A DNA stretch of 38,069 bases from Desulfobacca sp. 4484_104 (GTDB lineage Bacteria > Desulfobacterota > Desulfobaccia > Desulfobaccales > Desulfobaccaceae): NCBI GenBank assembly GCA_002049795.1, contig MUKC01000028.1:1-38069 (forward strand), read 5' to 3'. The first letter of the stretch is position 1, and each line of letters begins with the position of its first letter. Of this stretch, positions 1 to 38,069 are shown in pieces. The notes under the pieces were generated by a model. It saw nothing but the letters and a program-made list of their open reading frames with translations. It searched no databases and was not told where the DNA came from. The position numbers were made by a program, and so were the translations under genes.

Positions 1-62
1 GTCAAGAGGTTTTCCGGACCGACGAGGGCTTGCAGACGGCGCCGACATTCAGAATTAATCAT
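1..62 (-). CDS. Probable FAD-linked oxidase (GlcD-like), 5' end only
   Basis: A minus-strand ATG at 62 opens a frame that runs off the left edge; about 20 residues are visible, ending in a segment reading LQALVGPENLLT. That short helix followed by 'GPENVLT' is typical of the N-terminus of glycolate/lactate oxidase GlcD-type FAD-binding subunits, which oxidise 2-hydroxy acids. No strong Shine-Dalgarno precedes the ATG, so the exact start is uncertain. It would lie downstream of the cytochrome c remnant and the DapA-like gene on the same strand. The call rests on a very short N-terminal match; the FAD domain lies outside the window. Confidence 0.5.
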   Translation of the reverse strand, partial: MINSECRRRLQALVGPENLL

Positions 63-131
63 ATGATTACTGTATCTTGAATACCTGAGAAAGGCAAGCG
101 CGGGCCAGCGCAGTTTCTTCCCTTTAAAAGC

Positions 132-155
132 TTGATAGGGGCGGGGTCTCCCTGA
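132..155. repeat. Short GC-rich repeat sharing the TTGATAGG start
   Basis: This stretch begins TTGATAGGGGCGGGG and resembles the two elements near 32.2 kb that also begin TTGATAGG followed by a GC-rich block. It lies between the cytochrome c remnant and the GlcD-like start. Its dyad is imperfect, so it may be a diverged member of a REP-like family or a chance match. Confidence 0.3.
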
Positions 156-165
156 CCATGTTGAA

Positions 166-339
166 CTATTTAAGAGTTTGCAGATAATTGATCAGGGCTG
201 ACAACTCTGCTGGCTTTAAAAAGGCAAAGCTGGGCATCCCGGTGCGCGGCTGACGGCTGGCGGGTCGGGTTAATTGCTGTTCCAGATCGGACCTGGCCAG
301 ACGCTGGCCGACGTTGCCAAGGGTATTTTCCCTTGGGAT
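166..339 (-). pseudogene. Cytochrome c C-terminal remnant
   Basis: Minus-strand frame from 339 down to the TAG at 166 encodes 57 residues with the signature of a class I cytochrome c C-terminus: GNVGQRLA, then a helix, then TGMPSFAFL (the methionine that would be the distal haem ligand), then a final helix ELSALINYLQTLK. No in-frame CxxCH haem-attachment motif precedes it; an in-frame TAA stands at 340-342 and the adjacent frame carries only a damaged W-C-N-H. The gene has probably lost its 5' half and been frameshifted, with the DapA-like gene now abutting it. A 65-residue frame overlapping it (367 to 170) has a good ribosome-binding site but is out of frame with the cytochrome-like sequence. 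Confidence 0.55.
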
Positions 340-363
340 TTAGATGGTTACACCACGCGCTAT

Positions 364-1320
364 TCATCGCCGGACCTCCATTAAATCCAACAGGGTTTCC
401 TTTGCCCCGGCCGCGGCGGGAATCGTCGCTGGACCGGTAGTGTCATGTTTAATGATCTTTAATTCCTGTAGCGCAGTTTTCAGCAGGGCTGCCGGGGCAG
501 ACTCATAGCATTGTGCCAGGCGCAGCAATCCGGTGCTTAATTTCCACAACCGGGCCTGGGCACCCGGTTGCTGGGCTAAGTCCTCCGGATGCTGACAGGC
601 GTGGGTAACTTCTTGCCAGGCCGCGGGGTAGAGTTGAGCCCCGACGGAAACCAGGCCGTGCGAACCTGGGCGGCTCAAGAAGCGGGATTCATTGCCCTCA
701 TATAAGGCAAAATCAGGTCGGCTTAAGGCGGCCCGATGGTAATTCAGAAAACGGCTCATCTCCCCCCGAAAGATCAATCCCTTAATTTCCGACAAGCCGG
801 TGAGCTTTTTAAATACCGCAGTACGCAGATTGGGGTGCTTCCAGGGCTTAGCGCGGCGCTGAACGAAGTCCGGCTGATTGAGCAACACCAGCGGGTGTTT
901 GACCGCGGTCAAAAATTGCTGGTAAGAGGCCGGCAGGCCGCGATTGCTGTGGTACCAGAGGGGCAGGTCCAGCCAATAGAGCTGGTAATCATAATATCGG
1001 TTCTGGCAAGCGGCCTCAAACTCCTGAATCAGGTCCCAGGTCTTGTCCCTGGTATCAGCAGTGACGCCGAAGAACAGGGGACCGGGGCCGGGCCACAGCT
1101 CTATTAAGCGGCGGAGCAGTTCCAGGCGCAGCGAGTCAGGCAACCCCAGAGCTTCCCCCAGCCCGGGCGAACCGGCCACGATGCCCTGGGCATAGGGGGC
1201 CACGTGGTCCACCAGGCGGGCCAGTCCCTCAGCGTCTAAACTGCCGGTGGCGGTAAGCGGCGTCACCAGTTCGATTATCAGTCCGGCGGGCAGGGCCGGG
1301 GTGGCGGATAACTCTGACAT
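364..1320 (-). CDS. DapA/N-acetylneuraminate lyase superfamily protein, atypical
   Basis: A 318-residue TIM-barrel aldolase of the dihydrodipicolinate synthase superfamily, slightly longer than the usual ~290-300. The phosphate/carboxylate loop appears as GSPGLGE (residues 50-56) where classical members have GTTGES, and the Schiff-base lysine is probably Lys180 in SEIKGL. The normally conserved catalytic tyrosine of the YNxP motif is replaced: the sequence reads LLNQPDF at 146-152, with Leu147 in its place. It is therefore unlikely to be a true DapA; related uncharacterised 'dihydrodipicolinate synthase family' proteins are a better description. The substrate is unknown. The start at 1320 has no clear Shine-Dalgarno. 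No operon partner is intact: only the cytochrome remnant lies downstream. Confidence 0.82.
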   Translation of the reverse strand: MSELSATPALPAGLIIELVTPLTATGSLDAEGLARLVDHVAPYAQGIVAGSPGLGEALGLPDSLRLELLRRLIELWPGPGPLFFGVTADTRDKTWDLIQEFEAACQNRYYDYQLYWLDLPLWYHSNRGLPASYQQFLTAVKHPLVLLNQPDFVQRRAKPWKHPNLRTAVFKKLTGLSEIKGLIFRGEMSRFLNYHRAALSRPDFALYEGNESRFLSRPGSHGLVSVGAQLYPAAWQEVTHACQHPEDLAQQPGAQARLWKLSTGLLRLAQCYESAPAALLKTALQELKIIKHDTTGPATIPAAAGAKETLLDLMEVRR

Positions 1321-1984
1321 GGCGGCAATCTATCCCGTGTTTGCTAAAGGTCTTTTATCTTAAGAAATAGCAATGGATCCGAGATCCTATGGATTGACTA
1401 CAGGATACCGGGCTGGGGGTAATTCATCAATAAAAAAACGATTTTTGGGTTAATTTGGGGGACACCAACCATAGGCCTGGATCAACAGCTAGCAACTTAT
1501 AACTTAAAACTAGGGAAAATTCTCTCCGTTTTTCATGTGGATTGACAAAATGTATTATATGAGTTAAAAACTCTGCTATTCAATCGATCACGGTTGTTTG
1601 GGTCTAGAGCCTGATAAGATTGCAACCGCTGATATTTGGTGACTATAGTAGGTGCAGCAATTATCAACCTGATGTTGTTGTGGAGATGGCCAGATTCAGT
1701 AGCCGGGAGCCAGCTCTGAGTGAAATGCCACTGGATATCCAGGTCCAACCCTCCCCTGGGGCTAGCGATTGAGATCAACTGGCCTAGTATCGTAGTTCAG
1801 TTCAAGTAGATTTCCCTCCTCGGGAATAAACAAAGTGCTCCCTTTAACCAGCGTCTCAGGCAAACCCTGGCCCGGTGATGTTGTTTCCCGGCGGCGGTAA
1901 GGGTGCTGGTGTCAGGCAGTAAGCTGCTGCCTCCCAATTTAGTTGTATTTGTCAAGATTTTAAAAGGTTAAGGAGAATCCGGCA
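1321..1984. other. Long intergenic region upstream of the oxidoreductase gene
   Basis: 664 bases without a convincing gene. It is more AT-rich than its neighbours near 1340-1640. A possible sigma-70 promoter lies at 1530-1558, followed by a small GAGTT-AAA-AACTC palindrome at 1561-1573. Closer to the gene a stem AGGCAG/CTGCCT (1914-1919 with 1927-1932) can form. An AAGGAG Shine-Dalgarno precedes the ATG at 1985. I recognise no riboswitch; the long leader, if transcribed from 1530, would be about 400 nt. Confidence 0.5.
1530..1558 (+). promoter_or_regulatory. Candidate sigma-70 promoter for the 2-oxoacid oxidoreductase
   Basis: TTTTCA (1530-1535) is separated by 17 nt from TATTAT (1553-1558). 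An alternative TTGACA sits at 1542-1547 with a poor downstream box. The palindrome GAGTT-AAA-AACTC at 1561-1573 would fall near the start site and could be an operator. This is a pattern match only. Confidence 0.3.
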
Positions 1985-4900
1985 ATGAGTGCAAGAATAG
2001 AAATTAACCAGCTGCAGAAGCAGTTACCGTACCATCAGCTCAAGGAGAAAAAAAGCAGAATAATTCAGTTTGACTGGACCGCGGAGTGGGAAAGATTTGA
2101 TGGCAAAAAGCTGTTTAGTTTTGACCTGGCTTCGATCTCGCCAGAAAAGTTAGAGGCCATGCGAGAGCGCCGGGAAGTCTTGATGGACGGCAATCAAGGG
2201 GCGCTGTCGGTGCTGACCAGATTGGTAGACGGGTTATGCGGTTACCCGATTACTCCCTCCACCCCGATTGCCGAAAATTTCGCCCGAGCCGCAGCCGATG
2301 GCCAGAAAAACTTATTCGGTAACGAGTTGATGTATTTTCAGCCCAGCGATGAACTTTCGGCCATCGCCGCGGTGGAGGCCATGGCCGTCCAGGGGGGGCG
2401 CTACGTCGATAACACCTCCTCGCAAGGCCTGCTGCTCAAGACCAAAAATCTGTTCTCGGTAGCGGGTAAACGGCTGCCGGTCATCATGACGGTTATGTCG
2501 CGGGAAGTCAATAAAGGCTCCCTCAGCATTCACTGTGGCCATACCGATTTCTATGCCGTGCGCAATGCCGGATGGGCCCAATTAGTTTCGGGAGACAATC
2601 AAGAATTGCATGAACTCCTGCCGATCGCCTTTAAAGTAGCCGAACTCCGCCAGGTAATGTTACCGTGCATGGTGATCGGCGATGGTTTTATCAAAAGTCA
2701 TGCTTTGGAAAATATTAAAGAGTTGTCTGATGAATTTTTGAAATATTTTGTGGGTTTTCCCAATCGATTGTACCAGCCCGACTTTAAGAATGTGACCCTG
2801 ACCGGCACCTTTACTGACTCAGATCTGACCATGGAAGGGCAGGTGGCCCAGGATTACGCCTACCGGTATTTTCGCCGGGGCTTTATCGCGGCCATGAACC
2901 TCATGAACCAGATTTTGGGCACCAACCTCAAGGTGGTGGAAAATTATCGTACCGAGGATGCCGATCTGGTTATTGTTATCCTGGGCTCCGCGGCCGGCGT
3001 GGTCAAAGACGTGGTAGATTATTATCGCGATACTACTGGCTTAAAAATTGGTATGGTCCGACCGGTGTTGTTTACCCCGCCGTGTTACGAAGAACTGGCC
3101 TACGGGATTCGCCAGGCCAAGGTGATTTCCGTACTGGAGCGCTCTGCCAAGACCCATAATCAGTTACTCCTGGGGGATATTCAGGCGGCTTTACAGATTT
3201 CCCACCGAGCCGCCCGGGAGGGCCGCGAAGAGCACCAGATCTATGGGCGCGACTTTATGCCCACCCTGCTGCATGGGGTCTATGGCTTGGGAAGCAAAGA
3301 CTTTAATAAGTACGATGTGGCCGCGGTAATTGAGAACATGAAAGCCTGCTTGGATAAGAAGCCCGGTTTTCTGCGGGATTTCTATGTGGGAGTCGAAGGG
3401 CCTTATACCCTCAGACCGGCGCCGCTACCGGCCTACCCGGAGCGCGAGTTGGGGATGACCTTTATCGGCGTGGGTGCTGAAGGGGTTAAAACCGCCCTGG
3501 AATCCGCCGGACTTATTTATGTCGAAGCCAGTACCAATGGCCATAATTATATCCAGTCCGGGGCGCGTTACGGCGCGGCGAGGAAGGGAGCGCCAGTTTT
3601 TATGAATCTGCGCATCAGTCCGCGTCCTATCCGCAACAGCTCTGAGCTTACCGAGCGCGATGTCCTGGCCTTTTTCAATGAAAAGTTTTTATCTGATGAA
3701 ATTCTCCGGGAATATGTCGGTGGTCTGAAAGAAAACGGCCTGCTGGTGATCAATAGCTTGAGAAGCAGCGAGGAAATTCTGGCCTCTTTTCCGGAGCAGG
3801 TCCAGGCCCTGATCAAATATCGCAAAATTAAGCTGGTTCCCATTAACGCTACCTGGGTGGCCTTAAAACACATTAACCGGAACCTGCCGGGCTCCCCGAT
3901 CTTGGGATTAATTAATAAAGAAGTGGGGATTCTTCCCGAGGAAGAGTTCGAACTCCGATTAAAAAAGATCTTGGAGAAAAAGCTGGCCGGGAAGAAAGGC
4001 CAGGAGATTATTGAGGCCAATCTGACTTTACTCAGGTATGGGGCAGAATTTGGCGAGGATGGTTCTGGAACCGAGAAGCGGGGTGTGGCCAAGGCCTTAA
4101 ATACCGAACGGGATCGCTATCTGGCGCCGCAGCCGGAAGATTTTGGCCAGGGGCCGGGTGCCGCCGGGTTAGTGGTGACTCCCAGTGAAAAAGACGAACT
4201 GGGGACCATCAAACCGGTAAATCTCGTTGAGGATTATCAGGGCACCTTTTACCAGGAAATGGTCAAACCGATCTCCGAAGGCAAGCAGGTGCCCTGGAAT
4301 CGCTTCCTGCCCGTGGTTCCGGCGGCCACCAGCCGTTATCGGGATATGAGTTTCATCGGCACCCAGTTGCCGGTTTATGATCCCACTAAATGTGTGGCTT
4401 GTGGCCGGTGTACTGCCTCCTGCCCGGATGCAGCGCTCTATTCGACGATTACCGAACGGCCCATCCCGGAGGAGGCGCGGCGTTATTTCAAGATCTTCAA
4501 CAAACCGCCCAAAGGCATCCCATGGAGCAGTTTCGCCCTGAACATCGACGTCGATCCGGGGGCCTGCAAAGGTTGTGGTGTCTGCGCCCAGGTCTGCCCC
4601 ACGGATGCCATGCATATGGTGGATAAAACCAAGCTATCGGACACCGATTTTCTGCCCCCCGAGTATCGGGAATTTGACCAGACTTACGCGGTGGCCCCCT
4701 ATGTGGATCAGATGACCATCATGCACCAGGTGTTGTTTGTCTTTTCCAAACTCTATCCGGGTCGCCACACCCTATGTCCGGGCTGTAGTGAAGGGGTCAT
4801 CAACCTGCTGACCTTCTATGCCGCTGAATCTCTGCGCAACCATCCCGAGGGCATTGCCACCTTTTACCAGGGTTTGAAAATCCTGTCGGAGAAGACCAAG

Positions 4901-5866
4901 CATGAGATTGAACACATGCTGGATTACGGCTTCACCATTTATACCATCAATGCCACCGGCTGCAACCAGGTGTCGGAGTTGGTCAATCCCTACAATACCC
5001 GGATTTACGAGGGCGGGCATTATGGCTTTGGCACCGCCTCGGCCGCGGCGTTGGGGGCGAAATTCAGTCTGGACCAGGCTTATAATAATCGCTTCAACGA
5101 TGTCTTGACCAAAATCATCGTGCTGGCGGGTGATGGGGCGATCTACGACATTGGCAATGGCCCCTTCAACCATGCCCTGGGTGAAAATTATGACATCACC
5201 TGGGTGATTTATAACAATGAAGGCTACATGAATACCGGCATGCAAAAATCCGGGGCCACCCGTTTCGGCAGCGACCGCTCAACCTCACCCATTGGCCGCA
5301 AATTTGCCGGCAAGACTACCCTGCACCGCCGGATCATCAGCCAGGCGATGGGCATCTCCCATGTCTACGCCGCGAAATTGACCATCGACAATCCGCTCTA
5401 CGCCATTAAGATCCTGAAAGAGGCCATCGCCTATAATGGTCCTTCAATGGTAGAGTTCTTCTCTTTCTGCCCCCAGGGTCATCAGAGCCACGATTGGGCC
5501 GGGCCGTTGATCTCCCGGATGATGGTGGAATCCCGCAAATGGCAAATCGCGGTACGCCGGCCTTTCCAACGCATTGATATTTCGGCCAATCCAGAACCGG
5601 AGGCCATTTATCCGGGCGAGGGCAAGTCTTTCAAGCGCGGCATCAAGCGGGATGCGGCGACCTTTTATGATGTGGTCAGCATGCTGGGGCAGTACAATCA
5701 GCACATCAAGACGGTGGATAGCGGGGTGATCCCGGAGATTGTCCGGATCAATGAAACCGTCAGCCTGTTCCGCTGGCTGCGTAACCAGTACATGGCCGGT
5801 TACCGGGATACCATGCCCACCGAAGAAGAAGTGGAGCGCATCGTGGAGGAACGTTATCGGCTGTAA
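1985..5866 (+). CDS. Fused 2-oxoacid (pyruvate-type):ferredoxin oxidoreductase
   Basis: A single 1293-residue chain carrying all modules of pyruvate:ferredoxin oxidoreductase, which cleaves a 2-oxoacid with CoA to acyl-CoA, CO2 and reduced ferredoxin. After a ~70-residue extension the alpha domain shows YPITPSTPIAE and SSQGLLL; a gamma-like domain (about 480-690) contains LRISPRPI. Two [4Fe-4S] ferredoxin motifs follow (Cys803-806-809-813 and Cys861 onward). The TPP/beta domain has CPGC (931-934), GDG (1049-1051) and a downstream NNEGYMNTG, plus further cluster-ligand cysteines in TGCNQ and FCPQGH. It is longer than typical NifJ (~1170-1200) and divergent, so pyruvate as substrate is inferred. 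The start is set by AAGGAG. It stands alone, closed by a strong terminator. Confidence 0.87.
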   Translation: MSARIEINQLQKQLPYHQLKEKKSRIIQFDWTAEWERFDGKKLFSFDLASISPEKLEAMRERREVLMDGNQGALSVLTRLVDGLCGYPITPSTPIAENFARAAADGQKNLFGNELMYFQPSDELSAIAAVEAMAVQGGRYVDNTSSQGLLLKTKNLFSVAGKRLPVIMTVMSREVNKGSLSIHCGHTDFYAVRNAGWAQLVSGDNQELHELLPIAFKVAELRQVMLPCMVIGDGFIKSHALENIKELSDEFLKYFVGFPNRLYQPDFKNVTLTGTFTDSDLTMEGQVAQDYAYRYFRRGFIAAMNLMNQILGTNLKVVENYRTEDADLVIVILGSAAGVVKDVVDYYRDTTGLKIGMVRPVLFTPPCYEELAYGIRQAKVISVLERSAKTHNQLLLGDIQAALQISHRAAREGREEHQIYGRDFMPTLLHGVYGLGSKDFNKYDVAAVIENMKACLDKKPGFLRDFYVGVEGPYTLRPAPLPAYPERELGMTFIGVGAEGVKTALESAGLIYVEASTNGHNYIQSGARYGAARKGAPVFMNLRISPRPIRNSSELTERDVLAFFNEKFLSDEILREYVGGLKENGLLVINSLRSSEEILASFPEQVQALIKYRKIKLVPINATWVALKHINRNLPGSPILGLINKEVGILPEEEFELRLKKILEKKLAGKKGQEIIEANLTLLRYGAEFGEDGSGTEKRGVAKALNTERDRYLAPQPEDFGQGPGAAGLVVTPSEKDELGTIKPVNLVEDYQGTFYQEMVKPISEGKQVPWNRFLPVVPAATSRYRDMSFIGTQLPVYDPTKCVACGRCTASCPDAALYSTITERPIPEEARRYFKIFNKPPKGIPWSSFALNIDVDPGACKGCGVCAQVCPTDAMHMVDKTKLSDTDFLPPEYREFDQTYAVAPYVDQMTIMHQVLFVFSKLYPGRHTLCPGCSEGVINLLTFYAAESLRNHPEGIATFYQGLKILSEKTKHEIEHMLDYGFTIYTINATGCNQVSELVNPYNTRIYEGGHYGFGTASAAALGAKFSLDQAYNNRFNDVLTKIIVLAGDGAIYDIGNGPFNHALGENYDITWVIYNNEGYMNTGMQKSGATRFGSDRSTSPIGRKFAGKTTLHRRIISQAMGISHVYAAKLTIDNPLYAIKILKEAIAYNGPSMVEFFSFCPQGHQSHDWAGPLISRMMVESRKWQIAVRRPFQRIDISANPEPEAIYPGEGKSFKRGIKRDAATFYDVVSMLGQYNQHIKTVDSGVIPEIVRINETVSLFRWLRNQYMAGYRDTMPTEEEVERIVEERYRL

Positions 5867-5965
5867 CTCTGCCTACCTGTTTGGGCTTTGCACCCAGAGA
5901 AAGACTGCATAAGGGGGCAAAGGTTGTAGTAAGGTCAGGTCGATAAAATTAGTAAGTTAACGACT

Positions 5966-5992
5966 AAGGGGAGAGACAATGTCTCTCCCCTT
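5966..5992 (+). terminator. Strong hairpin after the oxidoreductase gene
   Basis: A perfect 12-bp stem (AAGGGGAGAGAC pairing with GTCTCTCCCCTT) closes a 3-nt AAT loop about 100 nt after the oxidoreductase stop. It is followed by a T-rich TTCATCTTTC. The convergent small gene at 6032-6265 ends just beyond it, so it may terminate both directions. Confidence 0.75.
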
Positions 5993-6031
5993 CATCTTTC
6001 AATCAGCTTTAGAGAAACTACAGGACGTTAT

Positions 6032-6265
6032 CTAAAAGTAAAGCTCATCGCTGTCCTCCAAGATGCCCTTATGGATAAATTTATATAGACTGCCGATCCA
6101 TTCTAACTCATTTTCCAGTTCGGAATTGGCAAAGATCCATTCTCCGTCACGATCTTTGGCAATCACCACGATTTCTTCGATGTCATCCATTTCCTGATAG
6201 AAACGTTCGATGACCTCCTTGACGGAACGCTGGGCCTTCTCAAAGGGAATGATATTTTTTTTCAT
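6032..6265 (-). CDS. Small acidic hypothetical protein
   Basis: A 77-residue protein, strongly acidic in its second half, with a predicted helix (KAQRSVKEVIERFYQEMDD), a beta segment EEIVVIAKD and a Trp-containing middle. No cysteines or membrane segments. No family recognised. Codon usage and composition look protein-like, and it is bounded by the terminator on one side and a ~95-nt gap before the hydrolase gene on the other. No good Shine-Dalgarno is visible directly before the ATG (a GGAGG lies ~45 nt upstream), so the start is uncertain. Confidence 0.6.
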   Translation of the reverse strand: MKKNIIPFEKAQRSVKEVIERFYQEMDDIEEIVVIAKDRDGEWIFANSELENELEWIGSLYKFIHKGILEDSDELYF

Positions 6266-6362
6266 GGCGATTTTGGTTCGACTCGACCTCTGGACTGAGG
6301 CTGACGGACCACCTCCTTTTAGTTATGCCCACCGCGGTTAAGGCGAGGGTCTAGTTATTCAT

Positions 6363-7205
6363 TTAGGACGATCGTTGCAAAAAATCAATGATTATTTTAT
6401 TGACCCGCAGTGGATCCTCCTCCTGGGGGGCGTGGCCGACCTGAGGTAGCAGGTGCAATTCGGCCTGGGGCAGAGCCGCCTGCAGCCAGTGCGCCTGGAC
6501 GGGTGGCAGGATACGATCTTCCTCGCCCCAGATCAGGGTGGTCGGTTGGCGGATTGCCGCCAATAAGGCCAGAATCTGGTCCAGGGGCCAGGGGTGTAAA
6601 TTTTGGCACAGCGCCCGCAAGGTCAACCGTCTCTTGAGGCTTCGCAGCGGCCGGGCATAACCGGCGATCACTTCCGGGGTGATCAACCGGCGATCATGGT
6701 AGGCCAGTCGCAAGGCCCAGGGCATAATCCAGGGCCCCATAAGCAGCGCTACCAGCCAGCTCACGACCGGCAGTCGCAAGGGATAAAAAATATAGGGCAT
6801 GCGGGAAAGCATCACCGCCGGGGCTAGGAGGATAAGGGCAGACACCCGCTCTGGACAGCGCTGGGTCACCAGCAGGGCCACGCTTCCCCCCAACGAATTA
6901 CCGGCCAGGGCGGTGCGTTCTATTCCCCAGGCATCCATAAAATCTGCTACATCCTGAACCAGGGCCGTCAGAGTATAATCATCGCAGACTGACGCGGGGG
7001 AATTTCCACAGCCCTTCAGATCCAGTGCCATAACCCGAAAATATTGGCCTAAAGGTTCCAGGTTGTGCCGCCAGGAAAAAATTGAAGCTCCTAAGCCATG
7101 CAGGAGGAGCAGGTTGGGACCTTGTCCAGACTGTCGATAATGCCATCTGGCCCGCGGCTCCGGCCAGGGCCGCTTAACTAGAGTGGTGCGCACTGAAAGC
7201 TTCAT
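6363..7205 (-). CDS. Alpha/beta hydrolase fold protein
   Basis: A serine hydrolase of the alpha/beta fold, ~280 residues from the ATG at 7205. The oxyanion motif LLLHGLG precedes the nucleophile elbow AGNSLGGS; the late Asp lies in EEDRILPP and the catalytic His in GHAPQEED, giving a complete Ser-Asp-His triad. A hydrophobic cap region (about 145-180, with PWIMPWALRL) could bind a lipophilic substrate. The frame is open back to an ATG at 7253, but that would extend further into the preceding gene, which ends at 7174; neither start has a clear ribosome-binding site. It is the last gene of the pyrR operon. Substrate unknown. Confidence 0.82.
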   Translation of the reverse strand: MKLSVRTTLVKRPWPEPRARWHYRQSGQGPNLLLLHGLGASIFSWRHNLEPLGQYFRVMALDLKGCGNSPASVCDDYTLTALVQDVADFMDAWGIERTALAGNSLGGSVALLVTQRCPERVSALILLAPAVMLSRMPYIFYPLRLPVVSWLVALLMGPWIMPWALRLAYHDRRLITPEVIAGYARPLRSLKRRLTLRALCQNLHPWPLDQILALLAAIRQPTTLIWGEEDRILPPVQAHWLQAALPQAELHLLPQVGHAPQEEDPLRVNKIIIDFLQRSS

Positions 7206-8961
7206 GGAAAAGAAAGTGAATAAAGGAGCCCTCTTCCCCGGCCTGTTTGACACGCTGGTGGTCGCTATCCAGATCGTGTTTCAGGTTCTTGAGGCGGGCC
7301 AGCATTTTCCAGAGCTTGCGCTGATAAGGTTGATCGGGAGCCGCTTCCAGGGTATCCAAACTTTTAATATATGGATTTGTATACAACTGGTCAATAATAC
7401 TGGAAAATTTATCGTAAAGGGCATCATAATAATGCGGAATTTCGTCTAAGTTTTCCTCTAGATATTCCAGGACCAGGGCCAATAAATTTACTAAGGTCAA
7501 GCGACGGTTATAAGGCGGACGACGTAGGATTATCTTCTCCAGTTGCTGGACCTGGTGGGCCTGCTTCAGATAGGAGACCTTGCCCAGTACTTCCCGATGT
7601 AATTCCTGGTATTTTTTAAAATAGAGACGGTAATCCGGGTTAAGCAGGTAACCATTCAGCACCTTGCGGATATCCTCAAAGAATTCCTTGCTATAGCCGG
7701 TAATCCGGCGTTGATTCTTGCTGAGCCAGGCATACAGGAATTTCAAGCGCTCATCATGAGTTTTAGTGGAATTAATCTGGCCCCAGCCCTTATAAGAAAT
7801 ACTACCCTTGAATTCCCCCCGGATGATGTCGTTTAAGGTGATCAGGAAACTGCGTGAATCTTTGAGGATATTATAACTATCCTGCTTTTCGCCAGTGATC
7901 GGGTGGATAACTTCCTGCTTAACTACGGACAGAGCTCGATCTTCCTGGACATTATTCTTATTGTATTTGTGTTGCATATAAGTAACTTTGAGAATTACTA
8001 CTCGGCGATCCTCATCCACGTAAAATCCCCGGCTCTTAAGTTGATTGTGTTCCTCCTCCATGCCGCGCGGCACTGGGACTAGAGCCACTTTTTCCACCAG
8101 TGGGAAGCTCTTCTGCTCAAAGCCACACAGACTGGTAATGACGCGATCCGAGCATCCTAAAACTTTGATAAGGTATTGCTCCTTGAGCCGGCTTAACTTC
8201 CGGGCAAATAGGGCACTCGAGGTGCGGCGTTCCGAAGCGATCGGGAAGCCATAGAGTTCCATCAGAAAATGATAGACAAAATAGCGATTGGCTTCATAGC
8301 GAGTATTCTCTTTGGACCTGAATTTTCCGATGCGCTTGCCAAAGGTCTTAAGCTCATAATCCAGTTCGGAGGGAAAAGAGGCATAACTACCCAGCAACCG
8401 GAATTCGCCGACATCATCCTGGGCAATTACATGGGCCCGGTCCATGTGGAATAAATATCCCAGCATTTCTTCATAGTTGGCCAACTCACTAAGATCACGG
8501 TAGAGAAAACGTTGCTTAAACCGGGAGCGCAACTCCAGGGTCAGGTGGGGATAGATTTTTTCAAGGTTCTCCCGGGCCAGGCGTTCTCTAGTGAGGGCTA
8601 ACTTGCGGCTGGATTTGGCTTCTGCCTTGGCGGCTACTACTTCGGCAATACTATGGAGCAGATCGAATTGGAAACATTCATTCTGGTAATCTAACGTCCG
8701 ATTAAAAGCTACCATGCTAAAGCTGGGCAAAAACTTATATTCGGCAAAGTTGATTTCAAACGAGGGTAACAACTCGCGGCCGTCGATTAGGGGATAGTCA
8801 GCCGTATATGGTTCTAACAGGCCCTTTTTAATATGCACAAATTCCAGATAGTCCTTGAGTAAATGGCGGTCACGGATGGCTGCTTCGCCCAGCCGGATGG
8901 CCTTCAAGGTAAGACCTTCCCCTAACCGGACCTCGGAAAAAAAATGCGTCTTGCCGGCCAT
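7174..8961 (-). CDS. Uncharacterised ~595-residue protein
   Basis: I do not recognise this protein. From the ATG at 8961 it has 595 residues; the frame is open to an ATG at 9018, but 8961 starts one base after the yjbQ stop and has a GGTGG-type ribosome-binding site. The protein is soluble-looking, charged (many Lys/Arg/Glu) and largely helical, with no signal peptide, membrane segment or cysteine cluster. Central segments rich in aromatic residues (YFVYHFLMELYGFP; SYKGWGQINS) and long C-terminal helices suggest a multidomain scaffold or nucleic-acid-related protein, but that is speculation. It sits between yjbQ and an alpha/beta hydrolase in a tight operon headed by pyrR. Confidence 0.75.
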   Translation of the reverse strand: MAGKTHFFSEVRLGEGLTLKAIRLGEAAIRDRHLLKDYLEFVHIKKGLLEPYTADYPLIDGRELLPSFEINFAEYKFLPSFSMVAFNRTLDYQNECFQFDLLHSIAEVVAAKAEAKSSRKLALTRERLARENLEKIYPHLTLELRSRFKQRFLYRDLSELANYEEMLGYLFHMDRAHVIAQDDVGEFRLLGSYASFPSELDYELKTFGKRIGKFRSKENTRYEANRYFVYHFLMELYGFPIASERRTSSALFARKLSRLKEQYLIKVLGCSDRVITSLCGFEQKSFPLVEKVALVPVPRGMEEEHNQLKSRGFYVDEDRRVVILKVTYMQHKYNKNNVQEDRALSVVKQEVIHPITGEKQDSYNILKDSRSFLITLNDIIRGEFKGSISYKGWGQINSTKTHDERLKFLYAWLSKNQRRITGYSKEFFEDIRKVLNGYLLNPDYRLYFKKYQELHREVLGKVSYLKQAHQVQQLEKIILRRPPYNRRLTLVNLLALVLEYLEENLDEIPHYYDALYDKFSSIIDQLYTNPYIKSLDTLEAAPDQPYQRKLWKMLARLKNLKHDLDSDHQRVKQAGEEGSFIHFLFHEAFSAHHSS

Positions 8962-8962
8962 G

Positions 8963-9361
8963 CTACCCGGCCACCAACTTAACTTTACACTGGCGGCGGC
9001 GCGGCCCATCAAATTCACAGAAAAATATGCCTTGCCAGGTTCCCAGCACCAGCCGGCCCGCGTCGATAAAGACGGTCTCCAGCGCGCCGACTAAACTGGA
9101 CTTAATGTGGGCCGGAGAGTTGCCTTCCAGATGGCGATAGGGTTCTTGGGGACTGATCAGTTTATTGAGGACCATCAAAATGTCCGACTTAACACTGGGG
9201 TCGGCATTTTCATTGATGGTCACCGCGGCAGTGGTGTGTGGGACGAAGATGTAAGCAAGGCCGTCCGTTAGGCCACTCTGCTGGACCACCTCCTGGACCC
9301 GGGGGGTGATATCGATCAATTCAGTCTGAGCCGAAGTCTCCACCGTTAAGGTATAAAGCAT
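8963..9361 (-). CDS. yjbQ: YjbQ/UPF0047 family protein
   Basis: A 132-residue member of the YjbQ (UPF0047) family, usually ~135-140 residues, a trimeric fold with weak thiamine-phosphate synthase activity reported for some members. Hallmarks are VPHTTAAVTINEN near residue 45, the NADPSV segment, the H-x-EGNSPAHIK motif and a C-terminal LGTWQGIFFCEFDGPR with the conserved GxWQ...D. The ATG at 9361 is preferred over an upstream one at 9424 because family N-termini begin close to the first strand (LYTLTVET) and a GGGG lies just upstream. It is packed between two genes of unknown function. Confidence 0.88.
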   Translation of the reverse strand: MLYTLTVETSAQTELIDITPRVQEVVQQSGLTDGLAYIFVPHTTAAVTINENADPSVKSDILMVLNKLISPQEPYRHLEGNSPAHIKSSLVGALETVFIDAGRLVLGTWQGIFFCEFDGPRRRQCKVKLVAG

Positions 9362-9404
9362 GGTAACCCCATTTTTGGCTCTAAGTCCAATACTTAGATA
9401 TTGT

Positions 9405-10322
9405 TTAATATTTTGACCTACCAACTAAATCTATCAACCCTATTACTTCGTCGTGATCAGAATCTTCCGGAGCCGCCATCCACCTCTGGAAGGCGTCATC
9501 CAGGATCAGTTCCTGGGATTTTAGCAAATATGCTTCTATCTCCGAGTCTTCTAGTTTAGGCAACAGGTCCTCCAACTCGGGGGCGGTTGATAGATCAATC
9601 CGAGCTAACAGCTGCTCCCGCACCCGGCGGTAGATGGCCGGGCCTTCCAGGTTCTGATCAGTGGTGTGGGAATAAGCCTCCTCGATCAATTTCAAAGCAT
9701 AGGCAGGGGGTACCGAGACCAGTTGACCTACCTCCTGCTGGCTATATTCGGCCAGCAATTCCCTGCGTCGTCTTTTGCTGAGGGATAAACTAAATAAGTC
9801 TTTAAGACCTTGTTGGTCGTTGATTAAAGCGTGTACGACATTGAAGTCTATGCCAGTTTTGGCGAGGTGCAGGACTACCATACGACTTCCGGCACCGTCA
9901 ATGATACTTAGATACCCTTCGGAGGGCTCGGTATCGGGCAAACGGATTGGAGTGGTGTCCTTGGGGGGGTGGAGGGCGGGAACCGGCACCTGGCGACTTT
10001 TCCAGGCGTGGAAGGCCTTTTTCAAGGCTTTATAACGTATCTTTTCAAGCCCGGGGCCGAAATAACCCAACAAGGCTTCCGGCAGGGCCGGGTGGGGGAT
10101 CCTAGCCAGCTGGTCGATCAAGGCTAAATCCCAGGCCAACCGGCCGGGCGGTTGGCTGGCCAGAATTTCCAGAATTGCTTCCGAACCCTGACCACCGGCC
10201 AGGGTTTGCTTAACCCTTTCCAGTAACTCAGTTAGAGCCGCCTGGGAGGCCTCATCCAGGCTAACTACAAATGGTTCTTTGCTTTTTTTGTCAGATTTTT
10301 TATCGTTCACGGCAATTCTCAT
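9405..10322 (-). CDS. Uncharacterised 305-residue helical protein
   Basis: No family recognised. The protein starts with a Lys/Asp-rich tail, then a helical region (about 25-115) reminiscent of HEAT-like repeats (e.g. LAWDLALIDQLARIPHPALPE), a Pro-rich linker near 113-130, a mixed alpha/beta central domain with GYLSIIDGAGSRMVVLHL, and an acidic C-terminus with SEIEAYLLKSQELILDDAFQRW. The central domain could be a small-molecule or RNA-binding fold, but nothing decides this. It begins 6 bases after the pyrR stop and is followed by yjbQ, so it is clearly in the operon. Confidence 0.72.
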   Translation of the reverse strand: MRIAVNDKKSDKKSKEPFVVSLDEASQAALTELLERVKQTLAGGQGSEAILEILASQPPGRLAWDLALIDQLARIPHPALPEALLGYFGPGLEKIRYKALKKAFHAWKSRQVPVPALHPPKDTTPIRLPDTEPSEGYLSIIDGAGSRMVVLHLAKTGIDFNVVHALINDQQGLKDLFSLSLSKRRRRELLAEYSQQEVGQLVSVPPAYALKLIEEAYSHTTDQNLEGPAIYRRVREQLLARIDLSTAPELEDLLPKLEDSEIEAYLLKSQELILDDAFQRWMAAPEDSDHDEVIGLIDLVGRSKY

Positions 10323-10328
10323 TAATTC

Positions 10329-10886
10329 TCATTTTTTGGATAGATTGGCAGACTCGATGGCCACTTCATCCTGGGCCTGCATTTCCCGAAAATAGACATT
10401 GACACGCTGCTCTACGGATAATTCTAAAGTTTGGCCGATAAAGTCGGCGCTGATGGGCAATTCCCGGCCGCCCCGGTCCACCAGGACCGCCAGCCGGATG
10501 CGCCGGGGCCGCCCGAAATCGATCAGGGCGTCGAGCGCCGCCCGCACCGTGCGGCCGGTAAATAACACATCATCGACCAGGACCACATCCTGGTCGTCGA
10601 TCGAAAAAGGCAGTTCGGTCCGCCCTACCTGGGGTTTATGGCTGATCCGGGTCCAGTCGTCCCGGTACAAGGTAATGTCCAGAATGCCCACCGGGATTTT
10701 GACCGCTTGCTGCTGGTTGATCTTTTCTCCGAGGCGCTGGGCCAGAAAAGCTCCGCCGGTGCGAATACCCACCAGCACCAATTTGCTCAGGTCGGGATGA
10801 GTTGACAGGATATCCGCGGTCAAGCGCTCCACGGTCTGATCAAATTCAACCGCATTCATGGTCACTGATCGCTGTAGACAATTCAT
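10329..10886 (-). CDS. pyrR: PyrR-type bifunctional regulator/uracil phosphoribosyltransferase
   Basis: A 185-residue type I phosphoribosyltransferase of the PyrR family. The PRPP-binding loop reads VVLVDDVLFTGRTVRAALDAL, the family's VLVDDVLxTGRT; LVGIRTGGAFLA is the N-terminal phosphate loop and LAVLVDRGGRELPI the C-terminal signature. In other bacteria PyrR binds pyrimidine mRNA leaders in response to UMP and can convert uracil plus PRPP to UMP. The ATG at 10886 gives a family-typical N-terminus and follows GGAAGG; an ATG at 10859 is an alternative. Its start overlaps the stop of a 14-codon leader ORF. No pyr biosynthetic genes are adjacent, so its RNA targets are probably elsewhere. Confidence 0.9.
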   Translation of the reverse strand: MNCLQRSVTMNAVEFDQTVERLTADILSTHPDLSKLVLVGIRTGGAFLAQRLGEKINQQQAVKIPVGILDITLYRDDWTRISHKPQVGRTELPFSIDDQDVVLVDDVLFTGRTVRAALDALIDFGRPRRIRLAVLVDRGGRELPISADFIGQTLELSVEQRVNVYFREMQAQDEVAIESANLSKK

Positions 10887-10927
10887 GGAGTTACCGTTTG
10901 CCTTCCCTCCTGGCCCGAGGCAATCAT
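10883..10927 (-). CDS. Putative 14-codon leader ORF upstream of pyrR
   Basis: The minus strand reads AAGGAGGAGC then ATG at 10927, encoding MIASGQEGRQTVTP and stopping with a TGA that overlaps the pyrR start as ATGA. The ribosome-binding sequence is strong but close (4 nt from AAGGAG, 2 nt from GGAGGA), and it can pair with an upstream TCCTCC. The arrangement fits a leader peptide that couples pyrR translation to its own. It is too short for composition tests, so its reality rests on position and overlap. Confidence 0.4.
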   Translation of the reverse strand: MIASGQEGRQTVTP

Positions 10928-10929
10928 GC

Positions 10930-10954
10930 TCCTCCTTCGGTCCCTTCCGGAGGA
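10930..10954 (-). promoter_or_regulatory. Hairpin masking the leader-ORF ribosome-binding site
   Basis: On the minus strand TCCTCC (10954-10949) can pair with GGAGGA (10935-10930), the Shine-Dalgarno of the leader ORF, across a 13-nt loop that may add a GG/CC pair. When folded it would hide the ribosome-binding site. The position suggests translational control of the pyrR operon. I see no close match to the known Bacillus PyrR-binding loop. Confidence 0.35.
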
Positions 10955-11236
10955 TAACCAGGTTTACCTCGTAATTGGGCTGGTATTTTGGGGCGCGAGA
11001 AGCTTAATATTTAAAAATATTAAATAAGATAACATTTTTCCAGGCATTAAGCAATATTCATGTTACAAATCGACAGCAGCTAAGCCCTGGCGCACACCGC
11101 GCCCTGGTGTGGGAGCAGATCAGCTTGGCTTTAAAGGTAATAAGGTGGGTTAGTTGTTAAGTGCCCTGGCTGCTCAAGTTGGTCTGGGGCGACGCTCGGC
11201 CTCGGACCAATAACGCCTTCCGCCAAGCAATAGACC
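10955..11236. other. Intergenic region between slp and the pyrR operon
   Basis: It holds an AT-rich perfect palindrome (TTAATATT-TAAA-AATATTAA, 11004-11023) in the likely promoter/leader zone of pyrR, and a hairpin CACACC/GGTGTG (11093-11098 with 11106-11111) nearer the end of slp. Neither has a clear T-run. No gene is supported here. Confidence 0.45.
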
Positions 11237-11812
11237 TTAAGGCCACATCCAGGGACGACCCCAGTAATAAGGCCCCCAATAGTAATATGGATAAGGCGGC
11301 CCCCAATAATAGGGATAGCCTTCCAGGGGCATGGGTTTGGGCCAGAGATGGAGGTTCACCGCGTCAATCACCGGGTAATGATAATCGCCCCCGCCTAATT
11401 TGCGCACCGCCAACCCCCGAACCTCGCCGATCACAGTGATTTTCCGGCCCTCTTTGTAGATGGCCGGATCTAAAAACCCGAAATAATTAACCAGAAATCT
11501 TCCCAGGGAAGCGTCCCCATTTTCGGGGCGATGCTGACGATCCAGGTTTTTTTGGATAATTTCCAGTTCGGTATGATGTTCTTGCGGCGTGTTTTTTTCA
11601 ATAACCCCGCCCCAGAGGATGGTCTGACCCCGATAAGCCTCGGGGTCGGCGGCGACGAGGTCGTAGGACAGTCCTCGATTTACCTGCTGCAGTACTGCGG
11701 GCGAAAAAACCGGGGCACAACCGAGGGCCAGCCCCAATAATAACCCCAGGCCAATGATGATCAGCCCACCCCGGCCATAGGACCATGACCGTTCTCCTGA
11801 CCATAACCTCAT
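11237..11812 (-). CDS. slp: Slp family outer-membrane lipoprotein
   Basis: From the ATG at 11812, preceded by an excellent GGAGGAG, this is a 191-residue lipoprotein. A basic N-terminus is followed by a hydrophobic helix and the lipobox LALGC, so the mature protein starts at Cys and is lipid-anchored. The following domain (QTILWGGVIEK, FLVNYFGFLDPAIYKEGRKITVIGEVRG) matches the Slp/YeaY family of outer-membrane lipoproteins of Gram-negative bacteria, induced in starvation in E. coli. The C-terminus is an unusual Tyr/Trp/Pro-rich tail (YPYYWGPPYPYYYWGPYYW) likely exposed. The frame is open to an upstream ATG at 11869, but the ribosome-binding site favours 11812. It is divergent from bioB. Confidence 0.87.
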   Translation of the reverse strand: MRLWSGERSWSYGRGGLIIIGLGLLLGLALGCAPVFSPAVLQQVNRGLSYDLVAADPEAYRGQTILWGGVIEKNTPQEHHTELEIIQKNLDRQHRPENGDASLGRFLVNYFGFLDPAIYKEGRKITVIGEVRGLAVRKLGGGDYHYPVIDAVNLHLWPKPMPLEGYPYYWGPPYPYYYWGPYYWGRPWMWP

Positions 11813-11880
11813 AACTCCTCCGGCTCCCACCTGATAATAATGACTTTTCTTAAAAAGGAAAATAACCATTTAATTTAACT

Positions 11881-11909
11881 TTGACAAGTCAGGACAGAAT
11901 TAATATGTT
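11881..11909 (+). promoter_or_regulatory. Promoter of the biotin operon
   Basis: A perfect -35 TTGACA (11881-11886) is followed after 17 nt by TATGTT (11904-11909). The -10 box lies inside the left half of the BirA-type palindrome, so repressor binding would block RNA polymerase. Start of transcription would be near 11916, about 75 nt before bioB. Confidence 0.65.
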
Positions 11910-11936
11910 AACCAGGATAGATTATTTGGTTGACAA
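11905..11936. promoter_or_regulatory. BirA-type biotin operator
   Basis: ATGTTAACC (11905-11913) and GGTTGACAA (11928-11936) form a dyad with a 14-nt spacer. This matches the known BirA operator pattern TTGTxAACC-spacer-GGTTxACAA conserved across bacteria; only a few half-site positions differ. It overlaps the -10 box and start region of the promoter in front of bioB. Repression by biotinyl-AMP-bound BirA is inferred; birA itself is not in the window. Confidence 0.75.
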
Positions 11937-11990
11937 TAAGTTTGGAATCTAGCATCTTTCCTTTCTAAAGCCAAGGTTGGAAGGTATCAT

Positions 11991-12929
11991 ATGCATTTAG
12001 GTGATTGGGAAGACCTGTTTGCGCGGCCATTTAGAGACCTCTGGCCGTTAATGGCGACAGCCAGTGCTCTGCGAGAGCAGCGGGTCGGGTCGGGGATCAG
12101 TCTGTGTGTGATTATCAATGCCAAGTCAGGGCTATGTAGCCAGGACTGTGCATTCTGTGCTCAATCCCGGGTATCGCAAGCAAAGATCAAGCGTTACCCG
12201 CTGCTAGCCCTAGATGAGCTGGTGGCCGCGGCCCAACACGCGGCCGGGCAGGGCGCGGCGCGCTTTTCCATCGTCACCTCGGGCCGGGGGATAGTCAAAG
12301 AGCAGGAACAAGAGACTATTTTACAGGCCATTGCGGCCATTCGGGCCAGCACCAACCTTAAGGTTTGCGTGTCTTTGGGCATTTTAGAGCCTGATTTCTT
12401 GCAGGCCCTGGCTGTGGCCGGGGTCCATCGTTACCATCATAATTTAGAAACCGCAGCCTCCTATTTCCACCAGATCTGTACGGCCCATACCTACGCCGAG
12501 CGGCTCCAGACCATTCAGTCAGCCCAGGCCGCGGGGCTGGCAGTCTGCGTCGGGGGCATTTTCGGGCTCGGGGAAAGCGTGGCCCAGCGCTGGGAAGTGG
12601 CCCAGGCCTTAAAGCAGCTGGCAGTGGACTCGATTCCCTTGAACTTTCTGCATCCCATTGCCGGGACGCCGTTGGGCTCGCGCCCCTTGCTGTCGCCGTT
12701 GGAGGGCTTAAAGATCATCCTGGCCTTTCGCCTGAGCTTTCCGGATAAACGCCTGATCATTTGTGGTGGTCGCACCCCGACGCTGCGCTCTCTGGCCCCG
12801 CTGATGTTTGCCGCGGGCGCCGATGCCTTGATGACCGGGGATTATCTGACCACCCAAGGCCGGTTGCCGGACGAAGATTTGCAGATGCTGGCCGATCAGG
12901 GTCTGCATCCGACCGACGGAGATGATTAG
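11991..12929 (+). CDS. bioB: Biotin synthase
   Basis: A 312-residue radical-SAM enzyme inserting sulfur into dethiobiotin to form biotin. The [4Fe-4S]/SAM motif is C49-x3-C53-x2-C56 (CSQDCAFC), followed by the BioB hallmarks YHHNLETA and, towards the C-terminus, NFLHPIAGTPL and GGRTPTLRS (the Arg that helps bind the [2Fe-2S] cluster). Length is slightly below the usual 315-345. The start is supported by GGAAGG. It heads the operon and is followed by bioD after two bases. Anaerobic growth suits this oxygen-sensitive enzyme. Confidence 0.96.
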   Translation: MHLGDWEDLFARPFRDLWPLMATASALREQRVGSGISLCVIINAKSGLCSQDCAFCAQSRVSQAKIKRYPLLALDELVAAAQHAAGQGAARFSIVTSGRGIVKEQEQETILQAIAAIRASTNLKVCVSLGILEPDFLQALAVAGVHRYHHNLETAASYFHQICTAHTYAERLQTIQSAQAAGLAVCVGGIFGLGESVAQRWEVAQALKQLAVDSIPLNFLHPIAGTPLGSRPLLSPLEGLKIILAFRLSFPDKRLIICGGRTPTLRSLAPLMFAAGADALMTGDYLTTQGRLPDEDLQMLADQGLHPTDGDD

Positions 12930-12931
12930 TC

Positions 12932-13669
12932 ATGGTAGTTCTACCCGAAATCGCCCCGACCCGCGGCGTATTTGTCACCGGCACCGATACCGGGGTGGGC
13001 AAGACGGTTATTGCTGCGGGACTGACCGCGGCGCTCCGGGAGCTCGGTCAGGCCGCGGTCTATTTCAAGCCCATCCAGAGCGGGGCCCGCGCCACTGAGG
13101 ACGGCCTGATTCCCGACGATGCCCTTTTTGCCCAACAGATGGCAAACTTAGAAGAGCCGTTGGCCATGCTGACCCCTATAATTCTTAAGCTGCCCCTGGC
13201 CCCGGCCGTGGCCGCGGCCCAGGCCGGGGTGCGGATCGATCTGAATCGCATCGCCGCGGCCTTTAATGACTTGGCCCGGCGCTATGACTTTCTGGTGGTG
13301 GAAGGGGCGGGCGGCTTGTATGTCCCGTTGATCGATACCGATTTTCTGGTTTTAGATCTGGCCTGCTGGCTGAATCTGCCGCTGGTGGTGGTGGCACGCC
13401 CCGGCCTGGGGACCATTAACCATACCACGCTTAGCGTCAAAGCCGCGTTGTCGGCCGGACTAGAGGTCGCGGGGATCATCATCAACCAGTACCCCGAGCA
13501 CCCCGGTCTGGCCGCACGCACCAATCCCGAGATCATTGCCGCGCTTACGGGGAAGCCGATCCTGGGCCTGGTGCATGTTATCATCGATCTTGATACAACG
13601 AGCGGCAGAAAACCTCTGCTAGCGGCTTTACAAACCATTGTTTGCCGATCTGACTGGCCCCGACCATGA
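12932..13669 (+). CDS. bioD: Dethiobiotin synthetase
   Basis: A 245-residue ATP-dependent carboxylase that closes the ureido ring of 7,8-diaminopelargonate to give dethiobiotin. The P-loop is GTDTGVGKT (residues 17-25), followed by YFKPIQSG (substrate lysine region), VVEGAGGLYVPL and the LVVVARPGLGTINHT segment, all typical of BioD. It begins two bases after bioB and overlaps bioF by 4 nt (ATGA), indicating translational coupling. Confidence 0.95.
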   Translation: MVVLPEIAPTRGVFVTGTDTGVGKTVIAAGLTAALRELGQAAVYFKPIQSGARATEDGLIPDDALFAQQMANLEEPLAMLTPIILKLPLAPAVAAAQAGVRIDLNRIAAAFNDLARRYDFLVVEGAGGLYVPLIDTDFLVLDLACWLNLPLVVVARPGLGTINHTTLSVKAALSAGLEVAGIIINQYPEHPGLAARTNPEIIAALTGKPILGLVHVIIDLDTTSGRKPLLAALQTIVCRSDWPRP

Positions 13670-14859
13670 TTGACCGGCGATCATCCTTAGCACCGCTGAC
13701 CCAAGAACTCCAGGACTTGGAGAGCCAGCACTTGCGGCGGCAGTTGCAAGTCATCGATCAGGTGCTGCCGGGCGGCTGGGTGCAGGTCGGCGACCGCCGG
13801 TTGCTTAACCTTTCTTCTAACGATTACCTGGGTCTGGCCCTGGATGAGCGGCTGATCATGGCGGCCCAACGGGCGGCGGCCCGTTGGGGGACGGGCAGCA
13901 CTGCCTCCCGCCTGATTGTCGGCAATTATGCCCTGCATGCGGAAGTCGAAGCCCAGGTGGCGGCCTTCAAAGGGATGGAGCGGGCTGCTTTGTTTAATAC
14001 CGGCTACATGGCTAATCTGGGGATTATCGCGGCCCTGATGGACCGCGGCGATGTCATCCTCTCCGACCGTCTCAATCACGCCAGTATTATTGACGGTATC
14101 AGGCTTTCCGGGGCTACCTTTTACCGCTATCCGCATCGGGACCTGAACCGCCTGGAGGATTTACTGATTAAAACCGCGGGGGCTAAAAGACGCCTGATCG
14201 TCACCGATACCGTGTTTTCAGTGGATGGCGATCTGGCCCCGTTGCGCCAGCTAGTGGCACTGAAGAATCGTTACGGCGGGTGGTTGATGGTGGATGAGGC
14301 CCATGCGACCGGGACCTGGGGGGCGAACGGCGCGGGATTGGCCGAAGCCCTGGAAGTCGCCGACGCCATCGAGATTCACATGGGCACTTTCTCTAAGGCC
14401 TTGGGCAGTTTTGGGGCCTATGTGGCGGGCGAGGTCCCCTTAATCGAATATTTATACAATCGGGCCCGGTCATTTATCTATTCCACCGCGCTCCCACCGC
14501 CGGTCCTGGGCGCGATTCAGGCGGCGCTCCTGATCGTCGCCCAGGAGCCGGAAAGGCGCCAGCGCTTGCTGGGCCAGGCGGCCTGGTTCCGGGGAAAACT
14601 TGAGGCGGCCGGGTTTGACACCTTAAACAGCGAAACTCAGATTGTCCCGGTGTTAGTCGGAGATAATCAGCGGGCCTTAGAGTTTGCCGAGTCCCTGCGC
14701 CAGGCGGGGATCATGGCGGTGGCCATCCGCCCCCCCACCGTGCCACCGGGCGGGGCCCGACTGCGCTTTTCGCTGGCCGCCAGCCATACACCTGAAGCCC
14801 TGGCAGGAGCAGCCCAGATAATCATCCGGATCGGACAAGAACTGGGGTTAATTCCGTGA
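13666..14859 (+). CDS. bioF: 8-amino-7-oxononanoate synthase
   Basis: A 397-residue PLP enzyme condensing pimeloyl-ACP (or -CoA) with L-alanine. Key features are SNDYLGLA, GTGSTASRLIVGN, the DEAHATGTWG motif, and the PLP lysine K244 in TFSKALGSFGAYVAG. The C-terminus RPPTVPPGGARLRFSLAASHT is characteristic. It overlaps bioD and the following hydrolase gene by 4 nt each. Length is normal for BioF. Confidence 0.95.
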   Translation: MIDRRSSLAPLTQELQDLESQHLRRQLQVIDQVLPGGWVQVGDRRLLNLSSNDYLGLALDERLIMAAQRAAARWGTGSTASRLIVGNYALHAEVEAQVAAFKGMERAALFNTGYMANLGIIAALMDRGDVILSDRLNHASIIDGIRLSGATFYRYPHRDLNRLEDLLIKTAGAKRRLIVTDTVFSVDGDLAPLRQLVALKNRYGGWLMVDEAHATGTWGANGAGLAEALEVADAIEIHMGTFSKALGSFGAYVAGEVPLIEYLYNRARSFIYSTALPPPVLGAIQAALLIVAQEPERRQRLLGQAAWFRGKLEAAGFDTLNSETQIVPVLVGDNQRALEFAESLRQAGIMAVAIRPPTVPPGGARLRFSLAASHTPEALAGAAQIIIRIGQELGLIP

Positions 14860-15554
14860 CTACCCTGGTGCTGGTGCACGGCTGGGCCGCGAGCAGCCGT
14901 ATCTGGCAACGGCAGCGCCAGCATTTCGGCGCTAGCCTGGAGCTACTCACCCCGGACCTGCCCGCCTGGGAGACTGGTTGGCTCTGCGATTATTTGCGGC
15001 CCTTGCCTTTAGATCAGACGGTGCTGGTGGGTTGGTCGCTGGGGGGAATGCTGGCCGGGGAGGCCCTGGCCCGGATAGGAAGTGCCCCGCGGCACCTGGT
15101 GCTGGTCGGGGTGGCCGCCAGTTTTTGCCGGCGGCCGGATTTCACCGGGGGAGTCGCTCCCGCCCTGGTCCGAGCCAGGCGCCGTCAACTGTGTTCCGAT
15201 CCTGCCCAGGTGGTTCAGGAATTTGCCCAACTCTGCCTGGCACCCGGCGAAGAGAATTTTGGCCAAGAATTATTATCTCTCTGGCCCCCGCCGGAAGTTC
15301 CGGAATTTTTGGCCGCGGGCCTGGATTATCTGCTGGCCCAGGACTTGCGGCCCTATCTTGGACGTTTAACGGGAAACGTCACTATAGTTCACGGCGACGC
15401 GGATCGGGTTACGCCGGTGGCGCAGGCTTATTACCTTAAAGAGCAGATGCCGGGGGCGCGGTTGGAAATTTTCCCCGATGCCGGGCATTTGCCGTTTCTG
15501 ACCCAGGCAGCTAAATTTAATGCCCTAATGATGGAACTAGTCGATGAAAGTTGA
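14856..15554 (+). CDS. bioH: BioH-like pimeloyl-ACP methyl ester esterase
   Basis: A 232-residue alpha/beta hydrolase starting with GTG that overlaps the bioF stop (GTGA). HGWAAS forms the oxyanion region, the nucleophile is Ser61 in VGWSLGG, the acid is probably Asp183 in HGDADRVTP, and the base His211 in DAGHLPFL. In the BioC-BioH route this enzyme releases the methyl group from pimeloyl-ACP methyl ester, and here it sits directly before bioC. Other isofunctional esterases (BioG, BioJ, BioK) exist; sequence and position fit a BioH-type enzyme, a little shorter than E. coli BioH (256). Confidence 0.83.
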   Translation: MTTLVLVHGWAASSRIWQRQRQHFGASLELLTPDLPAWETGWLCDYLRPLPLDQTVLVGWSLGGMLAGEALARIGSAPRHLVLVGVAASFCRRPDFTGGVAPALVRARRRQLCSDPAQVVQEFAQLCLAPGEENFGQELLSLWPPPEVPEFLAAGLDYLLAQDLRPYLGRLTGNVTIVHGDADRVTPVAQAYYLKEQMPGARLEIFPDAGHLPFLTQAAKFNALMMELVDES

Positions 15555-16368
15555 TAAAAACCGATTGGGCCATAATTTCGGCCGACAGGCATTCCGATAT
15601 GATCAATATGCCCAGGTGCAGCGTTACATGGCGGAGCAATTGGTGGGGTATTTGCAGGTTCTGGAGCGCCCCCCGGCCCGCATCCTGGAAATCGGCTGCG
15701 GCACCGGTTATCTGACGGGCCTATTGCGGCAGACCTTTCCAGACGCGCATCTGACCGCCCTGGACCTGGCCCCCGCGGCCCTGGCGCAGGCCCGGCGGCG
15801 GCTCGGCCACGATCCCTGGATCGATTGGCTGGTAGCGGATGGCGAGCAACCACTCCGGGGCCGCTTTGACCTGATCACTTCTAATTCGGTGTTCCAGTGG
15901 TTTAATCAGCCGGCCGAGAGTTGCCGGCGCTATCGGGAGCATTTGCACCCCGGCGGCGGGCTGATTTTTGCGACTCTGGGACCGGCCACCTTCCAGGAAT
16001 TAGCCCTCAGTCTGGAGCGCGCCGCCCAGCAACTTTCTCTTAATGGGGGCGGGGCGATATCCCCACCGCCGATTCCGGCCCAAGGCTTTGCCGGAAGCGC
16101 GGCATGGCAGCAGTTCTTAGTCCAGGCCGGATTTGTGGGGGTAAAGGTGCATCGTCAGTTGTGGATGGAGAGTTATCCCGGAGTGCTCGCTTTTCTTAAG
16201 GCCATCCGCGGCATGGGGGCGACCCGGCCCTGTCCGGCCGCTTTGTCACGCCGGTTGTTGACCGAGATGATTGCCAGTTATGAGGCCGGTTACCGGGTAA
16301 ATGGGACGATCCCGGTCACCTACGAGTTGCTTTGGGCGTTGGCCCGCCACGCCCTTCATTCGGTTTAG
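15544..16368 (+). CDS. bioC: Malonyl-ACP O-methyltransferase
   Basis: A 274-residue SAM-dependent methyltransferase that starts pimelate synthesis by methylating the free carboxyl of malonyl-ACP. NFGRQAFRYDQYAQVQ at the N-terminus and motif I LEIGCGTGYLTGLL, followed by LTALDLAP and LITSNSVFQWF, match BioC closely. It overlaps the bioH-like gene by 11 nt and ends the operon. No bioA (diaminopelargonate aminotransferase) is present between these genes, so that step must be encoded elsewhere. Confidence 0.92.
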   Translation: MKVDKNRLGHNFGRQAFRYDQYAQVQRYMAEQLVGYLQVLERPPARILEIGCGTGYLTGLLRQTFPDAHLTALDLAPAALAQARRRLGHDPWIDWLVADGEQPLRGRFDLITSNSVFQWFNQPAESCRRYREHLHPGGGLIFATLGPATFQELALSLERAAQQLSLNGGGAISPPPIPAQGFAGSAAWQQFLVQAGFVGVKVHRQLWMESYPGVLAFLKAIRGMGATRPCPAALSRRLLTEMIASYEAGYRVNGTIPVTYELLWALARHALHSV

Positions 16369-16473
16369 AAAGGTTCAAAATTCAAGATTCACGGTTCAGA
16401 GTCCGATAAGTGTAGAGTGGGGCTGGCCCGCCTGCCCAATTTCCCTTCTTTTGTAGAGAGCCAAAGGCTTATG

Positions 16474-16501
16474 AGTGACTGCTCCCCAGGGAGGAGTTAC
16501 T
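16474..16501. repeat. Stem-loop after the biotin operon
   Basis: AGTGACTGCTCC can pair with GGAGGAGTTACT over a 4-nt CCAG loop: 10 Watson-Crick pairs, one G-U pair and one mismatch. It lies ~105 nt after bioC and lacks a T-run on the plus strand, so it could be a processing or weak termination element rather than a classical terminator. Confidence 0.45.
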
Positions 16502-16530
16502 AAAAGTCCTCAATTCTAAAGCATCTTCCC

Positions 16531-16559
16531 TTGACATCGGTCCAGTCCCTCATTAACTT
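16531..16559 (+). promoter_or_regulatory. Candidate promoter of the universal stress protein gene
   Basis: A perfect TTGACA at 16531-16536 is followed after 17 nt by TAACTT (16554-16559), a weak -10. The region downstream is AT-rich. Only the -35 is convincing. Confidence 0.35.
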
Positions 16560-16611
16560 AAAATAAAATTAAGCCTGCAACTCAATGGCGTAGAAACGGA
16601 GGCCGAGACTT

Positions 16612-17055
16612 ATGAAGCAAATACAGAAAATCCTGTTCCCCGTCGATTTTAGCGAGTCATCTGAGAAATACATTCCTTGGGTAGTAACTTTCGCCAAGCA
16701 ATTTGATGCTACCTTATATCTGATTTCGGTTACGCCGGATGTCTCGAATTTTGCCAGTTTTTATGCTCCCCATGTCAATATCAAAGGCTTCCAGGATGAG
16801 ATCAAAGAGGGGGCGGCAAAGAAAATGAAGGAGTTTAGCGCGCGGCATTTAAAAGAGTTGCCCAAAGTGGAAACCAGGATGCCTACCGGCAAGGCAGAGG
16901 AAAAAATTCTTGAGGTCGCCCGGCAAGAACAGATTGATCTGATCATTATGGGCAGCCACGGTCGTACCGGTCTGGAGCGCACGATTTTTGGTAGTGTCGC
17001 CGAAAAAGTGATCAAGAGCGCGCCCTGTCCGGTTCTAACCATCCGTCCGGTTTAA
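16612..17055 (+). CDS. Universal stress protein (UspA family)
   Basis: A 147-residue cytoplasmic UspA-type protein. It begins with the family's ILFPVDFSESS strand-turn and ends with the ATP-binding signature GSHGRTG-x6-GS (G-x2-G-x9-G-S), followed by VAEKVIKSAPCPVLTIRPV. The presence of the full motif suggests the nucleotide-binding subclass. It stands alone with its own terminator. Its role (stress or energy-limitation response) is inferred from the family. Confidence 0.93.
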   Translation: MKQIQKILFPVDFSESSEKYIPWVVTFAKQFDATLYLISVTPDVSNFASFYAPHVNIKGFQDEIKEGAAKKMKEFSARHLKELPKVETRMPTGKAEEKILEVARQEQIDLIIMGSHGRTGLERTIFGSVAEKVIKSAPCPVLTIRPV

Positions 17056-17107
17056 AGCGGTCTTTCCTCAGCGCTTAAATTTTGGCTATAAATGTTTTGA
17101 AGCAGCG

Positions 17108-17135
17108 GGGCGCTAGACCAGCGCCCTTTAATTTT
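17108..17135 (+). terminator. Rho-independent terminator of the usp gene
   Basis: GGGCGCT (17108-17114) pairs with AGCGCCC (17120-17126) over a 5-nt loop, followed directly by TTTAATTTT. It lies about 50 nt after the usp stop, just before the convergent PrmA-like gene. Confidence 0.85.
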
Positions 17136-17144
17136 CTAAGCTTT

Positions 17145-17618
17145 TTATTGGTAACCAAGCGTGAGGCCCACCCAGGTGTAACTTCGTTCCGCGGGTAGCT
17201 CTATTTCCCAGCGGTCCAGGGTGGCTCGACGATGCAGTTGCCAGCCCTGGTTCAGATAGAGGGTCAACAGCGTCTGTTCCTGAGTTTCCCGGAAACCGGA
17301 GAGAATTAACCGGCCCTGAGGGTAGGTCAGGCGTTGCAATTCCATCACCTTGGCCATATGAACGGTCCAGGGCAGGTTGGCCACGACCAGCTCAAAATGG
17401 CCCCGCAGGGCTTCGGTTGAACCTTGCAGCCAGTGCACCTGGCCAGCCGGCTTTTCCATCTGGGCGGCAGCCAAAAGTTCCAGACATAACTGGGTGGTAG
17501 AGTGAGAGGGCGGGAAGGCCGTGCCACTTCGCAGAGTCAATACCCGGTCGCCAGGACGGGATCGGTAGGGTCGCCAGGCAGATCGGATAACCAATTGCGG
17601 AGCCAGGCGATAAAACAT
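17145..17618 (-). CDS. PrmA-like methyltransferase lacking the SAM-binding core
   Basis: 157 residues that match ribosomal protein L11 methyltransferase at both ends of its catalytic domain but not in the middle. Residues 31-49 (SGTAFPPSHSTTQLCLELL) correspond to PrmA's PGxAFGTGxHxTTxLCLxxL, and residues 74-157 (HFELVVANLPW ... GRLILSGFRETQEQTLL) to the C-terminal half. The intervening motif I (DxGxGSGIL) and acidic motif II, normally about 50 residues, are absent, and FGTGxH has become FPPSHS. The N-terminal L11-recognition domain is also missing. Methyltransferase activity is unlikely; it may be a decaying gene or a repurposed fold. The frame is intact. Confidence 0.6.
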   Translation of the reverse strand: MFYRLAPQLVIRSAWRPYRSRPGDRVLTLRSGTAFPPSHSTTQLCLELLAAAQMEKPAGQVHWLQGSTEALRGHFELVVANLPWTVHMAKVMELQRLTYPQGRLILSGFRETQEQTLLTLYLNQGWQLHRRATLDRWEIELPAERSYTWVGLTLGYQ

Positions 17619-17766
17619 AAATATCTCTCAATTGTGCGGGTTGGCGTCTCAGACCTATATTTTAAATTACCAGATGGACTTCCCCACGAGCAATATTTAA
17701 TTGTTAAGCTGAAGGGTAACCTGTATCTCAGTGAGCAAAAAAAATCGGCAGTTTCCCGGGTCGATC

Positions 17767-17795
17767 TTGACCGTATCTAGCTTTTTAGATAAGAA
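17767..17795 (+). promoter_or_regulatory. Candidate promoter for the gre-lonC pair
   Basis: TTGACC (17767-17772), 17 nt, then TAAGAA (17790-17795). The -10 is weak, and a further AT-rich stretch follows. The two downstream genes are 42 nt apart and probably share it. Confidence 0.3.
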
Positions 17796-17869
17796 TATAA
17801 GCAGCTAGACGGGAATTAACTAGCAATACTTACCGGCTAGTGAGGCTACCCCGAGGTAACATTGTCATT

Positions 17870-18349
17870 ATGAGTAAATCATTATTAACCCGGGCCGGAT
17901 ATGAAAGACTGCGCCAGGAATTGCGGCAGTTGCGGCAGGTCGTGCGTCCCCAAACCTTATCGGAAGTAATGGAAGCGGCTCAGGAGGGGCGGCTGGAGAA
18001 AAATACCGAATATCTGGAAGCTCGGGCCCGCCAGCTTCAGGTAGAAAACCGCATTGCGCAGTTACAACAGGTGTTGGCCAATTCGGAAGTGCTGGTCGGC
18101 AGCAACTTGACTCCGAATCGGGTAGTGTTTGATTCCCAGGTGCGGGTTCGCAACCTGTTTACCGGTCAGGTGCTGAGCTATCAACTGGTAGGGGAAGAAG
18201 AGGCCGATGCCCGCAACGGCCGGCTGTCGATCACCGCGCCGGTGGGGCAGGCCCTGTTGGGCCGCGCGGTCGGGGATCAGATCCGGATTCAGACCCCGGG
18301 CGGCTTAAGGGTATATCAGATATTAGAGATTCGCATGAGTAGTTCATGA
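17870..18349 (+). CDS. GreA/GreB family factor with altered catalytic tip
   Basis: A Gre-type RNA polymerase secondary-channel factor of 159 residues from the ATG at 17870; a GTG at 17840 would add 10 residues. The N-terminal coiled coil (about 7-75) and C-terminal FKBP-like domain (QVLSYQLVGEEEAD ... ALLGRAVGDQIRIQTPGG) are complete. The tip normally reads GDLxEN with Asp41 and Glu44 holding the Mg ion for transcript cleavage; here it is G40-R41-L42-E43-K44-N45, so both acidic residues are basic. The numbering agrees with E. coli GreA, which supports this start. Classical cleavage-factor activity is unlikely; a non-cleaving regulator like Gfh1 is more plausible. Confidence 0.87.
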   Translation: MSKSLLTRAGYERLRQELRQLRQVVRPQTLSEVMEAAQEGRLEKNTEYLEARARQLQVENRIAQLQQVLANSEVLVGSNLTPNRVVFDSQVRVRNLFTGQVLSYQLVGEEEADARNGRLSITAPVGQALLGRAVGDQIRIQTPGGLRVYQILEIRMSSS

Positions 18350-18391
18350 CCGGACCGAGCCGCTATTTACTTTCAATCCTAAGGAGGACAA

Positions 18392-20812
18392 ATGTCACGC
18401 ACTGATTGGGAATTAAAGCCAGAGAACTTGCGCACGGTTTGTGATCCAGACTCATTAGGATTTGAAACCACGGCGGAACTGGAACCCCTGACGGATAAGG
18501 TAGTAGCTCAATATCGCGCCCGGCATGCCCTGGAGTTTGGCCTCGGCATGAAAGACCCGGAGTTCAATATCTTTGTGGTGGGTTTGCCCCGGACCGGCAA
18601 GGTCGAAATGATCAAGGCCTATGTTGATGAACTGGCCTCTAAAGAAGAAACTCCACCTGACTATGTTTACGTCTATAATTTTAAAGAGCCGGAGAAGCCC
18701 AACGCCCTGAAGCTACCGACTGGGAAAGGACGGGAGTTGGAAAACGACTTAAATGGGTTAATTTCCACTCTAAAGGTTCAGATCCCGGAGGTCTTTGAGA
18801 GTGAAAATTATACCTCGCGGCGCGAGGCCTTAGTGCGCAAATTTAACAAGGAAAGAAATGCCGTACTACAGGAATTAGATACCAAGGCCGGGGCCGAGGG
18901 TTTTATTCTTAATGTTTCCCAAACCGGCTTAATGATCGTCCCCGGTAAAGATGGTAAACCCATGGGGGATGAGGAACTTAAGGCCTTAAGTGATGCCGAA
19001 CGGGAGGAATTGCGCCAGAAATCCAATGCCCTACACGCAGAGATGACCGAGGCCTTACATAAAATCCGTAAAATGGAAAAGGAGTTCGAAGCCGAAGAGA
19101 AGCAACTGGACCAAAATATTGCGCTTTATGTGGTAGGCCATCGGATCGAGGAGCTGATCGAAAAATATCAGGGCTATCCGGAGGTGACCGAGTATTTGCG
19201 TCAGGTCGAACAAGATATCTTAAAAAATATTGATGACTTAAAACGTCGTCCGGGTAGCACCCCGACGCCCTTTCCGATTCCTATCCCCGAGCCCAGTTTT
19301 GTCCAATATCGGGTGAACGTCTTCGTCGATCATTCGGCTACCCAAGGGGCGCCGGTAGTCTTAGAAAATAATCCGACCTATACCAATCTGTTCGGCGGCA
19401 TCGAGCGTCGGGCCCAGTTCGGGGCCTTGGTCACCGATTTTACCCTGATCCGTCCCGGGGCCTTGCATCGCGCCAATGGCGGTTATCTGATCATGAATTC
19501 CTTGGATCTGTTAAAGTGGTATTTTTCTTACGAAGCGCTGAAACGGGCCTTAAAAAATCAGGAAATCAAGATCGAAGACCTGGGCGAACAGTTGGGCCTG
19601 ATCACCACCAAGACCTTGCACCCCGAGCCTATCCCTTTAAAACTAAAGGTAATCTTAACGGGCAGCCCCTTGCTTTATCAATTGCTTTACACCTATGATG
19701 AGGACATGCATAAACTTTTTAAGGTCAAGGCCGACTTTGATTGGGAGATGCGTCGCACCCCCGAACACCTGCAGAAATTCTCGGCCTTTCTAAGAAGTTA
19801 CTGCGAAAAGGAGAACTTGCGGCCAGTCCACAAGACCGGGGCCGCCCGGCTGGTGGAGTACGCCAGCGAGTTAGTGGGGCATCAAGAGAAGCTCACCCTG
19901 CAACTGGCTGAGGTGGCCGCGGTACTGAAGGAGGCCAATTTCTGGGCCGGCACCAATGGCCATGACGTCATCCGGGCCGAGGATATGGAAAAGGCCATTG
20001 CTGAAAAGATTTACCGCTCGGACCTGCCCGAAGAAAAGCTGCAGGAATTTATTCAGGAAGGCATGCTGACCATCGAAACCAGCGGCGCGGTGCAGGGCCA
20101 GGTCAATGGGCTGTCCGTTTATATGTTGGGCGATCATGCCTTTGCGCGCCCCAGTCGGATTACCGCCGCGGTGTCGCTGGGCAAAGAAGGCGTGGTGACC
20201 ATCGACCGAGAATCCAAGCTCTCCGGCAATATCCATACCAAAGGGGTGATGATTCTCTCCGGCTATCTCAAAAGCTGTTTTGCCCAGGATAAGCCCCTGA
20301 CCCTATCGGCCAGCCTCTGTTTTGAGCAGAGTTACGGTATGGTCGAAGGGGACAGCGCCTCCGGCGCGGAGCTGCTGGCCTTGCTTTCCTGTCTGGCAGA
20401 GGTCCCTCTGGCCCAGAATATCGCCGTCACCGGCTCAATCAGCCAGCGCGGTGAGTTTCAGCCCATCGGCGGGGTTAATTGGAAGATCGAGGGTTTTTAT
20501 AAGGTCTGTAAGGTCCGGGGACTGGACGGCAGCCACGGGGTGATCATCCCCAAGGCCAACGTTCAGGACCTGATGCTGAAAAAAGAGGTGTTGGACGCAG
20601 TCCGGGAAGGCAAATTTCATGTCTGGGCCGTAGGCCAGATAAACGAGGCCTTGGAGATTATGACCGATTTACCTGCGGGCCAGAAGCTGCCCGAAGGCGG
20701 CTTTGAACCGGGGACGATAAACTACCGGGTCGATCAGAAGCTGCGGCAGATGATGGAAACCGCTCGGGAACTGATGAAAGAGGAAAAAGGCGCCAGCAAA
20801 GAAAACGAATAA
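18392..20812 (+). CDS. Lon-like protease, LonC/AAA_32 type
   Basis: An 806-residue Lon-family protease with an AAA-like N-terminal part, a long helical insertion (about 145-265) and a C-terminal Lon proteolytic domain. The Ser-Lys dyad is Ser657 in EGDSAS and Lys698 in GGVNWKIEG, the LonB/LonC arrangement. The P-loop is degenerate: GLPRTGKV (64-71) lacks the Ser/Thr after Lys, and the Walker B region reads ANGGYLIMNSLDLL without acidic residues. This fits Lon relatives with weak or no ATPase function. AAGGAGG precedes the ATG. It follows the Gre-like gene by 42 nt, probably in one transcript. Confidence 0.9.
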   Translation: MSRTDWELKPENLRTVCDPDSLGFETTAELEPLTDKVVAQYRARHALEFGLGMKDPEFNIFVVGLPRTGKVEMIKAYVDELASKEETPPDYVYVYNFKEPEKPNALKLPTGKGRELENDLNGLISTLKVQIPEVFESENYTSRREALVRKFNKERNAVLQELDTKAGAEGFILNVSQTGLMIVPGKDGKPMGDEELKALSDAEREELRQKSNALHAEMTEALHKIRKMEKEFEAEEKQLDQNIALYVVGHRIEELIEKYQGYPEVTEYLRQVEQDILKNIDDLKRRPGSTPTPFPIPIPEPSFVQYRVNVFVDHSATQGAPVVLENNPTYTNLFGGIERRAQFGALVTDFTLIRPGALHRANGGYLIMNSLDLLKWYFSYEALKRALKNQEIKIEDLGEQLGLITTKTLHPEPIPLKLKVILTGSPLLYQLLYTYDEDMHKLFKVKADFDWEMRRTPEHLQKFSAFLRSYCEKENLRPVHKTGAARLVEYASELVGHQEKLTLQLAEVAAVLKEANFWAGTNGHDVIRAEDMEKAIAEKIYRSDLPEEKLQEFIQEGMLTIETSGAVQGQVNGLSVYMLGDHAFARPSRITAAVSLGKEGVVTIDRESKLSGNIHTKGVMILSGYLKSCFAQDKPLTLSASLCFEQSYGMVEGDSASGAELLALLSCLAEVPLAQNIAVTGSISQRGEFQPIGGVNWKIEGFYKVCKVRGLDGSHGVIIPKANVQDLMLKKEVLDAVREGKFHVWAVGQINEALEIMTDLPAGQKLPEGGFEPGTINYRVDQKLRQMMETARELMKEEKGASKENE

Positions 20813-20934
20813 AAAACTTTACGAGTTTACAATAATAGCTGAATAAAGATCCCTGAGGCCCTTTAAAGTTATGTTGCCCCGTGTCAGGTCTCATCTGTTC
20901 TAGTTTCGCTGCAGTTCAGAGCCAAGCCTGTTCA

Positions 20935-21753
20935 TCACAATTTATGGGATTCGATATAGGCATAAGCGGAGTGGTTGTGGATGGATTCGAAGTTTTCGGA
21001 GTCTATGGAGTACCAGGTAAAATTATTCATCTTATCAAGCTTCAGGGCGATTTCGCGCACTACATCCTCAACAAAGCGGGGATTGGCATAAGCATGTTCG
21101 GTGACGTACTTTTCGTCAGGGCGTTTTAGTAAGGCATAAACCTCACACGACGCCGATTCTTCAATCACTCGGATCAGGTCCTCAATCCAGAAAAACTTCT
21201 TGAACCGCACCTGAACCCGGACTTCGCCCCGCTGGTTATGGGCCCCGACCCGGCTGATCTCTTTGGAACAGGGGCAGAGCGTGGTGATCGGTACCTTGAC
21301 GCCGACCAACAGGTCGATATGCCCGTTTGAATTCAGCGATCCCTTGATGGTGCAGATATATTCCATCAGACCGCGGGAACCGGTCACCGGCGCCTCTTTT
21401 TCAATGAAATACGGGAAAGTCAGTTCGAGATGCGCGGAATGGGCATTGAGACGCCGCCGGGTCTCTTCCAAGATAATCGAGATATTCTTGATACTAATGT
21501 TGCGGCGAAATTCACTTAAAATTTCAATAAACCGGCTCATATGGGTGCCCTTGTGGCGATAGGGCAGGTTCACGTAAACATTGATACGCGCCACCGTATT
21601 CTGGGTGCCGTTACATTTATCGAGGACGACAATTGGATAGGAGATATTTTTCACTCCGACCTTGTCAATATCAATCATCCGATGGTCTGGCCGGCTCTGG
21701 ACATCAGCAATTTTGGCCAGGTCAATGGCAGCTATCACTTTGCCTTTCTGCAC
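20935..21753 (-). CDS. folE2: GTP cyclohydrolase I, type IB (FolE2)
   Basis: A 272-residue member of the FolE2/MptA family, which opens the GTP ring to make 7,8-dihydroneopterin triphosphate for tetrahydrofolate and queuosine-type pathways. Hallmarks are VGVKNISYPI, YRHKGTHMSRFIE, the metal-binding cysteine region TTLCPCSKEIS, GAHNQRGEV and the C-terminal HNHSAYAY. Unlike FolE, this type is not zinc-specific. The start is GTG at 21753 behind an excellent GGGAGGGGAG. It lies 140 nt downstream of hisD on the same strand, perhaps co-transcribed. Confidence 0.94.
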   Translation of the reverse strand: MQKGKVIAAIDLAKIADVQSRPDHRMIDIDKVGVKNISYPIVVLDKCNGTQNTVARINVYVNLPYRHKGTHMSRFIEILSEFRRNISIKNISIILEETRRRLNAHSAHLELTFPYFIEKEAPVTGSRGLMEYICTIKGSLNSNGHIDLLVGVKVPITTLCPCSKEISRVGAHNQRGEVRVQVRFKKFFWIEDLIRVIEESASCEVYALLKRPDEKYVTEHAYANPRFVEDVVREIALKLDKMNNFTWYSIDSENFESIHNHSAYAYIESHKL

Positions 21754-21893
21754 GGTCTCCCCTCCCGGAGAGTTTGCTCCGCCAGGTGACTAACCCAGCT
21801 AAAAAATTATTAATCTAAATTCAATTATATGTCATAATTACAACATTTACAAGCCCAGGGGTTTATCGGCGTACGGGGTTGCCTACCGCACTT

Positions 21894-23195
21894 TCAGACA
21901 TATCGGAACCGTTCGGCAATGGTTCGGGCATGGAGGGGCAGACCCTCGGCTTCGGCCAGGATGATTACCGCCTCCTTGACGGACTGCAAGCCCTCCAAAG
22001 ACAAATGTTGAAACGTAGGTTTCTTGATAAAATCGTCTACCGACAGTCCGGAAAACATGCGGGCGCACTGTCCGGTCGGGAGGACATGATTGGTGCCGGA
22101 AGCATAATCACCGGCGGGGATAGGTGCATAGGGTCCCAGGAAGATGGAGCCGGCGTGCCGGATGCAGGGCAGCACCTCGAAAGGCTCGCGGGTGAGAATC
22201 TGCAGATGTTCCGGGGCATAAAGATTGACGAACTCCAGGGCTTCACTAAGGTCGTGTGCGACCAGGATGGCCGAATGGTTGTTGATCGCAGCCTGTAAAA
22301 TCTCCTGGCGCGGCAAGTGCGGGAACTCTGCGGTTATGGCTTCCAACACCTGATGTGCCAGTTTCTCGGAAGTAGTAACCAGAACCGAGGAGGCGTCCGG
22401 GTCGTGTTCGGCCTGAGACAAAAAATCCGCCACGACCAAGCGGGGGTCGGCGCGGTCATCGGCCAGGATCAGCGCTTCGCTGGGGCCGGCCGGGGAATCA
22501 ATGGCCACCTCGCCGAACACCAACAACTTGGCGGCGGTGACATACTTATTACCCGGGCCCACGATTTTATCTACCTTGGGAACCAAATTGGTGCCATACG
22601 CCATGGCCGCGATGGCCCAGGGTCCGCCGATTTTGTAGATCTGCTGGGCGCCGGCCAGATGCGCCGCGGCCAGGGTAGCGCCGTGGACCACCATACCCTG
22701 ATCGGGCGGTGTGCAGGCGATGATTTCCCGCACACCCGCTACGCGAGCCGGGATAATAGTCATCAGCACCGTCGACGGATATTTAGCCAGGCCGCCGGGA
22801 ATATAGCAGCCCACCCGCTCCAGGGGGCGATAGAGTCGCCCCGCCAGGATGCCGGGCCGCACCTCAATGGACCACATTTCCTTCTCCAACTGGGCCTGGT
22901 GGAATTTTTCAATGTTGGCCGCGGCAAGCTGCAGGGCCTCAATTATTTTAGGATCGACAGAATTATAAGCCGCCTCAATTTCCGCAGGTTTGACCACCAG
23001 GTCGTCGGGAGACAGATTATACTTATAATCCCCGTAGATTTCCAGGGCTTCGATATCCCCTCGTTTTCGTACCGCTTCGACGATCCTCTTGACATCATCC
23101 AGCACCGCCGAGATATCTTCGCGCGACCGGGTCAGGATGGCCTGGCGGCGTTGGTCGCTAAGCTCCCGCAGTTTCTCCACGATTAATTCAAGCAT
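21894..23195 (-). CDS. hisD: Histidinol dehydrogenase
   Basis: A 433-residue enzyme for the last two NAD-dependent oxidations of histidine synthesis. It shows GRLYRPLERVGCYIPGG, the DKIVGPGNKYV motif, AGPSEALILAD, the zinc-ligand region SQAEHDPDASS, and the C-terminal active-site stretch GDYASGTNHVLPTG with SVDDFIKK. Length is normal. The ATG at 23195 follows GGAAAG. No other his genes are adjacent. A TATAAT-type promoter lies ~50 nt upstream. Confidence 0.96.
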   Translation of the reverse strand: MLELIVEKLRELSDQRRQAILTRSREDISAVLDDVKRIVEAVRKRGDIEALEIYGDYKYNLSPDDLVVKPAEIEAAYNSVDPKIIEALQLAAANIEKFHQAQLEKEMWSIEVRPGILAGRLYRPLERVGCYIPGGLAKYPSTVLMTIIPARVAGVREIIACTPPDQGMVVHGATLAAAHLAGAQQIYKIGGPWAIAAMAYGTNLVPKVDKIVGPGNKYVTAAKLLVFGEVAIDSPAGPSEALILADDRADPRLVVADFLSQAEHDPDASSVLVTTSEKLAHQVLEAITAEFPHLPRQEILQAAINNHSAILVAHDLSEALEFVNLYAPEHLQILTREPFEVLPCIRHAGSIFLGPYAPIPAGDYASGTNHVLPTGQCARMFSGLSVDDFIKKPTFQHLSLEGLQSVKEAVIILAEAEGLPLHARTIAERFRYV

Positions 23196-23244
23196 ATTGA
23201 TGCTTTCCGATCATCTGTTAATTACTCCTAAATTGATGTGAGGT

Positions 23245-23273
23245 ATTATAGCAGATTGTAATTCAGGGCACAA
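23245..23273 (-). promoter_or_regulatory. hisD promoter
   Basis: Read on the minus strand: TTGTGC (23273-23268), a 17-nt spacer and a perfect TATAAT (23250-23245), about 50 nt before the hisD start. The -35 matches poorly, the -10 exactly. Confidence 0.5.
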
Positions 23274-23313
23274 TTATCTTTACGGATTAATGAGTATATT
23301 CCAATAAATTGGG

Positions 23314-23376
23314 TCCGCTGGGAAGGGTAGGAGGGAAGAAGCGGCGATCTAGCATTATTATCTCAAGCCCAGCGGA
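23314..23376. repeat. 9-bp inverted repeat flanking 45 nt
   Basis: TCCGCTGGG (23314-23322) and CCCAGCGGA (23368-23376) are exact inverted copies. They bracket 45 nt including a GGGTAGGAGGGAAG purine tract, in the 364-nt gap between hisD and the TPR gene. It could fold as a long-range stem of a small RNA or mark a protein-binding region; no T-run terminator or promoter is clearly attached. The rest of the gap holds the hisD promoter and the sigma-54 site. Confidence 0.45.
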
Positions 23377-23502
23377 GAAATCGGCCGGATCTTGCCCAAT
23401 CGCCCTTGCCAGGTCGGTAGATCTTGCCGGTAAAGCGAAGGGAAATTATAGAGATTATTTAATATATATAATTAAATCATGCACTTAATTAATAGCCGAC
23501 TA

Positions 23503-23518
23503 TGGTACTTATTTTGCA
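23503..23518 (+). promoter_or_regulatory. Sigma-54-type promoter of the glycosyltransferase operon
   Basis: TGGTAC at 23503-23508 and TTGCA at 23514-23518 match the RpoN consensus TGGCACG-N4-TTGCW with the invariant GG and GC correctly spaced; two positions differ. Transcription would start near 23529, 31 nt before the ATG at 23560. Sigma-54 control is common for flagellar genes in this phylum. Confidence 0.65.
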
Positions 23519-23559
23519 GAAAACACCATAAACAGATCTGATCCAGGCGGGGGATTTTA

Positions 23560-24162
23560 ATGAGCGGCTATCAGGCGTTACGATTCGAGATTTATCAGGA
23601 GTTAGGTGAATGTTACACTGCGGTCGGCCAATTGGCTCGAGCCTCCCGGTATCTCCACCAGGCCCGCCAGGAATGCTGGCAAGATCCCCGACCGCTGGTG
23701 AGTTTGGGGGTGATCGCTTTAAAGGAAAATCAGCCGCAAGAGGCACGAAACTATTTCGAAGCCGCGTTGGCCTTGAAGCCCGAAGATGACCAGGCGCTTT
23801 ACGGTCTGGGCCAGGTAGCCCAGTCGATTGGGCAACTGCCGGAGGCCCGACAGTGGTTTCAAGCTGCTTGGGAACGAAATCCTGACAATCTTGAGGCCTT
23901 AAAAGGAATCCTGGCCACAGGGGAGGAGCCCGAAAGTCTAGAACTGGCGGCCGGTGCCCTGCGAACTCACCTGGAGCGTCGGCCCGCTGATCTGAAGATG
24001 CTTCAGCGTCTGGCCGACATCTATGTTCGACAGGGGAAGGCGGCGGACGCGGTGGACTTGCTGGAGCGGATTCTAATTTTTGAGCCGGATAATCTGGAGG
24101 CGCAAGACTTGCTGGCTCGGGTCCAAGGTGCGGATCAGAATGCGACCAACACCTTGTCATGA
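23560..24162 (+). CDS. Tetratricopeptide repeat protein
   Basis: A 200-residue soluble protein made of about five TPR units (e.g. YQELGECYTAVGQLARASRYLHQAR, then units with ALxxKPxD and ALYGLGQVAQSIGQLPEAR, ending in a LADIYVRQGKAADAVDLLERIL unit). TPR proteins act as protein-protein scaffolds. It has no signal peptide. It is the first gene after the sigma-54-type promoter and its stop overlaps an ATG (ATGA at 24159), the original start of the following broken gene. A role as adaptor for the glycosyltransferases is inferred from position. Confidence 0.85.
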   Translation: MSGYQALRFEIYQELGECYTAVGQLARASRYLHQARQECWQDPRPLVSLGVIALKENQPQEARNYFEAALALKPEDDQALYGLGQVAQSIGQLPEARQWFQAAWERNPDNLEALKGILATGEEPESLELAAGALRTHLERRPADLKMLQRLADIYVRQGKAADAVDLLERILIFEPDNLEAQDLLARVQGADQNATNTLS

Positions 24163-24387
24163 TAATTTCCACCGGGCCGGACTCGGTCGGAAAATTTTGA
24201 GTGCCAGAGATCTGCTTCAGCTCTACAGCATCTGTTCCGGCTGTCACCCTGGAAATATGATTATACCAAGTTTTGATTCGAACCCAACGGATTTATTGGC
24301 TCACCTCCGGCCCTGCGGGTTTGGGGTGAGGAGGGTAGGGCAGTAACCCTCCATAGCGCCCGTGACCCCTGGAAAGAAGCCCAGGCC
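24159..24387 (+). pseudogene. Frame-disrupted 5' end of the first glycosyltransferase
   Basis: An ATG at 24159 overlaps the TPR stop exactly as the other genes of this operon overlap, but its frame ends after 13 codons (TGA at 24198). In the frame of the downstream glycosyltransferase, 24277-24387 encodes sequence aligning with the paralogue's N-terminus (RVWGEEGRAVTLHSARDPW against KIGEVSLHSPYDP), yet it is cut off upstream by a TGA at 24274. At least one frameshift and one stop therefore separate the probable original start from the rest of the gene. Confidence 0.55.
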
Positions 24388-25944
24388 TTGGTAAAGCAGG
24401 CCCGGTTTGATCAGCAACTGCCGATAGTGGCCCTGGGGCTGGGATTAGGCTATCATCTGCTGCGCCTGATCGAAAACCTTTCGCCTGAACAACCGCTTCT
24501 GGTGGTGGAGAAGCGCCGGGATATTTTGACCGCGGCCCTGCGCAGTATAGATCTTGCCCCCCTGCTAACCCGGCCCGGCACCGCTCTGTTGGTCCATGAC
24601 GATCCAGCGACCCTGCTCCAACACCTTAACGCTCAGTTGCCCCAGGGCAACGGCCGCCGCCTCAACTTCTGGGGGCATCCCCCCTCCTTGCGGGCCGAAA
24701 AGACTTTTTACCTTAAGCTCATGGAAGGTTTGCAGGGGACCTGCGGCCCCTTGCCGGCCCGCCGCCGCGGTCTGAACCAGGACTGCCTGCGGGTGCTGAT
24801 TCTTAACACCGACTATTTTCTGATTCCTGAAATCCTGCGGGCTTTTAAGCATCTGGGGCATCAGTGCCACCTGGTAATGATCGATAAACGCCGGGAGCAG
24901 GGCGGTGAGATCCTTCGGCGTATCTTGCAGGAAGTCGGGAATTTCTCCCCCGATCTGATCTTTACGGTCAACCATCTGGGATTTGATCGGGAAGGGATGC
25001 TGATGGAAACCTTCCAGCGCGGTCGGCTGCCCTCGGTTTCCTGGTATGTTGATAGTCCCCGCCTGATTCTTAACCTTTACCAGGGTCCGGTCAGTGAGTT
25101 GTGTACCATTTTTGTCTGGGATCGGGACTACTTGCCGGATGTCAAGGGCTTAGGGTTTGAACAGGTATATGAATTGCCTTTGGCAACGGACCCGGCCATC
25201 TTCCGGCCCCGCCCAGCGCGGGTATGTAAGCCCTGGCAGGCCCCGGTGAGCTTTGTGGGCAACTCCATGGTGGGGGTGGTCGAGCAAAAGCTGTCCCGAC
25301 TCCCGGCGGACCGATCGTTTCTGGAATTATTCCAGGAGTTGTTAAAGGTTGTCCGGCAGCATCCTTATCAGCCACTGGCCCGGCTGGTGTCCGAGGCTGG
25401 TCTTGAGGCCCACCCCGGTTGGCAATATTGCGGCGCTCAGCAAGAAAATGATCTAGAGGCGGCCCTGGTCTGGGCCGGCACCCGCGATTATCGCCTGGAA
25501 CGGGTGCGGCAGTTAAGTCTGGCCTACCCGCGCATCTATGGTGATCGCGGCTGGCAGGAGCTGTTGTCGCCACCTTTCCAACTGCATCCGGAAGTCAATT
25601 ATTATGATGAGCTGCCGTTGGTCTATGCCGCTTCCCAGATTAACTTCAATGCTACCAGCCTGCAGATGAAGACGGCCGTCAATCAGCGGGTGTTTGATGT
25701 CCCGGCTGCCGCCGGCTTTCTCTTAACCGATTATAAAGAGCAATTGGGGGAACTCTTTAGCATCGGCAATGAGGTAATCTGTTATCACGACCCGGGAGAG
25801 ATTCCAGAATTAGTCCGCTTTTATTTGAGCCACCCCCGGCAACGGCAAGGGGTAATCGACCGCGGCCGACGGCGGGTGCTGAAAGAACATACCTATGTCC
25901 AGCGGCTTAAGACCATGCTGGCCTGTCTAAGGAGAAACTGGTGA
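24388..25944 (+). CDS. Maf/CgeB-like glycosyltransferase (first copy, 5' end damaged)
   Basis: 518 residues from a TTG at 24388. Residues ~10-60 hold the Rossmann-like IVALGLGLGYHL ... LLVVEKRRDILTAALRSIDLAPLL typical of Maf/flagellar-modification proteins. From ~133 comes a CgeB/DUF3880-type glycosyltransferase: RVLILNTDYF, PSVSWYVDSPR, ELPLATDPAIFRP and C-terminal NQRVFDVPAAAGFLLTDY. The sugar donor is unknown; related genes glycosylate flagellins or surface polymers. The paralogue at 27473 is colinear. Homology continues upstream of the TTG, so the true protein was probably longer. It overlaps the next gene by 4 nt (GTGA). Confidence 0.75.
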   Translation: MVKQARFDQQLPIVALGLGLGYHLLRLIENLSPEQPLLVVEKRRDILTAALRSIDLAPLLTRPGTALLVHDDPATLLQHLNAQLPQGNGRRLNFWGHPPSLRAEKTFYLKLMEGLQGTCGPLPARRRGLNQDCLRVLILNTDYFLIPEILRAFKHLGHQCHLVMIDKRREQGGEILRRILQEVGNFSPDLIFTVNHLGFDREGMLMETFQRGRLPSVSWYVDSPRLILNLYQGPVSELCTIFVWDRDYLPDVKGLGFEQVYELPLATDPAIFRPRPARVCKPWQAPVSFVGNSMVGVVEQKLSRLPADRSFLELFQELLKVVRQHPYQPLARLVSEAGLEAHPGWQYCGAQQENDLEAALVWAGTRDYRLERVRQLSLAYPRIYGDRGWQELLSPPFQLHPEVNYYDELPLVYAASQINFNATSLQMKTAVNQRVFDVPAAAGFLLTDYKEQLGELFSIGNEVICYHDPGEIPELVRFYLSHPRQRQGVIDRGRRRVLKEHTYVQRLKTMLACLRRNW

Positions 25945-27476
25945 CGGCGGAGTGCATCCTGGTCATGCAAATGGCCCGGCTGGGCGATCTAATCCAGACC
26001 ATGCCGCTGTTGTGCCGGTTACGGGCAATCTATCCAACGGCCCGCCTAAATGTCCTGACCGACCGCATCGGTGAACCGCTGTTAACCGGCCATCCCGCCG
26101 TGGATGAGGTCATTCCGGTTGATCTGGCACAGCTAAGTCAACTTCTCAGGCAAGATAGCTGGGGGGCTTACCAGCAGATTGCCGGATTAGTGCAGTCTTT
26201 GCAGCAGCAGCGCTATGATCTGGTTCTTAATATCAATTTTTCGTCCTTGACGCGGCTCTTGGCCTATCTCCTGCAAGTGCCTAGGGTTTTGGGCTATCAG
26301 CCGACGGCAGACGGCCGCGGCCTGATCAGATCTCCCTGGCTGGCCTATATCTATGCCCTGGTGCATGCGCGGCGGTTCAATCGGATAAATTTAGTAGATG
26401 TCTTCCGCCACTTAGCCCCGGCGGCGGAGTTTCCCGAACTGGCTCCGGTCCTGTTCGGTGGGCAGGACCAGCCGCCCGGATACACCTCTACCCTCCGGTT
26501 GATTGCCCTGCAATTGGGCAGCCGCCATCACCGCCGCCGCTGGCCGGTAGCTTTTTACGCCACCTTGAGTCAACGGTTAATCCAGGCATACGACCTGCGG
26601 TTGTTATTATTAGGCATTAAAGATGAGTGTCAGCTGGGGGAGAACTTGTTGAGGGCGCTTCCTGTTGCCTATCGGGAGCGGGTAATCAATCTGCAAGGGC
26701 GAACCTCCCTGGCCGAACTGAGTGATTGGCTCGCTCAGGCGCAACTATTGGTGACTGGCGACACTGGCACCATGCATCTGGCCGCTTATCTGGGGGTGCC
26801 GGTGCTGGCCCTGTTCATGGGTCCGGCTCTGTGCTTTGAAACTGGACCCTATGGTAACGGCCATTATGTGTTGCAGGCCGAACCCGATTGCCACCCTTGT
26901 GCCGAAGCCAGGGCCAGTTGTGACCATGCCGGTTGCCGCCAGATGATCAGACCGGAAATGGCCGCCGCGGTTATTGATCACCTTCTGGGCGGTGAGGCGT
27001 TGTGCCTCGATAGCGCGGCCTGGCCCGGAGTTCAGCTTTACCGTAGTGAATCTGACGCCTTAGGGGTAAATTATCGGCCTCAATTAGCCCGCCCCTGGAC
27101 CTTTGTCAATCTGGTCGGACAGGCCTATCGCCGGGCCGGCCAGCAGTTGCTGGGGATTGATGGTCCGGGTCTGCCCCCAAATAGCTGGGGTTATCTGCCC
27201 TCTGGGATGCGGCGTGAAATGCTATTCCGAAAACTGGAAAAATTTCAGCAAGTTTTACGAAAGGGCAACAGTCAAACCGCCGGAGAGCCTGAACTTCAAG
27301 AGGCCCTAGTGCCACTGGCAGCCTTTCAGCAGGAATTAAGGCGGCAAGCTCAGTTGCCCGGCTATTTCTTGCCCAACTTGAACGCCGATGGTGATCAATA
27401 CGGGGCCTGTGTTACAGATTTCTTGTGGAGTAGTTTAGAAGGCTGGCTGAGCCAGGCCAAAGGGTTGGAAACATGA
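25941..27476 (+). CDS. GT9 heptosyltransferase-like glycosyltransferase (first copy)
   Basis: 511 residues, GTG start overlapping the previous stop. The GT9/ADP-heptose transferase fold is clear: N-terminal MQMARLGDLIQTMPLL, C-terminal nucleotide-binding half with IALQLGSRHHRRRWP, and the hallmark LLVTGDTGTMHLAAYLGVPVLALF near residue 270. A CxPC motif with downstream cysteines (DCHPC ... CDHAGC) follows, as in many GT9 proteins of this phylum. About 150 residues beyond the GT9 domain form a helical extension shared with the second copy. It probably adds a sugar in the pathway of its partner; donor unknown. Ends with an ATGA overlap. Confidence 0.87.
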   Translation: MTAECILVMQMARLGDLIQTMPLLCRLRAIYPTARLNVLTDRIGEPLLTGHPAVDEVIPVDLAQLSQLLRQDSWGAYQQIAGLVQSLQQQRYDLVLNINFSSLTRLLAYLLQVPRVLGYQPTADGRGLIRSPWLAYIYALVHARRFNRINLVDVFRHLAPAAEFPELAPVLFGGQDQPPGYTSTLRLIALQLGSRHHRRRWPVAFYATLSQRLIQAYDLRLLLLGIKDECQLGENLLRALPVAYRERVINLQGRTSLAELSDWLAQAQLLVTGDTGTMHLAAYLGVPVLALFMGPALCFETGPYGNGHYVLQAEPDCHPCAEARASCDHAGCRQMIRPEMAAAVIDHLLGGEALCLDSAAWPGVQLYRSESDALGVNYRPQLARPWTFVNLVGQAYRRAGQQLLGIDGPGLPPNSWGYLPSGMRREMLFRKLEKFQQVLRKGNSQTAGEPELQEALVPLAAFQQELRRQAQLPGYFLPNLNADGDQYGACVTDFLWSSLEGWLSQAKGLET

Positions 27477-29284
27477 ATATCTATGAGAAAAATTTGGCAG
27501 TTCTGAGAAAAACTCGTCCGGCGTTGGCGGAACGCCTCGGTCAAGTCGTAGTGCCGCCGCACTTTCAGGTAGTCCAGGCCAGAAATGGCCAGCCGATTCT
27601 GAAGATCGGCGAGGTCAGCCTGCATTCCCCTTATGATCCGACCGCCGAAGGGCAACGCTGGGCCTGGGCGCAGGAGCCGCCAAGCGCCGGGGAGCCGCTG
27701 GTTATCTTTGGCCTGGGATTGGGGTATCATTGGCAATATTTTTTGGACACCGCAGACTCGTTGTTTGTGGTAGAACCGTCGCTGGAAGTGGCGCGGCTAG
27801 CGCTGGAGCAGGTGGATCTAACCCCGTTGTTGGAGCGGCAAGGACTGCGCGTCGGCCGGGATTTCTATGACTTACCGCGTCCGGCCCGGCTGTTAGTGCA
27901 CCAGCCTACCCTACGTCAGCAACGCGGGGCTTATCGACGCCTGGAACGCTGGTTGGCCGACCCGAGCCAGCCAGGACCGGCGACCGCAGATGCGGTTGTG
28001 GGTCGCCCCTTGAAAATTTTGGTTATTTCTCCTCTTTATGGCGGGTCCTATCCGATTGCCCAATACTGCACTCGGGCCTTTAAGCGTCTGGGCCATCAGG
28101 CCGAGATGCTTGATCACGGGCCTTTTTTCCCAGCCTACAAGGCCCTGGAACAGATAAGCCGCACGCCCCAACATACCCTGGGACTTAAGCAAGGCTTACT
28201 GCGGTTGATTTCCGAGGCCATCCTGGTCAAAGCTGCCGAATATAAGCCCGACCTGGTCTGGGCCTTGGCCCAGGCCCCGCTTGATTGCCAATTAATCAAG
28301 GCCCTGCAAGATCAGGGCAGCAGAGTCGCTTACTGGTTTGTCGAGGATTTCCGGGTCATGACCTATTGGCGAGAACTGGCCCCGGCGGTCGATGCCTTTC
28401 TGGTGATTCAGGAGGAACCCTTTTATCAGGCCCTGGAAAAGGCCGGGGTCGAAAAGTATGCCTTCCTGCCGCTGGCTACCGATCCCGAGATTTTTCGCCT
28501 TTTGGAGTTATCCCCCGCCGAAAAACGCCGCTTCGGCTCGGCGCTAGCCTTTGTCGGCGCCGGTTATCTCAACCGCCGTCAGGTTTTTCAGGGGTTGACT
28601 GATTTTGATTTAAAAATCTGGGGCAGCGACTGGGACCTCAAATCCCCCCTGGGACCCTATATTCAATGCCAGGGTGCCAGGATCTCCGCCGAAGACAGTG
28701 TCAAAATATTTAATGCCAGCCGCATTAATCTCAATTTGCACTCTTCGCCTTTTCATCAGGGCATTAACCCTGAGGGCGATTATCTCAATCCGCGGGTCTT
28801 TGATCTGGCCGCCTGTGGTGCTTTTCAACTGGTAGATTGGCGCGGCCAGTTGCCCCGATTTTTTAAACCTGGGGAGGAAATTGTCACATTTACCACAGTG
28901 GAAGAATTGCGGCAGCAGATTGACTATTACCTGGCGCATCCGGAAGAGCGGGAGGCTATTGCCCGCCGGGGTCGGGAACGGGTCCGACGCCAGCACACTT
29001 ATGAACATCGCCTGGCGCAGGCCTTGCAGCTGATCGAGGAGCTTAATCCCGGAGCCTGGCCGACCCGGCAACCCCCGGCCACAACCATCGGTCAACTGCT
29101 CAACCGACTGCCCGACGACAGTTCCCTAAAAAGTTATCTGGCACGCTGGGATCCGACGGAGACGGTTAGTTTGGAGGGTTTGGCTACCCGAATTGCCCAG
29201 GGCCAGGGCAAGCTTTCCGAGCCTGAGGGCATTATCCTGTTTTTAAATGAGTTCCGCCAGGGACTACAACGCGGCCAGTTATGA
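27473..29284 (+). CDS. Maf/CgeB-like glycosyltransferase (second copy)
   Basis: 603 residues, intact. After an N-terminal ~80 residues, LVIFGLGLGYHWQYF ... SLFVVEPSLEVARLALEQVDLTPLL marks the Maf-like Rossmann part. From ~179 the CgeB/DUF3880 glycosyltransferase part shows ILVISPLYGGSYPIAQ, PDLVWALAQAPLD, VAYWFVEDFRVM, FLPLATDPEIF and LNPRVFDLAACGAFQLVDW, followed by a ~90-residue C-terminal extension. The gene overlaps both neighbours by 4 nt. It provides the reference for the damaged first copy. Cytoplasmic; glycosylation of flagellin before export is the most likely role, inferred from sigma-54 sites and the FliT-like gene. Confidence 0.85.
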   Translation: MNIYEKNLAVLRKTRPALAERLGQVVVPPHFQVVQARNGQPILKIGEVSLHSPYDPTAEGQRWAWAQEPPSAGEPLVIFGLGLGYHWQYFLDTADSLFVVEPSLEVARLALEQVDLTPLLERQGLRVGRDFYDLPRPARLLVHQPTLRQQRGAYRRLERWLADPSQPGPATADAVVGRPLKILVISPLYGGSYPIAQYCTRAFKRLGHQAEMLDHGPFFPAYKALEQISRTPQHTLGLKQGLLRLISEAILVKAAEYKPDLVWALAQAPLDCQLIKALQDQGSRVAYWFVEDFRVMTYWRELAPAVDAFLVIQEEPFYQALEKAGVEKYAFLPLATDPEIFRLLELSPAEKRRFGSALAFVGAGYLNRRQVFQGLTDFDLKIWGSDWDLKSPLGPYIQCQGARISAEDSVKIFNASRINLNLHSSPFHQGINPEGDYLNPRVFDLAACGAFQLVDWRGQLPRFFKPGEEIVTFTTVEELRQQIDYYLAHPEEREAIARRGRERVRRQHTYEHRLAQALQLIEELNPGAWPTRQPPATTIGQLLNRLPDDSSLKSYLARWDPTETVSLEGLATRIAQGQGKLSEPEGIILFLNEFRQGLQRGQL

Positions 29285-31044
29285 AAGAGATCATGATCAT
29301 TAATCTGATGCGGTTGGGGGATTTGGTCCAGACTACCCCTTTGCTGCGGGCTGTGCGCCGGGAGCACCCCACAGCCCGGATAACCTTGGTGGTCCAGGAT
29401 GTTTTCCAAGAAGTGGCCGAATTAATGCCTGGTTATGATCGGTTAGTGGTTCTTGATTTTCTCAGGTTGGCTCCCCTAGTGGACCAGGAAGGCCAAAATC
29501 TCCTCGCCGCCTATGATTATCTGGCCACTATAACCGCGACTCTGAAAAATCCGCGCTCTGACCTGGTCATCAATCTCACCCCCAACCGGCTGGGGGCCAT
29601 CCTGACGCGACTGGTAGCGGGACCAGAAGTGCGCGGATTGACGATGACTGCCGACCGTCAGTTCAGGAGTCAGCCAGCCTGGATGGCTTATATGCTCTGT
29701 GCCGCCAAACACTACCGGTTTAATCCGTTTAACATCGTCGATCAGTTCACCCGGGGGGGAGGCTTCCGGCCCCAGGGCGAGGGGGTGGCGCTCAAGCCCC
29801 CGGCGACCGTGCTCGACCAGGTTGATCGGCATCTGGCCGCGTTGGGCCGGGATCCGTCCACCTGGCTGATTGGCCTGCAGCCTGGAGCCAGTGCCGTGCT
29901 CCGGCAATGGCCGCCAGAATCCTTTGTTACCCTGGCCCGGTTACTTCTTGAGACCCATTCCTGTCACTTCCTGCTGTTAGGGACCGAAAAGGAGCGTCAC
30001 CTGGGAGAGTTCATCCAGGCGCGGTTGCCGGTGGGGGTAACAACTTCCCTGATGGGCCAGACCCGCATAGCCGACCTGGCGGCTTATCTGGCCCGCCTGC
30101 AACTGCTGATTACCAACGATACCGGCACCATGCACGTCGCTTGCGGAGTGGGCACGCCAGTGCTGGGTCTGTTCCTGGCCACTGCCCGGGTTCACGATAC
30201 CGGGCCTACCGGCCGTGGCCACCTGGCGTTGCAACCGCGGCTGGACTGTTACCCCTGCCAGAACACCGGCGTCTGTACCTCGTTGCGCTGTCATCAGGCG
30301 CTGGACCCGGCCCTGGTAGCCCACCTGGCGCAACACCGCTTGCAAGGCCAGCCGCTGACCCAGATAGACGATAATCCTTTCTGGGAGAACGTCGATGTCT
30401 TTGTTTCGGACTATGATGACCAGGGTTATCAAGTATATTACCCGCTTATTTGCCGTCCCTTGGACCCGGCCTATTTCTGGAATCTGGTAATGCGCCTGGG
30501 CTGGCGATGGCTCCTGGATGGCAGCCCTGAACCGCTCAGATTAGTAGTCCAGCAAGGGATGGAATTTATTAGGCGTTATTTTCAACCCCCGATTAACAGG
30601 TTAAGAGCACTGCAGAGAGAACAGGCATTGCAGGAGCTTATCCAGCTGGCCCAGCAAGGCCTAAAGCGAACTGGGCAAATATTGCCGTTAGGGGTTGATG
30701 CCGACCGGCATCTAGCCCGCATTAAAACGCTGGGGGAGCGTCTGGCCCAGATTGATACGGCTATTGTCCGGCTGGGGCACATCTTTCCAGAGATCGCCTC
30801 GCTAGTCGAGATGTTCCAGCTGGCGCAAACCTATCTGGAAGGCAGCGACCTGATACCGCTAACCCGCCAGACCCGTGAGCTTTATGGCCAGCTCTACCGG
30901 CAGGGGAAAATCTTTTTGAAAATTCTGTCGCTGTGCGACTGTCAGTGGAATGATTGTGATTTGCGGCGAGACCATCCGCTGCCATCTAGCGCATCCTGGT
31001 TGACTGGTGCTGAAACAAATTTTGCCGCTCCCAACTCTTTCTGA
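29281..31044 (+). CDS. GT9 heptosyltransferase-like glycosyltransferase (second copy)
   Basis: 587 residues. Same architecture as the first GT9: IMIINLMRLGDLVQTTPLL, WLIGLQPGASAVLRQWPPESF, LLITNDTGTMHVACGVGTPVLGLF near 278, and a Cys-containing DCYPCQNTGVC. The C-terminal extension (from ~365) is ~75 residues longer than in copy one, with long amphipathic helices (e.g. LRALQREQALQELIQLAQQGL) that may oligomerise or bind a partner. Starts within an ATGA overlap and closes the four-gene block. Confidence 0.87.
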   Translation: MKEIMIINLMRLGDLVQTTPLLRAVRREHPTARITLVVQDVFQEVAELMPGYDRLVVLDFLRLAPLVDQEGQNLLAAYDYLATITATLKNPRSDLVINLTPNRLGAILTRLVAGPEVRGLTMTADRQFRSQPAWMAYMLCAAKHYRFNPFNIVDQFTRGGGFRPQGEGVALKPPATVLDQVDRHLAALGRDPSTWLIGLQPGASAVLRQWPPESFVTLARLLLETHSCHFLLLGTEKERHLGEFIQARLPVGVTTSLMGQTRIADLAAYLARLQLLITNDTGTMHVACGVGTPVLGLFLATARVHDTGPTGRGHLALQPRLDCYPCQNTGVCTSLRCHQALDPALVAHLAQHRLQGQPLTQIDDNPFWENVDVFVSDYDDQGYQVYYPLICRPLDPAYFWNLVMRLGWRWLLDGSPEPLRLVVQQGMEFIRRYFQPPINRLRALQREQALQELIQLAQQGLKRTGQILPLGVDADRHLARIKTLGERLAQIDTAIVRLGHIFPEIASLVEMFQLAQTYLEGSDLIPLTRQTRELYGQLYRQGKIFLKILSLCDCQWNDCDLRRDHPLPSSASWLTGAETNFAAPNSF

Positions 31045-31067
31045 GTGGCACTGCCGATTATTTAATT

Positions 31068-31083
31068 TGGTACGGTAAATGCG
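31068..31083 (+). promoter_or_regulatory. Second sigma-54-type promoter
   Basis: TGGTACG (31068-31074) followed after 4 nt by ATGCG (31079-31083) keeps the GG and GC of the RpoN -24/-12 elements at the correct distance; three positions differ from TGGCACG-N4-TTGCW. It stands ~53 nt before the ATG at 31136. The TGGTAC half is identical to that of the site at 23503. Confidence 0.5.
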
Positions 31084-31135
31084 TAAATTAGATTTTTAAT
31101 AAAGTGTGAGTTTTTTACCACGTGGGAGTTCAATC

Positions 31136-31753
31136 ATGAATATCACCATTAATGAACAAGCCCTGGAGGTCAATTTTGACCATTTGCGGAATCTGGAAGA
31201 GGCCCTGGTGGAAGTGGCCGATTCCTATATTCCGGAGGGCGAACAGTTGTTTCAGGTGAAAGTTAACGGGGATTTGTTCAGCGAACGTTATCCACGGGAA
31301 GCCCGTTATATCGACCTGGAAACCGTCACCCGCCTGGATATCCATACGGTTACGGATCGGGAACTGGCTTTGGCAATCCTCAAGGAAGCCGGTGGTCAGG
31401 CTGATGTCCTGATCCAGGCCCTGGAACAAGGGGCGACCTTGTTCCGCCTGGCCGATGAAAATGAGGCCAATCATTATTATGCCCAGGTCCTGGACACCTT
31501 GCGCTGGCTGCTGCAGATCGGCGAGATGGCGGGGCAGGTGCTCGGCGTTAATTTAACCCGGCTACACCAAGAGAATGGCGACCTGGTCGGAAATTATGTC
31601 AACGACCTCGAAGAATTACTTAATGAAATGGTTCAGGTGCATCAGGAGAGTGATTTTATCCTCCTGGCCGACCTGATGGAATATGAACTTCTACCCGCGG
31701 TGGCCAAGTGGAAAAACATTCTAATACAACTTGGGGAGATGACCAAGGTCTGA
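31136..31753 (+). CDS. Uncharacterised helical protein of the flagellar-type locus
   Basis: 205 residues from the ATG at 31136 (GGGAG upstream); the frame is open further upstream to 31106. The N-terminal ~80 residues look alpha/beta (ITINEQALEV, LFQVKVNGDLFSERY), the rest is helical with Leu/Glu-rich helices (LNEMVQVHQESDFILLADLMEYELLPAVAKW). No signal peptide, cysteine or membrane segment. No family recognised. Its position between a sigma-54-type site and a FliT-like gene, and its helical tail, suggest a flagellar chaperone or assembly protein; this is inference. Confidence 0.75.
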   Translation: MNITINEQALEVNFDHLRNLEEALVEVADSYIPEGEQLFQVKVNGDLFSERYPREARYIDLETVTRLDIHTVTDRELALAILKEAGGQADVLIQALEQGATLFRLADENEANHYYAQVLDTLRWLLQIGEMAGQVLGVNLTRLHQENGDLVGNYVNDLEELLNEMVQVHQESDFILLADLMEYELLPAVAKWKNILIQLGEMTKV

Positions 31754-32148
31754 AAGCCGCGCCCGGAGCTAAGCAACTGCGGTCGGTTATCGAAGCCAGC
31801 TTACCAACCCTGCAGCGGCTAGGCGGACAGCTCTGGGAGGCCGCGGCGCAGGGGGATTTAGAACAATTAGCCGCTCTGCTAAACCAACGACGGGCTTTGT
31901 TAGATGGTTGGGATCGACTCACCGGCCCCCCGTCGACCTCAAAGAGGAGACTACCAGAACCGGGGTTGGATTGTGAGATCGAGTTAAAGCAAGTGTTGGC
32001 CCAGGACCGGAAGCTGCTTGCCTTACTTATTAAGTGGCGTAAGACCATCTTGGCGCGCTTAACAGATCTGGGCCGGGGGCAGCAGTTACTCAAGGGATAC
32101 GGACCGCCGGAAAATCTTCGCCCCTACTTCGTCGATCGCCGGCAGTAA
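31708..32148 (+). CDS. FliT-like helical protein
   Basis: 146 residues from a GTG at 31708, which overlaps the preceding gene by 46 nt; a later start is possible. The core from ~25 is two or three amphipathic helices, with a 'GDLEQLAALLNQRRALLDGWDRL' style helix and a second helix pair ending LLKGYGP, a pattern found in FliT/FlgN-type flagellar export chaperones, which bind filament-cap or hook-associated proteins. Sequence similarity in such short helical chaperones is weak, so the assignment relies on fold pattern and locus. Rich in Leu, Arg and Gln. Confidence 0.6.
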   Translation: MEKHSNTTWGDDQGLKAAPGAKQLRSVIEASLPTLQRLGGQLWEAAAQGDLEQLAALLNQRRALLDGWDRLTGPPSTSKRRLPEPGLDCEIELKQVLAQDRKLLALLIKWRKTILARLTDLGRGQQLLKGYGPPENLRPYFVDRRQ

Positions 32149-32169
32149 ACGAATGTCCGATAAGCGTTT

Positions 32170-32195
32170 TTGATAGGACGCGCCCCACACGCCCC
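32170..32195. repeat. REP-like element, copy A
   Basis: TTGATAGGACGCGCCCC plus ACACGCCCC; nearly the same as the element 55 nt downstream, with a less perfect dyad. It follows the FliT-like stop by ~20 nt. Confidence 0.55.
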
Positions 32196-32224
32196 AAGTA
32201 GTCTAACAGACTTTATAAAAGTTA

Positions 32225-32250
32225 TTGATAGGGCGCGTCCGACGCGCCCA
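32225..32250. repeat. REP-like element, copy B
   Basis: TTGATAG followed by a perfect 9-bp dyad, GGGCGCGTC (32231-32239) and GACGCGCCC (32241-32249), around a single C. It is followed by AAAAAG, not T, so on the plus strand it is not a classical terminator. Same orientation as copy A. Confidence 0.6.
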
Positions 32251-32312
32251 AAAAGTGCTTGACCGCACCCAGATATCTACCGCTATTAAAATCCGCCGTA
32301 TTTCCAGATTAC

Positions 32313-32318
32313 TATAAT
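32313..32318 (+). promoter_or_regulatory. Candidate -10 box before the polyferredoxin gene
   Basis: A perfect TATAAT in an AT-rich stretch ~120 nt before the polyferredoxin ATG. No matching -35 stands 16-18 nt upstream; TTGACC occurs further away at 32259-32264. Only a tentative promoter. Confidence 0.25.
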
Positions 32319-32439
32319 AAATGCATAATATATTGATATATTTGATTATTTATAGTTTTACCCTTGTTTTTGGGTGCTTTTAGTGATAGAATAATTATTT
32401 CGTTTTTAAGCTTATGGTCAAGAAGACTTCTTATACGGT

Positions 32440-33282
32440 ATGAAAGCCAGGGTAGCCAAACGAGAAAACGCGGATCATCTGGAACTCAGCCTCCAGATGT
32501 ACGTTGACCAGGTAACCTTAAGCCTGGACAAACAGGTTTGTTTAAAGTGTGATATCTGTTCTCTCGTCTGTCCCCGCAGCGCAGTGACCATCATCCCTGG
32601 CGAGGAAGACCTGGACATCACTATTGATCCCCGACTCTGTGTCTTATGTGAAATCTGTTCCCATTTCTGCCCGGTGGCAGCCATTAGCCTCAATTATAAT
32701 CAGCAACCCAAAACCATTTTTGCTGACCAGCAAGGTCTGGCGCCCTTTTTACCCAAGATCAATATTGACACCGGCAAATGTCCGCTGCCCTGTCCGCTTA
32801 ATCCGGATACCGAGTGGCGCTGGTGCCGCCGCGAACTCAAGCTGGTCCCTAATACCCAGACGGACTGTCCCAAACATTGTCAGGTCTGTGTGGAAACTTG
32901 CCAGCGGCAGGCGATTGTCTGGGATGAGACGGGGGAAAATGTGCTGCCCCGGCCCGAGCTGTGCATCCGGTGTACCCAATGTTTGCAGTCCTGTGACTAT
33001 GACGCCATTGAGGTCAATCCCCAATTTTTAGGGCGGCTGATCATTGACGATGCCAAGTGCCCGGCCGATTGTCATAAATGTATTAACCTGTGCCCGACCA
33101 AGGCGATCGTCCGGGAAGGCGAGCGGGTTTTCCTGCGGTTTGAAGATTGTGCTTACTGCGGCGTCTGCCTCAATATCTGCGATCAGGACGCCATTTCCCT
33201 GATCCGGGAAGAAGTAATCGCCGAGCCGGGAGAATATTCCCAAGCCTGGGAGCAAGCCGTGGCCAAACTAATCGGCAGGTAG
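32440..33282 (+). CDS. Polyferredoxin with six [4Fe-4S] motifs
   Basis: 280 residues containing six four-cysteine motifs. Four are classical CxxCxxCxxxC (Cys34-44, 67-77, 175-185, 237-247) and two have the wider CxxxCxxCxxxC form (143-154 CPKHCQVCVETC; 207-218 CPADCHKCINLC). Three further cysteines (114, 118, 129) are spare or ligate something else. The pattern resembles polyferredoxins of methanogens (FwdF/MvhB types) more than simple ferredoxins. It likely passes electrons to or from the HdrA proteins that follow. No signal peptide, so cytoplasmic. No Shine-Dalgarno is visible before the ATG; the start is uncertain. Confidence 0.85.
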   Translation: MKARVAKRENADHLELSLQMYVDQVTLSLDKQVCLKCDICSLVCPRSAVTIIPGEEDLDITIDPRLCVLCEICSHFCPVAAISLNYNQQPKTIFADQQGLAPFLPKINIDTGKCPLPCPLNPDTEWRWCRRELKLVPNTQTDCPKHCQVCVETCQRQAIVWDETGENVLPRPELCIRCTQCLQSCDYDAIEVNPQFLGRLIIDDAKCPADCHKCINLCPTKAIVREGERVFLRFEDCAYCGVCLNICDQDAISLIREEVIAEPGEYSQAWEQAVAKLIGR

Positions 33283-33303
33283 GGCGGGGTCATCCCGCCC
33301 CTA
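33280..33303. repeat. GC-rich palindrome between the polyferredoxin and hdrA genes
   Basis: TAGGGCGGG and CCCGCCCCTA flank GTCAT; the stem GGGCGGG/CCCGCCC (33282-33288 with 33294-33300) starts at the stop codon of the polyferredoxin gene and ends 13 nt before the hdrA ATG. It may be another REP-like element or modulate expression within the operon. Confidence 0.5.
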
Positions 33304-33316
33304 AAATTTGGAATTT

Positions 33317-35677
33317 ATGGACGAAGAAGTTCGCATCGGCCTCTACATCTGTCACTGTGGGCTAAACATCGCCGGGGTCATCAGTCCCGAGAAGCTGGTC
33401 GCACAGACTCAGGATTTGCCCCAGGTGGTAATTTGCCGTCATCATCTTTATACCTGCTCCGAGGCCGGGCAACGCGAGATTTTAGAAGATATTGAACAGC
33501 ATGGGTTGAATCGACTGGTGATTGCGGCCTGTTCGCCCAAGCTCCATGAGCCGACTTTTCGGCGCTTGCTGATTGAAGCCGGGGTCAATCCCTATCTGTT
33601 GGAGATGGTCAACATCCGGGAGCACTGTTCCTGGGTGCATATGCAGGAGCCGGAAGCGGCCCAGCATAAGGCCCTGGAGTTAATCAAGATGGGGCTGGCC
33701 CGGGTGCGCCTAGCCCGGCCGCTCACCGAGCGCGTCGTGCCGCTCTACCGCCAGGCCCTGGTCATCGGCGGTGGTCCGGCCGGATTGCGGGCGGCTTTGG
33801 ATATTGCCAATGCCGGATTTCCCGTGACTTTGGTGGAGTGTCAGCCCGTGCTGGGTGGTATGGCCAATGCATTGCACCGCACGTTTCCCAGGGGGCAGAC
33901 CGCCTTGAGTCTGATCAACCCGATGATGGCCGCGGTGTCGCTGCATCCCGGGATTAAGGTACTGACCAATAGCGAGGTCAAAGAGGTCAGCGGTCACGTC
34001 GGTGATTTTCAGGTAACAGTCCGGCAATCACTGCCTATGATAAACGAGGATTGCGATCGCTGCGGCCAGTGCCTGGAAGTCTGTCCGATCGAGGTCCCGG
34101 ATGAACGGCAACAAGGGTTAAGCCCGCGCAAGGCCATTTATTTACCGGCTCCGCACGCGTTTCCGGCTTCGTATGTGATCGATCAGGAACATTGCAACCG
34201 ATGCGGTCTATGCGTCCCGGCCTGTCCGCGCCAGGCCATTGACTTAGCGGCTCAAGAGGTCGAACACCACTTACGGTTTGGAAGTATGGTGTTGGCCACC
34301 GGTTTTCTGCCCTTTGACCCGCAAGGCAGCCGCTATGAATCCTGGGTCGCGTTCCCCAAGGTGATCACTACCGTGGCCCTGGAGCGCCTGCTGGCTCCGG
34401 ATGGTCCGACCGCGGGCCAGGTGCAGGCCCCGGGCGAGTCCACCCCGCCCCGGGAGATTGCCTTTATTCTCTGTGTCGGCTCCCGGGAAGAGGAGGGCCA
34501 CCGCTACTGTTCCCGGGTCTGTTGTCCGACCGCCTTGCGGCAGGCCCTGGAGTTAAAAAGCCGTCTGCCCCAGGCCCATGTCCGGATTTATTATCGAGAT
34601 ATGCGGACCACCAAGAAGGATTGGGAAGCCCTTTATACCCAGGCCCGAGAGGCGGGAGTGCTGTTTATCCGCGGTCAGGTCCACGAAGTCCGGGCGGATC
34701 AGGACGGTCGAGTCATTATCCGGGCCGATAACGAATTATTCCAGACAGTCAGCGCAGATAAAGTCGATCTGGCGGTCCTGGCCGTGGGCATGGTGCCGGG
34801 GCGCGGCGCGGCGCTGCGCGAAGTGCTTAAAGTGCCGATCAGCGATGACGGCTTTTTTCTGGAAGCCCATCCCAAGCTGCGACCCTTGGAGACCGTACTG
34901 GATGGCATCTATTTGGCCGGGGCCTGTCAAGGTCCCAAGGACTTGTCGGAATCCATCACTTCGGCCAGCGGTGCCGCAGCCAAGATTTTATCATTGTTTG
35001 CCTACGAAACCATTACTCTGGACGGCATAGTCTGCGAGATCGACCCGGAAAAGTGCATCGGCTGCGAGACCTGTTTTAAGGAATGTCCCTTTCAGGCCAT
35101 CAAAATGGTGGGCGCCGGCAAAAAGCAGAAGGCCCAGGTCATTGAAGCCGCATGCAAGGGTTGCGGGGTCTGTGCCGGGGCCTGCCCCGCGGGCGCAGTG
35201 ATTGCCCGCGGCTTTACCGATGAGATGATTATGGCCCAGATTGACGCGGCTTTAGCCGACCATCCGGAAGATAAGATTCTGGCCTTTTGCTGCAACTGGT
35301 GTTCCTATGCCGGCGCGGATTTTGCCGGAGTGTCGCGCTTGCAGTATTCTCCCGCGGTCCGCATCATTCGCTATATGTGTGCCGGGCGGGTACACCAAAA
35401 ATTTATTCTGCGCGCCTTGGCCCAGGGCGCCGGTCGGGTGCTGATCTCTGGTTGCCACCCCCCCGGTGATTGCCATTATGTCTCCGGTAATCTGCGGGCT
35501 TTGGCCCGGATCGAGAAGCTCAAGAAAAAATTGGTCAAGAAGGGTATTGACCCCCAGCGCCTGCGCCTGGCCTGGGTGTCGGCCACCGAAGGCCGGAACT
35601 TCCAGCAGGTTATCAATGAACTGGCCGCGGAACTTAAGCATCCGACCGAGGACCAACCACAGGCAAGCGATGGCTAA
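33317..35677 (+). CDS. hdrA: HdrA-MvhD fusion (heterodisulfide reductase-type flavoprotein)
   Basis: 786 residues from the ATG at 33317 (a TTG at 33308 is also in frame). The HdrA N-terminal Cys domain is complete: CHCGLNI, YTCSEAGQ, ACSPKLHEPTFRR, REHCSWVH. The FAD motif VIGGGPAGLRAAL follows at ~150, then two ferredoxin motifs (Cys246 and Cys293 sets), the second FAD half with YLAGACQGPKD, and two more ferredoxin motifs (Cys580, Cys613 sets). The last ~130 residues are MvhD-like: FCCNWCSYAGAD, MCAGRVHQKF, SGCHPPGDCHY. Such fusions (also QmoB) bifurcate or confurcate electrons with partner dehydrogenases. HdrB/C are absent here. It overlaps the next gene by 8 nt. Confidence 0.9.
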   Translation: MDEEVRIGLYICHCGLNIAGVISPEKLVAQTQDLPQVVICRHHLYTCSEAGQREILEDIEQHGLNRLVIAACSPKLHEPTFRRLLIEAGVNPYLLEMVNIREHCSWVHMQEPEAAQHKALELIKMGLARVRLARPLTERVVPLYRQALVIGGGPAGLRAALDIANAGFPVTLVECQPVLGGMANALHRTFPRGQTALSLINPMMAAVSLHPGIKVLTNSEVKEVSGHVGDFQVTVRQSLPMINEDCDRCGQCLEVCPIEVPDERQQGLSPRKAIYLPAPHAFPASYVIDQEHCNRCGLCVPACPRQAIDLAAQEVEHHLRFGSMVLATGFLPFDPQGSRYESWVAFPKVITTVALERLLAPDGPTAGQVQAPGESTPPREIAFILCVGSREEEGHRYCSRVCCPTALRQALELKSRLPQAHVRIYYRDMRTTKKDWEALYTQAREAGVLFIRGQVHEVRADQDGRVIIRADNELFQTVSADKVDLAVLAVGMVPGRGAALREVLKVPISDDGFFLEAHPKLRPLETVLDGIYLAGACQGPKDLSESITSASGAAAKILSLFAYETITLDGIVCEIDPEKCIGCETCFKECPFQAIKMVGAGKKQKAQVIEAACKGCGVCAGACPAGAVIARGFTDEMIMAQIDAALADHPEDKILAFCCNWCSYAGADFAGVSRLQYSPAVRIIRYMCAGRVHQKFILRALAQGAGRVLISGCHPPGDCHYVSGNLRALARIEKLKKKLVKKGIDPQRLRLAWVSATEGRNFQQVINELAAELKHPTEDQPQASDG

Positions 35678-37042
35678 GGTCAAGATCATAGTTTGCCAGT
35701 GCCCGGAGCTGGCCCTTGACGCCCAAGCCCTGGTTAGCTGGCTGGAGCGGGGCGGGGCCGAGGTCCAATTGCTGCCGCCGCTGTGTACCCCCGACGGCCT
35801 GATGCAGTTACGCACACGGCTGGCGAGCCAAACTGGAGAGTGGCTTATCGCGGCTTGTGGCCCGGAGCGCCACGCCGGCCTGTTTCAACGCCTGACCCCG
35901 GTGGCCGTGGTGCGGGTAGTCGATCTCTTGGCCTATCAAGATCTGGAGAGCGCGGTGGCCGCGTTAACCCTGGCCCAGAGCACGCCTTCCCAGCCAGAGC
36001 CGTCGATCGCTCCGGTTTCTCCAGAGGTCTTGATTGTTGGGGGCGGCGTCGGCGGCTGCCAGGCGGCTTTGGATCTGGCCAGGGGCGGGCATAAGGTCTA
36101 TCTGGTGGACCGGGCCTTGAGCATCGGCGGCATTATGGCGCAATTAGACAAGACCTTTCCCACTCTGGACTGCTCGATCTGCATTTTGGGCCCCAAACTG
36201 GTGGAAGTGGCCAGTCATCCCAATATTGAATTGTTGACCTATGTTGGCATCGACCGGATTGCCGGACAGACTGGGCACTTTGTAGTAGATCTGACCCTGA
36301 AACCTCGATATGTGGATATGACCAAATGTGTGGGTTGCGGGTCCTGCACCGAAGTCTGTCCAATAATTGTTCCCAGCCGCTGGGATCTGGACCTCAAGCC
36401 CAGCAAATGTATCCGCATCTGGTTTGCCCAGGCCGTGCCGCTCAGGGCGGCCATCGACAAGGAATATTGTATTGACTGCCAGTTGTGCGTCAAGGCCTGC
36501 GAGCACCAGGCGATTAATCTAGCAGAAGAGCCCCAATCCCGGCAGCTTACGGTCGGCGCCATTATCCTGGCTACCGGGGCCCGGCCATTTGACCCCAGCA
36601 TCAAGAGCGAATACGGCTATGGCCGCATCCCTACCGTAGTCACCAACCTGGAATACGAACGGATTGTCTGTGCCTCCGGCCCTACATTAGGCGGCCTGGT
36701 CACCCCTGAAGGCCGACCGGTGCAGCGCCTGGCCTTTATCCAATGTGTCGGCTCCCGGGACCGCCGCTTTTTACCTTACTGCTCGGGCTATTGCTGCACG
36801 GCCTCGATTAAGGAAGCGATGCTGGCCCTGGAACATCAGCCCGACGGCTTGGTTTTTATCAATGTCGGGAACCGGTGTTGCATCCCCTGGAATCCACATT
36901 GCCCGGCGTTTTTCTGGCCGGGACCTGCCAAGGCCCGCAGGATATCACGACCACGGTATGCCAGGGCAGCGGCGTCGCGGCTCGGGTCCTCAATATGTTC
37001 AATGCCCTGCAAGGCAAAGTCAGTCGCTCCGGAGGCCAATAA
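35670..37042 (+). pseudogene. Second HdrA, broken by internal deletion and frameshift
   Basis: The ATG at 35670 overlaps the upstream stop. For ~398 residues the frame is a good HdrA: a degenerate N-terminal domain (VCQCPEL, AACGPERHAG), FAD motif IVGGGVGGCQAAL, GGIMAQLDKTFPTLDCSICILGPKL and two ferredoxin motifs (CVGCGSC, CIDCQLC). At ~36863 it leaves the HdrA pattern. The canonical C-terminus resumes in another frame (HPLESTLPGVFLAGTCQGPQD from 36881, ending SRSGGQ with TAA at 37040). Compared with the intact paralogue about 95 residues are missing at the junction. The original frame now runs to 37337 as scrambled sequence. A functional FAD domain is unlikely. Confidence 0.8.
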
Positions 37043-37056
37043 TTTATCTCCTGATA

Positions 37057-37800
37057 ATGATCGTGGTCGGCGTGGCCGTCGGCCTGGGCGCAAGCTTCAG
37101 CGGCCTGGGCGGCGGTTTTTTGATGGTGCCGCTGGGCATTTTCTGGGGCCTCAGCGTCCCGGAGGCGGTGGGCACCTCTTTTTTGGCCATTGTGGTCATT
37201 TCCTTATCCGCGGTTATCGCCCATCGCCGTTTGCAGCACGTCAACCGCCGCATGGGCCTGTTGTTGGGGGCGGGCGGGTTGCTAGGGGCGCAGGTGGGAG
37301 CCCGTTTATTACCCTATGTCGCCGCAGCGACCTTTAAAAAGCTGTTTGCCCTGATTCTGGTGCTTCTGGCGCTGCGTATGGCCTTAAGCAAAGGGAAAAC
37401 CCCGGCGAGCCCGGCAATTACCCCTGAATCGCCGACGCCGGGCCGCGGCTTCTGGCAAGCCCTGGCCATGCTGCTGCTTGGGGTGCTGGTGGGGGTCGCG
37501 GCCAGTTTCAGCGGTCTGGGCGGCGGCTTTCTCATGGTGCCGTTGGCTATTTTATTGGGTCTGTCGGTGCAGGAGGCAGTAGGGACCTCTTTTCTGGCCA
37601 TCCTGATCATTTCGCTTTCGGCCCTGGTCGCCCACGGCAAGTTGGCCCACGTCAATTATCCCATCGGCCTGGCCTGGGGGGGTGGCGGCATCTTCGGGGC
37701 CCAGATCGGCGCCCGGCTACTGACCTATGTTTCCGGCCCGACCTTTAAAAATATCTTTGCGGCCTTTCTGGTTATTCTGGCCATCCGGATGTTCTGGTAA
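37057..37800 (+). CDS. TauE/SafE family membrane transporter
   Basis: 247 residues from the ATG at 37057. It consists of two homologous halves, each with ASFSGLGGGFLMVPL, EAVGTSFLAI, ISLSA, GAQ(V/I)GARLL and a final LxxLAxRM helix, joined by a polar linker (~105-135). TauE/SafE proteins export sulfite or organosulfonates or import similar anions. About seven to eight hydrophobic segments are visible. GGAGG lies 21 nt upstream of this ATG but only 6 nt before an in-frame ATT at 37042, so the true start may be earlier. It follows the broken hdrA; a sulfur-compound role is inferred from family only. Confidence 0.88.
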   Translation: MIVVGVAVGLGASFSGLGGGFLMVPLGIFWGLSVPEAVGTSFLAIVVISLSAVIAHRRLQHVNRRMGLLLGAGGLLGAQVGARLLPYVAAATFKKLFALILVLLALRMALSKGKTPASPAITPESPTPGRGFWQALAMLLLGVLVGVAASFSGLGGGFLMVPLAILLGLSVQEAVGTSFLAILIISLSALVAHGKLAHVNYPIGLAWGGGGIFGAQIGARLLTYVSGPTFKNIFAAFLVILAIRMFW

Positions 37801-38069
37801 ACATTATTTATGGTAATATCGCTTGATAAAAAAATATTCCTTATTCTTTGCTAAATGTCAAATTAATTTCAGATAAATTCATAGTATAAAGGGCACTAGG
37901 GGCGACCTGGGGCTCACCCCCATGGCCGTCTCGGGTTCTATGCCGTAATTTTGCCGAACCACCTGATTTTCCCCGCTGTTGTCCAAAGCATGTCAACAAC
38001 ATAATATCTTTTTCTAGAAAGACAAGGCTAAAACCTGGTAGCCGGTAGTCCGGCAAGGGTATATTAAAA
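37801..38069. other. Right-edge intergenic DNA
   Basis: 269 nt after the TauE gene. It is AT-rich near 37800-37880, then has a GC-rich block (37900-38000) with small dyads. A minus-strand frame (38056 to 37841) exists but looks random. No gene, terminator or known riboswitch could be supported. Confidence 0.4.

Follow-up and report, generated by a model that had tools for sequence, protein, structure and literature searches.

Gre factors are the main bacterial route for rescuing backtracked RNA polymerase (RNAP). The window analysed here, i.e. the whole stretch of 38,069 nucleotides from Desulfobacca sp. 4484_104, encodes a protein of this family in which both residues aligned with the catalytic acids of GreA are basic, and this raises the question of what such a protein might do at the polymerase and whether it is a local oddity or belongs to a class of its own.

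The protein and its tip

With respect to its identity, the 159-residue translation of the gene at 17870-18349 (Table 1) contains two Gre domains, which are complete as the earlier note had described them: the coiled-coil domain PF03449 scores 70 bits against a Pfam cut-off of 24.5 and the C-terminal domain PF01272 scores 80.6 bits against a cut-off of 26.9, each being matched nearly end to end. The AlphaFold2 model (mean pLDDT 90.4, helices 8-37 and 46-70) compares with GreA and GreB at TM values of 0.82-0.91 and with RNAP-bound Gfh1 at 0.82-0.87; it sits in a GreA-like domain state, as a predicted model that is uninformative on pH-dependent switching. By both domains and by its fold the protein belongs to the Gre superfamily, although it falls below all cut-offs of the NCBIfam GreA/GreB models (best score 150.8 bits against an equivalog cut-off of 167 bits). 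Two other identities were rejected. The coiled coil is full-length in the model, as opposed to the shortened coiled coil of Rnk, and in the Pfam domain search the zinc domain zf-dskA_traR of DksA/TraR had no match in the protein, a true DksA being encoded elsewhere in the same genome.

Table 1. Features of the Gre locus in the window
Feature	Position	Strand	Remarks
Gre-family protein, 159 aa	17870..18349	+	N-terminal coiled coil and C-terminal RNAP-binding domain; Asp41 and Glu44 absent
Codon 41, CGG (Arg)	17990..17992	+	aligned with catalytic Asp41 of GreA
Codon 43, GAG (Glu)	17996..17998	+	order-specific acidic residue, conserved in 24/25
Codon 44, AAA (Lys)	17999..18001	+	aligned with catalytic Glu44 of GreA
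Codons 76-77, Val-Gly	18095..18100	+	inter-domain linker; common to the clade of order and paralogues, 0/64 canonical proteins
Gre-LonC junction	18346..18391	+	start-like remnant ATGACCGGACCGAG of the cation-efflux gene found here in the sister genome
LonC/LonB-type AAA+ protease	18392..20812	+	AAA_32, LonC_helical, Lon_C; neighbour, functional link putative
PrmA-like methyltransferase	17145..17618	-	divergent; lacks about 48 internal residues of the sister-genome copy

In the alignment with E. coli GreA, Arg41 and Lys44 fall on Asp41 and Glu44, with numbering identical to that of GreA and GreB and with no gap in the coiled coil, exactly where the earlier note had placed them. In particular, no member of the order Desulfobaccales has an indel between residues 8 and 74 when aligned with E. 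coli GreA and GreB, which excludes a register shift placing Glu43 at position 44. The earlier note had named other acids in the catalytic site, e.g. Glu43, as a possible objection to its reading, and the unshifted register of the coiled coil argues against such a placement. A sequencing error or local mutation as the source of Arg41 and Lys44 was likewise rejected, as the same residues occur across the genus and family f1; the sister genome has identical tip residues at 97% identity, and across the order Arg41 is kept via four different synonymous codons.

To call the tip "charge-reversed", as was done at first, nevertheless overstates the change. Residues 41 and 44 are indeed basic, but Glu43 has been gained: residue 43 is Glu or Asp in 24 of the 25 proteins of the order, whereas it is acidic in none of the 64 canonical proteins and in no paralogue (see below). 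Over residues 38-48 most proteins of the order have a net charge of -1, as against -3 in canonical proteins, so that the tip shows the two basic substitutions expected of a TFS4-like inhibitor and yet a net charge of about -1. It has neither the catalytic Asp41 and Glu44 of GreA/GreB nor the acidic tip of Gfh1, the acids at 41 and 44 being replaced. Asn45 and Tyr48, both proposed RNA contacts, are present in the window protein, and Asn45 together with Tyr or Phe at position 48 is found in those members of the order that carry Arg41 and Lys44 (R/K). One subclade of family f2, comprising seven genomes, has neither Asn45 nor the basic residues, its tips reading, e.g., GLAEPGWD or WGAEAGPD, which suggests further functional change or a relaxed constraint on the tip.

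Gene neighbourhood

In most of the order Gre is followed by a cation-efflux (CDF) gene and then LonC, while a PrmA-like methyltransferase gene lies upstream in divergent orientation. In the window the CDF gene itself is missing, and its remnant overlaps the Gre stop codon. Compared with its counterpart in the sister genome (G001, L033:3280-3933), the PrmA-like gene of the window has a gap that takes in the SAM-binding motif; either the assembly is at fault here or the deletion is real and in frame. Further upstream, positions 11991-16368 of the plus strand hold what appears by eye to be a biotin synthesis run (bioB, bioD, bioF, an alpha/beta hydrolase and bioC). The pairing of Gre with LonC, which had been taken as a hint of a stress-regulated factor, turned out to be weak evidence: of 30 genomes sampled outside the order, 20 have LonC homologues, no Gre neighbourhood checked there contains one, and in most of the order the CDF gene separates the two. 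As LonC homologues are this widespread in the phylum, LonC was rejected as a partner of Gre. A scan of viral contigs gave no phage or virus relatives.

The only Gre protein of the Desulfobaccales

The window genome (93% complete) yields a single match for each Gre domain, both within this one gene. Exactly one Gre was found in 28 of 29 genomes of the order, including a single-contig genome of 3,282,536 bases, and none in the remaining, fragmented genome; canonical GreA, sought with both Pfam domains in the window genome and its relatives in the order, was not found. None of the order's 25 full-length Gre proteins has Asp41; their residues 41/44 are R/K (14 proteins), R/R (2), R/E (1), G/K (1), G/A (3), L/P (3) and I/P (1), R/K being kept throughout family f1 and in half of f2. 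What is constant in the order is the loss of Asp41, the R/K pair being one of several tip states. All 64 canonical Gre proteins used for comparison keep Asp41, with D/E at positions 41/44 in every case but one (D/D), and relatives from other phyla whose tips were read are canonical, too.

Between pairs of genes from the order dN/dS is about 0.05-0.2, and pN/pS is 0.16 for the tip, 0.16-0.17 for the helices and 0.22 for the C-terminal domain. Purifying selection on the gene, with a tip as constrained as the rest, shows that the gene is functional, and in the R/K lineages the tip itself is maintained.

A wider clade without Asp41

The second Gre of genome G064, which has Val41 and His44, prompted a search of 395 genomes of the phylum Desulfobacterota. 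In this search, 16 genomes of families f38, f63, f71 and f91 (like f1 and f2, anonymous labels) were found to carry a paralogue with Val, Ala, Ile, His or Tyr at position 41, so that relatives without Asp41 exist in at least four families besides the order. All 16 genomes also encode another Gre, canonical (D/E) wherever its tip was read. In a tree built without the tip columns (about 145 columns, with long branches), the order and the paralogues form one clade with a support of 97/94, the order alone reaching 100/99. Removal of the linker columns leaves them together (SH-aLRT 93), which speaks against a long-branch artefact, while the C-terminal domain by itself, being too short, gives weak resolution, the tree that holds them together scoring better (p-AU 0.8). 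Asp41 is absent from all 41 members, i.e. 16 of 16 paralogues and 25 of 25 proteins of the order. Moreover, the linker residues Val76-Gly77 occur in 94-100% of the order and paralogue proteins as against none of 64 canonical ones, and Glu32 and Leu120 are also common to both groups, with lower contrast to canonical proteins. The window protein shares all the marks by which the clade is proposed here, namely the missing Asp41, Val76-Gly77 and monophyly without the tip columns.

The earlier note had suggested examining whether such homologues cluster and whether they co-occur with canonical GreA. They do form a single clade, while co-occurrence is divided, canonical GreA being absent from the order and present beside the paralogues. 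Its proposal of a new non-cleaving class unlike Gfh1 survives in part: with a coherent clade, Asp41 lost in every member, GreA absent from the order and purifying selection on the gene, the clade is best read as a non-cleaving class separate from Gfh1. R/K, however, does not define it, as this pair is found in 14 of the 25 order proteins and the paralogues carry V/D and other pairs; common to all is the loss of Asp41, together with the Val-Gly linker.

We infer from these relationships that the paralogue without Asp41 arose early in the phylum and that the Desulfobaccales later lost GreA and kept the paralogue, although horizontal transfer between families may have contributed to its spread. 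Outside the order, a NUDIX hydrolase gene adjoins the paralogue in 15 of the 16 loci, making a link to a nucleotide metabolite possible. In several f71 genomes the paralogue lies near rtcB, archease and rimP-nusA-ylxR. Finally, 47 of the 395 genomes, a single-contig genome among them, have no Gre match at all, and Gre is therefore dispensable in several families of the phylum.

The polymerase and a proposed mechanism

On the side of the polymerase, the catalytic elements of beta' look normal in the order. The C-terminal RNAP-binding surface is among the best conserved parts of its Gre proteins, with Ser121, Pro125, Leu130 and Gly132 (GreA numbering) of the binding motif invariant, and the rim helices of the cognate beta' subunit are conserved as well, a combination from which binding as a secondary-channel factor is predicted. 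The DFDGD motif, the bridge helix, the trigger loop and an SI3-sized insertion of beta' are all normal. None of the order's beta' subunits has an order-specific change at positions 773, 940, 1141 or 1142, sites of substitutions that raise intrinsic cleavage in Cyanobacteria, which excludes a compensation of the cyanobacterial type in beta'. The DksA encoded elsewhere in the window genome has a DxxDxA tip.

In our view, the Desulfobacca Gre is likely to be a non-cleaving secondary-channel factor. Its C-terminal domain would dock on the beta' rim helices and its coiled coil would enter the secondary channel as in GreA, an occupation of the channel that we infer from homology. In Mycobacterium tuberculosis Gre, D43N abolishes cleavage and E46R does not (PMC3132773), so that loss of Asp41 predicts that cleavage is not stimulated, whatever the effect of Lys44, and without Asp41 the second Mg ion would not be held. 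An occupied channel, a trigger loop that is probably displaced and competition with DksA could then slow or tune RNAP. In those members with R/K, the two basic residues may form pairs with backtracked RNA or with the catalytic Asp triad, in analogy to the inhibitory lysines of archaeal TFS4. The earlier note had also thought of NTP or ppGpp as possible partners of such residues. E. coli GreA D41A E44Y has no antipause activity and is still toxic when overexpressed (PMC7527559), so that a Gre protein can affect the cell even when it lacks the acids. Since the only Gre of the order lacks the catalytic acids, its role is probably to regulate the polymerase and not to rescue it, and with GreA lost and the paralogue alone, rescue of backtracked RNAP in the Desulfobaccales would have to rest on intrinsic cleavage or on other factors. 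Several points count against parts of this scheme: the conserved Glu43 could partly replace a carboxylate; the net charge of the tip is still about -1, unlike the triple lysine of TFS4; the loss of the basic residues in one f2 subclade shows that they are not essential in all members; and the tree, with its long branches, is built on some 145 columns.

Alternative explanations

A stronger, special form of the non-cleaving factor, whose probability overlaps with that of the general form, assumes that Arg41 and Lys44 lock the active site of RNAP and stop transcription under some condition, as in TFS4, where tips of lysines or arginines (KKK, RRR) inhibit RNAP (PMC5715097). The conservation of R/K in f1 and half of f2 despite synonymous codon change would fit an inhibitor. 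However, the basic residues are lost in one f2 subclade and absent from the paralogues, the net charge of the tip is not positive, and TFS4 accompanies an active TFS1 whereas the window Gre is the sole Gre, so that we regard this form as rather doubtful.

Less probable still is a shifted tip, in which Glu43 and Asp/Glu47 coordinate the second Mg ion and the protein, as a weak or altered cleavage factor, remains the GreA of the order. The near-constant acid at position 43, without counterpart in canonical proteins, the lack of any other Gre in the order and the retained RNA contacts at 45 and 48 in the R/K members are what such a tip would lead one to expect. Against it, Asp41, essential by mutagenesis (PMC3132773), is gone; Glu47 is normal in canonical proteins and fails to rescue D41A E44Y (PMC7527559); no indel is available to move the register, and one f2 subclade lacks even Asn45.

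The presence of Gre-less genomes in the phylum and the diversification of tips within f2 might also indicate a decaying GreA, i.e. a former cleavage factor that is no longer needed in the order and is heading for loss as in the Gre-less families; the low dN/dS, the fact that 25 genomes carry the gene complete and its place in an older clade already devoid of Asp41 make this very improbable. E. coli GreA has been reported to act as a chaperone (PMC3521015), and a non-transcriptional role of this kind would fit the LonC linkage conserved in the order; it deserves hardly any credence, however, as the RNAP-binding surface is so well conserved and LonC, widespread in the phylum, is missing from every Gre locus checked outside the order.

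Implications

Returning to the non-cleaving factor, the order offers a natural test of whether Gre proteins matter apart from cleavage, because its sole Gre lacks the catalytic acid and is under strong selection while trigger loop and bridge helix are ordinary. That E. coli GreA is toxic even when catalytically dead had already raised the question of a role beyond cleavage, and the NUDIX-adjoining paralogues, which coexist with GreA, allow the same test in a second and independent system. In the literature searched, a scope that leaves out many subscription papers, we found neither a Gre clade defined by loss of Asp41 nor an order without any other Gre. As a tentative synthesis, which could well fail in one or other of its parts, an undescribed clade without Asp41 might constitute a regulatory secondary-channel factor that has wholly replaced GreA in one order, leaving a normal polymerase with no cleavage-stimulating Gre, and whose Arg41/Glu43/Lys44 tip would control the active site.

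Comparison with known systems

With GreA and GreB the window Gre shares both domains, the length, an indel-free coiled coil, the RNAP-binding motif and the predicted fold, but it differs in lacking Asp41 and Glu44, in its Val-Gly linker and in falling below the NCBIfam cut-offs. Non-cleaving Gre homologues are already known in Gfh1 and Rv3788, both of which keep the acids (PMC4598747). Gfh1 of Thermus/Deinococcus is a non-cleaving Gre paralogue whose RNAP-bound form the window model resembles, non-cleavage being a prediction for the latter; Gfh1, however, accompanies GreA and has an acidic tip, whereas the order has other residues in place of the acids and no longer has GreA. Rv3788 of M. tuberculosis, a Gre homologue without cleavage activity, as is predicted for the window Gre, competes with GreA and inhibits RNAP (PMC3132773, PMC4598747). 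It is the opposite of the window protein: Rv3788 has retained both acids, on which its inhibition depends, but not the Asn/Tyr pair that is kept here as Asn45 and Tyr48.

Archaeal TFS4 offers a parallel in which the acids of a cleavage factor were replaced by basic residues, making an inhibitor of RNAP (PMC5715097), but it has the unrelated TFIIS fold and three lysines, and coexists with active TFS1. Cyanobacteria, finally, have no Gre and, like the order as proposed here, transcribe without a cleavage-stimulating Gre; their trigger-loop and bridge-helix substitutions, which raise intrinsic cleavage (PMC7026648), are absent from the beta' of the Desulfobaccales, which in contrast keep a Gre-like protein.
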